From positions 1-64,000 of IMG/VR virus record IMGVR_UViG_3300027833_002080: a DNA stretch of 64,000 nt; one strand, written 5' to 3'. Position 1 is the first letter of the stretch, and each line of letters begins with the position of its first letter. Position numbers and translations under genes: made by a program. Source of the stretch: a virus. Below the pieces are notes generated by a model. The model was not told where the DNA came from. It saw only the letters and a list, made by a program, of their open reading frames with translations, and did not search any database. This document shows positions 1 to 64,000 of this stretch, in pieces.

Positions 1-30
1 CAAGAGGCTTATAGTCTAAGTATCCTTTTT

Positions 31-885
31 TCAAAATATGTATCTGATTTTATTCCATGGTATAATTTGACCATGAAGGTTTATAAATTGGTTAATGTAT
101 TCTCGCTTACGGTGTCTTTCGTATCTAATGTTTCTCCCTCCATACTGTGAGATCTTATCCTCTTGTATATCTGGTGCCCACAGTTGTGCTTCTGCATCCG
201 GTTTATCTATAAGATTAGCTTTGTGCTTATTCTCGTTGTGGGTTAGAAATATAACCTCTGCAAGAACTTGCTCTTTGTAATCTACATAGTCGTCTAACAT
301 TTGAAACAACTGCTTGTAATCCTCTAACCATGTCTCCGTCACAATGACTGGACTGAAGTTAACATGAACGTCATACCCTGCATCTATAAATGCATCGATA
401 GCTTTAATTCTATCAATTATCTTAGATGTGTGCGGTTCATGTAACGTAGACATGTGTTGAGGCATCAAACTGAAACGTATGCGTATTTTACCTTCTGGGT
501 CATACTCAATCAGCTTAGGGTTCACGTACTTAGTAGCGAACGACCCCATAGCAACAGGGTGATCCTTGAAGAAATCAAAGATGTTCTCCCAGTCGTGATG
601 TCTAAGGTGCAATGCAAAGTCTTCGTTACAACTGATGTCGTACGTAGTATACTCTGCGTGTGTTTGATTGGGTTTATTAACAGGTGTAAAGAATGCGTGG
701 TTATTTACTACTGTGAGTATATCTCCTATATTCTTAGCTATTGTTAATCCTTCAGGTTTGTTACGTTTCATGTAACAGTAACTGCAATCGTACAAACATC
801 CATGCCCAAAAGAAGGAGTAATAAAGTCTGTAGATCTGCCGCTAGTCTTAATATCAAGCGCTCGTCTACTTACTTTTGTTACCAT
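31..885 (-). CDS. Radical SAM protein, spore photoproduct lyase-like
   Basis: The 284-residue product carries a CxxxCxxC cluster (Cys30, Cys34, Cys37, in the context GHGCLYDCSYCY) that would bind the 4Fe-4S cluster used with S-adenosylmethionine. The Gly/Cys/Tyr pattern around it and the overall length resemble the spore photoproduct lyase (SplB) branch, which reverses a UV-induced thymine dimer by radical chemistry. Family knowledge suggests DNA repair or DNA base modification. A different radical SAM reaction cannot be excluded, because the substrate cannot be read from sequence. It is the most promoter-distal minus-strand gene visible, and its start overlaps the 3' end of the DnaB-like helicase gene by about 20 bases, so it is translated from the replication operon. 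The stop is TGA. Confidence 0.7.
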   Translation of the reverse strand: MVTKVSRRALDIKTSGRSTDFITPSFGHGCLYDCSYCYMKRNKPEGLTIAKNIGDILTVVNNHAFFTPVNKPNQTHAEYTTYDISCNEDFALHLRHHDWENIFDFFKDHPVAMGSFATKYVNPKLIEYDPEGKIRIRFSLMPQHMSTLHEPHTSKIIDRIKAIDAFIDAGYDVHVNFSPVIVTETWLEDYKQLFQMLDDYVDYKEQVLAEVIFLTHNENKHKANLIDKPDAEAQLWAPDIQEDKISQYGGRNIRYERHRKREYINQFINLHGQIIPWNKIRYIF

Positions 886-1837
886 TCTTTCTCTCGTTTA
901 TGGTGAATGTACTAAGTTCAGCTTCGTATGGTATCATACCTAACATGCCGTCCCTGTTCTTCTCTATATGCACTGCTAGCAAACCTTCTGGTTCTTCATC
1001 GCAGTACAAATCTGTAATACCATAGAGATCGAAGGGTCTCTGTAGCATCATAACAACATGAGCATCCTGACCTATACTGTCACCACCAAACAAATCTGTT
1101 AGCATTGGTTGATACTGATTACGGGCACGGTGTTCTTGTTCTATATTCCTATTTAGTTGTGATAGCAGTATATTGATAACACCAAACTTAGCTTGCATCC
1201 ACATGCAGCCTTTAGATATTTCGTTTAGTTTTTGCAATTCTGTATCAGCATTACTCAATATTAACCTAGAGTGGTCGTAAACATTTACAACCAAAGTATC
1301 AGGGTAGCTTTCTGCTATTTCAGCATTAGTACGCTTAATAAATGTTATGTCTTTAGGTACGTTATTGAAATAAATAGGATATTCAGTATAAGCTGTGACT
1401 TTCTCTTCATATAGATCATACTCGTCTTGTCTTAACTTAGTTTGTACAGATAGTAAATCCATTACCTCTTTCTTGACATCCTTAGCACCAGCACGTAATA
1501 TTTGCTGATGGCCAGGCATCTCGAAAGACCAGTACAATACCATTAAGTTTTTCTTTGAGTTAGTATCTAAAAGATCGAAGATCATCTGATTACTGAATGC
1601 GCTTTTACCTACACCTGGACGACCTGCTATGACATACATTTTGCCAGGTTGCAGACCACCTAATAGGTTTCTGTTTAATCTTGTCCACTTAGTGGGGTAA
1701 ACCACACGCTGTCCAAGCATACCCTTCTTTATCTCATTAAGTGAGGTATTTACTGAGTCTGCTATGCTGTGAAATCCTTTGTCTTTAAAGAGATCTTGTG
1801 ATGCGTGGTTTGGTTTTGTCTCGTGTGTCATTTTCAT
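866..1837 (-). CDS. DnaB-like replicative helicase (RecA-type ATPase domain)
   Basis: This 323-residue protein corresponds to the C-terminal ATPase half of DnaB. It has Walker A AGRPGVGKS (residues 71-79), a later SQLNR segment matching the SQLnR sensor motif, a DLFGGDSIGQDAHVV segment matching the conserved (s)ieqdaDvv block, and KNRDG near the C-terminus matching KnR.G. The DnaB N-terminal primase-interaction domain is absent: only about 60 residues precede the core. Walker B is unusual, reading VVNVYDHSRLI where DnaB normally has a hydrophobic-DYLQL run. It should unwind DNA at the phage fork with the family A polymerase encoded upstream. The start overlaps the preceding gene by about 50 bases; an ATG two codons downstream is an alternative. 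Confidence 0.85.
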   Translation of the reverse strand: MKMTHETKPNHASQDLFKDKGFHSIADSVNTSLNEIKKGMLGQRVVYPTKWTRLNRNLLGGLQPGKMYVIAGRPGVGKSAFSNQMIFDLLDTNSKKNLMVLYWSFEMPGHQQILRAGAKDVKKEVMDLLSVQTKLRQDEYDLYEEKVTAYTEYPIYFNNVPKDITFIKRTNAEIAESYPDTLVVNVYDHSRLILSNADTELQKLNEISKGCMWMQAKFGVINILLSQLNRNIEQEHRARNQYQPMLTDLFGGDSIGQDAHVVMMLQRPFDLYGITDLYCDEEPEGLLAVHIEKNRDGMLGMIPYEAELSTFTINERKNGNKSK

Positions 1838-2336
1838 CTAAGTTTTCATACTTTTCCCAAGTATGGTTATTAATCCATGTTTCTAAGTTCTGCAAATAAG
1901 CTAGGTTATTACGTTCCAACTTGAGCTGTGTATTCAGGCAAGCGATGATCTTTCTATGAACATGGGGCTTGCCGTCAACAATTCTTTTGTAACGTATTTT
2001 AGCTTTTTTATTAGACTTAGCATTAGGATCCTTAGCATGAAGGATACGAACACCCTTGTCAGAGTTTACTTTGAGAGGATAAGTTAACGTCAACTCGTTG
2101 AACATCTTGTCAAAATCAGCTAGAAATAAATCTAGAAATTTATGTCTAACAACATGATCTTCGAAGCTATCTCCGAGTTTGACGTAACTATTCTCCTGTA
2201 ATCTGTCTAAATTTGGCTTAAGATTAAGCTGTGGTAAATATGATTGACCTTTTCTGTAAACTAGATAAAGGTAGGTAAAGTCATCAGGACTCATACCTAC
2301 CTCTTTAAGCATATTTAAATCTAGTTCAATAGTCAT
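1785..2336 (-). CDS. Hypothetical replication-associated protein
   Basis: I do not recognise this 183-residue protein. The N-terminal 75 residues (LYLVYRKGQSYLP..NLDRLQENSYVKLGD) look helical and could be a winged-helix-like fold. The middle is strongly basic (KSNKKAKIRYKRI) and the C-terminus is charged. It is the first gene after the consensus promoter at 2379-2409 and runs directly into the DnaB-like helicase gene. That position and its basic nature suggest a helicase loader or other DNA-binding accessory factor, but this is inference only. Confidence 0.55.
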   Translation of the reverse strand: MTIELDLNMLKEVGMSPDDFTYLYLVYRKGQSYLPQLNLKPNLDRLQENSYVKLGDSFEDHVVRHKFLDLFLADFDKMFNELTLTYPLKVNSDKGVRILHAKDPNAKSNKKAKIRYKRIVDGKPHVHRKIIACLNTQLKLERNNLAYLQNLETWINNHTWEKYENLDENDTRDKTKPRITRSL

Positions 2337-2378
2337 TGCATATAAAAGATTTTGTTATAATGGCATATAACGCATTTA

Positions 2379-2409
2379 CAAATGTAATAAAATTATTTAG
2401 CATATCAAA
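2379..2409 (-). promoter_or_regulatory. Bacteroidetes-type promoter, TTTG-N19-TACATTTG
   Basis: On the minus strand the gap between the SF2 helicase and the 1785-2336 gene contains TTTG (2406-2409), exactly 19 bases, then TACATTTG (2379-2386). This matches the Bacteroidetes primary sigma consensus TTTG-N19-20-TAnnTTTG at every fixed position. Transcription would start about 2371 and cover the 183-residue protein, the DnaB-like helicase and the radical SAM gene. The octamer GCATATAA occurs twice just downstream of the box. Confidence 0.7.
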
Positions 2410-2428
2410 ATGTATGTTTAAATATTAT

Positions 2429-3595
2429 TTACAACCACTTAACTCCATTTAACTTTTGGACTGAATTCTTTAGCCATTTCTCTTCTTGGCTATCCTCTAC
2501 ATATAGTACGTACACTATCCCTGTCTTACCTTCTTTAAACCTTATCAACCTTCCAATACGTTGAACCATTGATAGTGCTTTACTGGTTAAGCCACAGATG
2601 ATTCCAAAGTTAGCATTAGGCACATCAAACCCCTGATTAAGAGCTTTAGTTGAGCACAATACATTCACTTCTTCGTCTTTAAATCTCCTTAAAGCTTCTT
2701 TACGGGCTTTTGCGGATCTCTTGCTGTGATATACTTCGGCAAGTGGGCTAACGCTAGCCGCTAACTCATCAGTAAACGAGTTCTTACCTCCAAATGTTAT
2801 TATCCTCTTGTCTAAATTAGCATACACAAGCTCTCTAAACTTCTCAACCTTGTTGGTTGCGCAGTCTATTATGCTCTTGCGGTCTCGTATAGCTTTGTAG
2901 AATCCAGCAGCATGTGCTTTCATCTCTCCACTACTAGTCGAAGACGCTAGTATTATGCGTGCAGCATTGAATGCATCATGACCAAGTGCTAGCTTGTGTT
3001 TAACAAACCTTCTATTGATCTTGCTGTATTCTGAACGTTCTTCGCCTGTGAGTTTTATTGGTACACAATGAATCTCATAAGGCGCAACTAGTCCTAAGTC
3101 TACACACTCATCTAAAGTTATTGTATAGATGGTTGGTGCTAATTTAAATAAGAGCAATCTGTACTCATCCTCTTCAGGCGGAGTAGCAGTCATACATAGA
3201 AGACGGTCATACTGATTGTTCTTAAAGAACTTGCGGTACTTAGGTGAGAGACCAAGATGGATCTCATCACATACTACAATATCATAATGATTGTCTACTA
3301 ATTTGTATGCGCTCTGGTAACATATTATATCCACACGGTCGAGGCACTGCTCAACTCCCCACTTGATGAACTCCTCTTTGAACTGATCTTGCAGTTGTAC
3401 TGTTGGTACAAGCAAGAGTGCTCTGCCTTTAGGAATCTGTTTGAGTACATAGTTGATTGCAACTACGCCACATCTAGATTTACCAAAGCCAGTACCAGCT
3501 ATTATACTTCCTCTAAAGTTGTGAGAAGCCCACGCATTTAACGCGGCTCGTTGTTCAGTGTCTTTGACTGCGTGTGTTTTTATGCTAGTGTCCAT
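2429..3595 (-). CDS. Superfamily 2 DNA helicase/ATPase (DEIH type)
   Basis: The 388-residue protein shows the SF2 motifs in order: motif I GTGFGKS (34-40), motif II DEIH (110-113), motif III TATP (136-139) and motif VI QRIGRLIR near residue 345, followed by a short C-terminus. The compact two-RecA layout resembles phage UvsW-type or SNF2/DEAD-like helicases, which remodel forks and recombination intermediates. It lies in the replication operon and overlaps the downstream end of the winged-helix gene by 16 bases. Catalytic residues are intact. Directionality and substrate cannot be inferred. Confidence 0.85.
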   Translation of the reverse strand: MDTSIKTHAVKDTEQRAALNAWASHNFRGSIIAGTGFGKSRCGVVAINYVLKQIPKGRALLLVPTVQLQDQFKEEFIKWGVEQCLDRVDIICYQSAYKLVDNHYDIVVCDEIHLGLSPKYRKFFKNNQYDRLLCMTATPPEEDEYRLLLFKLAPTIYTITLDECVDLGLVAPYEIHCVPIKLTGEERSEYSKINRRFVKHKLALGHDAFNAARIILASSTSSGEMKAHAAGFYKAIRDRKSIIDCATNKVEKFRELVYANLDKRIITFGGKNSFTDELAASVSPLAEVYHSKRSAKARKEALRRFKDEEVNVLCSTKALNQGFDVPNANFGIICGLTSKALSMVQRIGRLIRFKEGKTGIVYVLYVEDSQEEKWLKNSVQKLNGVKWL

Positions 3596-3840
3596 ACGGT
3601 TACTGTCCTATTAGTTTCAGGGTCAACTTTAGTTGAGTTCGAGGTTACAATACCACGATCAACTAGCTCTGTTACTCTACCAGTCACACGATTGATTGGC
3701 CATCCTAATGACTTGGACAAATCTTTGTTGCTTGCTTCCCCCAATATCTTGAGGGCATGCGCAACTGCTCTTTGTTTAGCACCTAGCTTTTGCTTGATAC
3801 TATCAAAGGCATCTACTTGAGTTTTTCTAACTTTATTCAT
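3580..3840 (-). CDS. Winged helix-turn-helix DNA-binding protein
   Basis: The 86-residue protein has a typical wHTH pattern: a helix KQRAVAHALKILGEASNKDLSKSL, then a recognition-like helix INRVTGRVTELVDRGIV and a wing TSNSTKVDPETNRTVTVWTL. This resembles MarR/ArsR-type or phage winged-helix domains without any effector domain. It probably binds DNA, either as a regulator of the early operon or in replication. The start overlaps the DnaA-like gene by 8 bases and the 3' end overlaps the SF2 helicase, so the three are translationally coupled. Confidence 0.65.
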   Translation of the reverse strand: MNKVRKTQVDAFDSIKQKLGAKQRAVAHALKILGEASNKDLSKSLGWPINRVTGRVTELVDRGIVTSNSTKVDPETNRTVTVWTLA

Positions 3841-4192
3841 GGATTATTTGTTTACAGTGTTCACATGTTTTAACATATGTTCTCTCTCTTAGTTTATCTT
3901 TTATCTCTAATTCGATATAGTTCCTAGTTATACTTAGTCTCTTGCTTACAGCAACTAGTCCTTGCATATTCTTAGTAGCATATACAACAGTAGAGTGGTC
4001 TCGCTTGATAGCTTCACCTATCTCTCCTGTAGTCTTTTTAGTATGCATGCGTGCGAGAAGGCAAAACATTTGTCTTGCTTCACACACATCACGCGTCCTA
4101 TCTCTACTCAAGATTTGATGCTTTTGCACCCTCATCTCTTTGCGTATAGCTTTGAACAATATTTCGAATGGAGTCAATACTATTTCTCCCAT
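3833..4192 (-). CDS. Stand-alone DnaA domain IV-like DNA-binding protein
   Basis: The 119-residue protein contains the DnaA C-terminal signature. The segment EARQMFCLLARMHTKKTTGEIG leads to RDHSTVVYATKNM (starting about residue 64), matching the (g)RDHsTVlhA.k helix that contacts DnaA boxes. The AAA+ domain of DnaA is absent. A CxxC pair (KTCEHCKQ) sits near the C-terminus with no visible partner pair. Placed between DNA polymerase and the winged-helix gene, it could mark the phage origin or bind host DnaA boxes. The DNA-binding fold is well supported; the role is inference. Confidence 0.75.
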   Translation of the reverse strand: MGEIVLTPFEILFKAIRKEMRVQKHQILSRDRTRDVCEARQMFCLLARMHTKKTTGEIGEAIKRDHSTVVYATKNMQGLVAVSKRLSITRNYIELEIKDKLRERTYVKTCEHCKQIIHE

Positions 4193-6069
4193 ACTTTGCT
4201 TGCGTTTACATCTGCTTTAAGCAGACCGTTAGTAACTACTTTGTTTGCTGCTTTCTCCATTAGATGTGTAAGAGTTTGTGACCATTTCTCAATGTAATCG
4301 TCTCTACAAATACTATCTACTTGATCATGCACAGTCATCACTATCTTAACCGGTAAATTCTTATCAGCCAAGTACTCATAAATATACACAAGTGCAAGCT
4401 TAGTCATATCCGCTGATGCACCTTGAATTGGTGTATTCTTGGATGCACGCTCAATACTACTAAGCTCCATTGATGCTGATTCATCTGACCATATCTTTGG
4501 GAACCAATTAACAAACCAACGACGGCGGTTAAATGGTGGGAAAGTCTTGATATAACCATAATGCTTACCGAAGTCAGCTAGTTTCTCAAGGAACCCTTTG
4601 ATGTTAGGGAACGCAGTGAAGTAATCTTCAATGAGTTGCTTTGCATCTTCTTTAGATATTTGTAATGTATCAGCAAGCTTGTTAGGTCCCATACCATATG
4701 CTAGACCAAAGTTAATAGTCTTTACATTAGTACGCAACTTCTTGTGTGTTGGACAGTCACATTTGCTTTTGTTGACCATGTAAGCACAGTCATCTTCAGC
4801 ATAGTTATTCCACCCATCTTTGTACACAAGCTCAGCACAGGTTGAGTGTAAGTCCTGACCTTCTTCTAACGCTTTAATCCACACGGGATCTTGGCTACCA
4901 AAAGCTATGACATTCAGTTCTTGGGAAGCATAGTCAGCACTCACAAACGACCATCCATCAGGTGCAATGAAGCAGTTTCTAAACGAATTGTCTGCAGGTA
5001 TTTGCTGCATGTTTGGTCTAGAACTACTAACACGCCCAGTGTCAAGTATTTGATTAAAGCTTGTGTGTATTTTACCACTCTTACGCACATTCTTAAGGAA
5101 AGCCTCACCATAGCTTGTAGCTATCTTCATCTTCTCTTTGTATGTGATGTAATTATTGATAAGAGGGAACTTGTTTCTGTATTTATACAGATTTTTACCG
5201 TTTACATTCTCTAGTTTAGGTACAATGCATTGAAATACATCTAGCACTTGTTTAGGTGAATCCCAATTAACATCTATTTGTTTGTCAACAGTGTCAAATA
5301 AATCTCCTTGTACAAATGTAGGTATGAATTTCTGCATTCTATGGTCCTCTATTATATGCTGATTAAGTGTGTCTTTAAGTGATACAGCTTTTACAAGCGA
5401 TTTCTTACTTAAGTCAACCCACTTATCTTTATCTAATTCAAGGCCATTATATTCTATATCAGCAAATGCTAACACAGATTTATTCTCTAGATCTACTACA
5501 TTTTGTAACTTATTTTTTATGATGAATGATTCTTGTTTATCTCTAATTTCTATAAGATATTTAACATCATCAGCACCATAAACTATTTGGTCACTAGTAA
5601 ATCTTAGATTATAATTATTTATAAATGAAGATTGAGCTACTTTACTAATCTCTATGTTTAAATGACGCAAAAGCGTATTTTTAAGACTAGCACTTAAACC
5701 CTTACCACAATTTATAACTTTCTCTACAAGCATAGTATCGTAAACGTTGTTACATATAATACCTGAATGAGAACGAATAAAGTTTATGTCAAATTTAGAG
5801 TTATGGAAGATTTTGAGTATCGTGGGACATTCTAGTATTTTTGTAAATACAGAAATCGGATGAACTCGTAAATCTATTACATATTGATGAATTTCATCAC
5901 CAATTTGAAACATAGTCATTTGATCTGACGTAAAATCGAGACCTGTAGTCTCGGTATCAACAGCTAGAACAGTTTTACTGTTACAATAATTAACAGCATC
6001 CTCTAGATTTGCGTTAAAGAAACGCTCTTCTGAAGGATGATGTGAATTATCTCCTACGAAATATCTCAT
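4180..6069 (-). CDS. Family A DNA polymerase with 3'-5' exonuclease
   Basis: The 629-residue protein starts with a proofreading exonuclease domain: Exo I VDTETTG with Asp38 and Glu40, and a later YGADDVKYL Exo III motif. The family A polymerase domain follows, with motif A SADYASQELN (about 375), motif B KTINFGLAYG (about 450) and motif C TVHDQVD (about 578). Motif A reads DYASQEL, with an extra residue relative to the usual DYSQIEL. All catalytic acidic residues are visible. There is no 5' nuclease domain, as expected for phage polymerases. It is the phage replicative polymerase; its start overlaps the preceding small gene by four bases (ATGA). Confidence 0.95.
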   Translation of the reverse strand: MRYFVGDNSHHPSEERFFNANLEDAVNYCNSKTVLAVDTETTGLDFTSDQMTMFQIGDEIHQYVIDLRVHPISVFTKILECPTILKIFHNSKFDINFIRSHSGIICNNVYDTMLVEKVINCGKGLSASLKNTLLRHLNIEISKVAQSSFINNYNLRFTSDQIVYGADDVKYLIEIRDKQESFIIKNKLQNVVDLENKSVLAFADIEYNGLELDKDKWVDLSKKSLVKAVSLKDTLNQHIIEDHRMQKFIPTFVQGDLFDTVDKQIDVNWDSPKQVLDVFQCIVPKLENVNGKNLYKYRNKFPLINNYITYKEKMKIATSYGEAFLKNVRKSGKIHTSFNQILDTGRVSSSRPNMQQIPADNSFRNCFIAPDGWSFVSADYASQELNVIAFGSQDPVWIKALEEGQDLHSTCAELVYKDGWNNYAEDDCAYMVNKSKCDCPTHKKLRTNVKTINFGLAYGMGPNKLADTLQISKEDAKQLIEDYFTAFPNIKGFLEKLADFGKHYGYIKTFPPFNRRRWFVNWFPKIWSDESASMELSSIERASKNTPIQGASADMTKLALVYIYEYLADKNLPVKIVMTVHDQVDSICRDDYIEKWSQTLTHLMEKAANKVVTNGLLKADVNASKVWEK

Positions 6070-6299
6070 TCGAAAGGGAAATCAGGCTCTGTTTGATTTT
6101 GAATCATATGCTCTTCATATTCAGGCATACAATGTTTGTCAACATAAGCACATACAAATTTAGCATAGTTTACATCTATTTTGCTTTTGTTGAAATAAAA
6201 ACTTTGTTTTTTATTTTTAACAGCTGATGCATAACTAATTTTAAATATTTCATAGCTATTGTCTGCTACCATGTGGTAGATCCATTTCATGTGTCCCAT
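6066..6299 (-). CDS. Small hypothetical protein upstream of DNA polymerase
   Basis: The 77-residue protein is of unknown family. The N-terminal half is rich in Tyr, Lys and Ser (YEIFKISYASAVKNKKQSFYFNKSK) and the C-terminus is acidic, ending PDFPFE. An acidic tail with terminal Phe is common in proteins that contact replication partners, but this is weak evidence. The gene ends in an ATGA overlap with the polymerase gene, so it is likely translated with it. The 83-base gap before it is almost entirely an inverted repeat. Confidence 0.55.
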   Translation of the reverse strand: MGHMKWIYHMVADNSYEIFKISYASAVKNKKQSFYFNKSKIDVNYAKFVCAYVDKHCMPEYEEHMIQNQTEPDFPFE

Positions 6300-6314
6300 A
6301 ATAGATAGGTATAA

Positions 6315-6381
6315 AGTATTTGGGCGTTACCAAACATTAAAATCATTCCACTAATTTGCAATTAGTAACGCCCAAAATACT
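6315..6381. repeat. Long intergenic inverted repeat with nested hairpin
   Basis: The left arm AGTATTTGGGCGTTAC (6315-6330) pairs with the right arm GTAACGCCCAAAATACT (6365-6381), 16 pairs with a single bulged base. The loop contains a second hairpin, CTAATT-TGC-AATTAG. The element starts two bases after the stop of the 6383-6973 gene and ends 15 bases before the next start, filling the gap. It lacks a clean U-tract on either strand. It could be a processing site, an inefficient terminator between the abundant early protein and the polymerase, or an operator. Confidence 0.7.
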
Positions 6382-6382
6382 A

Positions 6383-6973
6383 TTATATTAACTCATCCAT
6401 TGATGTGAATGCTTCTGCCTTTGCATTAGCTGTTAAGCTAGTTGAGTCAGGACTTAGGAACACATGCATGTCCGAAGTATCTTTGTTAGTCAAAGTTACT
6501 TCTGTGTTGCTGAAGATATAATCTCCATCATGTGTTATATAATCACCATCTTTACCTTTACGTTTAGCAGCACGTTCTAAGTTTGCAGCTTGATATTCAG
6601 TAGGCTCAGTTGTCTCATTAACAAGTATGCGTACACGCATATTGTTAATCATTGGATTTAACACATTTAGTTCTAGCATTTCTCGCTTTTCATTGATGTA
6701 CCAACCTGCATTTGCACCGAAGTTAATACCAAAGTATTCTTCTGCATCTGTAGGTTCTGCGGACATCCAAGCACGACGAGCGTTAGAACTAAAACGATCA
6801 TCTGATTTGTTTAACATAGCTAAAAGATTTACACCTTTATCACTTGTTGATACAACTTCTGCAAATTCTAATTGAATTTTACCACCGTTGATTTTTCTAG
6901 CAGATACTAATAAAGTATTGCCTTTTTCTAAGGTATCTAATGTACCTGTTGCTAATTGATTTGGATTGTTCAT
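6383..6973 (-). CDS. Early protein, possible ssDNA-binding protein
   Basis: The 196-residue protein has no motif I can name with certainty. It is beta-rich through residues 20-160, soluble and slightly acidic, with a Ser/Asn/Ala-rich linker ending in the short acidic hydrophobic tail SMDELI. Size, a low-complexity linker, an acidic tail and a position just upstream of the polymerase fit a phage single-stranded DNA-binding protein, as found in this location in other phage replication modules. No OB-fold signature can be demonstrated by eye. Confidence 0.4.
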   Translation of the reverse strand: MNNPNQLATGTLDTLEKGNTLLVSARKINGGKIQLEFAEVVSTSDKGVNLLAMLNKSDDRFSSNARRAWMSAEPTDAEEYFGINFGANAGWYINEKREMLELNVLNPMINNMRVRILVNETTEPTEYQAANLERAAKRKGKDGDYITHDGDYIFSNTEVTLTNKDTSDMHVFLSPDSTSLTANAKAEAFTSMDELI

Positions 6974-7000
6974 GATGTTTTCATGATTATTTAAGTTTAT

Positions 7001-7023
7001 GCTAGTTTCGAAGGTATACTAGC
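7001..7023. repeat. Short inverted repeat GCTAGT-N11-ACTAGC
   Basis: A perfect 6-bp inverted repeat lies 28 bases upstream of the start of the 196-residue early protein and 13 bases downstream of the tRNA-like element. There is no following T-run on the minus strand, so a terminator is unlikely. A protein-binding operator or 5' leader hairpin is possible. The minus-strand text TACCTTCG in its centre resembles a TAnnTTTG box with one mismatch. Confidence 0.4.
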
Positions 7024-7035
7024 AACCTTTTTAGT

Positions 7036-7074
7036 TGAGTAGTGGGAATCGAACCCACATTAACCATTTACTCA
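7036..7074 (-). ncRNA. tRNA-like acceptor plus T-arm minihelix
   Basis: On the minus strand, TGAGTA (7069-7074) can pair perfectly with TACTCA (7036-7041). Enclosed between them is a canonical T-arm: GTGGG, loop TTCGATT, CCCAC (7042-7058). The linker between the 5' acceptor strand and the T-arm is only ten bases, AATGGTTAAT, which itself resembles a D-loop. The anticodon arm and D-stem are therefore missing. No encoded CCA follows. It may be a tRNA gene that lost its middle by deletion, or a functional tRNA mimic. Its 5' strand includes the stop codon of the 7068-7187 gene. Confidence 0.45.
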
Positions 7075-7187
7075 TTTTGTTCTTCTTCGTGGCATTGTTG
7101 ACAAGTATGAACTTCATCACAAGTACACGTTAGCTCAGGACTTATACTATATAAGTCCCAAGCAAATTGTGCATCTTCAAAGAACAT
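7068..7187 (-). CDS. Small Cys-rich acidic protein (39 aa)
   Basis: The start codon overlaps the upstream gene's stop as TAATG, the coupling pattern used throughout this phage. The product begins MFFEDAQFAWDLY and carries Cys residues in CTCDEVHTCQQC spacing followed by an acidic tail HEEEQNE. The clustered cysteines could hold a metal ion. The family is unknown. Its TAA lies inside the 5' acceptor strand of the tRNA-like element. Confidence 0.5.
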   Translation of the reverse strand: MFFEDAQFAWDLYSISPELTCTCDEVHTCQQCHEEEQNE

Positions 7188-7555
7188 TAGTCTTCTAGAT
7201 CTATTTTACCTACTTTTTTAGTAAAGTTAGATTCCATTTTTATTATGTCTTTATTTTTAAGACCATAAGGCATAATATCGTGGTAATCTTCTTTTGTAGT
7301 AGAGTCTATTGCTTTTTCTACAAATCTTGACTTAGCCTTTTCGATTTTTTGTAACATACTAGTTACATCTCGCAGGTCTTTATGATCTTGACCTTGTTGG
7401 GAAATTATACCTATTAATGTAGATACATGTTGTCTTAATAGATTGATGATTTCTGATGGATCATCGTGAGAATTGTATCTTATTGATGTAAATTCTGGGC
7501 TTTTAGAGATCTCTTCTACAACGTTGTAGATTGTTTGGTTTTTAGTTTTTCGCAT
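7187..7555 (-). CDS. Hypothetical helical early protein (122 aa)
   Basis: No family was recognised. The protein is mostly helical, with heptad-like stretches around residues 38-80 (LLRQHVSTLIGIISQQ...MLQKIEKAKSRFVEKA) and a basic, Lys-rich C-terminal third. It is flanked by small zinc-ribbon-like genes in a coupled operon, two bases after one (7558-7728) and overlapping the next (TAATG). A small regulator or host-takeover protein is plausible but unproven. Confidence 0.5.
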   Translation of the reverse strand: MRKTKNQTIYNVVEEISKSPEFTSIRYNSHDDPSEIINLLRQHVSTLIGIISQQGQDHKDLRDVTSMLQKIEKAKSRFVEKAIDSTTKEDYHDIMPYGLKNKDIIKMESNFTKKVGKIDLED

Positions 7556-7557
7556 GA

Positions 7558-7728
7558 TTATTCTTCTTTATAAAAGTCTGTTAATGTTTGTTTAGTTATT
7601 GGATATGTAGTTGTTACGTCGTTAACGTGGTCACAATTTGTGCATTCTGCAAGTGTATCATGACCAACGTGTTCAAGAGTATGGCCTTTATCGTGGCCAC
7701 ACTCTGAACAGTTTATAGTTGCTATCAT
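7558..7728 (-). CDS. Small zinc-ribbon protein (56 aa)
   Basis: The product starts MIATINCSECGHDKGHTL and contains two CxxC knuckles, CSEC and CTNC, about 20 residues apart, each followed closely by His. This is the layout of a zinc ribbon. Such small phage proteins often bind nucleic acid or host RNA polymerase. The start overlaps the upstream stop as ATGA, supporting real translation. Function is not assigned. Confidence 0.6.
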   Translation of the reverse strand: MIATINCSECGHDKGHTLEHVGHDTLAECTNCDHVNDVTTTYPITKQTLTDFYKEE

Positions 7729-7931
7729 TTAGCATGATGTTTAAGTCTGCTAATTAGTTTATCTAATTTAGCTTTCTCTTTTACAGCACCACTAGGATGA
7801 TTAGTTTGTAAAGCTTGTCTAATCTGAACATAACCTTTAAGACCATGTTCATTTAAGAAATCATTACGTAGTTTAGCACGTTCTTGTGCATTTTCTTGTC
7901 TAATTGCTTTTTTATACTTTGGATGTGCCAT
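7725..7931 (-). CDS. Small basic hypothetical protein (68 aa)
   Basis: The product is strongly basic and helical (KYKKAIRQENAQERAKLRNDF...KAKLDKLISRLKHHAK), with no recognised domain. The charge pattern suggests nucleic-acid binding. It sits between a membrane-protein gene two bases upstream and the zinc-ribbon gene, with which it shares an ATGA overlap. Confidence 0.5.
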   Translation of the reverse strand: MAHPKYKKAIRQENAQERAKLRNDFLNEHGLKGYVQIRQALQTNHPSGAVKEKAKLDKLISRLKHHAK

Positions 7932-7933
7932 AA

Positions 7934-8245
7934 TTAGTTTTTTTGTTGTTTATACCATGCTAATTCTATTACCATAAAAGGTAATACTATTTGATAGGAG
8001 AATGAATATCCTTTAGTTCTTTCTACTGCTATTGCAAATCCTGCAATCCAACCAATTGTAAGTTGAGGTTTGAAATCCCATTTACGTGTTTGTAGTAAAT
8101 AACTAGCATAAGTTATAACAAGCCATATACTCCATAGTAGAGTACATATTAATTTGTCAGGCATTTCTGCTAAGTTTAGTTTGTCTGTCAATACTATAAG
8201 AGAGACAGTTAACAATCCAAGAACAATGTAGTTTAGTCTTTTCAT
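7934..8245 (-). CDS. Small multi-pass membrane protein (103 aa)
   Basis: Three to four hydrophobic segments are visible: residues 5-22 (NYIVLGLLTVSLIVLT), 33-52 (LICTLLWSIWLVITYASYLL), 62-75 and 82-98. Short basic loops suggest an integral inner-membrane protein. No family was recognised. In an early phage operon such proteins often alter the host envelope or block superinfection, which is inference here. Confidence 0.5.
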   Translation of the reverse strand: MKRLNYIVLGLLTVSLIVLTDKLNLAEMPDKLICTLLWSIWLVITYASYLLQTRKWDFKPQLTIGWIAGFAIAVERTKGYSFSYQIVLPFMVIELAWYKQQKN

Positions 8246-8284
8246 TTTGTTAATGATTAAGTTAATTTAGGTTAAGGCAATGAG

Positions 8285-8309
8285 AGTAACAAGCGATTAG
8301 CTTGCTACT
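8285..8309. repeat. Intergenic hairpin, 10-bp arms
   Basis: AGTAACAAGC and GCTTGCTACT flank a 5-base loop GATTA, giving a 10-bp stem with one G-T pair. It lies just past the stop of the 8323-8691 gene on the minus strand. No T-run follows on that strand (CTCATTGCC), so it is more likely an RNA-stabilising or processing hairpin than an intrinsic terminator. Confidence 0.45.
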
Positions 8310-8322
8310 GTTTATTGTGTTA

Positions 8323-8691
8323 TTATCTGTTGAAATATTCTTCTATTGTTACGTATCTATCCTTATCAAAGTAAGAATAGTCTGGAAATATAAATGGAAA
8401 AGAACGTTGACTTGGAATTTCAACATAATCTTCGCTTTCTTTGTAAGGGTCTTTTAAATACATTTCTCCATGTACACCCATATACATTTCTTTTGCATCT
8501 TCAATTGAAGTTCCTTTGTCAAGTTCTGTTATATAATCTTCCTTTAGTTCAGGAAATTTAATAGTGTTAGAACCTGTTGAGATAACTGTTATTTCGCAAC
8601 GATGAAACAATAAGTGTGCAATTCTTTCTGATGGCCAACCACCTTTATGTGTTTCTATTTCTAAATTTGTTTTGTTGATGATAAAGTACAT
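8323..8691 (-). CDS. Hypothetical early protein (122 aa)
   Basis: No family was recognised. It is a soluble, mixed alpha/beta protein rich in aromatic and acidic residues. Its N-terminus is MYFIINKTNLEIETHKGGW and its C-terminus is FPDYSYFDKDRYVTIEEYFNR. There are no cysteine clusters, signal peptide or membrane segments. It is separated by about 120 bases from the gene upstream and 77 from the gene downstream, so it may have its own signals. Confidence 0.5.
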   Translation of the reverse strand: MYFIINKTNLEIETHKGGWPSERIAHLLFHRCEITVISTGSNTIKFPELKEDYITELDKGTSIEDAKEMYMGVHGEMYLKDPYKESEDYVEIPSQRSFPFIFPDYSYFDKDRYVTIEEYFNR

Positions 8692-8810
8692 GATTTGTTA
8701 TTTTTAGTGAGTTACGCAAACTCCACACCTCAACCCTTGTCCGTAGGATGGTTTTTTATATTTACGAGGTGCTTCTGTTTGCAACCAAGAGCGTTTAGTC
8801 TTTGGTTAGA

Positions 8811-9041
8811 TTATTTATGTAGTTCAATGTATTTCTTAGCTTCTTTATTAATATCTATGAAATCACTATGATTTAAACCACACATAGATAGTTCATTCAT
8901 TAATTCCATTTTCTTTCGTTTAAATGGATGTATATGAGCTAGTTTATCTTCTAGTTTTTCTTCTAGGTTTAGTATGTTTACTGTTAAATGAAATAAGTCA
9001 TAGATGTTTGTTCCTTTGTAGGAGATGTAATTGTGTGTCAT
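8811..9041 (-). CDS. Small hypothetical helical protein (76 aa)
   Basis: The protein is predominantly helical, with a likely short coiled coil (NILNLEEKLEDKLAHIHPFKRKKMELMNEL). No domain is recognised. It lies about 110 bases downstream of the terminator at 9153-9176, so it should be transcribed from a separate promoter in the 9042-9150 interval. I could not find a full TTTG/TAnnTTTG pair there. Confidence 0.45.
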   Translation of the reverse strand: MTHNYISYKGTNIYDLFHLTVNILNLEEKLEDKLAHIHPFKRKKMELMNELSMCGLNHSDFIDINKEAKKYIELHK

Positions 9042-9152
9042 AAGCGTTTGTGTTATAGTAGTTTAATGTTAGTTAAATGGTTTAGTTGTGGTTTTATGGA
9101 ATATGAGGCGAATGTGCCTTGGATGACACACTCTCTCACTATTATAAACAAA

Positions 9153-9176
9153 TAAAAAAAAGAGCCTAATGGCTCT
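9153..9176 (-). terminator. Intrinsic terminator after the first early gene
   Basis: Immediately after the stop of the 9177-9476 gene, the minus strand reads AGAGCC-ATTA-GGCTCT followed by eight T residues (9153-9160). A perfect 6-bp stem plus a U-tract is a textbook rho-independent terminator. It would separate the first early gene from the remaining early genes. Confidence 0.85.
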
Positions 9177-9476
9177 TTAGAAGAGATGGTCGTAAGTATT
9201 TACGACTTTCTCAAGATCGAGATTGAACTCTTTGAGTTCTTTCTCGGTTGGGATACCTGATGGTTTCATGTATCCTTTCGTGTCAGTTATGATACGAACA
9301 AATTGACCCACTACATATGTATGGGTCTTTTTGAAGATTAGTAATGAATCTTCACACTTGGTGCGTGAGCATCTAAAGTGTATAACAAAGGTGACCTTGG
9401 TCTTCTTTGAAGGTACAGATTCTATTGATAGGATCTTACCATAATGGTGCTTAGCACCTTTCTTTTTGTTTGCCAT
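9177..9476 (-). CDS. First early-arm gene, basic hypothetical protein (99 aa)
   Basis: The N-terminus is very basic (MANKKKGAKHHYGKI). The body is beta-strand-rich (SKKTKVTFVIHFRCSRTKCEDSLLIF...YVVGQFVRIITDTKG), resembling a small SH3/KOW-like barrel, though that resemblance is weak. It is the gene nearest the divergence zone on the minus strand and has its own strong terminator, so it is probably made early and independently. A role in host takeover or transcription control is speculative. Confidence 0.5.
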   Translation of the reverse strand: MANKKKGAKHHYGKILSIESVPSKKTKVTFVIHFRCSRTKCEDSLLIFKKTHTYVVGQFVRIITDTKGYMKPSGIPTEKELKEFNLDLEKVVNTYDHLF

Positions 9477-9508
9477 AGCAAATAAAAATTTAAATTAGTG
9501 GAACGATT

Positions 9509-9614
9509 AACCCCGGGGGGTGGCCAGAGGCCAAAAAATGATGGGGGTTGCTGTTTTAGTTGGTTACCGCATTCAACCCTAAAACAAATTTTAAAATTTT
9601 TCCCCCAAAAATTT
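9509..9614. other. Stacked hairpins in the divergence zone
   Basis: Three adjacent hairpins are visible. AACCCC (9509-9514) pairs with GGGGTT (9544-9549) around TGGCC-AGA-GGCCA. TGTTTTAG (9552-9559) pairs with CTAAAACA (9579-9586), with an inner GGTT/AACC helix. AAATTTTT and AAAAATTT flank a CCCCC loop (9594-9614). No open reading frame is credible here. It could be the 5' leader of the first minus-strand gene, a transcription barrier between the two arms or an origin element. Confidence 0.5.
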
Positions 9615-9634
9615 TTTAATCTTACCAGGATATT

Positions 9635-9642
9635 TATCTTTG
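9635..9642 (+). promoter_or_regulatory. TATCTTTG box, candidate promoter for small RNA
   Basis: TATCTTTG matches TAnnTTTG. About 20 bases upstream there is only TTTT (9611-9614) rather than TTTG, so the match is partial. It would start transcription about 9649, upstream of the strong terminator at 9758-9787. Confidence 0.4.
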
Positions 9643-9648
9643 TAAGGA

Positions 9649-9787
9649 CAAGGAATTTCGCTATCCTAAGAGTTTTATAGGAACGGTTGGCTAGGGCAGG
9701 TGTCATTTGATACTGTGTTTTACCATTGCACCATTACAACCAGGTACGGAAAATACTAAAGACCTCGCTATCAACGGGGTCTTTTTT
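9649..9787 (+). ncRNA. Candidate small RNA of about 140 nt
   Basis: No protein-coding frame fits this stretch, yet it ends in a strong plus-strand terminator and begins just after a TAnnTTTG-like box. GGTTG (about 9686) and CAACC (about 9738) can close a long domain, and the short hairpin GTGTC-ATTT-GATAC lies inside it. A terminator at this place needs a transcript coming from the left, and nothing to the left is coded on the plus strand. The exact 5' end is inferred. Confidence 0.4.
9758..9787 (+). terminator. Strong intrinsic terminator
   Basis: AGACCTCG (9760-9767), a 7-base loop CTATCAA, then CGGGGTCT (9775-9782) form an 8-bp stem with one G-T pair. T residues continue to 9787. It lies just before the 49-residue Cys-rich gene, so it could also act as an attenuator in that gene's leader. 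Confidence 0.8.
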
Positions 9788-9808
9788 AACCCCTAAATAA
9801 AAAAAATT

Positions 9809-9958
9809 ATGGCATGTAAGTGTGGAAAAAATGAAGAATGTAAATGTCAACAAAAAGACAATAATGCTTTTGATGACTATATGAAAGATTTAACAGAAAA
9901 AGATCAACCAACTTGTTCTATAGAGGATCAAGAAAATTGTGAAAACTGCGGAAGTTAA
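9809..9958 (+). CDS. Small Cys-rich protein (49 aa)
   Basis: The product starts MACKCGKNEECKCQQKD and ends CSIEDQENCENCGS. Seven cysteines fall into an N-terminal CxC...CxC cluster and a C-terminal set ending ENCENCG, separated by an acidic helix. This suggests a small metal-binding protein. It has an A-rich leader without a Shine-Dalgarno sequence, as usual in Bacteroidetes. It is isolated between two candidate RNAs. Function is unknown. Confidence 0.5.
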   Translation: MACKCGKNEECKCQQKDNNAFDDYMKDLTEKDQPTCSIEDQENCENCGS

Positions 9959-9969
9959 TATTAATTGAT

Positions 9970-9977
9970 TATATTTG
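9970..9977 (+). promoter_or_regulatory. TATATTTG box for the structured RNA
   Basis: TATATTTG is a perfect TAnnTTTG box directly after the stop of the 49-residue gene. The upstream position at 20-bp spacing reads CTGC rather than TTTG, so the upstream element is weak. Initiation is expected about 9984, exactly where the hairpin-rich RNA begins. Confidence 0.55.
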
Positions 9978-9983
9978 CACAGA

Positions 9984-10250
9984 AGCACTTTATAAGTATC
10001 ACCCCTGGGTAGCCAAAAAAGGGGTCAGACGTTGGATTGTAGTTCCTAAATAAGGAATAGAGTTTTCTCCAACAGCTTCGAAAGAGTAACGTATAGGCTT
10101 TAGTTAGGATAAATTGCACACAGGTAAGTGCGGTGAATTAACACCAGTATTATTATCCTTGGGTCCCCAATGGGAGCACTGCTAACAGCTGAAATCACAC
10201 TTGAAATCCAAAATCCAAGGGGGATAACTCTGTCTTTTTGGATCCTTTTT
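9984..10250 (+). ncRNA. Candidate structured RNA of about 270 nt, class unknown
   Basis: This gap has no coding frame but many helices. ACCCC/GGGGT pairs 10001-10005 with 10021-10025. GTTGGA/TCCAAC (10031-10036 with 10068-10073) encloses TTCCT/AGGAA. A three-way junction is closed by AGGATAA/TTATCCT (10106-10112 with 10153-10159) and contains hairpins TGCAC/GTGCG and GGTG/CACC. TCCC/GGGA follows at 10164-10175. It ends in a terminator and has a TAnnTTTG box at its 5' end. I compared it by eye with tmRNA, RNase P RNA, SRP RNA and group I intron cores and saw no convincing match. Function is unknown. Confidence 0.55.
10213..10250 (+). terminator. Terminator-like hairpin ending the structured RNA
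   Basis: ATCCAA (10213-10218) pairs with TTGGAT (10238-10243). The stem can be extended inward by G-T pairs, and the sequence continues CCTTTTT. The loop is large, so it is weaker than the terminator at 9758-9787. ATCCAA is also present as a direct copy six bases upstream. The U-tract ends nine bases before the late promoter. Confidence 0.5.
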
Positions 10251-10258
10251 AAAAAACC

Positions 10259-10290
10259 TTTGTATTGTAGCAGAAACTTTTATATATTTG
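10259..10290 (+). promoter_or_regulatory. Consensus Bacteroidetes promoter for the late arm
   Basis: TTTG (10259-10262), exactly 20 bases, then TATATTTG (10283-10290) match the Bacteroidetes sigma consensus completely. Transcription should begin about 10297, just upstream of the GroES-like gene start at 10312. This rules out the TTG at 10288 as the gene start, because it lies inside the promoter box. It probably drives the first part of the plus-strand operon. Confidence 0.8.
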
Positions 10291-10311
10291 TGGAAACTAA
10301 AAATATATACG

Positions 10312-10578
10312 ATGAAATTTACACCAAACAGTAACTGGGTAGTTCTACCCGATCCAACTTCAAACGAAACTGAATCAGGAATACTATTAGATGAGACTAC
10401 AGTTAGATCTCGTGCTAAGAGTAATATTCTTAAAGTGCTAGCCGTAGGCGGTCAATGCCATTTTGTAAAGGTAGGAGATACTGCTATAATAGATCCTAGA
10501 ACAGAAGCTATTCAAATGCCTATTGAAGGTCAAAACTGCTTATTAATTAATGAGTATCAAATTATAGGTAAAGAATGA
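10312..10578 (+). CDS. GroES-like co-chaperonin (Cpn10 family)
   Basis: The 88-residue product matches the Cpn10 fold in pattern: a start MKFTPNSNWVVLPDP (usual form rplgdRVlVkp), a mobile-loop-like segment TSNETESGILLDET followed by basic residues, then ILKVLAVGG, VKVGDTAIIDP and a closing LLINEYQIIGKE (usual form y.ii.e.dIlg.i). T4 gp31-type co-chaperonins work with host GroEL to fold phage capsid proteins, which fits its place at the head of the late arm. The ATG at 10312 is chosen because the in-frame upstream TTG lies in the promoter. Confidence 0.75.
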   Translation: MKFTPNSNWVVLPDPTSNETESGILLDETTVRSRAKSNILKVLAVGGQCHFVKVGDTAIIDPRTEAIQMPIEGQNCLLINEYQIIGKE

Positions 10579-10763
10579 TAACCAGTAGCGTAGAGGTAGA
10601 TACTGTATACGAATGGTTAACTACTGTACTTAAATTTGAAGAAAAAATAACTGATCTTGATGCAGTAGGAATGGTTAAAGGATGGAATACAGCATTAAGT
10701 ATATCTCCTACTGGTTTTGTAGTTAGCATCGAAGTAGAAATGGACGAAGATTATGAGCAATAA
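10575..10763 (+). CDS. Small acidic hypothetical protein (62 aa)
   Basis: The product is acidic (final residues SIEVEMDEDYEQ) with no recognised domain. It is coupled to the GroES-like gene through an ATGA overlap and overlaps the next gene by 11 bases, so it is part of the same transcript. Confidence 0.5.
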   Translation: MITSSVEVDTVYEWLTTVLKFEEKITDLDAVGMVKGWNTALSISPTGFVVSIEVEMDEDYEQ

Positions 10764-11091
10764 GAAAAGAATAACTGTCAAAATAGATACAACTTATAAG
10801 TATGTAAGATTGTGGAACGGTCTTTTTAATTTAACACCTAAAGAGTTACGAATTCTATCCGAGTTTATAGATGCTAATAAAGAAGTTACTTTAGAAATGT
10901 CTAATGTGTGTCATGTAGCAATTAAAAAGCTTGTAGCAAAAAAATTAAATATTGTAGATTACAATACTTTAAATAACTACGTAAAGCGATTTAAAAAGAA
11001 AGGAGTCATTATTAAAAAAGGTAAAGACTATTCGTTTAATAAACTTCTTGATCCGGCTACGGCAAGTGTAGAAATATTTATAACTAAATGA
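10753..11091 (+). CDS. Probable HTH DNA-binding protein (112 aa)
   Basis: The product is basic, with a helix-turn-helix-like tract (LTPKELRILSEFIDANKEVTLE, then HVAIKKLVAKKLNIVDYNTLNNYVKRFKKKGVII). The order resembles a winged-helix domain of a phage regulator. Its place near the start of the late arm would fit a late-gene regulator. No family name can be given by eye. Its stop overlaps the next start as ATGA. Confidence 0.5.
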   Translation: MSNKKRITVKIDTTYKYVRLWNGLFNLTPKELRILSEFIDANKEVTLEMSNVCHVAIKKLVAKKLNIVDYNTLNNYVKRFKKKGVIIKKGKDYSFNKLLDPATASVEIFITK

Positions 11092-11213
11092 ACGTAATAG
11101 GAGATGATCACTATATTTACACTACGCACATATCATACAATTATACACTTGTAATTGTGCAAAACTCAATAGGAGAAGTTATAGAATTACAAATTGAAAA
11201 ATATTATGAGTAA
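11088..11213 (+). CDS. Small hypothetical protein (41 aa)
   Basis: This short gene is supported by an ATGA overlap with the preceding stop and an 8-base overlap with the next start. The product (MNVIGDDHYIYTTHISYNYT...) is rich in beta-forming and aromatic residues and ends in acidic and Tyr residues. There is no known domain. Confidence 0.45.
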   Translation: MNVIGDDHYIYTTHISYNYTLVIVQNSIGEVIELQIEKYYE

Positions 11214-11622
11214 AAATAAGAACAAAATAACTAAGCAAGCTCTTAACTTAAAAAAAGGAGCTCCAGTAAACAAAGCGTTAGAGCCAAAGATCTTACCAGA
11301 TCGACAACCTGCGGCTCCATCAAAATCTGTTAAGCCTCCAAACGTATTTAAAATGATGAAGTCTTTTGGTAAAGATTTATCTAAATATGTTTTAGCGGGC
11401 GCTCCTAACTGTACGACTGAGGATTATAAAGATAGATTGTTAACTTGTGATGCGTGCCCTCATTTATTAAGACACATGATGAGATGCGGTAAGTGTGGAT
11501 GCCTAGTAGAGCACAAAGCTAAATGGAAAACTACAACTTGCCCGGAAGGTAAATGGAAGAAGCAAGATTTATCCAACCTGCCCCAACCTAAGAAGCCTGA
11601 TAATGAGCCAGATAAAAAATGA
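11206..11622 (+). CDS. Zinc-knuckle protein upstream of terminase (138 aa)
   Basis: A basic, Pro-rich N-terminal half leads into a C-terminal metal-binding region with cysteine pairs in CDACPHLL and RCGKCGCLVEHKAKW, then a further Cys in TTTCPEGKW. This is a zinc-binding layout seen in small phage proteins near packaging genes. Start ATG 11206 is preferred over an in-frame TTG at 11194 because it gives the usual short overlap with the previous stop. The protein may help packaging or head assembly, which is inference. Confidence 0.6.
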   Translation: MSKNKNKITKQALNLKKGAPVNKALEPKILPDRQPAAPSKSVKPPNVFKMMKSFGKDLSKYVLAGAPNCTTEDYKDRLLTCDACPHLLRHMMRCGKCGCLVEHKAKWKTTTCPEGKWKKQDLSNLPQPKKPDNEPDKK

Positions 11623-11824
11623 AATAATATATAAGCTAGCTACAAAATACAATCTGCCTATTAGTAAAGTTGAAGAGATAGTTAATTTTCAGTTTAAGTT
11701 TGTAAAAAATGTGATGGCCAAAGGATCTTTTGAGGCTGTGCGGTTACCGTACTTTGGTAAATTTTCAGCTAAAAAAGAAAGGATTAACCACATAAATAAA
11801 CTAAGCAATGAAGCTAAAAGATGA
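11603..11824 (+). CDS. HU/IHF-like DNA-architectural protein (73 aa)
   Basis: The segment ISKVEEIVNFQFKFVKNVMAKG followed by VRLPYFGKFSAKKERI matches the HU/IHF core (helix, then ...v.l.gFGtF....r). At 73 residues it is shorter than bacterial HU (about 90) and lacks most of the beta-arm C-terminus. crAss-like phages carry IHF-like subunits near their packaging and head genes, which supports the overall assignment. It probably bends DNA or contributes to packaged DNA organisation. Confidence 0.7.
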   Translation: MSQIKNEIIYKLATKYNLPISKVEEIVNFQFKFVKNVMAKGSFEAVRLPYFGKFSAKKERINHINKLSNEAKR

Positions 11825-12329
11825 TTTACTATATATTAAAGCTAACAAAGCTGTACCTAGCCCATATGCGTTACAAATAAAAGAATTCCAAAAATTAAAC
11901 GCAGATGATCTTTCGTTTGTCTACTTTATGGTAGATCATAGATCTCCTTTTTCAGTTTATGAGTGGAGGCAACGAGAAATTGAAGTAAAAAACAGTATAT
12001 TTGGAGAAGACAAGAAATGGTCTCCCTCAAATAGAGTGTTAGCTGCGTGCAAAAAGTATGCAGAACTTATAGAAACCTCTGCAGTTAAATTACTAAAAGC
12101 TGCTACTGAGTCTGTAACTAAACTAGAGAAATACTTTAGGACAATAGATTTAACAGAGTTAGATGACAGAGGTAAGCCAATATATACAGCCAAAGATCTA
12201 ATAGGTAATTTAGAAAAGATGGGTAAAGTAGTAGACGGGTTATCTAGATTAGAAGAGATAGTTAAAAAAGAAGAGCAGACTAACAATCCAAATAGAGGTG
12301 GAGTAGAAGTTAATAAATACAGTATGTAA
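11808..12329 (+). CDS. Possible small terminase subunit (173 aa)
   Basis: This helical protein is located between the HU-like gene and the large terminase. It has an N-terminal segment with SPYALQIKEFQKLNADDLSFVYFMVD and a long helical centre. Position and size fit a phage small terminase subunit, which recognises DNA and stimulates the motor. No HTH can be confirmed by eye, so the call rests mainly on gene order. The start overlaps the HU-like gene by 17 bases. Confidence 0.4.
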   Translation: MKLKDDLLYIKANKAVPSPYALQIKEFQKLNADDLSFVYFMVDHRSPFSVYEWRQREIEVKNSIFGEDKKWSPSNRVLAACKKYAELIETSAVKLLKAATESVTKLEKYFRTIDLTELDDRGKPIYTAKDLIGNLEKMGKVVDGLSRLEEIVKKEEQTNNPNRGGVEVNKYSM

Positions 12330-12330
12330 T

Positions 12331-12600
12331 ATGGATTTTTTAGAAGAAATAGATGAATTTAACACGGCAATGGAAAATGCTTACGATTTTATTACAGGTA
12401 GGGTAACATTAGACACATTAGTAACAGATTTAAGTATAAACGGAGTACACACTTACGTACTACCGTTTGACCCAGAAAAAGAAACAGGAACAGATCCTGA
12501 AACATTAGATTTAGTTATAGAACATTTTGAAAGCACTGAAGAGTATGAAAAATGTCAAGTATTATTACAAATAAAGCAGAAAACCCATGGCAAAATATAA
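12331..12600 (+). CDS. Small acidic hypothetical protein (89 aa)
   Basis: The product is acidic and helical at both ends (MDFLEEIDEFNTAMENAYDF; EHFESTEEYEKCQVLLQI), with a central beta segment. It is conserved in position between the putative small and large terminase genes and overlaps the following zinc-ribbon gene by 14 bases. Function is unknown. Confidence 0.5.
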   Translation: MDFLEEIDEFNTAMENAYDFITGRVTLDTLVTDLSINGVHTYVLPFDPEKETGTDPETLDLVIEHFESTEEYEKCQVLLQIKQKTHGKI

Positions 12601-12781
12601 ATGTACTGCATGCAATAAAGAAGTGGATCTTTCTACGCAAACAATAGTTGTTAAAGACGGAAATATAGTTTGTAAAGAAGCTGTATGCTGTGATAAATAC
12701 ATGACGGCTGTCAAAGGAAAATTTGAAGGCTTTGGTGGTATAATTAAAAAAGGAAATGGCTCAGTAGGTGGTAAATTCTAA
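12587..12781 (+). CDS. Small zinc-ribbon protein (64 aa)
   Basis: CTAC near the N-terminus and CKEAVCC in the middle provide two Cys pairs about 25 residues apart, a zinc-ribbon-like layout. The C-terminus is Gly- and Lys-rich (FGGIIKKGNGSVGGKF). It is sandwiched between two overlapping genes in the packaging block. The role is unknown. Confidence 0.55.
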   Translation: MAKYKCTACNKEVDLSTQTIVVKDGNIVCKEAVCCDKYMTAVKGKFEGFGGIIKKGNGSVGGKF

Positions 12782-14759
12782 GTTTAAAAATATTAATCGG
12801 ATCCGTCCTGCGGCAGTGCACTTCGAAACTTACTCGCACTATACTAATGCTCTACCAGGCACTAGAGAATATTACTCTTACTGGGATGAAGAAAAAAATA
12901 GATGCTTGTATGGGTATACTGCTGATGAGGGCACCGAAGATGCCCTTTATATCACAGGTTTTCATTACTTCTATTTAAACTATTGCCCAATTGATCGAGC
13001 AGTAGACGAAGTTATGCCAGACGGCTCTATACAATCTAAACGTGAAAGAACATTCCCATCATTCTATGACGGTGATCACGATTACTTCACACAGATAGAT
13101 AAAGCACGAGCTACAAACCGCCACATGGTAGTACTCAAGGCTCGTCGTAAAGGTTACTCATATAAAGCAGGTTCAATGCTTGCTCGTAACTACTTCTTTG
13201 TTAAAAACTCAAAGAACTTTGTATTTGCAGGGCAAAAAGAATACCTTATTGGTGATGGGCTCTTATCGAAAGCGTGGGAATTCTTATCGTTTATCGATGA
13301 CAATACTGCATGGGCTCAACCTCGTTTAAGAGATAGAGAAATGAGTAAGATGTCTGGGTATAAGAAAAAAGTAAATGGTATTGAAATTGAATTAGGAATG
13401 AAATCCCAAATAATGGGGGTATCGTTAAAAGACAATCCAGATAAAGTGAGGGGAAAGGCGGGAGAACTTGTATTCTTTGAAGAAGCAGGATCTTTCCCTG
13501 GACTCCTTAAAGCTTGGGAGGTAACTATGCCTACAATGCGTCAAGGGGCTAAAACATTAGGTCTTATGATTGCCTTTGGTACAGGTGGTACAGAAGGTGC
13601 AGACTTTGAGGCTATGGAAGAGATATTTTACAATCCAGCTGCATATGACTGCATGGATTATACGAATATCTGGGATGAAGGCTCTATGGGGACTAAGTGC
13701 GGATACTTTGTACCTATATATAAAAACTTAGATGGGTTTATAGATGACAATGGTAACTCTCTTAAGACTATAGCGGTCGAGCACGAAACAGAGATGCGTA
13801 ACAAGAAAAAAGGCGCAGCTGATGCTAAATCATTAGATCAATACATTGCTGAGCACCCTTTTTCTCCGCAAGAAGCAACTCTGCAAGTTACTGCAAACTT
13901 ATTTGATGTAGCTTCACTGCAAGAGCAATACAATTACGTAAAGTCTAGAAATTTAAGTTCTCTTGGGACTATAGGCTCTTTCTACCACACCGCGGAAGGG
14001 CAAGTCAAGTTTCGAATGAATGGAGATCTAAAACAAATTATGAGATACCCGCATAGACGGGAAGACGATAACACTGGAGGTGTTGTAATCTATGAGTCTC
14101 CGTATAAAAATGAGAAGCAACAAGTACCCATGAACTTGTATGTTATTTGTCATGATCCATACGGGCAAAATCAATCTGCAGATAGTACGTCACTAGGGGC
14201 GGCATATGTTATTAAGCGTCCAAACAATGTTTCTAGCCCAGATGATATTATTGTTGCTAGCTACATAGGAAGGCCTAATACATCAGACGAATATAACAGG
14301 AACCTATTTATGTTAGCTGAGTATTACGGCTGTAAGATAGGTTTTGAGAATGATCGTGGAGAGATAATTGCATACGCTAAACGATACCGCAAGCTCCACA
14401 AATTGCAAGTAGAGTTTGAGATGCTAGATAAAAAAAGCTTGCAGTCTAAAACAGTTAGACGTCAGTACGGTATGCACATGACTGAGCAAAGAAAAAAACA
14501 AGGGGAAATCTACATACGAGATTGGCTAATTACCCCAAGGTCTAAAGACGTAGACGGGAACACGACTTTAAACTTAAATAAGATATACGATCTTGCTTTG
14601 CTGCAAGAATTAATAAAATTTAACCACAAAGGAAATTTTGACCGAGTAATGGCTCTAATGATCGGTATGTACCATACCAGAGAACTTTATAATACTGAAG
14701 TTAAAGAAGTATTAGAAGACCGATCACATGATTCTTGGTTTGATGCTAACTATCATTAG
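12768..14759 (+). CDS. terL: Terminase large subunit
   Basis: The 663-residue packaging motor shows an N-terminal ATPase: a Walker A-like segment LKARRKGYSYKAG (about 122-134, the deviating form usual in terminases) and Walker B LVFFEEAG with the catalytic Glu (about 234). A C-terminal RNase H-like nuclease domain begins at ICHDPYG (about 460), with later acidic residues including FENDRGE. It translocates DNA into the prohead and cuts concatemers. The GTG start overlaps the preceding gene by 14 bases. The length is slightly above typical TerL (about 450-600). Confidence 0.9.
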   Translation: MVNSKFKNINRIRPAAVHFETYSHYTNALPGTREYYSYWDEEKNRCLYGYTADEGTEDALYITGFHYFYLNYCPIDRAVDEVMPDGSIQSKRERTFPSFYDGDHDYFTQIDKARATNRHMVVLKARRKGYSYKAGSMLARNYFFVKNSKNFVFAGQKEYLIGDGLLSKAWEFLSFIDDNTAWAQPRLRDREMSKMSGYKKKVNGIEIELGMKSQIMGVSLKDNPDKVRGKAGELVFFEEAGSFPGLLKAWEVTMPTMRQGAKTLGLMIAFGTGGTEGADFEAMEEIFYNPAAYDCMDYTNIWDEGSMGTKCGYFVPIYKNLDGFIDDNGNSLKTIAVEHETEMRNKKKGAADAKSLDQYIAEHPFSPQEATLQVTANLFDVASLQEQYNYVKSRNLSSLGTIGSFYHTAEGQVKFRMNGDLKQIMRYPHRREDDNTGGVVIYESPYKNEKQQVPMNLYVICHDPYGQNQSADSTSLGAAYVIKRPNNVSSPDDIIVASYIGRPNTSDEYNRNLFMLAEYYGCKIGFENDRGEIIAYAKRYRKLHKLQVEFEMLDKKSLQSKTVRRQYGMHMTEQRKKQGEIYIRDWLITPRSKDVDGNTTLNLNKIYDLALLQELIKFNHKGNFDRVMALMIGMYHTRELYNTEVKEVLEDRSHDSWFDANYH

Positions 14760-14793
14760 TGGCATATTTATAATTATAAAGAAAATTTTTATA

Positions 14794-14829
14794 TTGGTTT
14801 TAAAGTCCCACTAAATTTTTGTAAATTTG
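14794..14829 (+). promoter_or_regulatory. TAAATTTG box before the portal gene
   Basis: TAAATTTG (14822-14829) matches TAnnTTTG. The nearest TTG (14794-14796) is 25 bases upstream, longer than usual. The ATG is seven bases after the box, so a transcript from here would be nearly leaderless. The same text TAAATTTGTTnAATTATG precedes the 23607 gene. Confidence 0.35.
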
Positions 14830-14836
14830 TTCAATT

Positions 14837-17143
14837 ATGAGCTACGATAATCTACCAAGACAAAAACTTCCTCTATCGAAGAAGACAAAAAAATGGAGAG
14901 AAGAGTGTGTAGATGGGTATATTGATTTATCTTCTAACACAGCTTCCCTTTCTTCACGAAGAGATGAATTAACTAAATTCTACGATTTCTATAACGGAGT
15001 TATTGATGATAGTGATTACAATCAATTACTCAAGCCTTACGGTAAAACTCGTAAGAACTTTCCTTCGCAGCTAAGAAATTTTCCTATAATTAAGCCGGTA
15101 ATAGATTTATTACTAGGCGAGAAAGCTAAACGACCTTTAAATTTTACAGTTAGCGTTCTTAATGGTAACGCAGTTACTAGAAAAGAAGAAGCAAAGAACG
15201 AAGCGATCTATAGAAACCTTCAACAGCATTTTGCTAATAAAGCAGCTGAAGCAGGTATAGATACAGGGATGGATGCTACCGAGGTAGAGATGCCTGAACA
15301 AATAGAAAAGTTATTTAATAATTCTTACGTAGATAACCGCGCAATCATGGGGCAAGCGTCCTTAAATTACGTAATGGCTACTCAAGAAGTAAAAGATAAA
15401 TTAAATAAAGCTTGGTTTCACTACTTAGTTTCAGGAGAAGTATACACGCACAGAGGTGTGCGTAACGGAGACCCTTTCTATGATATTTTAAATCCAGTAG
15501 ATGTAGACTATGATCTAGATCCAGATTTAGAGTTTGTCGAAGATGGAGATTGGGCTTTAGTTAGAAAGTTTGTGCATGCTTCTACAATCATTGATCATTT
15601 TTACGAAGAATTAACTCCAGAAGAAGTTGAGAGCTTAGAAGAGCCTCACGGAATGGGAAACTCACATATACCTTGGTTATCTGTAGGTTCTACAGGCCCA
15701 AATGCAAATCAATTTAACAATAGGTTAATTGAGGTAATTTCTGTTTACTGGAAATCTCGAAAACGTATTGGATTTGTAACATTTATGGATCCTGATACAG
15801 GACAACCAGAAGAAATAGAAGTAGAAGACGGGTTTAAAATGCCTCCAGAGCTTAAAGAGCAAGGCGGTAAGCTAGAATGGTTATGGGTTAACGAAGTTTG
15901 GGGTGGTCATAAAATTGACGGTAGAATCTATGTAGATGTAAACCCTTTACCAAACCAAAGAGCATCCTTAGATAATCCAGCAATTTGTAAGCTCCCAATT
16001 AATGGTAGACGCTATTCAAATATTAATGCTGAAAATATATCACTAGTTTCTATTGGTATACCTTATCAATTAACATATAACGTATACAAATATCGTCTTG
16101 AACTCGCTATCGCTCGTTCAAAGGATATTATTGCACAATTTGATATTAATATGATCCCAAAGAAGTGGGATATGGATAAGTTTATGTACTATGTAGAAGG
16201 TACAGGTATTGCGTGGGTAGATTACAACAAAGAAGGTGTAACATTATCTCCACAGCATCAATCTGTCTTGGATATGTCGATTAAGACTATTGAGCAGTAC
16301 ATAGTACTTTTAAATTCGATCATGGAAGAGTGGGAGAAGCTCTCTGGTGTCAATAAACAGCGTCAAGGGCAGATAGGTACCTACGAAGGAAAATCGACTT
16401 CTCAGCAAGCTATAATTCAGTCTTCACATATAACTGAAGATTTATTTAGAAAGTTTGGAAGATTAGAGCAAAGAGATTTACAAGGTTTGCTAGATTATTC
16501 TAAAGAAGCTTGGGTAGATGGTAAGAAATCATCTTTTATGATGCCAGATGGTACATTAGAATTTTTAGATGTTGAATCTATGTCTCATATGGAATCTAAT
16601 TATGGTATTTGGGTTACTGACTCTGGAGAAGAAACAGAAAAACTAGAGATAGCTAAACAAATGAGTCAATCAATGATTCAAAATGGTTTACCAGCGTCAG
16701 CAGTTGTTGAAATGCTAGATTCTAAAAACTTTGCGTCTATTAAATCTAATCTTAAAAAGGCAGAGCAACGCATGGAAGAGTTAGCTGAGAAACAGCAACA
16801 AGCAGAGCAGCAGCAACAACAAGCTCAACTAGAAATGGAGCAAGCTAAGTTGGATAACGAAAACATGAACAAAGAAAAAGATCGTGAAACTCAAATTGCC
16901 GTAGCAGAAATACACGCCGGACTCACTTCTGGTAAAAATGAAAATGACGCTATTGCTAAAGATCGCGAACTAGATATAAAAGAAAAAGAAGTTGGAATAA
17001 AAGAGCAAGATGTTGATGAAAAAGCTAGAGCGAGCCAATCAAAAGAGTCAAATGATCGCGCTAAAATTACGGAAGATTCTAAGAACGAAGATAAAAAGTT
17101 GGCAGCGGCAAAAGCAAAAGAGGCTAAAAAAACTAAAGAATAA
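14837..17143 (+). CDS. Portal protein
   Basis: The 768-residue protein directly follows TerL, as portal genes do, and has typical portal features: an early SQLRNFPIIKPVIDLLLGEK segment, a helical stem region around residues 470-560 containing EEWEKLSGVNKQRQGQIG, and a long C-terminal coiled coil (residues about 630-768) rich in Gln, Glu and Lys. It would form the dodecameric ring at the capsid vertex. The charged, low-complexity tail is longer than in many portals and may contact internal proteins. Confidence 0.85.
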   Translation: MSYDNLPRQKLPLSKKTKKWREECVDGYIDLSSNTASLSSRRDELTKFYDFYNGVIDDSDYNQLLKPYGKTRKNFPSQLRNFPIIKPVIDLLLGEKAKRPLNFTVSVLNGNAVTRKEEAKNEAIYRNLQQHFANKAAEAGIDTGMDATEVEMPEQIEKLFNNSYVDNRAIMGQASLNYVMATQEVKDKLNKAWFHYLVSGEVYTHRGVRNGDPFYDILNPVDVDYDLDPDLEFVEDGDWALVRKFVHASTIIDHFYEELTPEEVESLEEPHGMGNSHIPWLSVGSTGPNANQFNNRLIEVISVYWKSRKRIGFVTFMDPDTGQPEEIEVEDGFKMPPELKEQGGKLEWLWVNEVWGGHKIDGRIYVDVNPLPNQRASLDNPAICKLPINGRRYSNINAENISLVSIGIPYQLTYNVYKYRLELAIARSKDIIAQFDINMIPKKWDMDKFMYYVEGTGIAWVDYNKEGVTLSPQHQSVLDMSIKTIEQYIVLLNSIMEEWEKLSGVNKQRQGQIGTYEGKSTSQQAIIQSSHITEDLFRKFGRLEQRDLQGLLDYSKEAWVDGKKSSFMMPDGTLEFLDVESMSHMESNYGIWVTDSGEETEKLEIAKQMSQSMIQNGLPASAVVEMLDSKNFASIKSNLKKAEQRMEELAEKQQQAEQQQQQAQLEMEQAKLDNENMNKEKDRETQIAVAEIHAGLTSGKNENDAIAKDRELDIKEKEVGIKEQDVDEKARASQSKESNDRAKITEDSKNEDKKLAAAKAKEAKKTKE

Positions 17144-17154
17144 AAATAGCTTAC

Positions 17155-19197
17155 GTGACTGAACAGAATCCGATAGAGTTAATAAGGCAAGCTATAGCAG
17201 GAGAGTTACAAACTACTGTTACTGAAGCGTTGCAACAAACAGAGCAAGTAGAACAGGGGGAGCCTTCTGCTCAATCTGAAGCACCTCAAGCGCCTCAGCC
17301 TGGACCAGTTATGCCTACTCGTTCTCCATCAATGCCTTCAATGCCTACTCAAAAATCTTCACTTGTAAATTCTTTTGAATCTACTCCTACAGGGTTAAAT
17401 CCTACGGGTGGTAGATCTGATGGACCTTTATCTACGTATAAACATGGAGGTGAGCACAAAAAAACAAAAGAAAAGGTTAAAAGAGATGATTCAATTAATC
17501 TTAATCTTGTACAAAGAGAAGACAAATATATTAAAGATAAATTAGATGCTGGAGAGTGGGATCCTATAGGATCAACAGCTAAAGGAGTAGTAAATGCAGC
17601 AAAAGCTGCAGGTACTTTAGATAATATGAAAAACTGGTTGATAAATAAAGTATCGCCAGGTCCGTATCCTACAGGTCCTCAAGCTGTTTCTCATGTATAT
17701 AAATCTATTAAAGATCCTCAAGGCTTACAATATGTTGATAGACCTGCAAATAGACCTGTAGATCCTAATGCTTTTCAAATGCCGTTAAACCCTAACGATC
17801 CTTTGTATAATCAAAAAGCTAATCCAGAGTTATACAACTTACCAGATAAGCAAAACCCAGATAAAGTTTTAAGATCTGACTACAGAATGTATAATCAATT
17901 TTTAGGTACTGGTTATGATGATGATTTACCTGAATCTAAATTTAAACCATCTAAGTCTAAAGACCCTAACTCTAAATACTATTCAGCTGCGCAGTACTAC
18001 GGGGACCCGCAAACTTTGTTAGATCGAATGGTAAGATCTAGAGGACAAAACGATCCTGAAGGATCTTCTTATCTACCATGGGAAGAATCTGAGCTAGATA
18101 ATTTAAAATCTGAAAAAGGTACATGGAGTAGAGGTATGGGGGTAAATTCTTTACCATTTAGTGATGACCCTGGAACCACAGATACTTTCCATCCAATGGA
18201 AAATTGGAAAATGGGTGCTGGAGAAGATGAGCACGGGAAATATATGAGTATTTATGATAAATATGATTTTAAGTCCGAAAAATTAAATTCTCTTGGAGAA
18301 CCTTTTGAGATATACGATCGTATTCATTATACAACAGATAAAGACGGTAACCGTAAATACAAAGAGGTGAAACGTAACGGAGGGTTAAAATATGAAGAAG
18401 GTGGATTAAAATATGATGAAGGAGGACCTAAGAAAAAACTAAAGAAAGGTACTAACGTTAAGCAGCTTCAAAACTTTTTAATTAAAAAGGGGTATGACTT
18501 AGGGGCGGGAGAAGGCAAGGCTATTACAAAAGGGTTAGGAAGCTTTGGACCTAAAACTAGAGCTGCTTTAGCAGAATATCAAAAAGCTAATTCAAGTACA
18601 GCTAGAGCTGAAGTAATTAGTAGCAACGCTATAGTGCCTACTCCAATAAGAGAAATGTTAAAATCTGTATTTATGCCAGACTGGATGTATAAAATGCAAG
18701 GTACTATGACTCAAGATGATTTTACAGGAAGGCAAGTGAGTAAATTAAAAGAGCTTACAAACACAGCTTTAAAAAATAAAAAGACGGGGCTCAGTTATGA
18801 GGCTAACAGTAAACAAGATGCATACGACGAGCATGGAACGTCTGATCTAGGAAATACTGCGAGTGCACTAGATGTAGCTAAAACACTGTATAGTCCTGCA
18901 TACAATTTAAAAACCACTTTAGGTAATGCAAATATTATAGAAACTCCTGAATACTATGATGACGAAGGTAATGTAGTACCATCACAAAGATTTGTTAATG
19001 ATGTGTATGATTTTAATAATTCTTCTAAAGCTCAAAGTAAAGACGTAAGCCATTTAGATAGGTGGAAAGACATCTGGAATTCTAAAAGCCTTTATACTGG
19101 AGCTAGAAAATTTGCTAAACATTATGCTAACCCTGATGGGAGGGATGTAATGATTAAAGTCCAAGAAGAAGGTGGGCTTAGGAAGAAAAAGAAGTAA
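17155..19197 (+). CDS. Head-associated protein with a peptidoglycan-binding-like domain
   Basis: The 680-residue protein begins with a Pro/Ser/Gln-rich low-complexity region. Residues about 430-480 fit a PG_binding_1 repeat (VKQLQNFLIKKGYDLG, then SFGPKTRAALAEYQKAN). Basic GG motifs occur at 408-425 (NGGLKY, EGGLKY, EGGP) and at the C-terminus (EGGLRKKKK). A GTG start follows the portal stop by 11 bases. A structural or ejected protein that meets the cell wall during entry is plausible. The gene ends in a 9-bp hairpin. Confidence 0.55.
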   Translation: MTEQNPIELIRQAIAGELQTTVTEALQQTEQVEQGEPSAQSEAPQAPQPGPVMPTRSPSMPSMPTQKSSLVNSFESTPTGLNPTGGRSDGPLSTYKHGGEHKKTKEKVKRDDSINLNLVQREDKYIKDKLDAGEWDPIGSTAKGVVNAAKAAGTLDNMKNWLINKVSPGPYPTGPQAVSHVYKSIKDPQGLQYVDRPANRPVDPNAFQMPLNPNDPLYNQKANPELYNLPDKQNPDKVLRSDYRMYNQFLGTGYDDDLPESKFKPSKSKDPNSKYYSAAQYYGDPQTLLDRMVRSRGQNDPEGSSYLPWEESELDNLKSEKGTWSRGMGVNSLPFSDDPGTTDTFHPMENWKMGAGEDEHGKYMSIYDKYDFKSEKLNSLGEPFEIYDRIHYTTDKDGNRKYKEVKRNGGLKYEEGGLKYDEGGPKKKLKKGTNVKQLQNFLIKKGYDLGAGEGKAITKGLGSFGPKTRAALAEYQKANSSTARAEVISSNAIVPTPIREMLKSVFMPDWMYKMQGTMTQDDFTGRQVSKLKELTNTALKNKKTGLSYEANSKQDAYDEHGTSDLGNTASALDVAKTLYSPAYNLKTTLGNANIIETPEYYDDEGNVVPSQRFVNDVYDFNNSSKAQSKDVSHLDRWKDIWNSKSLYTGARKFAKHYANPDGRDVMIKVQEEGGLRKKKK

Positions 19198-19220
19198 AGT
19201 GTTATATAATAATAACACTT
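19197..19220 (+). terminator. Hairpin after the 680-residue protein
   Basis: AAGTGTTAT (19197-19205) and ATAACACTT (19212-19220) form a perfect 9-bp stem with the loop ATAATA, beginning within the stop codon. It is followed by AAGAAAA rather than a U-tract, so it may stabilise or process RNA rather than terminate. Confidence 0.4.
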
Positions 19221-19261
19221 AAGAAAACTAACTAATATGTAAAAGTATTAATTATATTATT

Positions 19262-19269
19262 TATTTTTG
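19262..19269 (+). promoter_or_regulatory. TATTTTTG box before scaffold and capsid genes
   Basis: TATTTTTG fits TAnnTTTG and lies 21 bases upstream of the scaffold-like gene start, in a 93-base gap after a hairpin. No TTTG is seen at the proper upstream spacing. It could give the capsid genes a separate transcript. Confidence 0.35.
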
Positions 19270-19290
19270 TTAACATAAAAACCAACCAAT

Positions 19291-20394
19291 ATGAATGAAG
19301 AACACGATGAAATCGCGTTAGACGACATCACTATAGACGATGTAGTTGGAGGGGATACCCTAGACGAGATTACAGACGGCTTAGATTTGCCGGACGCAGA
19401 CGAAGCTCCAGAAGAAGAGCTTTTAGAAGAAGATAATTCTCTTGAAGACATTGAACCAGATTCTGAAGAAGACGAAGGTGATGACGAAGAAGAATACGAA
19501 GAAGATGAAAACCAAGAAAATGAAGAAGACGACGAAGATGACGAAAGTGAAGAATCTACTGTAGTCTCTGAAGTTTTAGAAAAACTTGGATATGAGCTTG
19601 AAGAAGAGTATGAGGATACTCCAGAAGGCTTAACAAAAATGACAAAAGCAGTAGCATCTAAAATGGCTGATGATCAGTTAGATGAAGTGCTACAAAATTT
19701 TCCTCTTGTTAAACAACATTTAGAATATGTATTACAGGGGGGAGAGTCACAAAAATTTATGTCAGCGCACGATCCGAGAGCGGACTACGCTACATTTGAA
19801 TTAAATGAAAATGACTCTGCATCGCAAAAAGCAATTTTAGCCAATTATTTTGAGCTAAAAGGGCATGATAAAGAGTTTACAAATGAGTTATTAGAAGACT
19901 ATGAGGATTCTGGTAAATTGTTTAAAAAGGCTGCTGCAGCTAAGGAAGCTTTAGGAAAGTACCAAGCAACAGAGCGTGAAAAAATGTTTGAAACGCAAAA
20001 AGAAGAACAACAAAAAGTTTTTCAAGAACAAAAGCAATTTTGGGATGGCATTTCAGACACTATAAATGAAGCACAAGAATTTGCAGGGGTATCAATTCCT
20101 GAAAAAGAGAAAGGAAAGTTTTTTAACTATATTTCTCAACCTGTAAATAACGAAGGGCTTACACAGAGAGATCTCGATCATAAAGATGCGGAGATGGACG
20201 TTAAATTAGCTATTGACTATTTGATGTACAAAGGGTTTAACTTAGACGAAATGATAAATCGTAAAGCGACAACTAAAAGTGCTCAAACTTTAAGAAGTAA
20301 AATTTCTTCAAGACAAGATTCAGTTAAGAATGCTAACAGAGCAAAACGACGTTCTAAATCTATAAACGTAGACGATTTAGATCTTTCATTTTAA
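19291..20394 (+). CDS. Probable capsid scaffolding protein
   Basis: The 367-residue product has an extremely acidic N-terminal third (runs of Glu and Asp through residue 90), a helical middle and a basic C-terminus (ANRAKRRSKSINVDDLDLSF). It lies immediately before the major capsid gene. Acidic, helical protein, basic C-terminal capsid-contact segment and this position are the hallmarks of tailed-phage scaffolds. No protease motif was seen. Confidence 0.65.
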   Translation: MNEEHDEIALDDITIDDVVGGDTLDEITDGLDLPDADEAPEEELLEEDNSLEDIEPDSEEDEGDDEEEYEEDENQENEEDDEDDESEESTVVSEVLEKLGYELEEEYEDTPEGLTKMTKAVASKMADDQLDEVLQNFPLVKQHLEYVLQGGESQKFMSAHDPRADYATFELNENDSASQKAILANYFELKGHDKEFTNELLEDYEDSGKLFKKAAAAKEALGKYQATEREKMFETQKEEQQKVFQEQKQFWDGISDTINEAQEFAGVSIPEKEKGKFFNYISQPVNNEGLTQRDLDHKDAEMDVKLAIDYLMYKGFNLDEMINRKATTKSAQTLRSKISSRQDSVKNANRAKRRSKSINVDDLDLSF

Positions 20395-20434
20395 AAACGG
20401 CAATATTTAAACTTTGCATATAAATTAATTGAAA

Positions 20435-21871
20435 ATGGCAGTAAACGGAAACAACATTCATGTAAGGAAATCTTACTATAATGATTCACAAATGACTGAT
20501 ATGAACAGTCTTGCGAATGCTATGTTGTCTAAGCCAACTGAATTGTCACCGATAATCACTCACCTAGCTGGTAAAGAAGATAAGCGTTTTCCGCTTTCAT
20601 TTTTAACTGAAGGTGTTGGAAATGTTAAATCTATTGATAGATTAGAATATGAGTATCGGATTAAGACTCACAGGTTGACTACTAGACCCCTAGCAAAAGC
20701 ACACACCGCACTAGGTGATGGTAACACATTTTATCTTGAATTCCACGATAAGTGGTTTATTAAAGATTACGTATTAGTAAACGCTTATGGCGAGCAAGTA
20801 CGTATTATGGCAGAACCAGAAGCAGTCGGAGCAAATTACAGATATTTAGTACAAATGATTAACCCAGACGCTACAGCTAATATTACAGCTGGAGACGAAG
20901 GTGATCTTTGGGCTCAAATGTATGCACCAGTAGGAGTTGATTTCTCTCGTGGAAACGCATCTAACTGGGAAGTTCCTGGTAAAGTACGTAACAAGATTGG
21001 TACTATTCGTAAATCATACCACATGTCTGGTAATGCTAAAGATTTTGTAGCTGAATTTACACTTCCTAAAAGAGGTGGCGGTTCTACAAAGCTTTGGATG
21101 GATTACGAAGAATACACTCACATGCTTAACTTCAAAGAAGAGTGTGAAATGTATTACTGGTACGGTCAAAAGACTTACGATTCTTCAGGAAAGTCTACTA
21201 TGAAAGATGAAAATGGACAACCAGTTCTTGTTGGTCCAGGTCTTTTAGAGCAGGTTATTAATAAGGATACTTACTCTACTTTAACAGAGAGTAAAATTAA
21301 AAATATCATTGGTGACTTATTCTACGGAATGACAGACGCTAATGCTAAGCAAGTTACTTTGTACACAGGTACTGGTGGAGCTCGTGAATTTGACGAAGCT
21401 CTTAAAGGTCACATGGGTGCTGATAGTAACTCTTGGAAAGTTGGTGGTGAAAACCGCTTTATTACAGGTTCAGGTCGTAGCTTAGGTGTTACTGGTTACT
21501 TTACTTCGTATGATCACGTAGATGGTCACTCAGTAAAAGTAGTTAAACTACCTATGTTTGATCATGGTCCTGTTGCTGATGCTCGTGCTAAGCACCCTGT
21601 TACAGGATACTCTCTTGAATCATACCGTATGGTATTTGTTGATCAGTCTAACTATGACGGTCAAGCAAACGTACAGATGATCTCTAAGAAAGGTCGTGAA
21701 ATGATGAGATGGTGTGTTGCCGGTTCAGTTGTACCTCGTGGGTTTGATTCTGGTTCTGCTAGAGCTTCCGACGTGGATGGTGCTTCTGTGCACATGTTAA
21801 AGACTGCAGGTATCGTTCTTAAACGATTCGACACCTCTCTTGACATTGAATGTACAGCTGCATCACTATAA
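20435..21871 (+). CDS. Major capsid protein
   Basis: The 478-residue product (MAVNGNNIHVRKSYYNDSQ...) has the N-terminal LTEGVGNVKSIDRLEYEYRI segment, similar to crAss-like capsid proteins, and a mixed alpha/beta body consistent with the HK97 fold. It follows the scaffold-like gene, is followed by a strong terminator and shows strong use of frequent codons, all expected for the most abundant virion protein. The ATG at 20435 is preferred over the in-frame TTG two codons upstream. Confidence 0.85.
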   Translation: MAVNGNNIHVRKSYYNDSQMTDMNSLANAMLSKPTELSPIITHLAGKEDKRFPLSFLTEGVGNVKSIDRLEYEYRIKTHRLTTRPLAKAHTALGDGNTFYLEFHDKWFIKDYVLVNAYGEQVRIMAEPEAVGANYRYLVQMINPDATANITAGDEGDLWAQMYAPVGVDFSRGNASNWEVPGKVRNKIGTIRKSYHMSGNAKDFVAEFTLPKRGGGSTKLWMDYEEYTHMLNFKEECEMYYWYGQKTYDSSGKSTMKDENGQPVLVGPGLLEQVINKDTYSTLTESKIKNIIGDLFYGMTDANAKQVTLYTGTGGAREFDEALKGHMGADSNSWKVGGENRFITGSGRSLGVTGYFTSYDHVDGHSVKVVKLPMFDHGPVADARAKHPVTGYSLESYRMVFVDQSNYDGQANVQMISKKGREMMRWCVAGSVVPRGFDSGSARASDVDGASVHMLKTAGIVLKRFDTSLDIECTAASL

Positions 21872-21916
21872 GAAGGCGTTAATCGCGTGTCTATATATTG
21901 GTTTTTTGGTTGAGTT

Positions 21917-21950
21917 GTGGGGGAGAAATCCCCCACTTCTTTAACTTTTA
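21917..21950 (+). terminator. Intrinsic terminator after the capsid gene
   Basis: GTGGGGGA and TCCCCCAC form a perfect 8-bp GC-rich stem with a GAAA tetraloop, followed by TTCTTTAACTTTT. It would end or attenuate the capsid transcript and protect its 3' end. Confidence 0.8.
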
Positions 21951-22001
21951 AATAGAGGGAATTATTCTTTATACCTCACCTAACTAATAAAGAACTTACA
22001 T

Positions 22002-22805
22002 ATGAGCAAAAAAATTTTTATAAGACGTAAGGAGATTAACAATCACTTACCAAAAGAGGTACTAGCAGAGGCTGTATCTAAATTGAGTAGTGTCTATGTA
22101 AACAGACAGCCTTTAAAAGGGTTATCTGTAGAAGACGAAAAAAAATATCTTAACGGTATTTTAGATGTAGGCCCAGAACATGTTGATTGGCCAAAACACA
22201 TTAAAAGATATTGGGCAGAAATGAGTATTCCTATAAGCTTTACAGGAGTTGAATTAGAAGTAGGAACCCATTCAGATGGATCTCCTATAAACATAATAGA
22301 TTGGATTAAATACCAATTTGCTTTAAAGCACCCATTTGTAGCTTTATCAAAAGAAGAAATGGTTGGTAGAAAAAAATTCTTTATTCTTGATACGTCAAGA
22401 GCAGAGCAAGCTAAATTTAATTCTATTCAATTAAAGAAAGATGCAGACAGAGAGTTTATTAAATTGTCTTCAGATGTTAAAGGAATGCGTAGAGTGTTAC
22501 GATTAATTTCGTCCCACAATCCGGATAGAATGACAGATGAGCAAGTTGAAACAGCTCTTTATACTGTTAAAGATAAAGAACCTAAAAAGTTTATAAAAAC
22601 AACTACTGATAAAAACTTAGAAATAAAAGCAGAAATTGATGAAATGGTGTCTGCAGGAGTTTTAAGAAAAATTGGTAATCAAATTATTTTTATAGACGAA
22701 ATACTAGGTGAAACAATGGATGATACTGTGATCTATTTGAAAAACAAAAAGAACTCAGGCAAGCTAACAACTTTGAGAGCAAAACTTAAAGAAGTAGCAA
22801 TTTAA
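22002..22805 (+). CDS. Hypothetical head or connector protein (267 aa)
   Basis: The protein is soluble and basic, with a central segment DWIKYQFALKHPFVALSKEEM and a helical C-terminus. I cannot name its family. It sits between the capsid terminator and a ring-type connector gene, where crAss-like phages keep conserved head-completion genes, so a structural role is likely. Confidence 0.5.
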   Translation: MSKKIFIRRKEINNHLPKEVLAEAVSKLSSVYVNRQPLKGLSVEDEKKYLNGILDVGPEHVDWPKHIKRYWAEMSIPISFTGVELEVGTHSDGSPINIIDWIKYQFALKHPFVALSKEEMVGRKKFFILDTSRAEQAKFNSIQLKKDADREFIKLSSDVKGMRRVLRLISSHNPDRMTDEQVETALYTVKDKEPKKFIKTTTDKNLEIKAEIDEMVSAGVLRKIGNQIIFIDEILGETMDDTVIYLKNKKNSGKLTTLRAKLKEVAI

Positions 22806-22825
22806 TGTAATGGAATAATATACTA

Positions 22826-23569
22826 ATGAATATTACGGAAATGCATTTGGCGGTTCAGCAAGGAGTGGATAAGATTAATTCATTCCAAGCTGACACGCTT
22901 TTACCTCAAGAAATTGATTTAGAGCTTAACAAAGCAATAAATAAATTTGTAAATTTAAAGTACGGTAAAAATAATCTTTACGGTAAAGGCTTTGAAGAGT
23001 CTCAAAAACGTATAGATGATTTACGGACTTTATTAAAAACAGAACATATAAATGCAGCTTTTGATACTAAAAGTATTCACTCTACTTTTGTATATGTTAC
23101 AGATAAGTTACCTGAAGATTACAGGTATTATATACAATCTTTTGGAGAGGTTGAATATAGAAGAGATGGATCCCCACTAACTAGTGAAGAACAAAATCTT
23201 CAAGATTCTATTGAAAACGGTATACGCGAGTTAGCTCAATTAAAGTTTGCGCAGCTTGACGATATAACTACTTTATTAGCTGATCCATTTCATACCACAA
23301 AACGTACGCGCCCTTTATTTACAATAGAAGATGATGTGATGAAAATCTTCACTAATGATATATTTATAATAGAGGAGCTAAAATTAACTTACTTAAAAAA
23401 CCCTGCTAAAGTTTCATTATCTTTGGATGATGTTACAAATTCTGTAAGTTGTGAGCTCGCAGAGCACACGCATCAGGAGATAGTTGACATGACAATTAAT
23501 AGCATCTTGGAAGGTATTTCGGATCCAAGATACAAAACTCAATCTATTGAGTTAGGTAAAAACGAATAA
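22826..23569 (+). CDS. Probable head-tail connector / ring protein (crAss-like)
   Basis: The 247-residue protein opens MNITEMHLAVQQGVDKINSF, then has LPQEIDLELNKAINKFV and GFEESQKRIDDLRTLL. This pattern is familiar from the first ring protein below the portal in crAss-like phages. It probably forms the adaptor ring docking the tail to the portal. The remaining part is beta-rich, with acidic loops. The assignment relies on remembered family patterns and gene order. Confidence 0.6.
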   Translation: MNITEMHLAVQQGVDKINSFQADTLLPQEIDLELNKAINKFVNLKYGKNNLYGKGFEESQKRIDDLRTLLKTEHINAAFDTKSIHSTFVYVTDKLPEDYRYYIQSFGEVEYRRDGSPLTSEEQNLQDSIENGIRELAQLKFAQLDDITTLLADPFHTTKRTRPLFTIEDDVMKIFTNDIFIIEELKLTYLKNPAKVSLSLDDVTNSVSCELAEHTHQEIVDMTINSILEGISDPRYKTQSIELGKNE

Positions 23570-23591
23570 TATTAAAATAAATTATAAATAT

Positions 23592-23599
23592 TAAATTTG
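23592..23599 (+). promoter_or_regulatory. TAAATTTG box before the 311-residue protein
   Basis: TAAATTTG is followed after seven bases by the ATG, with the same spacing and nearly the same text as before the portal gene. No TTTG is found at the correct upstream distance. It could be a promoter giving a leaderless message or a translation signal. Confidence 0.35.
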
Positions 23600-23606
23600 T
23601 TAAATT

Positions 23607-24542
23607 ATGAAACAAATTATTGTAAGTAACATTGGGGCAACAGCAAAAAATGGAGCAGGTGCCCCTCAAGTACAAGTTTTAGGCGCTGATGGTGCTTGGG
23701 CTTTATGGGCGGCAGCCTCAACAGATGTAAATGCAAAATTTAGAATTTTTAAAGCGGCTGATGGGGATTTACCTTCAGTAGCTAGTCCTGCTTTTACAAA
23801 AGCTGATTTAAAAAGCTGTATAGTAAAAGTGCACGCACCTTCAAGTGCACAAGTTAACACTGTAACTTTTACAGAAGCTTCTGGTGCTGGTGTAGCAGAT
23901 GGATTAGATTTAACTTTTAGAATCATTGAAACTTCGGATGGTTATGAACCATTCCCACGAGTTCACTCAACTGTTAAATGTGGAGCTGATGCTTCCGCAA
24001 CTGCAGCTTTAATTAGAGCAGACTTGGCAGCTAAGATAGCTAAATCTGGAAGTGTAGCTTCTAAGATTTTTGCAGTTAGTGGTAGTGGAGCTGAAGTTAT
24101 TCTTACAGGTGTAGATGTTAATAAAAGATTTGAAGTAGCTTTAGAATCTCCGGAAGCATCTGGAGTTACTTGTTACACTGCGGCAAATGTAAAAACTGCT
24201 GCTGCTGCTGGTGTTGGAGTTGGCGCTGAACTTAGAGAAGAGGAAATATTACAGCAAGGTCGTGAATACTCTGGGTATGACCGATTAGTTGTATTTGATT
24301 CTTTCCCAAATCAAATTGCTGCAGTATCAGGTCAAACGTATAACTTAGTTTCTTTTGTTGTTCAAAACTCTGCTTTAAATCAAATTAGAGGAGTTGATAA
24401 CATGCGTGAAATTATGGTATATCTTGAAGAGGATGCAACTGGCGATGTTTACGATCTTAAATCTGGTACAGGTAGTACTGGATTTGGTCGTGCAATCTTT
24501 GGTGAAGGCTTTGTAGGAGCTGCTATCAATATTGATGCATAA
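23607..24542 (+). CDS. Abundant Ala-rich structural protein (311 aa)
   Basis: The product is beta-rich and Ala/Gly/Val-rich, and ends in an Ig-like or jelly-roll-like pattern (IMVYLEEDATGDVYDLKSG). It has no Cys clusters apart from three scattered residues. A strong terminator follows, and its own promoter-like box precedes it, implying high expression. A head decoration or tail-shaft component is the best guess; no family is recognised. Confidence 0.5.
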   Translation: MKQIIVSNIGATAKNGAGAPQVQVLGADGAWALWAAASTDVNAKFRIFKAADGDLPSVASPAFTKADLKSCIVKVHAPSSAQVNTVTFTEASGAGVADGLDLTFRIIETSDGYEPFPRVHSTVKCGADASATAALIRADLAAKIAKSGSVASKIFAVSGSGAEVILTGVDVNKRFEVALESPEASGVTCYTAANVKTAAAAGVGVGAELREEEILQQGREYSGYDRLVVFDSFPNQIAAVSGQTYNLVSFVVQNSALNQIRGVDNMREIMVYLEEDATGDVYDLKSGTGSTGFGRAIFGEGFVGAAINIDA

Positions 24543-24554
24543 TCATTAATATTA

Positions 24555-24588
24555 ATTATAAGGGGACAGGTTCCCCTTATAATTTTTT
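24555..24588 (+). terminator. Strong intrinsic terminator after the 311-residue protein
   Basis: ATTATAAGGGGA (24555-24566) and TCCCCTTATAAT (24572-24583) form a perfect 12-bp stem with loop CAGGT, followed by six T residues. It is the strongest intrinsic terminator seen in the late arm. Confidence 0.9.
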
Positions 24589-24612
24589 AACTTTAAATTT
24601 AAATTCAAATTC

Positions 24613-25107
24613 ATGGCTGTTTTATTAAAAACTTCATTTACCGGGGATTGTCAAACTTTGTTTGTTAATTTAGAAGGTAGAGAATTAGCAACTACATACA
24701 CAGTGTTTTTAAAACACGTAGGGTCTGATGGAGTAGCTTCAGAAGGTACTATACCTCCTGCTATGAATTCGTTTGCATTTACAAATATTTCTGCTGGAGG
24801 TTTATATCAGATAGAGGTAAAAGATCCGAATAATACGGTTCAAGCTATGAATTTTATCGTATCCACATGTGGAATTGATAAATGTTTAGTCTTATTAACA
24901 GATAAGTTATTAAGTTGCGGGTGTACAAGTCCCGCGTGCTCTGCTATCCTTAACAAAGCGCAAAAAATAATGTTACTAATAAAATCAGCGGAGTCCACAG
25001 CCTCTAGAATACTGCGACAGGAAGATTTAGTATTAGTGCAAGATGCACAATCACAATATCGAAAAGCTGTTCAAATGTGTGATGGTGACTGCGACTGCGG
25101 ATGCTAA
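24613..25107 (+). CDS. Virion-associated protein with Cys-rich tail (164 aa)
   Basis: The N-terminal 90 residues are beta-rich, like an Ig-type domain (TTYTVFLKHVGSDG...AGGLYQIEVKDP). The C-terminal half has cysteines at CGIDKC, SCGCTSPAC and a terminal CDGDCDCGC. It lies just before the giant module protein, which also uses Cys-based modules. The Cys pattern suggests metal binding or disulphide links outside the cell, though neither is shown. Confidence 0.5.
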   Translation: MAVLLKTSFTGDCQTLFVNLEGRELATTYTVFLKHVGSDGVASEGTIPPAMNSFAFTNISAGGLYQIEVKDPNNTVQAMNFIVSTCGIDKCLVLLTDKLLSCGCTSPACSAILNKAQKIMLLIKSAESTASRILRQEDLVLVQDAQSQYRKAVQMCDGDCDCGC

Positions 25108-25118
25108 TGTATATATAA

Positions 25119-28100
25119 ATGGCTGCAGAACAACAAATTCTACGTAATCAATTTAATTTAAAAAGTAATACAATAGAACTACTAAATGGGTCTAAACCAT
25201 TAGAAGTAGGTAAAGCGTATGCTTTAATTTTACCTTTTAAAACCGATAGCGGAGAGCTTTACAGACAAAAGGATTTTACAATTCCTAATACTGAAAAAGA
25301 AGATGCGTCTCGAGTTCTTAGATTTGTTGACTTTGTACCTTTTATTAAATATTGTACGTTTGCAGTTCAAGCTATTAGAAACGTAAAAGGCACTAATCAA
25401 TACATTGGAAGCCTTTATTTACGTCAAGCAGATTATGCAACTCAACAAGAAATATCAAGATACACAGAGGCTTTAAAGCATTGGACTAGAGGAATAATCG
25501 ATGTAGTTGACAGAGATGGTAACGACATTGAAACATTACCTATTCTTACAACATTAGCTGAATTAACTAAAATTAAATCTATTGGTAAAGATTCTTGTAT
25601 TAATAGTTTTGATAATGGGTTTACCACTAAAGAAGGATTTACAGGAAGTTGTATTAGTTTTAATGACCCTCTTATAGTAAGAAAATGTACAGATCCAGCA
25701 GCTTTAAATTATAATACTGTAAAACTTATACCAGGTGAAACTGATGATTGCGCGTATGAACCGGGATCTAAAGCTCATGATGACGCTACTACTGTCAACA
25801 TTGCTGGTGGTATATACCATTTGTTGTTAGCTAATACAGGTGTTTATGGGCAATATGAGTTTTGGGTAATCCATGGAAGTATGTCAAGTCCTATCACAGA
25901 TTTATCTTGGGATACAAACTTAAGCGGATCTTTCACTGAAACTCACGCAGGAATAAATGGCCCTACAGTAACGTATGGCCCTGGAACGCACACTATTTCT
26001 GTTATAGTATCCCTAGGTGACAGTCCTTCTGGGTGGGATTTCATTAACAATGAAGTTCAGCTAACTATAGATCTTGTTGTTGAAGCTAATGTGGCAGGAT
26101 GTACAGATTTTAATGCATTTAATTATAATCCGAACGCTACTTCTGATGACGGGTCTTGTGAGGCTGTTCTTCGAGGGTGTATGGATAATGGATCTTATTC
26201 TACTACTACAACGTTAGTAAATAACCAAGGAAATAATAACACTTCTTTTACTATTACTTCTCCTGTTCCAGGAACGGCAGCAACTAATTACAATTCTAAC
26301 GTTAATGTTCATGATTGGAGGTCGTGTGAGTATACAGGTTGTACTGACCCTGAAGCAGATAACACTTTAGTAAACAATCCTTTAATAGTAGCAACAAATG
26401 TAACTCCGTGCACAGATAATTGCTGTGAATATACTGAAGATGTAAACGGATGTACTGATCCAGGAACTTTAGCTGCATCTACATACAACCCAAGTTCAGT
26501 GTATTCAACGTATGTAACTCCCGAAGCAAATATCGCAGATGTAAATCCAGCGTATAGTAATTTTAATTACAACCCTTATGCTACTGTAGACGATGGTACT
26601 TGTTTTGCAAAAAAACCGGGATGCATGGACCCTGAAGCATCAAATTATAGTGTGCCAATTGGTAATCCTCAATTTGATGTAAATTGGCATTTACAAAGTC
26701 TTTGTCAATATGAATATTGTGCTGATGTAAACGCAAATAATGATGTACAAAGTGCAGATCATGATGTTTATACAATGTCGTGGACTCAAGGTAATTTTTG
26801 GGATGAATCTTTAGCTACTGCAAACGGGTTGACAATAACTCCGACACATGATAGTTATTTAGACAACAACTCGTTGTGTACTTTTGATGTAGATGTTTTA
26901 GATATATGTAATATAAATTCTGAATTTGACGACTACGGTAATAATATTGATGCTGGTGTAATAGGGTATGCTAATACTGCTACTGCTGGAGAATTAGCTA
27001 CAACTACTAGTGGAGATGCATGTTTAGGTCAATTAACTGAAACTGCAAGTACAACTGTTAATGGTTTTACTTACAATACTCCAACTGCAGAAAAAGTTAC
27101 TTTACAAGTTATTGATCAAGATAATCCTGTTTTATTTTTAACAGATCCTGAAAAATATGGAACGCTTGTTTACACTTACACTGGTAGTACAGGCGGAGGA
27201 GCAAATATTACTTTACCTAATATTGACGAGTCATCTGCTACCACGTTAGCTGGGCAATTATCAGCTGCTGGATATAATAGCGATTTAGATCCTTCAGTGT
27301 ATTTTTATTTTAGAATTGTAGATACTGTTGAGAATTCTAATACAGGGCTTACATTAAACCCTGCAATTGATGAGCCTGTAAAGCATCAATTTAATAATGC
27401 AGAAATAGTAGAAGTAAGATATTCTGATGGAGCTTATTACTACTTACCTTCAACAGCTCCTGGAACTGTATCAACATTTCAAGCAGGATCTGCTAACACT
27501 ACAATACCTACAGGTTACGCTCCTGGAACTATCAATGGTTTAGTTTTAAGTAGTACGGCTACTAATGCAGGTGGAGGAGTAGATTGTAATCATGCTACAA
27601 TAGATGAAGGTACTGCTGCAGGTCAGTACATGTATACAGTGTACAGAATTAAAATGACCGCTCCTTGTAGCTTAAATGCTATAAACTTTTTAATTGGGTA
27701 TGACGCTGAAGCAGCATATCCTAATTTAAATATTCTTGCTGACCCAGCATTTAACGGGGAGACGCTTGGTTGTACAGATCCGATAGCCGATAATTATGAT
27801 GAAGACGCAACTTATAGTGTTTCAGTCCCAATGAATAATTGGTCTAATTACCTTGCTAATGGAGGATGTTTCATAACAGGATGTATCGATGAGTACTACA
27901 GCGGTAATTTAGATAATAATATTGTTGTTAGTGCAAATACACTTTCAGGTACTGATATACCAGTGCAAGTTGGACAATATTTAGAAGAATATGATGGCGT
28001 TATTTATAAAATTTATAATAGTCAAGCTTACATATGTCAATTAAATGATTATTTAATTGCTAACAGTGATCCACTATTTGATCTTACTGCTGTATTTGAT

Positions 28101-31100
28101 TTAACTTATTTACCAAACTCTTTTGATGTAATACCTAACGAATGGACAGTACCTTCAGCTGAAGACTTAATATCAATGTCTACAAACATTGCTTCAAGTG
28201 GATCTGGATTTTTAGGGGAGTTTAATTTTACTTCTGGAGAGTATTGGAGTAGCAGTCTTTCAGTATCAAATCCTAATCAGTACGGACAAACTTATAACAT
28301 AGTAACTAATCCTGCTACTACAGTAGATAGAGCGAATACTCAAAAGTACCGAATTAGATTACATAAAATAATACCATTAGCTGATATAATAAATGGCGAG
28401 GTAGATATTACTGATTGCGGAGAAAATGAAGAAGTTATAGGTTGTACAGACGAGACTGCAACGAATTATAACCCAGAAGCAACAACAAACATTAATCCTA
28501 TTGCAGGAGATACAGATCACGTGTGTCAATATGAATTTACAGTAAGTGATTATGAGGACGAATTATTGCCTATTATTCTTAATACTGAGGGCAATACTTT
28601 TGAGACATTAGAAGAATATGAAGAAAACGTAGACTCATATTTTAATACTATAGGATTTACTGATGACCTTTTATTGGCTCTTTATGGAGATCATATAAGT
28701 GGGTATACCTCTGCTGACGCAAGTATAGGTGTAACTATCCCTGCTCTTCCTTGTGTTTCAGAAATATATTCTGGGCTTAAAAATGAAGTATATACTAGCG
28801 GTAGTTATGATTTTAATTATACATCGCATGATCCTCGAGGCGCTAGTTCTAAAATTCAAGTAATTGGGCAGCAGCTGCTAGGCTCTGCAGAAAGAAACTA
28901 CAAAGTATATTTAAATAATCCAACAAAGGATGGTATTTTAAAGTCTACTATTGATGCGGGAGCTCACTTATCGGCTACGCCTTCAACATATTTATTAGCA
29001 GATGAAAATACTGTTATTTCTAGTATATACCCGCCTTCTCTGGCAGAAGCATTAGCACAAGAATTTAACAATCAAGGGTACCAAGGTAACATAAGTTTAA
29101 GTAACCTTGTAACTTATAGATTTAGGTTTGATAAAAATATAGTATTAAAAGATGGTGTAACTCATGGCGATATAATAAGTTATCTACTTAATGATACTTT
29201 TTTAAATACCTCGGAAGCTATAATTAAAGATGTTAAAGGGAATCCTTTATGGCCAGTATTTGACCATAATGATTTACATAAGGATATGGCAACTTATCCT
29301 TCCCTATCCGTCTTAGCTGGAGAAGATAGACGTTTTCATTTTGGGTTTACTCCAAATTCTAAATTTGAAGAGTACGGGCATTATGTAACAAATGGAGTAA
29401 ATTTAATAACATCAAATTCTAATTTTGCTTCTAATTTAAACGATTGGACAGTTATTCCTGGCTCTGCTAATAGTACGTTAGCTTGGAATGCTTCTTATAG
29501 TGGGTCAGCACAGAGAAGCCTTAGTACCGATGCATTAGGAAATAGAACTGGATTAAAGAGAAGTATTGCGGTAGTTAGTGGGAACAAATATAAAATTACA
29601 TATACGCGCGCAGTCGTTAATGTAGAAGCTGGTCAAACGCAGGCTACTAAAACTTATGTTGAAGTTCAGACTGCAGGTAATAATATTGGAGAGTTTACAG
29701 AAATAGCTGTACAGAATGAAACTAGCCCTAATCTTGTAACTACATCTGATACGTTTACTTATACTGGACTTGGCTCTACAGTAGATTTATATTTTTACTT
29801 TGACTCTCAAGTACAAGGATTTTTAAGTTCTTTTGAAGTTGAAAAAGTAATTCCATATCCTAATGGGTATGTTTATTCTGAAGATCCGTGTGATGACACT
29901 AAAGTTCCTTCTGCATTTGTATATGATGTTGTATTAGATATATCTAATGGATTAGGAGAGTTAGACTTTAGTCCGTATGTTGAATATGTAGATCCAGAAA
30001 ATACTGGATGTATGGATGCTACGGCATTAAATTATGATGAAGATGCTACATTTACAAATGGTAATTTAGCAGATTGTTTATATTACTTAGATAATTGTGC
30101 AGGTACTGGAGTAGATATAGAGGTAGATGTTGAGTCAGCAGATGAAGGATGTGGAAGAGAAATTACAGTTAAAGTTACAGCTTGTGATAATGTTGTGAGT
30201 AATGCTACTATTAGTATTATTGTGCTACAAAAAATAACAGATAATACAGGGGTATCACCGATAACCTCATTTGAACCTATATTTACAATTGGGGATATAG
30301 AGCCTTGTATTGACGGTGTATCAAACACTGATGGTGTTGCAATATTAGCAGGGTTTACTTATGACCCAACTACTACTCAGCTTTTTGCTGGAGCAAACGC
30401 AGAGAGTAATGTTACTTATATTACTGGGCAAACTGCAGGAGCAATTCCAATAAACACATATCACCCTGAATTTCAAATACAATACAGTGAATTTTATTTA
30501 GATCCAGAAAGTGGAGAAACTGAAGAATATTTATTTGATTACAATCCTGCTACAGACTTCCAAAGTGTAAACTTTACAATTGATCCAATTATAAATGGGT
30601 GTACAAATGATAGTTCATTTAATTACAATTCTAACGCTACATGCGATGATGGAACTTGTGTGGAGGTAGCAGAAGGTTGTACTGATGTAGCAGCATTTAA
30701 TTATGATCCATTAGCTAATACAGACGAAGGATGTATACCAGTTATTGAGGGATGTACAGATATTGAAGCATACAACACTAATTATACTACAGACGAAGTT
30801 GCATCTACAAGTCCTGCGGGATCTAATTATCTTTATGGTGACATACAAAATTTACCAGCTCTTCCAGATGTAGGAAATTTATCTATAAACACTCCAGGCA
30901 ACGAAGACCTTTGTTTTTATTGTACTCAATTACAGGTTTCAGATCAAGGTGAGCACATTGCACAAGAGATTACTACTTTACCTATTTCTCCAGATTTAGT
31001 TACTACAAAGCAGATTACATTTACATGGAATTCTACCATTAATGTAGATAACCAAGATGTTACATTAGCAGATAGCGATGGCAACCCTGTTGAAGTGCAA

Positions 31101-34100
31101 GTTAAGTATACCTATACTAATTATGCTTATACGTTTGTTCCTGATTTTGTGATGTTATATTTACAGAATCCACCGTGTAAAACTTCTACTGGCTTTACAA
31201 TAACGACTGAATCTGTAAGTTACAGTGATTTAAGATTAGGGGTAACAAAAGATTTATATATAATTAATACAGATAATAGTACTTACGGGCAATTAACTAA
31301 AATTGAATTTGTAGCATATTATAACACTGGAGATAACGGAGTGTCTAGATGTGCGCAAACTATTTCTACAGAAGTAGATTATATAGATCCAATTATGGGA
31401 TGCTTTGACTCTAACGCTTTTAATTATTATTTAAATAATAATTATACAGCTTCTAGTTCTTATAACTTCCCTAGTGAGGTCTGTGCCGCTGCCTCGGTTC
31501 CAATTGCCCAACCTACTTTAACTATACCAGATTTTTGCTACCCTATTATTACAGGTTGTACCAATTCTGAAGCAAGTAATTACACGCAGCCTAGTGGCAG
31601 TGTTCAATCTAATGTTAATACAGAAAGCGAGTGTGAGTTTGATGGGTGTACACAAGAGTGGGCAGATAACTACAGTTCAATAGCCACAGATGACGATGAT
31701 TCTTGTTACAAAGAAGGATGTACTAGAGCTTGGGCTGATAACTACGATGTCTTAGCAACTATCGATGATGGTTCTTGTTTTGCAACTGCTTGTACTCAGC
31801 CTAACGTATATACATCTCATTTCTGTTTAGATGATACTGACCCTTGTTTTAGTACTGCAGCAAATAATGATAATGGTATTAGTACAAACTATACTGCTGA
31901 TACAGCGTTAATTTCTGACGACACTTTATGTTTATATGCAGGGTGTACAGATAACGGGGAGATAAATTCATTTAGCAGTCAGTCTATAGTTTCTGATCAT
32001 TATGCAGACTTAACTTGGATTAACAACTTTTTAGTAGCAAATAATCTTACCTCGTACGTAACTACGTTACTTACGGAAATACCAGCTTTTGAAACTACCC
32101 CTCAAGATCCTGGTCAGCCAGCAGCTAATTATAATTCTTTAGCTACTGTAAGTGCTGATACTTGTAGCTATGAAGGTTGTACGGATTCTATTGCATCTAA
32201 TTATGATGCTGATGCTACAACAGATGATGGGTCATGTACTTACTTTGCATGTATAGAAGAGGGAGCTGCTAATTTTGGAGAAGGTATTACATCTGGGACA
32301 ACAGCAGACACTATTGATCTTAGTCTTGCTGCAAATGAATGTGAAGGTCCAAATTTATTATCTACAAACAGATTTAAATTAAATGAATACTGGGCAGAAG
32401 TTAATGCAACTGAGGGAGATTCTGAAGATTACACATTTACTTCCGCTTCTACTTACACGTCAGGGGTATTAACTAAAACTATTATTTCGCCTTTTAGTCC
32501 AAATGATAATCCGTACAGTATATTAGAACCTGTATTTGATGGAGGATTTACTCCTCAAGCTGCAAATGGGGTAGATATAAATACAACTATACAGTACCCT
32601 ACATATAATCAAGTAGATACAGGAAGTAATGATTACATTTATAGATATATTTTAAGAGTAACAATTTCCCGAACAAATATAAATGATTCTACTGATCTTA
32701 GTGATTACGAAATAAAAATTAAAGAGTACAGTGTATCTAACAGTCTTGATCCAAATAATTTAACTGCAGCACAAGTAACTAGTCTTGAGACTCAGAATGT
32801 TACTTTACTTCAAACTGTTACTCTTGCTTCGGTAGGGGATAATGTGTACGAAACAACTGATGGGTACATTCCTCACCAATTTGGTCAGGTAACAGTTGTT
32901 GAAATAAGTGGGGGTGGAGCTAATTCTGTATCTACAATTACAGACATGACTTTAACAAGAGATCTTTGTATAGATCCATTGTTAAATTTAGACTCTCCCG
33001 AAATGGAAGCGCTTAATAATCAAGAGATATATATTAACAGTGTAAACGTTGATTTCTATTCTGAACTTGGAGAGTCTTTAATAACAGATGGTAACTTTGA
33101 GGCTATGTTAGGTAATATTGTAGACGGTTACACTGAAGGAACTTTAATACAACAAAACTGGGCGGATTCTGCTGAAGTATTACCAGGAATATCTAATTGG
33201 TTAACACTGCATGGAAACATGACCGGCTCTGATTGGTTTAACCCTACAAGTATAGAAAGTTGGGATAGAGATTACTATGGATTATATCAACAAGCTATAT
33301 TAAACGTAAATGCTGATCCAAATCATCATGGAGCAATCTTAATGTCTGCGCCAAACGATGCTAATGACACATTTAAACCTAACGTCCATATTAGCCAAGC
33401 TGTTACATATACAATTGGTAAAATTTATAAACTTACGTTTACAGCCGCATTAGTTAAAAATACAGGTACTACTAATACCACTTTAAGTGTACATACAAAT
33501 GTAACGTACGACTCAACTGCAGGTGTCCAAACAACAGTAACAAATACTTCTTTAGTAGCTACTCAAGAAATTACAGAGGTTTTAACAGAGCATACTAGAT
33601 ACTTTACTGCAACAGCTGAGATGAATGGACTTTCTTTTTCAATACCTGGAAATAGTACATCTGTAAGAGTGTTATTTATCTCTGTAGCTGAAGCTACTCC
33701 TAATTTATTTAACTCAAACACAGATAGATGTTATTTATTTGGGTGTAATGAACCTTGGGCAACTAACTATAATCCCGACTTTGGGAATGAAGATTATTTT
33801 ATAAATGTACCTGCGGGTGAATTAGGACCACAGGGTGAAGCAGGATGCTTCTTAGAAGGGTGTATGAATTCATTAGCTGGTAATTACGATCCTAATGCAA
33901 CAATTGATGATGGTTCTTGTATTAAATATGGTTGTACAGATAATGGGTACGCTCCTAACAATACTTTATCTCCTTACCCACTAGGGCAAGAGGCAGATAA
34001 TTATGATCCAACAGCAACTATTAATGAAACAAGTGCTGATGATTTAACATCTCCATGTTTATACACGGGGTGTATGGAATTGACAATAAACGGTGTAGTA

Positions 34101-37100
34101 CAACAAAATTATAATGCAGCTTACAATGTTTCTGGTAATTGTTATTCTGAGCAAATAGGGTGTATGGATACTCAGTATTGGAATTATAATGATACTGATG
34201 GAGATGGTACTTATAATAATTTAACAGGAATTGAAGGGCAAGATATAAATGAACAATCTGACCCAAACACTTGCTGTTTAAATTTGTATGGATCTCCAAA
34301 TGAAGCCGGAAATGCTATTGTAGCAACTGTGCCACAACCGCTAACTCCGCCTAAAGACACTTATAATCCTATACAATTTTCTTTAAATACATATGATTGT
34401 GCTGGGAACGACGCTTCAGTCTTTGTAGGTCCTGCGCAGCTTAATGGAGTTTCTTATGGAACATTACCTTCTTTTAGTGATAGTACTGTACAAGTAAATA
34501 ATATAATAGTTCGCGCATATCCAGCTACAGGGACTGCGGGTAGTTATCAACCAGATTTAAGTAGTACTTTATTTACAGAGCACACTCCAACTTGGGAACA
34601 ATTAACTGCTGTAAACGGAAGTGAAATAGGAATTGAAGTACCGATTTACGATGTAGGAACAACGACGTTAGCAACATTTATAATCATAACTTTTAATTAT
34701 ACTAATGTTGCTCAATCTACTGAGTCTGAAAATTCAGGTTATAGTTGTACATACTCCTCATCATTAATTTTTGATAACGCTTGTCTAAGTACACAAGGGT
34801 GTTTAGATAATGGATATTTACCTAGTAATGCATCTCAAACTCCAGGGTTCCCTACAGTAGGGTTTAATCCATCATCAAGTATTCATGTGGATAGTACAGC
34901 TAATTGTAATGTTCCTTATGTATTAGGGTGTATGGATCAGTATTATGCTAAGTCTGCAGGAACAGGACAAAGTTTATTAGGAACTTCAAGTGCTCCTGCT
35001 ATTACGGGGACCTTATCTTTTAATTATAATAATAACCCTTCAGGTAATGATATAAGAGGAGTTGCTTATGACGGATGGAGTACGGCAGCTACAATTAACA
35101 TGTTTGATAATACTAATTCTGCTAATATAAACCCAGGTGCATTAATAGCAGAGTTTCATCCTTTATATGATGAAAGTACAGCAGCGACAGAAAATCAAGA
35201 TCCTAATGTTGGGACAGGTCCTGCTGAAGAATCTTTTAATGGAGCTTATTATGGATGTTTCCCTGTAGTCACTGGATGCTTAACAACTGGTAAGTTTAAT
35301 AAAAATAACTTCTACCATGCTGGTAATATACATCCACAAACAGGAGCCGCTTATAGTGCAACTCCGGGTGACCCTGGTAATATAGCTGGATTAACATTTG
35401 GAGCTAACGAGCCTCAAGATCCAACTATAAACCCTTTAACTTTAGTACCTTATACTGCTGAACAAATTAGACAAAATTTTCCGTATTTCTTTAATGTAAA
35501 TACTCAATCTACTGATGCAGCAACAAATTGTTATAACAGCATAGCAGGCTGCACGGATCCAACTGCAGCTAATTTTGTTGCGCTTACAAATAATGTAGAC
35601 GTAGATGTAAATACAGACAACGGTTCTTGTTGTTATGATGCAGCAGATATAACAGGCTTAACTGCCGCGCTTACTACTAATTTCTATAGTACTCTATATC
35701 AAGGTGCTGACGTTACTCTTTTAAATGGGCAGTATTATAATGACGAACTTACAGAGTCAACTTTAGACTTTACTCACGCCTCTTGGAGTAACATTACTTA
35801 CCCATCAGATGGTAGTACTATGCTTGCAGCAGTAAATGCAACTACATTAACTTCATCTACGTACACAGGAGACGCAATAATTTGGAGATTAGATAGTAGT
35901 GCAGGTGGAAGTGCGTTAACTACGGCGGACAACAGTATAATAAATCTAACAGATCTTAAACTAGTTTTAACTTCTACGCAAAAGTTTAACGTAAAGGTAG
36001 TCGCACTTAATAAAGATTTTGTTATTAATAGTATTGCATCTAGAGCTGCGTTTGTAGAGTCTCTTGAAAATCCTAATAACAATATTTCTAGACTTATATC
36101 TAGCCAAAATTACGAGTTAGGCGCTTTGAATCTTAATTTTGACTCTTCTAACGATTTGTCTATAGGAACTTTATATAAAGATTTAGTTCTCATTATAACG
36201 CATATAAACGAAGACAGTGTAAATTCAAGCACTATTTCTTTTTCAAAGTTTAAGATTAGTAAACGTACTTACGCTGCATTAACTATTTCGGCGGGTCTTA
36301 CTAATCTGATAGATAATCTTAGTAACTTTCCTAGTACATTATCTGGTTATACTGCAACGGTAAAGAATAGTTTAGGAGCTACAATATCTACTGTAACAGC
36401 AAATACTGCTGTTCAATATTTAGGTGTTATGTTACCTATTTATAAGTATGATTCATCTGCAGCTAATGCAAACGCTTACGGTGCTTACGCTCCAACATAC
36501 TCAAACCTTAGCACTCACAGTAATGCAACTAATTTTGTAGACCCTAATTTAGGTACACAGTTACATTTTAGTTTAAGTTACCTTGCTGCAGATGGTTCTA
36601 CAATTTGTACTGCTTCTACAGGAATTGAGTTTACTATTCCGATTGACTTTACAAATACATCAATTAATTATGGATGTTCTAATAATACTTATTTACAATA
36701 TTACCTTAATAATTATTTAGGTAACACATCAGCTATAACTAATTACACTCATAATGCTGGAATTGGAGCAGCTGTAACTATACCAAATGGAGATTGTCAA
36801 AATACGGCGTCTACAGGATGTACAGATGATAATTATTTAGGAGCATACCCAGATAAAGAACAGATAGGAACTGTTTCTTTAGATGCTAATAATGAAATAA
36901 GTCAAATTACTACACCATTTATTCCTAATCAATTTGGATACTTAGGTGCTGCTGGATTTAATAGTCCAACTTATACTGGGTCTTCTTTCCCTAACGTAGC
37001 AATAAATATTTCAAATAATTTGCAATGCGGGGACGAGATTATTTTTGGATGTTTAATTGATACTTTTGCTGAGTACTGGGGAGCTACTACAATTTCTGGG

Positions 37101-39626
37101 TCGCACACTCTTTATGGAGTCAACGAAGGCCAAGGTAATTTTACAGGAGAAGCAGGAACTTCTAATCTTTCTTTTGCAAATGTTTCTCAAGTTCATAATG
37201 TACCTGGATATGCAGACCACGCTTTATTAGAGGGGTGTGGCGATGCAACAGTAGCTGTAATAGGGTGTGCAACAGAAACTCAATCAGTTACTGCAGTTGT
37301 ACCAGACAGTGGTACGACAACAGGTGGAAGTGCAGGAACTTCAGTAGTAGGTGTTACTAGTAATGTGATATTCACAAGCACTACTACTACTTCAAATGTT
37401 TCTTATGGTACTTATGATTCTAACGTTAATGTTATTGGTTTAAGTGCTTGTGGAGGATTTGGTGGGTGTACAGACGATGGTTATTTAGAATATTACTCGA
37501 CACCTGCAGCTAATGTTTCAGACAGCGAAGTTGTTATTCCAATTAGTGAATGTGAAACTCTTGTTATTGTAGGGTGTACTGACAGTTCTTATACTGGATA
37601 CAATCCAGAAGCAACAATACATGATGGAGTTTCTTGCGGTACCCCAATTCTTGACGGATGTACCGACCCTTCTTTTTGTGAATATTATACAGAAGCACAA
37701 ACACTTTACAATGTACATACCGGTGAAACAGCTATAGTGTACCCTAACAATGATATAGGTACGTGTAAAAGTGTACAAGGGTGTATGAATCCTAATTATT
37801 TAGAAGCTTACGGGGAAAATTACAATAGTGCATTATTAGCAAGCATTAATGAGTATGAAATAACTGGTCCGCAAGTTTCAGAATGTAATAGTTTAACTGG
37901 TCAGTACTCTTTAGATGAGTATGCTGCAGCAAACCCTGAGTTAGCCCAAACACAAATAAACGATAACTACTATAATGAGGGGTGTAGTATTCCTATAGTA
38001 ATTGGTTGTACAGACCCAACTGCTGTAAATTATAACGTATTAGCAAATGTATCGTCTATTAATTCTGAAGGGGTTGTAAATGCTTCTTGTATATCTAAAA
38101 CTGAAGGCTGTACAGATTCAACAGCATTTAATTACGATCCTGAAGCTACTTTTGATGATGGTAGTTGTATAACTCTTGTAGAAGGGTGTACAAATAATAC
38201 CGCCTTTAATTTCAATTCAGATGCAAACACTAATGACGGATCTTGTATACCATTTATTTATGGTTGTATTGAAAGCACTTTTACTTTAAACAATACTACG
38301 TATACTACAGCAGCTACATCCTTAGAAGCAGAGTATGATCCAATAACAAATCCGGATATAACTGCTGCAAATACTCATTCACCTGCATTGTGTTTCCCAG
38401 AAATACTTGGGTGTACAGATGAAACAGCTGTAAACTTTAATAACTACATTTCAGCGACTCCAGATATAGGACAAGCTTTTGTGACTGATCTTAACGCAGC
38501 CTTTACAAATGTAAATACAGATAACGGATCATGCCTTGCTTCTGTAGTAGGTTGTATGGATCCTTGCGCAAATAATTACGAGGCTAGTGCTACCGTATCT
38601 GGTAGTTGTACTTACACTCCAGGATGTACTGATACTAGTGCAATAAACTACAATCCTGAAGCTAATCAGCTTGATACTACGTGTACGTACTGCGAAGACT
38701 GGTCTTTAGTACGTGCCGAGTCTTCTTATGTTACAGTTGTAGATAACACTTATTTTATAAATAATGTAAGTTCTTCTGATGGGAGCATAACAATAAACCC
38801 AGTATCTGCAAATGGAGTTACAAATAATTATGTAATTAAATGGACAGGTATTGCAACTGACGGAAGCATTGTAGATATTGCTGACAATACTACTACAGTA
38901 ACAGGGTTAGCTCCAGGAGAGTATACGTTTACTATATATACTGATAATCCTGCTTGTGCTCCTAGCCCAACAGATCCTGTATCTAATGTAGTTACCACTT
39001 ACATACATCAAACAGATTTATCGTGTACGTATGATACAGGAGACACTGAGTCTTACTCAACTTTACCGCTAGCTATTAGCAGCACAGTAACAGTAGGTAC
39101 GGATAATTATGGGTGTACAGATAATGAAGGATATGATCCAGGATTTTACAATCCGGTAGGAGAGTTAACTATACACCCTTTGGGAGGTCTTAATAATACG
39201 TATACATCAAGCACAGATGAGATTCAGTTGCCAACAAATACTGCTATCAACTATGATGGTGCAGCAGGTATAGATGATGGCTCATGTAATTATGCAGGAT
39301 GTACTGACCCAGACGCTTTAAATTATGATAGTTTAGCTACTGTTAATGACAATTCTTGTCAGTACATTGTAGGATGTACTATAGTATCTGCGTGTAATTA
39401 TCATCCAGCAGCTGTTCTTTCAGGACCTTGTGAATATGCAGCTGTATTTAGAAACTGCTTAGGAGAATGTGTACATCCAGATACTGGAGCTACTTTAGCT
39501 ACAGCCGATAATCCATTAGGAGAATCTCTAGAGAATCCAGGTTTATGTCCAAACCAAGTGCTAGGTATATGTTTAGATCCAACAGCAATTAACTTTACAC
39601 CTATCGGTGATAACATAATAATATAA
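25119..39626 (+). CDS. Giant repeat protein with about 50 GCTD...DDGSC modules (4835 aa)
   Basis: This single 14.5-kb frame encodes a tail-fibre-size or larger surface protein. The first about 190 residues are distinct (AAEQQILRNQFNL...), followed by modules of the form GCTDPxAxNYxPxAxxDDGSC, intact or degenerate. By eye there are roughly 50 GC(T/M/L)-D starts, separated by beta-rich inserts of very different length, up to several hundred residues. Asp/Asn-rich modules with paired Cys suggest calcium-binding or disulphide-stabilised units. There is no signal peptide, so it should be assembled in the virion. It lies between connector and tail-fibre genes. Role inferred: fibre, adhesion or capsid-surface spike. 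Confidence 0.75.
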   Translation: MAAEQQILRNQFNLKSNTIELLNGSKPLEVGKAYALILPFKTDSGELYRQKDFTIPNTEKEDASRVLRFVDFVPFIKYCTFAVQAIRNVKGTNQYIGSLYLRQADYATQQEISRYTEALKHWTRGIIDVVDRDGNDIETLPILTTLAELTKIKSIGKDSCINSFDNGFTTKEGFTGSCISFNDPLIVRKCTDPAALNYNTVKLIPGETDDCAYEPGSKAHDDATTVNIAGGIYHLLLANTGVYGQYEFWVIHGSMSSPITDLSWDTNLSGSFTETHAGINGPTVTYGPGTHTISVIVSLGDSPSGWDFINNEVQLTIDLVVEANVAGCTDFNAFNYNPNATSDDGSCEAVLRGCMDNGSYSTTTTLVNNQGNNNTSFTITSPVPGTAATNYNSNVNVHDWRSCEYTGCTDPEADNTLVNNPLIVATNVTPCTDNCCEYTEDVNGCTDPGTLAASTYNPSSVYSTYVTPEANIADVNPAYSNFNYNPYATVDDGTCFAKKPGCMDPEASNYSVPIGNPQFDVNWHLQSLCQYEYCADVNANNDVQSADHDVYTMSWTQGNFWDESLATANGLTITPTHDSYLDNNSLCTFDVDVLDICNINSEFDDYGNNIDAGVIGYANTATAGELATTTSGDACLGQLTETASTTVNGFTYNTPTAEKVTLQVIDQDNPVLFLTDPEKYGTLVYTYTGSTGGGANITLPNIDESSATTLAGQLSAAGYNSDLDPSVYFYFRIVDTVENSNTGLTLNPAIDEPVKHQFNNAEIVEVRYSDGAYYYLPSTAPGTVSTFQAGSANTTIPTGYAPGTINGLVLSSTATNAGGGVDCNHATIDEGTAAGQYMYTVYRIKMTAPCSLNAINFLIGYDAEAAYPNLNILADPAFNGETLGCTDPIADNYDEDATYSVSVPMNNWSNYLANGGCFITGCIDEYYSGNLDNNIVVSANTLSGTDIPVQVGQYLEEYDGVIYKIYNSQAYICQLNDYLIANSDPLFDLTAVFDLTYLPNSFDVIPNEWTVPSAEDLISMSTNIASSGSGFLGEFNFTSGEYWSSSLSVSNPNQYGQTYNIVTNPATTVDRANTQKYRIRLHKIIPLADIINGEVDITDCGENEEVIGCTDETATNYNPEATTNINPIAGDTDHVCQYEFTVSDYEDELLPIILNTEGNTFETLEEYEENVDSYFNTIGFTDDLLLALYGDHISGYTSADASIGVTIPALPCVSEIYSGLKNEVYTSGSYDFNYTSHDPRGASSKIQVIGQQLLGSAERNYKVYLNNPTKDGILKSTIDAGAHLSATPSTYLLADENTVISSIYPPSLAEALAQEFNNQGYQGNISLSNLVTYRFRFDKNIVLKDGVTHGDIISYLLNDTFLNTSEAIIKDVKGNPLWPVFDHNDLHKDMATYPSLSVLAGEDRRFHFGFTPNSKFEEYGHYVTNGVNLITSNSNFASNLNDWTVIPGSANSTLAWNASYSGSAQRSLSTDALGNRTGLKRSIAVVSGNKYKITYTRAVVNVEAGQTQATKTYVEVQTAGNNIGEFTEIAVQNETSPNLVTTSDTFTYTGLGSTVDLYFYFDSQVQGFLSSFEVEKVIPYPNGYVYSEDPCDDTKVPSAFVYDVVLDISNGLGELDFSPYVEYVDPENTGCMDATALNYDEDATFTNGNLADCLYYLDNCAGTGVDIEVDVESADEGCGREITVKVTACDNVVSNATISIIVLQKITDNTGVSPITSFEPIFTIGDIEPCIDGVSNTDGVAILAGFTYDPTTTQLFAGANAESNVTYITGQTAGAIPINTYHPEFQIQYSEFYLDPESGETEEYLFDYNPATDFQSVNFTIDPIINGCTNDSSFNYNSNATCDDGTCVEVAEGCTDVAAFNYDPLANTDEGCIPVIEGCTDIEAYNTNYTTDEVASTSPAGSNYLYGDIQNLPALPDVGNLSINTPGNEDLCFYCTQLQVSDQGEHIAQEITTLPISPDLVTTKQITFTWNSTINVDNQDVTLADSDGNPVEVQVKYTYTNYAYTFVPDFVMLYLQNPPCKTSTGFTITTESVSYSDLRLGVTKDLYIINTDNSTYGQLTKIEFVAYYNTGDNGVSRCAQTISTEVDYIDPIMGCFDSNAFNYYLNNNYTASSSYNFPSEVCAAASVPIAQPTLTIPDFCYPIITGCTNSEASNYTQPSGSVQSNVNTESECEFDGCTQEWADNYSSIATDDDDSCYKEGCTRAWADNYDVLATIDDGSCFATACTQPNVYTSHFCLDDTDPCFSTAANNDNGISTNYTADTALISDDTLCLYAGCTDNGEINSFSSQSIVSDHYADLTWINNFLVANNLTSYVTTLLTEIPAFETTPQDPGQPAANYNSLATVSADTCSYEGCTDSIASNYDADATTDDGSCTYFACIEEGAANFGEGITSGTTADTIDLSLAANECEGPNLLSTNRFKLNEYWAEVNATEGDSEDYTFTSASTYTSGVLTKTIISPFSPNDNPYSILEPVFDGGFTPQAANGVDINTTIQYPTYNQVDTGSNDYIYRYILRVTISRTNINDSTDLSDYEIKIKEYSVSNSLDPNNLTAAQVTSLETQNVTLLQTVTLASVGDNVYETTDGYIPHQFGQVTVVEISGGGANSVSTITDMTLTRDLCIDPLLNLDSPEMEALNNQEIYINSVNVDFYSELGESLITDGNFEAMLGNIVDGYTEGTLIQQNWADSAEVLPGISNWLTLHGNMTGSDWFNPTSIESWDRDYYGLYQQAILNVNADPNHHGAILMSAPNDANDTFKPNVHISQAVTYTIGKIYKLTFTAALVKNTGTTNTTLSVHTNVTYDSTAGVQTTVTNTSLVATQEITEVLTEHTRYFTATAEMNGLSFSIPGNSTSVRVLFISVAEATPNLFNSNTDRCYLFGCNEPWATNYNPDFGNEDYFINVPAGELGPQGEAGCFLEGCMNSLAGNYDPNATIDDGSCIKYGCTDNGYAPNNTLSPYPLGQEADNYDPTATINETSADDLTSPCLYTGCMELTINGVVQQNYNAAYNVSGNCYSEQIGCMDTQYWNYNDTDGDGTYNNLTGIEGQDINEQSDPNTCCLNLYGSPNEAGNAIVATVPQPLTPPKDTYNPIQFSLNTYDCAGNDASVFVGPAQLNGVSYGTLPSFSDSTVQVNNIIVRAYPATGTAGSYQPDLSSTLFTEHTPTWEQLTAVNGSEIGIEVPIYDVGTTTLATFIIITFNYTNVAQSTESENSGYSCTYSSSLIFDNACLSTQGCLDNGYLPSNASQTPGFPTVGFNPSSSIHVDSTANCNVPYVLGCMDQYYAKSAGTGQSLLGTSSAPAITGTLSFNYNNNPSGNDIRGVAYDGWSTAATINMFDNTNSANINPGALIAEFHPLYDESTAATENQDPNVGTGPAEESFNGAYYGCFPVVTGCLTTGKFNKNNFYHAGNIHPQTGAAYSATPGDPGNIAGLTFGANEPQDPTINPLTLVPYTAEQIRQNFPYFFNVNTQSTDAATNCYNSIAGCTDPTAANFVALTNNVDVDVNTDNGSCCYDAADITGLTAALTTNFYSTLYQGADVTLLNGQYYNDELTESTLDFTHASWSNITYPSDGSTMLAAVNATTLTSSTYTGDAIIWRLDSSAGGSALTTADNSIINLTDLKLVLTSTQKFNVKVVALNKDFVINSIASRAAFVESLENPNNNISRLISSQNYELGALNLNFDSSNDLSIGTLYKDLVLIITHINEDSVNSSTISFSKFKISKRTYAALTISAGLTNLIDNLSNFPSTLSGYTATVKNSLGATISTVTANTAVQYLGVMLPIYKYDSSAANANAYGAYAPTYSNLSTHSNATNFVDPNLGTQLHFSLSYLAADGSTICTASTGIEFTIPIDFTNTSINYGCSNNTYLQYYLNNYLGNTSAITNYTHNAGIGAAVTIPNGDCQNTASTGCTDDNYLGAYPDKEQIGTVSLDANNEISQITTPFIPNQFGYLGAAGFNSPTYTGSSFPNVAINISNNLQCGDEIIFGCLIDTFAEYWGATTISGSHTLYGVNEGQGNFTGEAGTSNLSFANVSQVHNVPGYADHALLEGCGDATVAVIGCATETQSVTAVVPDSGTTTGGSAGTSVVGVTSNVIFTSTTTTSNVSYGTYDSNVNVIGLSACGGFGGCTDDGYLEYYSTPAANVSDSEVVIPISECETLVIVGCTDSSYTGYNPEATIHDGVSCGTPILDGCTDPSFCEYYTEAQTLYNVHTGETAIVYPNNDIGTCKSVQGCMNPNYLEAYGENYNSALLASINEYEITGPQVSECNSLTGQYSLDEYAAANPELAQTQINDNYYNEGCSIPIVIGCTDPTAVNYNVLANVSSINSEGVVNASCISKTEGCTDSTAFNYDPEATFDDGSCITLVEGCTNNTAFNFNSDANTNDGSCIPFIYGCIESTFTLNNTTYTTAATSLEAEYDPITNPDITAANTHSPALCFPEILGCTDETAVNFNNYISATPDIGQAFVTDLNAAFTNVNTDNGSCLASVVGCMDPCANNYEASATVSGSCTYTPGCTDTSAINYNPEANQLDTTCTYCEDWSLVRAESSYVTVVDNTYFINNVSSSDGSITINPVSANGVTNNYVIKWTGIATDGSIVDIADNTTTVTGLAPGEYTFTIYTDNPACAPSPTDPVSNVVTTYIHQTDLSCTYDTGDTESYSTLPLAISSTVTVGTDNYGCTDNEGYDPGFYNPVGELTIHPLGGLNNTYTSSTDEIQLPTNTAINYDGAAGIDDGSCNYAGCTDPDALNYDSLATVNDNSCQYIVGCTIVSACNYHPAAVLSGPCEYAAVFRNCLGECVHPDTGATLATADNPLGESLENPGLCPNQVLGICLDPTAINFTPIGDNIII

Positions 39627-39627
39627 G

Positions 39628-40131
39628 ATGGTAGAAAATTATAGAAAAATAGCTCCAGGCGCAAATACTCAAAGTAGAGTGTTTGCTTTACCCTTAGCAG
39701 TAGAAGATGATGGATCATGTATATATTACAGCGAATGTGTTCCTGAAGATATTTTTGATATATGGGATGCGCTTGCGGATACAATTGTTGATCGATCTAA
39801 AGACGTTTTAACAACTATGCGTACTGGAATGCTTAACGAAGATGACGTAGCTATATTATGGACCTTGATGTTAATTGATAGAGTAATTAGAAAGCGCGGT
39901 TTGGAATCTTTATTTAACTGTAAAGACTATTTAAACTTAGGAGTTGTTGAATATTCAGAAGGCGTAGATGGTATTAATTATTTTGATAAATTTCTTACCT
40001 TTGCTTTTAAGTACGGTGATGAACATTTTACAGGTATTGAGAGTAACAGACGTCAAAGGATTGCTGAGACAAATCGAAAAAGTAAGAGTAGAGCATCTAA
40101 AAATAAATCGTACGCATACATTAACAAATAA
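39628..40131 (+). CDS. Protein downstream of the giant gene, with a module remnant (167 aa)
   Basis: The N-terminus contains LAVEDDGSCIYYSECVPEDI, the second half of a GCTD module. The rest is helical (ILWTLMLIDRVIRKRGLESLF) with a basic, Ser/Lys-rich C-terminus. The start is two bases after the giant gene's stop, in the +1 frame. The helical part may cap or chaperone the giant protein. The module remnant suggests the two genes derive from one larger frame or from recombination. Confidence 0.55.
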   Translation: MVENYRKIAPGANTQSRVFALPLAVEDDGSCIYYSECVPEDIFDIWDALADTIVDRSKDVLTTMRTGMLNEDDVAILWTLMLIDRVIRKRGLESLFNCKDYLNLGVVEYSEGVDGINYFDKFLTFAFKYGDEHFTGIESNRRQRIAETNRKSKSRASKNKSYAYINK

Positions 40132-40140
40132 ACCAAAATT

Positions 40141-40563
40141 ATGACAAAGATTACATTAACTAAAAAACGCGGTGAATTTTTAACTTCACTAAAAGGATTG
40201 TTTTCAGTACTACACATTAAAGGTAAAACTTTTAGTTTAGCTGTAACTCATAACATCCTTGTATTAAAAGAAGCTTTATCTGGTTATTTATTTGATAACC
40301 CGTCTGAAGATTATAAAGTTCTTTTGATGGAATTTAAATCAATTGTTGATTCTGATGCAGATGATATAGAAGCGCAAGTGCAAGCCATTAAAGATAATAA
40401 CCCAGAAATTATGGCAGCAAGAGAAGCTCAGCTTCAACAGCTTGAGCAAGATCTAGAAGTAGAGCTTACTATTGAATTTGAAGCTATTTCACAAGACGTA
40501 TTAACAGAGGAAATTACTGCAGAAAAATTACTAAGTATACAAGAATTTATTTTAGAAGAATAA
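40141..40563 (+). CDS. Hypothetical protein before tail-fibre genes (140 aa)
   Basis: A basic beta-rich N-terminus (MTKITLTKKRGEFLTSLKG) is followed by an acidic coiled-coil C-terminal half (REAQLQQLEQDLEVELTIEFEAIS). No family was recognised. It lies one base before the 628-residue tail-fibre gene and could be an assembly factor for the fibres. Confidence 0.5.
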   Translation: MTKITLTKKRGEFLTSLKGLFSVLHIKGKTFSLAVTHNILVLKEALSGYLFDNPSEDYKVLLMEFKSIVDSDADDIEAQVQAIKDNNPEIMAAREAQLQQLEQDLEVELTIEFEAISQDVLTEEITAEKLLSIQEFILEE

Positions 40564-40564
40564 A

Positions 40565-42451
40565 ATGGCAACAAGAGTAGCAAAAGCATTAGTTGAATAT
40601 GGGACACCCTTAGAAATAAGCAGTGTGTCTGAAAAATTACAGCAGGTAGACTTTATAAGTTTCACATCTACTTCAGATGCATCTCCTGTAACAGTAGATA
40701 TATTTTCTACAACTAGTGATGCTACTAATTTTCCTAACGCAGAAATACTTTTGCATTCTTTTAAAGTGCCAAACCAATCCACTGTAATTTTTAATAAAGA
40801 TAATTTTCCTTTAGGAGATGCTAACTCTTACAGTTTTGGTAACCATGCGTCAGATAATCGATTATTTGTTAGAAATAATACAACACGTCGATTAGTTGTA
40901 CATTACTCTGTAACAGATGTTGGGGTATCTACAGACTACACAACAGAGCAATTACAAGATATTGTAGGGGCTATGGTTGATGGAGGCACTGAAACTAACA
41001 TTGCTGTAACATATGATGACACTGCAGGTAAATTAAATTTTGTCTCTGTAGATACAGATACTAATACTCAATTGACTTTAATAGACTCAGATACAATGAG
41101 TGGAGCATTAGCAACTAATGTTGCGTCTGCAGAATCTATAAAAGCATACGTTGACGGAGCTGTAATTGCAAATACAGATACACAAGATCTATCTATAGTA
41201 GGACAAACATTATCTCTAACAAACGGAGGCTCAGTTACTTTACCAGACACTAACACTCAGCTTGACAACGCAGGTGTTATTGGGAAAGTATTAACAGGTA
41301 TAGATGTAAGTACTACTGCAGACGTGGTAGCAACGGATACAATTGTTGCAGCTATAGGTAAGCTAGAAAATAGAGTTGCAACTAACGATGATAAAGTTTC
41401 TTTTCCTGGGTTGGGGACTTCAAACTCAACTGCCTTAGCAGGAGATACAACTACAATAACTACTGGGCAAGCATCAGCTATAACCGCAAACACTACTAAA
41501 ACAACTAACGCTACACACACAGGAGATGTGACGGGTAGTGGAGCACTTACTATAGCTAACGATGCTGTTACATATGCTAAGATGCAAAACGTATCAGCTA
41601 CTAACGTAGTTCTAGGCAGAGATTCTGCAGGTGCTGGTGTAGTGGAAGAAATATCTGCAGCTAATCTTCGTACAATACTTAATGTTGCTGATGGTGCAAC
41701 TGCTGATCAAACAAATGTTACAGGTTCTTCAGGTTCTTGTACAGGAAATTCAGCTACAGCTACAGCCCTTACAGCAGGAGATAAAACTATAGATGGAAGT
41801 TTAGATATAGGTTCTAATCAAGCTGGACACGATTTAAATTTATACGGAGCAAACCTTAATAACGCAGCTGCTGGATGGGTTGCATCAGCTAATTTATTTA
41901 AATTTACTGACAGCACAAAGTTAGGATTTGGTACAGCAAATCAACCTGGTGCTGTCGACTCTTTTATCCAAGCAAATGGTAACAACCTTGTTATATCAAA
42001 CACGGTAGGTAATATACAGATAGGAGATACTGTAGAAATTACAGGAGATTTAGATGTTACTGGTAATGTATTGCCTGGAATAACATACGTGAAAATACTA
42101 CCAAGTGACTTTGTTCCAGATGATGTTGGTAGACCTGCAATGATAGACGACACTAGTAGTGACAGATGGTTAGAGTCTCATGGTACAGCAAAGCTTTTTG
42201 CTTATGTAGATATACCTGTTGGCTTTAAAGCTACTCATGTAGACGTTTATGGTAGTGGCACATCTGCAGTAACTGTATACGAAGCTGATATAGACTCTAA
42301 AACTGTGACAAGTAAAGGTACAGGAAATATACAAACTCAAATAGATATTACAGATGTTACTGCTGATGCTACAAACTACTTATTAATAGAGTTAGCACAA
42401 ACAAGTAGTGAAGAAGTATACGGAGGTAAAATAACAATAGCAAAAGCATAG
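40565..42451 (+). CDS. Tail fibre / receptor-binding-like protein (628 aa)
   Basis: The middle and C-terminal regions carry the Thr/Ser/Asn/Ala-rich, beta-helical style of phage fibres: THTGDVTGSGALTI, then LTAGDKTIDGSLDIGSNQAGHD and INDAVTYAKM-type segments. There is no signal peptide. The final about 140 residues (FVPDDVGRPAMIDDTSSDRW...) may be the receptor-contact or trimerisation end. It should mediate adsorption to the host surface. Confidence 0.7.
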   Translation: MATRVAKALVEYGTPLEISSVSEKLQQVDFISFTSTSDASPVTVDIFSTTSDATNFPNAEILLHSFKVPNQSTVIFNKDNFPLGDANSYSFGNHASDNRLFVRNNTTRRLVVHYSVTDVGVSTDYTTEQLQDIVGAMVDGGTETNIAVTYDDTAGKLNFVSVDTDTNTQLTLIDSDTMSGALATNVASAESIKAYVDGAVIANTDTQDLSIVGQTLSLTNGGSVTLPDTNTQLDNAGVIGKVLTGIDVSTTADVVATDTIVAAIGKLENRVATNDDKVSFPGLGTSNSTALAGDTTTITTGQASAITANTTKTTNATHTGDVTGSGALTIANDAVTYAKMQNVSATNVVLGRDSAGAGVVEEISAANLRTILNVADGATADQTNVTGSSGSCTGNSATATALTAGDKTIDGSLDIGSNQAGHDLNLYGANLNNAAAGWVASANLFKFTDSTKLGFGTANQPGAVDSFIQANGNNLVISNTVGNIQIGDTVEITGDLDVTGNVLPGITYVKILPSDFVPDDVGRPAMIDDTSSDRWLESHGTAKLFAYVDIPVGFKATHVDVYGSGTSAVTVYEADIDSKTVTSKGTGNIQTQIDITDVTADATNYLLIELAQTSSEEVYGGKITIAKA

Positions 42452-42455
42452 TATT

Positions 42456-43151
42456 ATGGCACTAGGTAATAAAAAAGGTGGTACTATACACAACAAAACA
42501 GGAGATGCAAAGAATAGGTTAAAAGCTAAGTACGATGCTGGAGATCACACTGTCTTAGAAAATTATCCTGCTGAAGCTGCTGTACTATATCAGATGCAGC
42601 AAATGTCTGAAGATATAGACGAACTACGTAGATACTTAACTTCAGAGGTTGGTGATGGTGCTCAAGGACCGCAAGGCCCCGCAGGTAATAATGGTTCTAA
42701 TGGAAGTAATGGAAGTACGGGAGCTAGGGGGCCAGCAGGCGCTACTGGTAGTGCAGGTGCAGCAGGTGTAGATGCGGGGCTATACTCAAATAGAGGAGTA
42801 GATTACATATCTTTACCTTTGTCTTCAATTAATGCAGACGGGTCCCCTGTAGTGTTTGATCCTGCAGGAGTTGCTAGTAGTAGTAGATCTGGGAGAATGT
42901 ATGCTACGTGGGCTGGTCTTGCAGGACGTAGAGTTGATGCAGTTCATGTGATATGTACTAGCACTGTTAGAGGAAGCATAACAGCTTACAAATTATCTGG
43001 AGGTAGCGCGGCCTCTTTAGGGAATGGAGATAATAACCGCCCAAATAATATAACACCTTGGACTTGCACCATAGGAGAACAACTAGTAATAATGATTAAT
43101 TTAGGAAGCACTTCAAATAAAGTATCTTCAATAGTTTTAACTTTAGCATAA
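42456..43151 (+). CDS. Collagen-like tail-fibre protein (231 aa)
   Basis: A helical N-terminus (about residues 30-70) leads to a Gly-X-Y run, GPQGPAGNNGSNGSNGSTG then ARGPAGATGSAGAAG (about 72-108), which should form a trimeric collagen-like triple helix. A beta-rich C-terminal head domain follows (GLYSNRGVDYISLPLSS...). Collagen-like repeats are typical of fibre and appendage proteins. It is in the fibre block. Confidence 0.75.
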   Translation: MALGNKKGGTIHNKTGDAKNRLKAKYDAGDHTVLENYPAEAAVLYQMQQMSEDIDELRRYLTSEVGDGAQGPQGPAGNNGSNGSNGSTGARGPAGATGSAGAAGVDAGLYSNRGVDYISLPLSSINADGSPVVFDPAGVASSSRSGRMYATWAGLAGRRVDAVHVICTSTVRGSITAYKLSGGSAASLGNGDNNRPNNITPWTCTIGEQLVIMINLGSTSNKVSSIVLTLA

Positions 43152-44204
43152 ATGAAAAAATTAATATTTATTTTATTATTAATCCCACTAGCTAGTAAAG
43201 CTCAACTAAACTTGTTTAGGTTTGCTACGTTTTACGCTAGCTATTCAACAAGTACTCCTCAATTAAATCCCCCTAGTTTTAGAGTAGAGGGGGTGGCTCC
43301 TGACAATGTGTGGGAGCACGTAAGCAATTTTGTAGATGGTAGGCTTGTTGAAACTACACAGGTTAATGACCCAAATTTAATTATAACATTTGGACTTCGC
43401 AAGATAGCAAGATTCGACTATCAGATTAAACAAAACAATTTTTATACAGGTAATGAGCATGAAGCTAGTGACTACGCTACAATTTCTAATGCTCCCGGAC
43501 TTGAATACCTATTTCAATATTCGTTTGTTAGAAACAACGGATTAGAAGTAGCCCAACAAGAATATAATGTACGATACATATCTAACATGTTTACAGTTAA
43601 AGCTAACTATGTTAATAATGGATTAATAGATTTAAAGTATTCTTTGGGCGAGGTTAGGTTACGCAAAAGTTTTGGTGGATTAGACTTTACTTTTGGCGTA
43701 GCCCATCGTTCTCATCCTGTATATGGTTGTAATCCCATGGATGATTACGAAGGTACTTGGGAAGAATTTGCTATTAGTGAAATGTATTTACCTACAGCAA
43801 ATGGTATATGGATGCAAATAACTGATGACGGTCCTGAGTGGATAGCAGGTAGTGATAACGAGTTTTACAAGTATCATTTTGGTCGAGCAGTTAATAACTA
43901 TAACAAGAGAATACTTGACGGTTTAGGTCTTCAGCAAGAAGTATCTGCAGTACTAGGACTAGATTATTATTTATATAAAGAAAACTATTGGTTGCACGCT
44001 TGGGGTTCTGTGTATCCTATACATAAAAGCTTAACAGATTTTGCATATCAAAGAGATGCAGAACAAGAAGAATGGGATACTGGTTTAATTTTTGGGGTTA
44101 ACTTAAATAGACATCTTAGTTTGTTTGTTGAAGGTAAACACTTAAAGTTTTGGGGTATGCCATCTTACGAATTAAAAACAGGGTTAAATTATTTAATATT
44201 CTAA
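43152..44204 (+). CDS. Exported outer-membrane beta-barrel-like protein (350 aa)
   Basis: The N-terminus MKKLIFILLLIPLASKAQ is a classical signal peptide with cleavage before Gln18, the typical Bacteroidetes pattern. The mature part is rich in aromatic-terminated alternating strands (YASYSTST, LIITFGLRKIARFDYQIK, LDFTFGVAHR, LSLFVEGKHLKFWG) and ends in a hydrophobic LNYLIF with a C-terminal Phe, the usual barrel end. It would be inserted in the host outer membrane. A role in superinfection exclusion, lysis or release is inference. Confidence 0.6.
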   Translation: MKKLIFILLLIPLASKAQLNLFRFATFYASYSTSTPQLNPPSFRVEGVAPDNVWEHVSNFVDGRLVETTQVNDPNLIITFGLRKIARFDYQIKQNNFYTGNEHEASDYATISNAPGLEYLFQYSFVRNNGLEVAQQEYNVRYISNMFTVKANYVNNGLIDLKYSLGEVRLRKSFGGLDFTFGVAHRSHPVYGCNPMDDYEGTWEEFAISEMYLPTANGIWMQITDDGPEWIAGSDNEFYKYHFGRAVNNYNKRILDGLGLQQEVSAVLGLDYYLYKENYWLHAWGSVYPIHKSLTDFAYQRDAEQEEWDTGLIFGVNLNRHLSLFVEGKHLKFWGMPSYELKTGLNYLIF

Positions 44205-44208
44205 CAGC

Positions 44209-44487
44209 ATGGCGCAAGAATTAAATGAAAATACAGCAGTACAAATAAGTGTAAAAACTTTGGCAGGAATAGCAGTTGGTTTAGGTACAATAATAAGTAT
44301 GTGGTTTGTACTACAAGCTGACATAGCTGAAGCTAAATTACTTCCTGCTGCTCCAGACCCTGTAATAACAAGGATGGAATTTGATATGAAAGATAAGCTT
44401 ATACGTCAAACGATTATGTCTACACAGGAAGATGTTACGGAAATTAAAGATGACTTAAAAGCAATTAAACAAAAATTGTATGAATAA
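44209..44487 (+). CDS. Small single-pass membrane protein (92 aa)
   Basis: One hydrophobic helix is visible (about residues 15-35, VKTLAGIAVGLGTIISMWFVL), followed by an acidic/Lys-rich coiled-coil tail (TQEDVTEIKDDLKAIKQKLYE). Size and layout fit a holin-, antiholin- or inner-membrane spanin-like protein. Its gene overlaps the next by eight bases, between other envelope-targeted genes. Confidence 0.55.
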   Translation: MAQELNENTAVQISVKTLAGIAVGLGTIISMWFVLQADIAEAKLLPAAPDPVITRMEFDMKDKLIRQTIMSTQEDVTEIKDDLKAIKQKLYE

Positions 44488-44845
44488 GTTATTAATATTT
44501 TTACTACCTTTAACAGTTACAGCTCAAGAGTTTGTTAGTTCTAGCTCATTTAATTCTAAGATAGCTAAAGGAACAGTGGTAATTGAGTTCTGGGCTGAGT
44601 GGAACGCAGGTAATCAAGTTGATTTTTTACCTTCGTTAAAAGATTGCGAGTCATACAGGCTGTGTATTGTAAAAGGAGCTAAGGTTCAAAAAGAATACAA
44701 AGTAACGGCTATACCTACAGTTATTATATTTGATAACGGGGTAGAGCAAAATAGGTTTAATCCTAATATAATGATGCAGTTAGCTGCAACTAAAAAGAAA
44801 GTACAAAAATCAATTGATAACATAACACTAAGTAAATTTCAGTAA
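44480..44845 (+). CDS. Exported thioredoxin-fold protein lacking the active-site cysteines (121 aa)
   Basis: A signal peptide (MNKLLIFLLPLTVTAQ, predicted cut before Gln16) precedes a thioredoxin fold. VVIEFWAEWNAGNQVDFLPSL aligns with the usual VlVdFwAeWCgpCk block, but Trp41 is followed by NAGN, so both catalytic cysteines are replaced. The cis-proline loop is retained as VTAIPTVIIF (Pro79). Two other cysteines are present at 56 and 62. It cannot perform normal dithiol exchange and may be a binding or chaperone domain in the periplasm. It is inside the host-envelope cassette. Confidence 0.75.
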   Translation: MNKLLIFLLPLTVTAQEFVSSSSFNSKIAKGTVVIEFWAEWNAGNQVDFLPSLKDCESYRLCIVKGAKVQKEYKVTAIPTVIIFDNGVEQNRFNPNIMMQLAATKKKVQKSIDNITLSKFQ

Positions 44846-44964
44846 TGAAAAAATTAAAAGCCACTTTAAGCAAAGTACACACATCAACTATAGCCATTTC
44901 TTTTTTTTGGACTGCTATGGTGATATGCTACATAATAGGTTTTATAATATTAACACATTCTTAA
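44845..44964 (+). CDS. Small single-TM membrane protein (39 aa)
   Basis: The start overlaps the previous stop (TAATG), supporting translation. The product MKKLKATLSKVHTSTIAISF continues into a hydrophobic helix (FFWTAMVICYIIGFIIL). A short basic N-terminus and a single transmembrane helix fit a small holin-like or spanin-like component. The role is uncertain. Confidence 0.5.
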   Translation: MKKLKATLSKVHTSTIAISFFWTAMVICYIIGFIILTHS

Positions 44965-44974
44965 ATAAATAACA

Positions 44975-45373
44975 ATGGCAACTGTAACAACAAAATTAAC
45001 AATTACTTCGCAAGATTTAGTTTCAAATGCTTTAAGTATAGCTTTAACTACTAAAGCTACTGTAGCACACACTACCGGGTTAGCGCGAGCTCCTATTACA
45101 TCTACTTTAAAAACTACTGCTGCGGGGCAAGTAACTCTATATACAGCTAATGATTTTTCGTCTGGAGCTTACATGTTTATTAAAAACACAGACGTTACTG
45201 CTTTAGACTATATTTATATTTACGCAGATACTGCTGCTGATGATCCTGTACTGTTAAAGTTAGCAGGAGGTGAATTTGCATTTTTGCCTATGAGTTCAGA
45301 CACTACGTTAAAAGCGTACACAGCAACTAGTGGTACAATTGTAGAATGGATGGTTTTTGGAACAGACGCATAA
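44975..45373 (+). CDS. Small beta-rich structural-like protein (132 aa)
   Basis: Residues are dominated by Thr, Ala, Val and Ser in strand-like order (TKATVAHTTGLARAPITSTLKTT...YMFIKNTDVTALDYIYIYADT). There is no signal peptide or Cys. This composition resembles small phage decoration or tail-tip proteins. It sits within the envelope cassette, so a fibre-associated role is also possible. Confidence 0.45.
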   Translation: MATVTTKLTITSQDLVSNALSIALTTKATVAHTTGLARAPITSTLKTTAAGQVTLYTANDFSSGAYMFIKNTDVTALDYIYIYADTAADDPVLLKLAGGEFAFLPMSSDTTLKAYTATSGTIVEWMVFGTDA

Positions 45374-45374
45374 T

Positions 45375-45830
45375 ATGAAACTAAGTAAAAACTTTGCGTT
45401 GTCTGAGATAATTCACAGCAACACAGCTAAAAGATTAGGGATAGAAAATGAGCCGACTAAAGCGCACTTGCAGAATATGCAGCATCTTATTGATGATCTT
45501 ATACAGCCTCTTCGTAGCAGTATTGGTCCTATCAGGATCAGTAGTGGTTATCGCAACCCGGCGCTCAATCGTGCTATTGGTGGCAGTCGTTCTTCGCAGC
45601 ACTGCAAAGGTGAGGCATTGGACATCCAGTTTTGGCAGATGGGGAAGATGATGAACGAACTTATCTATGAGTGGATTTTAGATTCAGGTTTAGAGTTTGA
45701 CCAGATGATTAATGAGTTTGACTTTGCTTGGATACATATATCTTTAAAAGCTAAAGATAATAGAAAACAAGTACTCGAAGCCTACAAAGATGAGGATGGA
45801 GATACTAAATACAAATACGCAGATGTTTAA
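45375..45830 (+). CDS. Peptidase M15-type endolysin (about 151 aa)
   Basis: The product MKLSKNFALSEIIHSNTA...IRISSGYRNPALNRAIGG...SQHCKGEALDIQF...FAWIHISL follows the M15 (D-Ala-D-Ala carboxypeptidase/L-Ala-D-Glu endopeptidase) pattern. The zinc ligands are His in SSQH, Asp in LDIQ and His in WIHISL. It cuts peptide bridges of peptidoglycan for lysis. There is no signal peptide, so it needs a holin or other access route, for which the following gene is a candidate. The ATG at 45375 is used rather than the upstream in-frame TTG at 45357. Confidence 0.8.
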   Translation: MKLSKNFALSEIIHSNTAKRLGIENEPTKAHLQNMQHLIDDLIQPLRSSIGPIRISSGYRNPALNRAIGGSRSSQHCKGEALDIQFWQMGKMMNELIYEWILDSGLEFDQMINEFDFAWIHISLKAKDNRKQVLEAYKDEDGDTKYKYADV

Positions 45831-46212
45831 AAATATACTTAAAAGTTTAGTAGGGCAAGCCTCTAGTATAATAGATGAAGTTGTTACTACAGATGAAGAA
45901 CGATTAGTTCTTAAAAACAAATTAGAACAGTTAGGGAAGGAGCATGAACAGGAAGTGTTCAAACTAGAAGTAGAGGATAGAAAAAGTGCCAGAACAATGT
46001 TCACTGATGATAGTGTCATACAAAAGGTACTAGCTATTATCTTTACTTGCGCTTATTTCTTTATATCTTATTTTATGTTTAAATATTTTATAACTAATAC
46101 ACTAGATCTTTCTGACTACGAGATAGGATTTATCTCAACAGTCTTTGGGGCAATGTCAAGTAAAGTGAACACAATAATTGACTTTTTCTTTGGAGGATCT
46201 TCTAAAAAATAA
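45823..46212 (+). CDS. Holin-like membrane protein (129 aa)
   Basis: After a charged coiled-coil segment (EERLVLKNKLEQLGKEHEQE) the protein has two hydrophobic helices: VIQKVLAIIFTCAYFFISYFM and YEIGFISTVFGAMSSKVNTII. It ends FFFGGSSKK. It overlaps the end of the endolysin gene by eight bases. This gene order and topology are what is expected for a holin that releases the M15 enzyme. An in-frame ATG 33 bases upstream is an alternative start, but it would give a longer overlap. Confidence 0.6.
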   Translation: MFKNILKSLVGQASSIIDEVVTTDEERLVLKNKLEQLGKEHEQEVFKLEVEDRKSARTMFTDDSVIQKVLAIIFTCAYFFISYFMFKYFITNTLDLSDYEIGFISTVFGAMSSKVNTIIDFFFGGSSKK

Positions 46213-46217
46213 AAATA

Positions 46218-46940
46218 ATGACGTTAAATGAAATAGCATATAATTTACTAAATCTAGTGCGAGGTGGTAAGTCTAATCAAGATGAAACTATTTCTATTGA
46301 GCAGATTAAATTTAATATAAAGCATTATCGAGCTATGTTTATTCGTAGAGATTTTGCAAAAAATAATGTTATATCTAGACATTCAGAGCAAGACTTAGGT
46401 TGTGTTGAGCTTGAGAGGGTTAACGCTTCTCAGTGCTGCAACTTACCTGTAACTTACTCAGTGTTTAGAAGTAAAACTAAAATACCTAAAACAGTAAGAT
46501 TAAACTTTAAAGAAGCTTTAACTTACATAGGGGATGTTACTGGAACTACGACAATACCTTTAGTAGATTCTCATAGCATACAATGGTTACCATATGATAA
46601 ATACACAAAAGGTAGGTATAAATCGTATATGATTGCAGATTATCTGTATATTTACAACGCTGATGGTATTGATACAGTAAATGTAAGAGGCATATTTGAA
46701 GATCCTGATGAGGTTGCGTTGTATTCTCAGTGTGGAGAACAAGATCCTTTAACAGGAGAATACTTTACACCATGCTATGATTCAGCAAAAGATCCATTCC
46801 CTATATCGATGGATATGATAAGTTTAATTAACCAAGGTATCACAAGCGGAGAGCTAACATTAATTACATCTACGTTTAATGATACCACTAACGATAGAGC
46901 GCAGGATAGGCCAACAGCTCCTGCACCTAATAATAACTAA
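46218..46940 (+). CDS. Probable tail ring / adaptor protein (crAss-like)
   Basis: The 240-residue protein opens MTLNEIAYNLLNLVRGGKSN, then has SIEQIKFNIKHYRAMFIRRDF and LGCVELERVNAS. This pattern fits P22 gp4-like and crAss-like tail ring proteins, which attach below the portal adaptor. The C-terminal part is disordered (DRPTAPAPNNN). It begins the second structural block after the lysis genes. Confidence 0.6.
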   Translation: MTLNEIAYNLLNLVRGGKSNQDETISIEQIKFNIKHYRAMFIRRDFAKNNVISRHSEQDLGCVELERVNASQCCNLPVTYSVFRSKTKIPKTVRLNFKEALTYIGDVTGTTTIPLVDSHSIQWLPYDKYTKGRYKSYMIADYLYIYNADGIDTVNVRGIFEDPDEVALYSQCGEQDPLTGEYFTPCYDSAKDPFPISMDMISLINQGITSGELTLITSTFNDTTNDRAQDRPTAPAPNNN

Positions 46941-46955
46941 CTAAAATTTAAAACG

Positions 46956-47537
46956 ATGGCAAATAATAATTTTGACGATTTTTTACTAGATCCTTCTCAC
47001 GACGATTTAGATTCATTACACCAAGACTCAGAACGTCAACTGTATAAAGATGGTGGAACTCGCGCAGACAGACGTATCAAAAGAAACGTAGAAAAAGGTA
47101 ATCTTAAAAAAGCTGCTAGAATTTCTGCACGACAAACAAAACGTATGGATAGAAAAGCAAGTAAAAAAATAAAAAAAGGACCTTTAACTAAAGCAATTAA
47201 AGATACTTCAGAGCTTTCTAAAAAGCAAAAGTCGGCAGTTAACGTTGCTAATAAGCCTGCTGAGAAGCCTAAATTTAAACCAACTCCTACTACTAAAGCA
47301 CAAGCAGCCCCTCAAGGAGCTACTAATGCGCCAGGTAAAACTAAAACTAAAAGAGGTACTGGAGTTACATACGAAGGTGCGTGGAGAGATAATAAGAACA
47401 ACGTAAAGAGCAAGTACAAAACTTATAAAGAGTTTGAGTCAGCAGCTAAAGCTTACAATAAAAAGAAGGATGCAGCTAAAGCTAAACCTAAAGCTAAGCC
47501 TAAAGTAAAGGCAGATAATATGAGTACAAGATCTTAA
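46956..47537 (+). CDS. Very basic Lys-rich protein (193 aa)
   Basis: An acidic N-terminus (FDDFLLDPSHDDLDSLHQD) gives way to a strongly basic Lys/Arg/Ala/Pro-rich body, with KKAARISARQ, KSAVNVANKPAEKPKF and a tail KAKPKAKPKVKAD. It contains the GG motif YKDGGTRADRR (residues 30-40). The composition resembles histone-H1-like or DNA-condensing phage internal proteins. Function is inferred from composition only. Confidence 0.45.
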   Translation: MANNNFDDFLLDPSHDDLDSLHQDSERQLYKDGGTRADRRIKRNVEKGNLKKAARISARQTKRMDRKASKKIKKGPLTKAIKDTSELSKKQKSAVNVANKPAEKPKFKPTPTTKAQAAPQGATNAPGKTKTKRGTGVTYEGAWRDNKNNVKSKYKTYKEFESAAKAYNKKKDAAKAKPKAKPKVKADNMSTRS

Positions 47538-48013
47538 TGAGTTATACTCTTAGAGATATATATAAGGATTATACAAAATCATGTAACAATCCTGTAGATA
47601 GTTTAACTTTTCGAGATATATGTTCAGATTTCAATATTGAAGTAATGGACTATATCTTGGATGGTAACTCTTTTAATATAGGGTTTAACCTATCAACCAT
47701 TGCTATCACTAGACACGATAGAGATCCTCGAAACCCTAGAATAGATTGGGGAGAGAGTAATAAGTATAGAAAAGAACTTATAGCTGAAGGAAAAAAGATT
47801 TACGACGTAGTAACAAACGAAGGAGAACAATGGTTTATATACCATACAGACTCTTTTTATTGTAAGTTTTATTGGAATAAAGGAAAATGTAAAGTAAAAA
47901 ATAAGTCCGTGTATCGTTTTGACGCTACAAGAGGCGTTAAAGGAAATAAAGATAAACTTATAAACCTTTTAAAAACTGATGATTTAGCATACTTAAGATT
48001 TAAAAAGAAATAA
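47537..48013 (+). CDS. Conserved crAss-like virion protein (158 aa)
   Basis: MSYTLRDIYKDYTKS...FRDICSDFNIEVMDYILDGN, then IDWGESNKYRKELIAEGK, DSFYCKFYWNKGKCKVKNK and YRFDATRGVKGNKDKL form a recognisable phage family of unknown function found in many Bacteroidetes phages. It is basic and probably structural or assembly-related, given its position between ring proteins. The next gene starts inside its stop codon. Confidence 0.55.
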   Translation: MSYTLRDIYKDYTKSCNNPVDSLTFRDICSDFNIEVMDYILDGNSFNIGFNLSTIAITRHDRDPRNPRIDWGESNKYRKELIAEGKKIYDVVTNEGEQWFIYHTDSFYCKFYWNKGKCKVKNKSVYRFDATRGVKGNKDKLINLLKTDDLAYLRFKKK

Positions 48014-48180
48014 TGGCTAAAAATAAAAAAGGAAAAGAGCAAGGTGCAGACGGCAAAGCTTGCTGGGAAGGTTACAGATATAACGGCACTGTAAATGGTA
48101 AAGATAAATGTGTAAAAATAAATCGCTATGGTGGCTTTATTGAAGAGCCTTCTGTAGTAAATTTAGATAAGTTAACGTAA
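48013..48180 (+). CDS. Small virion-like protein with CWxGY motif (55 aa)
   Basis: The product is MAKNKKGKEQGADGKACWEGY followed by RYNGTVNGKDKCVKINRYGGF. The CWEGY...Gx(n)KCV segment resembles a short Cys/Trp motif seen at ends of phage structural proteins. YGGF at residues 39-42 is the YGG motif shared with other late proteins here. TAATG overlaps on both sides support expression. Function is unknown. Confidence 0.5.
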   Translation: MAKNKKGKEQGADGKACWEGYRYNGTVNGKDKCVKINRYGGFIEEPSVVNLDKLT

Positions 48181-49061
48181 TGGCTATATATAGAACAGAA
48201 TCAAGTAAGATAATAATACGTAAAGTATTCAGAGATTTAAAGCTTCAACATAGTAATTGGATTGACGATGCTATAGAATGGATAGGGGAAGCTTTAGAGC
48301 ATATAGGGTCAAGCACACAGCTTGTGACTAAGACATGTGTATTACCTATAAAAGATCACAGACATTTTTTACCTGCAGATCTGTATTATATAAACCAAGT
48401 TGCTGTAAACTCGGCTGTCACAGATAAAATCGACCAAGATCTTGATGCTTTAATTAAGACAGTTAAGCATTTAAATAAAACTATTGAAGACGCTAAAGAG
48501 CAAGGTATGAATTATGACAACACAGTTGTTACTTTGCAAGAAATTAATTCTCGGATAGTTGTTTTAGAAAACGCTTACTTTGAGGATGTGACAAGTTTAG
48601 CGCCTTTGCAATATGGAGCTAGTACGTTTCATGATAGTATACACTGTGAAAGTTGTGTAAATAGAAACGCAAAAAATGAAGATACATACATTATAGATAA
48701 TGGATACATAAAGACTTCTTTTACGACAGGAAAGATATGTCTTAGTTATACAGTATTTCCTACTGATGGAGATAACTTCCCTTTAGTGCCAGCAGACATT
48801 AGTTTTAAAGAAGCTATGTTCTGGTACATTTATAAAAAATTACTATTGTCTATGCCTACTTTGGTTAATAACGGAATAGATTACGCTTTTGCTGAGGAGC
48901 AATGGAAGTACTATTGTACACAAGCTCGTAATGCTGCTAATTATCCAGATATAGATAGATACGAATCGTTTATGAATCAATGGGTAAGAATGATCCCATC
49001 TTTAAATAAACATGATTTAGGTTTTGAGCAATTAAATACTAGAGAAAACTTACTAAGGTAA
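48180..49061 (+). CDS. Probable tail ring protein (crAss-like, 293 aa)
   Basis: The N-terminus MAIYRTESSKIIIRKVFRDL, the segment SNWIDDAIEWIGEALEHIGSS and the later HRHFLPADLYYINQVAVNS fit another crAss-like ring or connector protein, with a helical middle (LIKTVKHLNKTIEDAKEQ) and a Trp/Tyr-rich C-terminus. It overlaps the muzzle-like gene by one base (TAATG), so the tail base is translated as a unit. Confidence 0.6.
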   Translation: MAIYRTESSKIIIRKVFRDLKLQHSNWIDDAIEWIGEALEHIGSSTQLVTKTCVLPIKDHRHFLPADLYYINQVAVNSAVTDKIDQDLDALIKTVKHLNKTIEDAKEQGMNYDNTVVTLQEINSRIVVLENAYFEDVTSLAPLQYGASTFHDSIHCESCVNRNAKNEDTYIIDNGYIKTSFTTGKICLSYTVFPTDGDNFPLVPADISFKEAMFWYIYKKLLLSMPTLVNNGIDYAFAEEQWKYYCTQARNAANYPDIDRYESFMNQWVRMIPSLNKHDLGFEQLNTRENLLR

Positions 49062-52000
49062 TGACGGAAAAAAGATTTTTAAAAGGATTATTCAAAGACA
49101 CAGGTCATTTAGATCAACCTGAAGGTACGTGGAGATACGCTTTAAATGCAGTATTGAATACACAAAAAGGGGCAATATCTAATGAAGCTGGAGCTGAGCA
49201 CATAACTAAAATAGATCCAAATTTTAAAGCAATAGGAGCTATAGAAATTTCAGACGGTAGAGTAGTTTTATTTTTAAAAAACTTGACTGATAAGCAAGCA
49301 ATGATAGTGCTGCTTAATAATAATATAGTTACAATTCTGTTTCAACCTCCTCTTTTGTTTGACTTAAATTTTAATACATCTTACCCAATTGAAGGTACGT
49401 TTAAAATTGACTCTAAAGGGGATCTTGTTGTGTACTGGGTAGATGCTTTAAATCCTCCCAGAGCGTTTAACGTGACTCGACAACAAAGAGCACTAAATGA
49501 TGGGAGTAATTTTACACGTTTATACGGGTTAAATGCGTCTTCTTTTCAAAATAGCTTTGACATTACATCGCATTTAGATATTTTAAATCTTTTTCCAAGT
49601 TCTGGGCCCGTACCTAAAATAAGTATAAGTACTGATCCCTTAGATCCCACAATTAAAGAAGGGGGAGGATTGTTAACTGGCGTGTATTATTTAGCGCTTG
49701 CGTACGTAGATGAAGATTTAGTGGCAACTAACTATTTATCTATATCAGATCCTATTTCTATTGTAGAAGAATTTGAATTTACTAAACCTACAACTAAAGT
49801 AGACGGAGCTAAAGCAGGAAGCCAGACTTCTAAATCTATTACATGGTCAATAAATAACTTAAACCCTGATTATAAATATATTAGGCCTATTGTTATACGT
49901 AAATTAGATACCGCAGTTGATGCTTTTAGGCTTAATGATGTAGCAAATATACCTTACACTACAGTAGTAACTTCTAAAAAAATTACTTTTTCTGGAGTAG
50001 AAGGAGTTGCTAGTGCAGCTGTAGCAGATGTAATAATAGATACAATAGGGTATGAATCAGCTAAGACGATTAATCAATTAGATAATGTTTTATATTTAGG
50101 AAATGTTACAAGTAATAAAGATGTAGGTTTTCAAAAGTACGCTAACGCAATACAAGTAGAGTCTACAGTTAAACCTATTACGTACTTTGATCCGTTTTAT
50201 GCAAGTCAAGATAATCTTGAAACTGGGTTTGCAACTTCGGCTGTTGATGGAGGGTATACAATAGATTCTACAAAATCTTATAGAAATCATATACTTAACT
50301 CTCAACACAGAGGGTATATGAGAGATGAAACATATGCTTTATATGTAGCGTTTGTTTTAAAAGACGGGTCAATGTCTTATGCATATCACATTCCAGGGAG
50401 AGAAAATTTATATGTTTCTGAAAAAACACCTTTATCTGATGGGGGAGATTTAAATGAATTGCACATGGCTGCATTAGGCCCACATTCTAAACAGTTTCAT
50501 TTAACGGATAGCAGTAGCCCATCATCTTTAGTAGATAATTTTTTCGAAAACAGATTAAGTTCTCCTAGACAGCAAATGAATTACTGGGAAAACTCTACAG
50601 AATTATATCCAGATACTGGAAATTACGACATTTTTCATATAAAATCTAACGGTACATCGGCAGACGGTACTGAAATTTCTCCTAGTATTGCAGCAAATAA
50701 AACATTAAAAAATCAAAACGTAAGACATCATCATTTTCCATCAAATGATAATTACTTTAGAAGAAGTATAAATGCCGGGCATGTAGGGAGTTCATCTGTA
50801 GCTACGGTAAGTACCTCTAGCTATGCAAATAATGTAGATTGGTCAGGTACAGTTAAGTTTTATAGAAGTGACAGCAATACAAGTTCATACGGAAATGTAG
50901 CAGGGGCAGCTAACATCGCAGCAATACATAACCAAACAAAATATACAGGAGATCAAATGAGTGATGCTTTGTCTCCTCAATGGAGCCCCCCACTGTTATT
51001 TCAATCGGCAGGCCTAAGTAACATGACTAATGCTAACTTAGTAGGAGAAGATTTTTATAGAGAAGAGAGCACTGCAATAACAAATGCTAACAACGCTGGG
51101 ACAGTAACAATTAATAACGGATTGTACAATGGAGGTACAGGTGTATTTGTAGCAGATCAAGCTATGACTATTTCAAACATGAAATTCAAAGTTTGGTGGT
51201 TTAGAGATGAGGCCAACTTTGACACAATGAAAGCAAGAGTTGTTATAGAGACGGCTAATAATGAGAGATATTATACCATACCGGATGGTGACGTTACAAA
51301 TGGTGATTGGGGAGTTTCTGGATATAATACAAATTTGGGTGTAAATCATTGGGATTATAATTATAAAGATAACCTTAACGAAATGTACCCGGAGGCCACA
51401 ACTGCACACGGAACCGTATCTGGTCTACCAGTTCCTATTACTTTAGGGATAGGAGATAAAATGTGGGTTGAAGGTAGAGCTTTTATAGGGCATGATCCTG
51501 ATAAAGGTATACGTCAGGCAGGTACAACAGAAAGTGATGGGCCACAACAGCCTAGTGGATCAGATAACTATTGGCAATTTGATATTGATACCACTCCTAC
51601 TAGTGGGTATACTACAACTGGATATGATTCTGTAGTTTCACATAATGTAAATGCTCTAGGATTTCACTTAAATAATTTTAAGATTCCTAAAAGCATAGCT
51701 GATAAAGTTCAAGGTTTTCGTGTTTATAGAGCTAAGAGAGGTCATGCCAATAAAACTATTTTAGGGCAAGATATACTTTTACCTATGTCTGAACAGACTA
51801 CAGCTATAGGAGCCTGCTCTGAGGCAAGTGCAGGAGCAGATAGCATTTTAGAAAGTCTTAGTGGCCAGCCAGAGTTATTCCACAAAAAAGAACCTTGGCC
51901 AGGACCTGCTAGCAATTACCCTGAAGGGTACAATCATTTTAGTTTTCATGATTTTAATCTTCTTAGGACTAAAAATAGTTTAGCAGGAGCTACGCATATT

Positions 52001-55000
52001 AAGCCTATTTACATGGTTAACAATCTTGTATGGAATGGACCAACTTTAAAACAAGACAAAAAATCATTAACTACAATAGTAAACTACGATCCATTAACAG
52101 CTAATGAGGTAAAAGAGCATTGGGGGTATGATACAGAATTTAATTGTTACGCTGAAGATATTAACTCTGCAATATTTATAGGGTTAGACTACGTTTTTAA
52201 TGTGCAACCAAATTATGGGGAAGCCGACGTACCAGCATATAGATTTGCACGCATGTTAAATCAAAAAGCAAAAACTTATTTAAGAGGTGATAGTATATTT
52301 GATGCAACAGCTTTAGGTTTTGGGGGTAAGGTGGTAAATAATTTTGGAGAGTCTGCAATTGTTTTGTCAACTAAACAATATATGGGCGCTTTAAAATGTG
52401 AGCCAGACGGTACTGCAGCAGATGAATCGGATTTCTTTGGAAAAGCTCCATTAGACGCGCCACCTTGGTTAGTAAATCAACCTTTAATATCTAGCACACA
52501 AACTGCAGATGTAACTGCTACTATTGCAAATACAAGGTATTTAAATTACATGGTAAATTTACATGCGTATAAAACAGATGTATATAAATCTATTGATAGT
52601 CAAGAGCTCGTTTGGACCGGGTACGAAGTCTTAGGTAAAGATTTAGAAAATTTTATTTTTAACGATGACAGCACTTCAGATAAATATTTAAATCATATAA
52701 AAACAGGAAGTGAATTTAGTTCAAGTGGGTATAACAAAGACACTATATATACTACTAAAAAAGATGCAACACTCATAGGCGATAATGCCACTGGGTATTA
52801 TACTAACGGTATTTTTGGAGGCGATACATTTATTTGCAGATACGGATTTGCATCTGCAATAACGCCAATTGATAATGCGTCAACGTCAAACCCTAAAAGA
52901 GCTATTTATTACAATATTGTTGAAAGTCCTGATAACATTAACTTTAGGCATGCAGAAGATAATGATAGCATGTATTTTCCACATTCTCCTGCAAAAAATG
53001 TTTTAAAGAATGTAGGAGATAGAGATCTAACTCACCAAGATAACGTACGCTATAATGATAATTATTCTTCAGATAGTGATATAAGAACAGCTTTTCCGTT
53101 ACCACTTCGAGATACAACACATACATCTTTTCCTACTAGAACGCATAGAAGTACTACTGCGGATAACACTAGTATAATTGATAACTATAGAATATTTTTA
53201 GCAAATCAGTATAAAGATCTTCCTAAAAATAGAGGAGATTTATGGAAATTATCTAGTTTTAATAATTTATTGTATTTTCATATGGAAAACAGCTTGTTTG
53301 CTACAAAAGGTAAACAAACTATGGAAATGAAAGATGGTACTGAAGCCTTTGTTGGGAGTGGAGATATATTTGTTCAGCCTCCAGATGAGATTCTACAAAC
53401 AACGCTTGGGTATGGAGGTACGCAGTCACAATGGGCTGCTCTTACTACAAGATACGGATACTTTTTTGTAAATAAAAAAGACCGTAAAGTGTTTTTAATG
53501 GCGCAAGCTCTTACAGATATAAGCGCTTTAGGAATGGAAAATTGGTTTAAAGCCAATTTAAAATTTGAGCTAGAAAGCTACGGGTTACCAGAAACTATGG
53601 ACAATCCTATAATTGGTATTGGCCTTCACTCGGTGTGGGATCCTGAACAAAAAAGAATTGTTTTGACCAAAAGAGATAAAAGACCAACCCGTGAATTTAT
53701 ACATAGATATGGTCCTGGAACAAATCCAACTATACAATTCAATAATACTGCTATGCAGTATGAGTTAGTGAACAGCGTAACTACTACTACATCTACAGGG
53801 GAAGCAGGAGCTACTCCTACAGACAATTGGAATCTTTTTATTGAGCAATGGGAAGCAGGAAATGCATATTTATTGCAGAGTTACGAAAGTTTTCAAGAAT
53901 TTGGGCCTAGCGAAATACCTAATGTATTGCCCGCTAATGCAAGTGGGCAGTATAGTTTACCTGTAGGTGCCTTAGTGCTTCTTGATACATATAACCCATT
54001 TGGAGGGTTAACTACAACCGAGTATTTATATACTCTACCAACAACTCCTATTGTGTATTGGCCAGATGAAGGAGGGGCTAATGCGTTAGTTATTAATACA
54101 GTAAGTAATATGCCTGCGCAATTTACTAATGCAGCTGGTGTAGTAGTGTTTTATGAAAATCCTCAAACGTACGTTTCAACGTTAGAAACAACTTCAAACA
54201 CTAATGTGACAACTGCTCTTATAGATTATAATAACCCTAATTATTTTACAAATTCAGGGTGGAGTATATCATTTAATCCTGAGATTAATGCATGGGTGTC
54301 TTTCCATTCTTACATTCCTTATTTGTATTTTAATGCATTAGGAAGTTTTATGGCTTTAAGTGATACTGCATCTACTATTCAAACTAATGATGCAGGCGCT
54401 AAGTTATTAGAATTAGACAGTGTAATATGGTCACATAGAGGTACTAATAATTTTACATATGGGCAATATTACCAAAATTATGTAGATGCAGGCGTTGACT
54501 TAGTAGAAGGTGATTTTGGAACCGGTTTTCCAGAGTATTTTGATACTAATCCTTTTATTATTGATTTTGTTCATAATGAAAATAAAGTAATGGCAGCGTT
54601 GTATTCTAGTATTGCATACACTGTAGATGTTGTAAACGCTAGCCAATCTAATTTATCAGAAGGAGGATTTGATCAGTTTTACGTATACAATACTAACCAA
54701 CTGTCTGGACTACAAGATTTAAAGTACTTAGCCAACACAAGAAAGGTAGGTACGAATTGGAAAATTAATTCATTTAGAGATATGTCTAAGTTATTAAAAC
54801 TTGAGATACAAGATCCAGAAAATTACTGGCTTCACGGAGAAGATACTTTTCTTGGATTTCCGCTATCTGAGCACACTACGACTACAGCAAACAACATGTT
54901 TGTTATAGATGGTATGAATGAAATTATAAATAATTCTTATATAGACGAAGAAAAAATTTGGAGTTCTAGAAAAAAATTCGTAGACAAATGGATAGGAATA

Positions 55001-55081
55001 CGTTTAATTTGTCTGAATTCACGTAATAATTTAGTAAATTTGTACACCAGCTCTGTAGAAGCTAGAAAATATCATCGATAA
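49061..55081 (+). CDS. Giant tail muzzle/stabilisation-like protein (2006 aa)
   Basis: The N-terminus MTEKRFLKGLFKDTGHLDQPEGTWRYALN and the following GAISNEAG, together with huge length and position after the ring proteins, match the tail muzzle or stabilisation protein of crAss-like podoviruses, which closes the tail until DNA release. The body is beta-rich, with many aromatic and Asn/Gly residues and no transmembrane segment. A helical/charged C-terminus (WSSRKKFVDKWIGIRLI) ends the protein. Confidence 0.6.
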   Translation: MTEKRFLKGLFKDTGHLDQPEGTWRYALNAVLNTQKGAISNEAGAEHITKIDPNFKAIGAIEISDGRVVLFLKNLTDKQAMIVLLNNNIVTILFQPPLLFDLNFNTSYPIEGTFKIDSKGDLVVYWVDALNPPRAFNVTRQQRALNDGSNFTRLYGLNASSFQNSFDITSHLDILNLFPSSGPVPKISISTDPLDPTIKEGGGLLTGVYYLALAYVDEDLVATNYLSISDPISIVEEFEFTKPTTKVDGAKAGSQTSKSITWSINNLNPDYKYIRPIVIRKLDTAVDAFRLNDVANIPYTTVVTSKKITFSGVEGVASAAVADVIIDTIGYESAKTINQLDNVLYLGNVTSNKDVGFQKYANAIQVESTVKPITYFDPFYASQDNLETGFATSAVDGGYTIDSTKSYRNHILNSQHRGYMRDETYALYVAFVLKDGSMSYAYHIPGRENLYVSEKTPLSDGGDLNELHMAALGPHSKQFHLTDSSSPSSLVDNFFENRLSSPRQQMNYWENSTELYPDTGNYDIFHIKSNGTSADGTEISPSIAANKTLKNQNVRHHHFPSNDNYFRRSINAGHVGSSSVATVSTSSYANNVDWSGTVKFYRSDSNTSSYGNVAGAANIAAIHNQTKYTGDQMSDALSPQWSPPLLFQSAGLSNMTNANLVGEDFYREESTAITNANNAGTVTINNGLYNGGTGVFVADQAMTISNMKFKVWWFRDEANFDTMKARVVIETANNERYYTIPDGDVTNGDWGVSGYNTNLGVNHWDYNYKDNLNEMYPEATTAHGTVSGLPVPITLGIGDKMWVEGRAFIGHDPDKGIRQAGTTESDGPQQPSGSDNYWQFDIDTTPTSGYTTTGYDSVVSHNVNALGFHLNNFKIPKSIADKVQGFRVYRAKRGHANKTILGQDILLPMSEQTTAIGACSEASAGADSILESLSGQPELFHKKEPWPGPASNYPEGYNHFSFHDFNLLRTKNSLAGATHIKPIYMVNNLVWNGPTLKQDKKSLTTIVNYDPLTANEVKEHWGYDTEFNCYAEDINSAIFIGLDYVFNVQPNYGEADVPAYRFARMLNQKAKTYLRGDSIFDATALGFGGKVVNNFGESAIVLSTKQYMGALKCEPDGTAADESDFFGKAPLDAPPWLVNQPLISSTQTADVTATIANTRYLNYMVNLHAYKTDVYKSIDSQELVWTGYEVLGKDLENFIFNDDSTSDKYLNHIKTGSEFSSSGYNKDTIYTTKKDATLIGDNATGYYTNGIFGGDTFICRYGFASAITPIDNASTSNPKRAIYYNIVESPDNINFRHAEDNDSMYFPHSPAKNVLKNVGDRDLTHQDNVRYNDNYSSDSDIRTAFPLPLRDTTHTSFPTRTHRSTTADNTSIIDNYRIFLANQYKDLPKNRGDLWKLSSFNNLLYFHMENSLFATKGKQTMEMKDGTEAFVGSGDIFVQPPDEILQTTLGYGGTQSQWAALTTRYGYFFVNKKDRKVFLMAQALTDISALGMENWFKANLKFELESYGLPETMDNPIIGIGLHSVWDPEQKRIVLTKRDKRPTREFIHRYGPGTNPTIQFNNTAMQYELVNSVTTTTSTGEAGATPTDNWNLFIEQWEAGNAYLLQSYESFQEFGPSEIPNVLPANASGQYSLPVGALVLLDTYNPFGGLTTTEYLYTLPTTPIVYWPDEGGANALVINTVSNMPAQFTNAAGVVVFYENPQTYVSTLETTSNTNVTTALIDYNNPNYFTNSGWSISFNPEINAWVSFHSYIPYLYFNALGSFMALSDTASTIQTNDAGAKLLELDSVIWSHRGTNNFTYGQYYQNYVDAGVDLVEGDFGTGFPEYFDTNPFIIDFVHNENKVMAALYSSIAYTVDVVNASQSNLSEGGFDQFYVYNTNQLSGLQDLKYLANTRKVGTNWKINSFRDMSKLLKLEIQDPENYWLHGEDTFLGFPLSEHTTTTANNMFVIDGMNEIINNSYIDEEKIWSSRKKFVDKWIGIRLICLNSRNNLVNLYTSSVEARKYHR

Positions 55082-56004
55082 TGTCAAAATATAAAATAAA
55101 TAAAAAACGAAAACGATATTTACCGGGAGGTATGTACGACTCTAACACAATACCTGCAGGGATAGGTCAAAACTCTACAAGTAATATTGTGTACGAAGAA
55201 ACTAACCCTGAAGCTCAAGCTAATGCTTCTGCTGCTTTTACTTCTAGTGTAGATAAGATTCAACAAGATAGCACAAACTTAGCTTCGGAGATTGAGCGTG
55301 ATACGCAAAACAATGAAATGGAGCTTCAAGCAAATGCTAATAATTTAAAAAATAGATTTGGTACTGGAGAGCAAGTTTTATCTAAAGGTTTACAGCTTGG
55401 AGCTAAAGAGTTAGGGTTTACTGCCGGAAAAAACATGTTATCTGAAGGAACTAAATTTGCTAGTAGTAAGCTAGGAACTAAATTCTTAGGTACTAAGTTT
55501 GCTCAAAAACAAATAGCAAAACAAGCTGCTAAACAAGGGGCAAAACAACTTGGTAAAGCAGCTGCTACAGCTTCTAAGATAAATCCTTGGGGAATAGGAG
55601 CTTTAGCAGGAAAAGGAGTATCTATGTTATCTGATGACAAAGATGCAACTAAATGGAATGCAGGTGAAGTTATAGGCGATGTAGGAGGTTCTGCCTCTTC
55701 AGGGGCGATGATTGGATCTATGCTGTTACCTGGTATTGGAACTGCAATTGGAGGTATTGCAGGCGGTTTGTACGGGCTAGGTAAAGGACTATTCCAAAGA
55801 CGTAAGGCTCGTAGAGAAAAGAGTGCAAACGAAGCAGAAACATTAAATAAAACAATAAAAGGTAATAAGGAGCAAGAAAATAATTTTGCACAAAGCCTTA
55901 CAAAAAAATTACAAGCTGAGGCATATGGTAAAACATACGCTGGATTTGACTTTGGAAACAACATGGGAACTAAACGTTACGGCGGGTTAAAATATAAAAA
56001 ATAA
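55081..56004 (+). CDS. Internal / ejection protein with glycine-zipper segment (307 aa)
   Basis: The N-terminus KRKRYLPGGMYDSN and C-terminus TKRYGGLKYKK carry GG motifs (GG at residues 16-17 and 301-302). The middle is Ala/Gln/Lys-rich helix. Residues about 215-245 form a glycine-zipper membrane-type stretch (GSMLLPGIGTAIGGIAGGLYG). This is like internal proteins injected with DNA that cross the inner membrane. Function is inferred. Confidence 0.5.
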   Translation: MSKYKINKKRKRYLPGGMYDSNTIPAGIGQNSTSNIVYEETNPEAQANASAAFTSSVDKIQQDSTNLASEIERDTQNNEMELQANANNLKNRFGTGEQVLSKGLQLGAKELGFTAGKNMLSEGTKFASSKLGTKFLGTKFAQKQIAKQAAKQGAKQLGKAAATASKINPWGIGALAGKGVSMLSDDKDATKWNAGEVIGDVGGSASSGAMIGSMLLPGIGTAIGGIAGGLYGLGKGLFQRRKARREKSANEAETLNKTIKGNKEQENNFAQSLTKKLQAEAYGKTYAGFDFGNNMGTKRYGGLKYKK

Positions 56005-58613
56005 TGGCTAATAATAAAAATAAGAAGAATAAAAAGAAATATACAGGCCCAGAGCTAATTAAAAGCCCTGATGTATATACAGGAGAGCAGTATTCTAACA
56101 TGATGGACGAAATTACTTTAACTGATAAAGGCCCTAAATATGGTGGTTATGAGACATTTAAATTTCAATCAGATGATCCAGATGCGCCAAATTATGTGGA
56201 TACAACACCTATGGGTGGAATAGCTCCAATGCCTAGTGGTAGCCTTAAAGGGTTAGTTAGTATGGTAAAAAATATTCCTCAGCTTATTAAAAATGTACCT
56301 AAGTATGCAAAACAATTAAAAAGTTTAAGAGGAGTTGTAAATCCAGCTAAATTTGCAGCAGATGGTTCTAGAATAGATCCTTCTAAACTAACTAAGGCTG
56401 TTAAAAGTATTACTAAAACAGGAAAATCTAAAGTAAAACCTAATATAACACAGGCAGCAGATGACGCTACAAAAGTAGAAACTCTTAAAAACTTTGCTAG
56501 AAATACAGGAGAAAGATTTAAAGCAGGTGTACAAAATGCAGAGTTACCTAAAGCTATAACTAAGCCGATTGCAAATCTAAGAACTAAAGTAACTCCTAAC
56601 GTAAAAGATTTACCACAAACTATAAAAGGTAAAGGAGATGCAGCGCAGTCTATTCCTAACTGGAGAACTAAAGAGGTTAAAGAAGCTATAAAAAGCGGTA
56701 AAATACGTAAATTAAAAGACGGTACTTATGAAGGTGTAACTCCAGAGTGGGTTAACAAGGTTGAAGAGTATGGACCAAGTGTATTAAAAGCTTTAATAGG
56801 AGGAGGCGTGATTACAGGAGCAGCTCAAGCATTTTTTAATTCAGGTGATGAAAAAAAGAAAGAGTATGGAGGAATGTACTCTAAAGCTAAGCAGTATATG
56901 CAAGGTGGTATGCAACAACTTCCAGGAGGCGTTATGCAACCAATTGGCGGAGGAGCTGTAGAGTTTGTAGGTAATGAGCATGATGAATCAGGTATGGGAT
57001 CAGAAAGCGGTATTTTACTAGATGAGCAAACTGAAGTAGAGAACGGAGAAACAATGACTCAAGTTGCAGCTCAAGGCGGAATGAAAGATTATTTCTTTTC
57101 TAATAAGCTAAAAGCTGGGGGGATGACTTTTGCTGACAAGCATAAAGAAATGTTAAATAATGGTGCCGGGCAAGAGCAAGTTAATTATTTAGCTAAAATG
57201 CAAGAGGCTGTAGCAGGGCGTAACCCAGGAGACATCAAGGCAGCGTATGGAGGAATGCGCAAATATGAAGATGCGGGTTTTAAAGACTTTTCATCTGAAG
57301 AAGATGATCCAAATTATAACCCAGAAGAAGCAAACATGCCAGCAGTAGATCTTGTTGAAAAAATGCCGCGTCTTAAAATGTATACTGATACTTACGAGAC
57401 GGTAGACAAGGCAGCGCAAGAATCTGGATTTAGTATGGGAGATCGAGCTAAAGATAGAGGAAAAGAAGGGATAGCTAGAATGCAAGCTGAAGGTGAGGAA
57501 GGCGTTTTTGGTGACGGAAACTTTAATTCAGAAGAAGCTAGAGAAGATTTTTATAAAAGAAATAAAACTATATTAAATGAAATGGGAGTAAATTCACCAC
57601 AAGAATTTAATCCAAAAGAAATGACTGGGGAGTTCCAAGCTAATTTTAATAAAAAGTTAAATGCAAGATGGGATAATGACGAAAGCTTTAGAACTTCTAT
57701 GGAAGGTAAAGGGGTCACAAAAGATCAATATCTATCAACTGGGTTCTCAGGAGAAAAAGGTATAGGCGCTTTAGATGGAGACTACGGCGAGTATTCTTTT
57801 AGTAGAACGTCTGAGTTTGGAGATCCTGCTACACCAGGTAAAGAAAAGTTTGTAAAATCAGATCTAGATTTTAGTGAAGAATATGAGCAATCTTTAAAAG
57901 AAGATGAAGGGGATGATGTAAAAGAAGAAACAAAAAAAGATAATACTGCTACTTATCTTGCAGCACTATCAGGAATTCCTGCAGCAATGGCGTTTGCGGA
58001 CACTCCTGATACAATGAAAAATCCAGATATAGTAAATCCTGGAATTGTAATGGCTGAACGTCAAGGCAGAGAAAACTTAGATCGAGTAGATTACACAAAT
58101 CTGTTAAGCTCTAACACTCAAGATAATCAAGCTTTAATGCAGGGCATTGATAATCAAGGAGGAGGTAGTACAGGACTAGTAAATAAGATGGCAGCATTAG
58201 CTAATAAACGTAAAGCGGATTTAGCAATTAAAGGAAAAGAATCAGAAGTTAATACGACTATAGGAAATCAAGAAACACAAATGAACGCTCAAATTGAATC
58301 AGGTAATGTTTCAAGAGCTTTAAATGCAAGTACGGCAAATGCAGGTAATATTTTAAATGCTTCAAATGCTAACGCTGCTAATAAAATGAGAGTAGATGAC
58401 TTTAATGCGGCCGCAAAAGCTGCAACAAAAGACAGAAAATTAGGGGCTGCGCAATACACAGTAGAGGCTTTACAGCAACTTCATAGAGATAAACTGGCAT
58501 ATAAAGCTAGTAGCGGAGTGACTGCTGCATTATCTGGTGAGACAGGCATTGACAAGCGTAAAGATATGGAAGCGCTTTACAAGCAGTATGGCGTAGATTA
58601 TAACAAATCTTAA
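56004..58613 (+). CDS. Large internal virion protein with YGG motifs (869 aa)
   Basis: Motifs YGGY (46-49), EYGGM (287-291), MQGGM, GGVMQP and YGGMRKY (415-421) recur. A central segment with EVENGET, then KDYFFSNKL and FADKHKEML resembles a conserved phage structural block found in Bacteroidetes phages. The C-terminal part is Ala/Asn-rich helix (NASTANAGNILNASNANAANK). An internal capsid or ejected cargo protein is most likely. Confidence 0.5.
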   Translation: MANNKNKKNKKKYTGPELIKSPDVYTGEQYSNMMDEITLTDKGPKYGGYETFKFQSDDPDAPNYVDTTPMGGIAPMPSGSLKGLVSMVKNIPQLIKNVPKYAKQLKSLRGVVNPAKFAADGSRIDPSKLTKAVKSITKTGKSKVKPNITQAADDATKVETLKNFARNTGERFKAGVQNAELPKAITKPIANLRTKVTPNVKDLPQTIKGKGDAAQSIPNWRTKEVKEAIKSGKIRKLKDGTYEGVTPEWVNKVEEYGPSVLKALIGGGVITGAAQAFFNSGDEKKKEYGGMYSKAKQYMQGGMQQLPGGVMQPIGGGAVEFVGNEHDESGMGSESGILLDEQTEVENGETMTQVAAQGGMKDYFFSNKLKAGGMTFADKHKEMLNNGAGQEQVNYLAKMQEAVAGRNPGDIKAAYGGMRKYEDAGFKDFSSEEDDPNYNPEEANMPAVDLVEKMPRLKMYTDTYETVDKAAQESGFSMGDRAKDRGKEGIARMQAEGEEGVFGDGNFNSEEAREDFYKRNKTILNEMGVNSPQEFNPKEMTGEFQANFNKKLNARWDNDESFRTSMEGKGVTKDQYLSTGFSGEKGIGALDGDYGEYSFSRTSEFGDPATPGKEKFVKSDLDFSEEYEQSLKEDEGDDVKEETKKDNTATYLAALSGIPAAMAFADTPDTMKNPDIVNPGIVMAERQGRENLDRVDYTNLLSSNTQDNQALMQGIDNQGGGSTGLVNKMAALANKRKADLAIKGKESEVNTTIGNQETQMNAQIESGNVSRALNASTANAGNILNASNANAANKMRVDDFNAAAKAATKDRKLGAAQYTVEALQQLHRDKLAYKASSGVTAALSGETGIDKRKDMEALYKQYGVDYNKS

Positions 58614-58622
58614 ATAAACAAC

Positions 58623-60902
58623 ATGGCTAATAAGTATAGTAAGTACCAGTTAAAACCTTTTGCTAGTCAGTATGTTGATCCGCAAGGCGATAAAATTATG
58701 GAAATCTATCGTAAAAGGTATGACCAAAATAAACAGAAAAAAAATCAACTAGATCAATTATACGCAAATATAAATAGTGTATCTACTGCAGACGAAGGAA
58801 TTTTAAATCAAGCTAAAGAACAAACTAAACAATCTTTACAAAGTATAGTACAATCAGGAGCTTACGAAGACGCTGGTATAGCTTTAGATGACGCAGTACA
58901 GGATTTTGCTACTAACAAAGGTTTAAGAGCTGTTTCAAAGTCTTACCAAGTTAGAGAAAAAGAAAAAGAGTGGCAAGCAAAGGCTACAGCTGAAGGAAAA
59001 AAAGTGCTAGATTTTGGTAGAGACGCTACAAAAAATCATTCTTCTTGGACGTTAGATCCAGAAACAGGAGAGTACAAAGAAAATATATACACACCTAAAA
59101 GCGAAATGCAGCATGATTATAATGCTGCGATAAAAAGTTATATGCCTACTATAAAGGCAGATGCGTCTGGTATTTCTCAAGGACGTATGAATCAGCTAGC
59201 AACTCGTATTATGGGAGGGTACCTTCAAAGCCCTGAAGGAGACCAGCATTTAAGAAATCTTATGCAATTGCAGTATGATCAAAATCTTCCTGAAGAGCAA
59301 AGACAACAGATGGCTATGGATAGCATCTTTAAAGCGGTTAGGCTTCACACAGATGAGCAAGTACATAGTAAAGCTGCTAGTAGTGAAAGTCAAGAATTAA
59401 ATGCTAGACAAAATGCTGTTGTTAATAGTATTATGGGTGGAAGCCATACTTCAGTAAATTCAGGATACACGGCAGCAGATATTACAGATTTAGAAGATAG
59501 ATCTGCTCTTGATGGAACTAACTTGTATTTTGCTGATAAAATAATCGAAGCTGAAAGTAACGGTAAAACTAAACTTGCGCAAGATTATAGAAATATATTA
59601 GACAATTTAGGAAACGTAATGCTAAATGAGGGAACGTTTAATGAAGAAGAAGCGGCTCTTTATAAAAAATACGAATCTGACTTATGGAAAGATTCTAAAG
59701 ATGTTGAGAAGTTTGGTACTATGATTAAGTATATGACTGAAGATCAATGGACTCCAGACTTTAGTATGCAAGGAGGTATCATGGGCGATTGGATGTCTAG
59801 ATCAGGTATGGCTTTTGGTGCAGCCGGAGCAGTTAGTGCAGCAGCAGCTGTAACTGGTGTTGGAGCAGTAGTGGCGCCTTTTGCTTTTATGGGAGCAGGA
59901 GCTTACGCAGCGGGAGATTTAGCTGTCAGTTTAGCTTCATATGCTTTCGATGGTTTTGGAAATGTCAGAGATGTTATGAGACCGGAAACTCCGGGGATAG
60001 CTCGAGGATTAGGATTTGTAGATTCTGAGCAGACACAATTAATGCAAAACGTTGAAAATTTAGATAGAGTAAATAATATATTAGGTACAGAATTTACTGA
60101 TAAAGATTTACCAATGCTAAAAACTAAAGCATTAGAATATTTTAAATATAAAACAGAAGGAGAGGACGGTATCACCGGAGATCAAATTGCTGAAAAAACT
60201 CATAGTTATGAGGGATCTGTATTTGAAGGTGAAGTGTGGAAACCATCTACAACTGAAGAAGGTAAAAAAGCTACTACAGCAATAACTTCTGCATTAAAAG
60301 GATACAACGTAAATGACTTTAGATTTGTTGGTGTAGATGAAGGTAGCGATATACAAAAAGAAATAGCTGAAGGAAAAATAGATGGCTTAGTTTATCAAGG
60401 AGCTATTGGTGGTGATATAATGGGAGACATTCCTGCGCGTCTTATGTTTAAAACTCAAAGCGGTAACTTAGTGATAGCGGAAGCTAAAACGGGAGCGCAA
60501 AATGGTACTAGAAGTACTGTTGGAGATATTTTAGCAGCTGCAGGAAAATTAAACTTTTTAGTAGGTGACATGGCAAGGCAAGAAATTAACCAAATAAGAG
60601 ACTCTGAAAATAGAGATGTAAATTTAGTTGATCTTAATAATTCTATTTATAGAGCTACTCAGCAAATTGGGGGTGAACAAGGTTTATCTCAGCAAGCACA
60701 GTTTATTACATATCAAGAAACTTTTAAGCAATACTTAATGAAAGTTCCGCAAGCTATGTCTAGAATAAGCGCAGCAATGAAACCTTTTGAAGGCCTACAA
60801 CAAACAAATCCAGAAGCGTACGAGAATGAGTTAAATAGGTTTATCTTTGAAGGAGATGAAAATCAACCGCCTTTAATTAAATTACCATTAAAACTTAAAT
60901 AA
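58623..60902 (+). CDS. Large internal/ejection protein with membrane-type segment (759 aa)
   Basis: The product starts MANKYSKYQLKPFASQYVDP. Mostly charged helices are interrupted about residues 395-440 by a Gly/Ala-rich hydrophobic stretch (MAFGAAGAVSAAAAVTGVG...FMGAGAYAAGDLAVSL), a possible membrane-active region. The late position and TAATG coupling to the following giant gene fit the injected core of a podovirus. No enzyme motif was seen. Confidence 0.5.
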   Translation: MANKYSKYQLKPFASQYVDPQGDKIMEIYRKRYDQNKQKKNQLDQLYANINSVSTADEGILNQAKEQTKQSLQSIVQSGAYEDAGIALDDAVQDFATNKGLRAVSKSYQVREKEKEWQAKATAEGKKVLDFGRDATKNHSSWTLDPETGEYKENIYTPKSEMQHDYNAAIKSYMPTIKADASGISQGRMNQLATRIMGGYLQSPEGDQHLRNLMQLQYDQNLPEEQRQQMAMDSIFKAVRLHTDEQVHSKAASSESQELNARQNAVVNSIMGGSHTSVNSGYTAADITDLEDRSALDGTNLYFADKIIEAESNGKTKLAQDYRNILDNLGNVMLNEGTFNEEEAALYKKYESDLWKDSKDVEKFGTMIKYMTEDQWTPDFSMQGGIMGDWMSRSGMAFGAAGAVSAAAAVTGVGAVVAPFAFMGAGAYAAGDLAVSLASYAFDGFGNVRDVMRPETPGIARGLGFVDSEQTQLMQNVENLDRVNNILGTEFTDKDLPMLKTKALEYFKYKTEGEDGITGDQIAEKTHSYEGSVFEGEVWKPSTTEEGKKATTAITSALKGYNVNDFRFVGVDEGSDIQKEIAEGKIDGLVYQGAIGGDIMGDIPARLMFKTQSGNLVIAEAKTGAQNGTRSTVGDILAAAGKLNFLVGDMARQEINQIRDSENRDVNLVDLNNSIYRATQQIGGEQGLSQQAQFITYQETFKQYLMKVPQAMSRISAAMKPFEGLQQTNPEAYENELNRFIFEGDENQPPLIKLPLKLK

Positions 60903-63900
60903 TGGAACAAGACTACAGTAAGTACTTAGTAAAGCCAGAAGACGTAGCAACAGTTGATGAAAACAATTTAACTACTTCAGATACTATTACAGCTGAAAAA
61001 AAAGCAGCTGAAATGACTCCAACTCAAATAAGAGCAGCAAGAGCTACTCAAGGTGATATATTAAAAGTTGATTGGGATGGAGCTGCAGACGTACCGCCAG
61101 GTATGGAGAGTATGTATGGCCGTACATTGCATAACACTAATTATAATGATTATGCTAAATACATAGATAAACCATTCTCTTTTATATCTGATGATGCCGA
61201 TGACTTACGAGCGCATGGGCAAGCTTCAGCAGATAAGTGGGCTAATGGTATGCTTAAGTTTGCAGGTAAAACTGGTACTAACATTTTAGGATCTACTGTA
61301 GGGTTAGTTTATGGAGCTGGTGCATTTGGTATGGGGTTATTCCAAGAAGGAAGTGCTACTAAAAAGTTCTTTGATAATGATTTTCAAAGAGGGTTAGACG
61401 GTATTAACGAATACATGGATGGAGCTCTTCCTAACTATTATACTAAGAATGAGCAAGATTACAACTTACTGCAAAGTATGGGTACGGCTAATTTTTGGGC
61501 TAATGACTTTACTCAAGGGTTATCGTTTATTGCAGGTGCAGTATTAGCAGAAGGATTAACATCTGGTATGGCTTCAAGTGCGGTAGCGGCTAAAGCTACT
61601 AAAATATTGCAAGGTGCAAGTGGTGCTAAAACTGCGGGACGTATGGCAAAAGCCGCAGATACAGCAGCAGATACAGTAAAAGCTGCTGATGCTCTAATGG
61701 ATGCTCAACGTTTAAAAAACGGATTAGTTACTATTCGTCAGTTAGGTACAGGTGCTATGTATGAGTCAGGTGTAGAAGCTAGGCATCATTACGACGAGAC
61801 ATTAAACCATTTAAAAGAGCAATACAAAGAAGAGCACGGAGCGTATCCTCCACCTGAAAAACTAGCAGGATTAGCGGATCTCGCTACTAAAAGCTCTAAT
61901 GCAGTGTTTGCAGGAAACTTAGCTTTAGTGGGGTACGGTAACTTTATGATGTTCCCAAAAATATTTGGTAAAGGGTTAAACTCAACTAAAGGAGCTCTTG
62001 GCAAGACAATAAAGAGTGAATTAAAAGGAAAAGTTCGGACTTATAAAGAGGTATTTAAAGACTTAAGTAAAAGAGAGGCAACTGGGAGAGCGGTATGGAA
62101 AGCTCTTAAAACTCCATTATACGAAGGGGTAGTAGAAGAAGGTGGACAAAAACTTTTAGATCTTTCAGGGCAGGGCGCAGCATATGATTATTACTTAAGT
62201 AAACGAGATGCTTCGTCAGTAGGTATGATAAAAGACTTGCTTTTACATACAGAAGACGCTTTTGGTGATGCTTACGGATCTAAAGAAGGTCAAAAAGAAA
62301 TAGGTATAGGATTCTTACTTGCCGCAATGGGGCTGCCAGGACGAGCAACGACTACAAGTAAAGATGGTAAAACATCTAAAAAATTAACTTGGCAAGGTGG
62401 TGTTTGGGGTAGCATACAAGATGCAAAAGCTCAACAAGAAGCTATAACTAAATTACGTAAGAGACTAGAAAGTATGCCTAACGGTATGCAGGCGTTTTCT
62501 CGTAATATGGATACATTAATACGTAATCAGGTAATACAAGATAGTAAAGATTTTAATACTATTATTGATAATCCGTTTGGCGTGCATAATGCAGAGCATG
62601 ATGAAATTTTTAATTACGTTTCATCTAGAATTAGAGCTGGATTTGAGTCAGAGCTTTATGATGATATAAAGCATATACGTAAAATGCCTTTAGAAGAGTT
62701 TAGAACTGCTTTCCAATACAATGAAAAAGGAGATCTAACAGACAATCAATTAAAAAAGCGTAGAGAAGATATAGCCAATAAAATGGAAGAGCGTATTGAA
62801 TCTATTTCAACTACGTTAACTAAGCTAGATCAATCGTTTGTTAATTTTGGGGAAGACCAAAAAAATGCAATTGCACACGCGTTGTCTATAGCTGAGAATT
62901 CAGATGCTAGAGAAGACTCAATAATATCTGAACTAAGTAAAGTAAAGTTTGATGTAAATATAGAAGTAGAAGAAGATAAAGCAGCTGTAGATAAAAGAGA
63001 GGCAGATGAGTCAAAACTTAGGTTAAAAAATATATGGCAACGGTTATCTCCTAAAAAGAAAAAAGCAGTTTTAGAAGACAATGCAGAAGCAGTAGAAAAG
63101 GTAAAAAAGACTTTAAACATTAAAGAGCTTACAGACCCTTCTCACATTGAAGAGCTTCATAGAACTTTAGCTGAAGAACAAAACGAGTTAATCCAACAGA
63201 TTGAAGAGATTACTGCAGATGAGTCTTTAGGTGAAAAAGAAAAAGAGAAAAAACTTTTAGAGCTTGGGAAAAAACAAGAAGCTGGTCTACTTAGATCTTC
63301 TGAATTACAAAAAGCTATTAATGAAGGCTTAGATCCGTACATCAGTGCTCAAGAACAAAAGATGCTAGATGCTTGGACTAAAGCTAATCCTTTAGAGTCT
63401 GCTAAAAGCTTAGAGGATGTTAAAACTAAACTTAAAGATCTTAGAAAATTAAGAGCTCGTAGACATAGAGCTATTAGCATGTTTAACGAACTTCAAGGTT
63501 TACGAGAAGAAGGCGCTTGGAATCCAAAAGGATGGTGGAAAGTATGGGGAATGGAACAAGGAGAGCTTATTCCGCAACCTGAACTATTAATGCAGCGTAT
63601 GCTAGACACTACCTTATATCAAAGTGAGGATAGTGGTAATAAGCAACTAGATAGACTATACTCTAACTTTAAGGGTAAAATTGTAGAGTTCCAATATAAA
63701 AATGAAAAAGGGGAAACTTCTACAAAACGTTATTATGTAACTCCAGGGCAACTAACTTCTGAAGGAGATAAGTTGCTACAACCAATACCTTCATTTGATA
63801 CTATCGCTTTATTAAAACAAAAGCAAGATCTACAAGAAGAGTTAGAAGGTTTAAAAGCTGAAGAAGCGTTATTAGAGGATGATGACATTACTTTAAATGT

Positions 63901-64000
63901 TCTTTCAAATGCTAAAGCTAGAGTACAAGAGAGTTTAAATTCAGTTGAAGATACACTTGCTAAGCATGAGCATATTACTGATACATCACCTACAAATGTA
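60902..64000 (+). CDS. Very large internal protein, N-terminal 1033 residues, open at right edge
   Basis: The frame starts at a TAATG overlap with the previous stop and stays open to the window end. The N-terminal part has Gly/Ala-rich hydrophobic stretches (GTNILGSTVGLVYGAGAFGMG; LSFIAGAVLAEGL) and Ala-rich helices. The rest is charged coiled coil. crAss-like phages encode giant internal proteins here that are ejected, some carrying a virion RNA polymerase. No catalytic motif is visible in this portion, so only the location supports that idea. Confidence 0.6.
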   Translation, partial: MEQDYSKYLVKPEDVATVDENNLTTSDTITAEKKAAEMTPTQIRAARATQGDILKVDWDGAADVPPGMESMYGRTLHNTNYNDYAKYIDKPFSFISDDADDLRAHGQASADKWANGMLKFAGKTGTNILGSTVGLVYGAGAFGMGLFQEGSATKKFFDNDFQRGLDGINEYMDGALPNYYTKNEQDYNLLQSMGTANFWANDFTQGLSFIAGAVLAEGLTSGMASSAVAAKATKILQGASGAKTAGRMAKAADTAADTVKAADALMDAQRLKNGLVTIRQLGTGAMYESGVEARHHYDETLNHLKEQYKEEHGAYPPPEKLAGLADLATKSSNAVFAGNLALVGYGNFMMFPKIFGKGLNSTKGALGKTIKSELKGKVRTYKEVFKDLSKREATGRAVWKALKTPLYEGVVEEGGQKLLDLSGQGAAYDYYLSKRDASSVGMIKDLLLHTEDAFGDAYGSKEGQKEIGIGFLLAAMGLPGRATTTSKDGKTSKKLTWQGGVWGSIQDAKAQQEAITKLRKRLESMPNGMQAFSRNMDTLIRNQVIQDSKDFNTIIDNPFGVHNAEHDEIFNYVSSRIRAGFESELYDDIKHIRKMPLEEFRTAFQYNEKGDLTDNQLKKRREDIANKMEERIESISTTLTKLDQSFVNFGEDQKNAIAHALSIAENSDAREDSIISELSKVKFDVNIEVEEDKAAVDKREADESKLRLKNIWQRLSPKKKKAVLEDNAEAVEKVKKTLNIKELTDPSHIEELHRTLAEEQNELIQQIEEITADESLGEKEKEKKLLELGKKQEAGLLRSSELQKAINEGLDPYISAQEQKMLDAWTKANPLESAKSLEDVKTKLKDLRKLRARRHRAISMFNELQGLREEGAWNPKGWWKVWGMEQGELIPQPELLMQRMLDTTLYQSEDSGNKQLDRLYSNFKGKIVEFQYKNEKGETSTKRYYVTPGQLTSEGDKLLQPIPSFDTIALLKQKQDLQEELEGLKAEEALLEDDDITLNVLSNAKARVQESLNSVEDTLAKHEHITDTSPTNV

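Follow-up and report, generated by a model that had tools for sequence, protein, structure and literature searches.

A new class of two-domain structured RNA at the head of the assembly genes of marine crAss-like phages

Background

The window analyzed here, a stretch of 64,000 bases out of a 65,081-base IMG/VR virus record, carries on its plus strand, from position 9982 to about 10238, a new class of structured RNA whose two-domain fold is preserved by compensatory base changes. The RNA is about 255 bases long and heads the rightward arm of virus-assembly genes; the marine crAss-like phages that carry it form a large group and have a single copy at each locus. Other phage lineages combine its 5' domain with different 3' domains, and there it mostly precedes the terminase module.

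Few known phages are as abundant as Crassvirales. The marine crAss-like phages that carry the RNA are relatives of crAssphage, a virus of the gut. A term search of a 2023 review of Crassvirales (PMC10136315) found no mention of non-coding RNA, and no description of the RNA was found among open-access papers. As far as Rfam 15 and these papers extend, the RNA thus appears to be novel. An RNA of crAss-like marine phages and several unrelated phages is probably a part of widespread phage biology that has gone undescribed. Such a conserved, lineage-crossing RNA points to an undescribed RNA-using step in phage growth, and the alignments, helices, predicted start site and two covariance models make its role directly testable.

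Locus and extent of the RNA

The phage was judged to be crAss-like since its terminase large subunit (TerL; 12768-14759, plus strand, phrog_6681) showed about 41% identity to Suoliviridae TerL and its portal 22-33% identity to Crassvirales proteins. An earlier sequence-only reading of this DNA had pointed to a gap without a coding frame between two transcription arms. The gap was confirmed to be non-coding, and the RNA is indeed flanked by a leftward replication arm and a rightward structural arm. The extent proposed in that reading, 9984-10250, was corrected: the most likely 5' end is 9982, predicted from the promoter and helix P1, and the 3' end, placed where conservation fades, is uncertain at about 10238. 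The first gene past the RNA encodes a GroES-like co-chaperonin (10312-10578, plus strand; phrog_3188, E 1.4e-11). A GroES-like ORF came next after the RNA in 131 of 149 non-redundant loci; across these loci, the gene families that recur upstream of the RNA lie nearly all on the opposite strand, and the terminase begins about 3 kb downstream. In class A the RNA was always first in, and co-oriented with, the rightward late arm.

The RNA had been called of unknown class, and the covariance models of the 4227 Rfam 15 families, applied to the window at the gathering threshold, gave no match to it. Likewise, tmRNA, RNase P, SRP and group I cores, which had not been recognized by eye, were not found with the Rfam models, and ARAGORN called no tmRNA or tRNA gene in the window. 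A search of a 651-base stretch with E values up to 10 returned two weak matches to leader models, both on the opposite strand and outside the RNA. The 6S models, 6S-Flavo included, did not match the RNA even at E 10, nor did the phi29 pRNA model. The roles suggested earlier, those of a 6S-like, antisense or structural phage RNA, are less certain than the reading as a structured RNA. Among 12 further loci the sole Rfam 15 match was a tRNA in L170.

Secondary structure and covariation

The 5' domain (9982-10079, plus strand, as are all elements of the RNA) comprises P1 (9982-9986/10075-10079), P2 (10001-10005/10021-10025), P3 (10031-10036/10068-10073) and P4 (10043-10047/10053-10057), together with a hairpin between P1 and P2, P1b (9987-9990/9994-9997), present only in the subtype of this window. 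Covariation was observed in P1, P2 and P4, and in P3 between subtypes; the domain is also matched by covariance model R1. The 3' domain (10084-10202) was derived from alignments, mutual information and covariation, and comprises an outer helix (10084-10087/10199-10202), P5 (10097-10103/10182-10189), a three-way junction of P6 (10106-10112/10153-10159), P7 (10116-10119/10128-10131) and P8 (10132-10135/10142-10145), and P9 (10164-10167/10172-10175); confidence is lowest for P9 and the outer helix. The helices named in the sequence-only reading were recovered, including the AGGATAA/TTATCCT pairing of the three-way junction, which is P6. A conserved element, AAGGGGGA..AACT.T.TC, occupies 10217-10238 in both alignments, and a similar element occurs in class B (see below).

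The alignments were made with MAFFT, which is blind to structure, and contained 85 sequences including the window (A1) and 60 sequences (A2). A2 supports 11 helices with 96.4% of cells paired, a percentage biased towards structure since the structure was derived from those same sequences. Stronger evidence is the number of double-changed cells, 292 as compared with 82.5 +/- 10 in shuffles and 16-31 when the partners were slid, with double-sided changes in 26 of the 50 pairs. Compensatory changes therefore exceeded both the shuffled and the slid controls, and the covariation across homologues that had been proposed as a check is strong. In A1, P3, P6, P7 and P8 were 99.6% paired with 139 double-changed cells. 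Covariation was clearest in P1, P4, P6 and P7: in A2 one pair of P1 was GC in 50 sequences and CG in 10, and another CG in 38 and UA in 18; pairs of P6 were AU in 45, GC in nine and UA in six, or CG in 25, GC in 24, GU in six and AU in five; and one position of P4 showed five pair types. RNAalifold, run on its own, recovered most of these helices, and many of the top mutual-information column pairs fell inside them.

Single-sequence folding energy gave a z of -1.0, with 33 of 200 shuffles folding equally well and no signal on either strand, and was therefore not counted as evidence for structure. The structure was settled by the homologues; folding energy alone would have missed the fold. A long-range CCUUGG/CCAAGG pairing, attractive to the eye, was dropped, as changes at its G position were uncompensated. 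Pairing of UUUUCUCC with GGGGGA is possible but invariant, and the change of GGA/UCC to GGG/CCC in L229 speaks for P3 instead. In six loci (L013, L037, L092, L106, L186 and L190) a long insertion between the P3 strands replaces the usual P4 hairpin.

Homologues and distribution

A search based on the GroES-like neighbour yielded contigs with the same RNA, including L003 and the more diverged L004. In L003 the RNA was 100% identical, with 83% nucleotide identity in the neighbouring gene and 84% in its protein; in L008, L036, L040 and L062 the RNA was 91% identical as against 73-80% for the neighbouring gene. The RNA is thus more conserved than the gene adjacent to it.

A degenerate motif of the three-way junction, CACAGGTNNGTGNNNTGAATTAA, matched IMG/VR 97 times as compared with about two matches estimated by chance, and all 97 sit within one long consensus. 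Two motifs from other parts of the RNA gave at least 119 IMG/VR matches each, and an nhmmer profile found one match per locus in at least 185 loci, the nine weakest of which are divergent members retaining chiefly the 5' domain. These counts are of contigs from one viral collection (IMG/VR), many of them fragmentary, among the matches listed.

Compared by blastn with 50,697 named phages, five members gave short chance matches only. Covariance models R1 and R2, run without a positive control on the genomes of 13 named phages that are crAss-like or infect Flavobacterium, gave nothing credible, with two R2 matches at E of about 0.5. A strongly diverged form could escape both searches. Among 84,980 prokaryote genomes the 3' motif had no match, and the 5' motif had four, of which one is real: L214, a contig of 6.3 kb from a Cryomorphaceae MAG, carries a copy of the RNA. 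In the crAss-like phage cr60_1 (L198) a 381-nt gap at 2431-2811 occupies the relative place of the RNA, where the coding strands diverge ahead of a chaperonin gene, and contains short inverted repeats; neither RNA model matches it, and an RNA that has diverged or is of another kind may lie there.

Recurrence of the 5' domain in other phages

Model R1 represents the 5' domain and was built with the window and the divergent loci excluded. It matched the window at 9992-10083 with E 4e-14, the divergent loci L155, L159, L166 and L170 at 2e-9 to 7e-8, and others at about 1e-4 to 5e-2. Since the divergent loci had been fetched by a 5' domain motif, that motif is not independent evidence in them. P1 lies outside the fetching motif and could be drawn in most of the 16 divergent members from sequences that differ considerably (Fisher's combined statistic against shuffles 54.9, 32 degrees of freedom, p about 0.007).

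A number of these phages fall outside the crAss-like group, and their terminases are unrelated. Class B phages have a TerS/TerL/portal operon (phrog_51, phrog_38 and phrog_156), and two further groups with the 5' domain carry a Terminase_3 TerL and a Terminase_6N TerL, respectively. Inspected by eye, the class B promoter regions are without TAnnTTTG. The class B RNA is directed into the TerS/TerL operon in ten contigs. In L176 it is directed away from that operon and faces an ORF that has its L225 homologue on the opposite strand; when further contigs with an inverted RNA were sought, L176 alone was returned. Eight contigs (L125, L149, L153, L176, L219, L221, L225 and L229) come from uncultured phages in which the class B RNA heads a distinct TerS/TerL/portal operon.

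Promoters and transcript ends

The TAnnTTTG box reported at the 5' end is present at 9970-9977 on the plus strand (TATATTTG) and corresponds to a Bacteroidota sigma-A -7 box, which in Flavobacterium psychrophilum occupies -12 to -5 relative to the start (PMC9723704); the predicted start is 9982. The spacing between box and P1 is exactly 4 nt in 57 of 60 main-subtype members and also in the window, with a range of 4 to 9 nt in the P1b subtype. Since the box ends 4 nt before the first paired base of P1, transcription probably starts at that base, nucleotide 1 of the fold.

A second TAnnTTTG promoter, for the GroES-like gene, lies at 10283-10290 (plus strand), in agreement with a late promoter directly after the RNA. 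Such a box was found between RNA and next ORF in 74 (57%) of the 129 members in which that ORF was readable, and was lacking in 55. Most of the latter have an ORF of varying kind 16-51 nt past a conserved AAGGGGG; as the ORF starts so soon after the RNA, the RNA would be the 5' end of an mRNA in these members.

The terminator-like hairpin described at the 3' end exists in this window but is specific to its subclade, and no conserved intrinsic terminator was found downstream of the RNA in relatives. Intrinsic terminators were almost absent from the first 5-10 kb downstream (813 kb of sequence): a first count in the RNA-side arm gave none, and looser criteria gave 11, only two of them non-coding. 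Strong terminator-like hairpins occur in the rightward structural arm at 21917-21936, right after the major head protein gene, and at 24554-24584 (both plus strand).

Possible role of the RNA

The reading that we favour, with about even confidence, is that the late programme includes this RNA as a discrete phage RNA acting in trans. It would be the first product that host RNA polymerase makes from the late arm, which serves assembly and packaging, and its 3' end would probably arise by processing of a read-through transcript, since no intrinsic terminator is conserved. It would then form the RNA part of a ribonucleoprotein acting in phage assembly or cell takeover. Trans action is favoured by the second promoter in 57% of members, from which downstream genes could be transcribed without the RNA, by the varying next ORF, by the defined 5' end and by the inversion seen in one contig, L176. 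On the other hand, the RNA is strictly co-oriented with the late arm in class A, ORFs without a promoter of their own follow it in many members and a terminator is lacking, all of which suggests that the RNA is part of the late transcript.

These last features would suit a leader of the late operon acting in cis, whose nascent RNA modifies host RNA polymerase in the manner of HK022 putRNA or otherwise controls the transcript, an explanation that we regard as possible though doubtful. Its antitermination version, equally doubtful, has polymerase passing pauses and terminators across the roughly 50-kb structural arm, and the two hairpins within that arm would suit an antiterminator. Against a leader of this kind stand the many members carrying a promoter right after the RNA, as polymerases starting there would lack it, the near absence of intrinsic terminators from the first 5-10 kb, and L176, which departs from the same-strand placement at the 5' end of an operon seen in class A and in the ten class B contigs. 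Riboswitch-like or translational control of the GroES-like gene seems improbable: that gene is next in most loci, and the RNA lies within the 5' UTR where no promoter intervenes, but the gene has its own promoter past the RNA in 74 members, the closely following ORFs of the other 55 are of several unrelated kinds, and class B phages have different genes at that place. That the element is DNA, an origin or packaging start site mimicking an RNA, is very improbable; its position between divergent arms near the terminase genes and its long invariant stretches would fit, whereas helices kept through double changes and G-U pairs, and a promoter placed to start at the first helix base, are what an RNA would show.

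For the favoured trans-acting RNA, a role in assembly or packaging is the leading guess, a tentative one made from position, as packaging genes are nearby in several unrelated phages; location in a late module is weak evidence of function, and the host transcription or translation machinery is about equally likely as the target. A further reading, rather unlikely, is that phages with unrelated terminases and promoter types have in common a phage-specific, trans-acting RNA, built on one conserved 5' domain with exchangeable 3' domains, that serves as an RNA component in assembling virions or packaging DNA in phages beyond the phi29 group.

Comparison with known RNAs

The put RNA is far smaller than about 255 nt, phi29 pRNA has a fold different from the one described here, 6S RNA consists of a single long hairpin interrupted by a central bubble, and GOLLD, ROOL and OLE are larger than the present RNA. 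Like phi29 pRNA, the latter is a structured RNA encoded by phages and lies near packaging genes in several lineages, but it lacks an Rfam match and is known from sequence alone. It shares with 6S-Flavo RNA (RF01685) the Bacteroidota setting and a sigma-A promoter, but has two multi-helix domains with a three-way junction. HK022 putRNA mediates processive antitermination, acting in cis in the early operons of lambdoid phages (PMC9378689). It shares with the present RNA its phage origin, its synthesis by host RNA polymerase and its place close to the 5' end of a long operon transcript; in contrast, the RNA described here belongs to a late arm, often has a second promoter directly downstream and shows no sequence relation that we could find. 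GOLLD, ROOL and OLE are large, highly structured RNAs found by comparative genomics, some of them in phages (PMC12286853), OLE being about 600 nt (PMC12054373). The RNA of this study resembles them in being highly structured, first seen by comparative genomics and, as for some of them, phage-borne, but matches no Rfam family.

Other features of the window

A 4835-residue ORF at 25119-39626 (plus strand) had no credible PHROG match. Another candidate non-coding RNA, about 150 nt long, lies at 9635-9793 (plus strand); its TAnnTTTG box occupies 9635-9642, and it ends in a strong terminator-like hairpin, AGACCTCGCTATCAACGGGGTCTTTTTT. This candidate had no Rfam match and a folding z of -1.0, and it precedes the main RNA in 13 loci. 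Between the two lies a small cysteine-rich ORF (9809-9958, plus strand) ending in CENCGS, and a family related to it was found upstream of the RNA in 16 loci.
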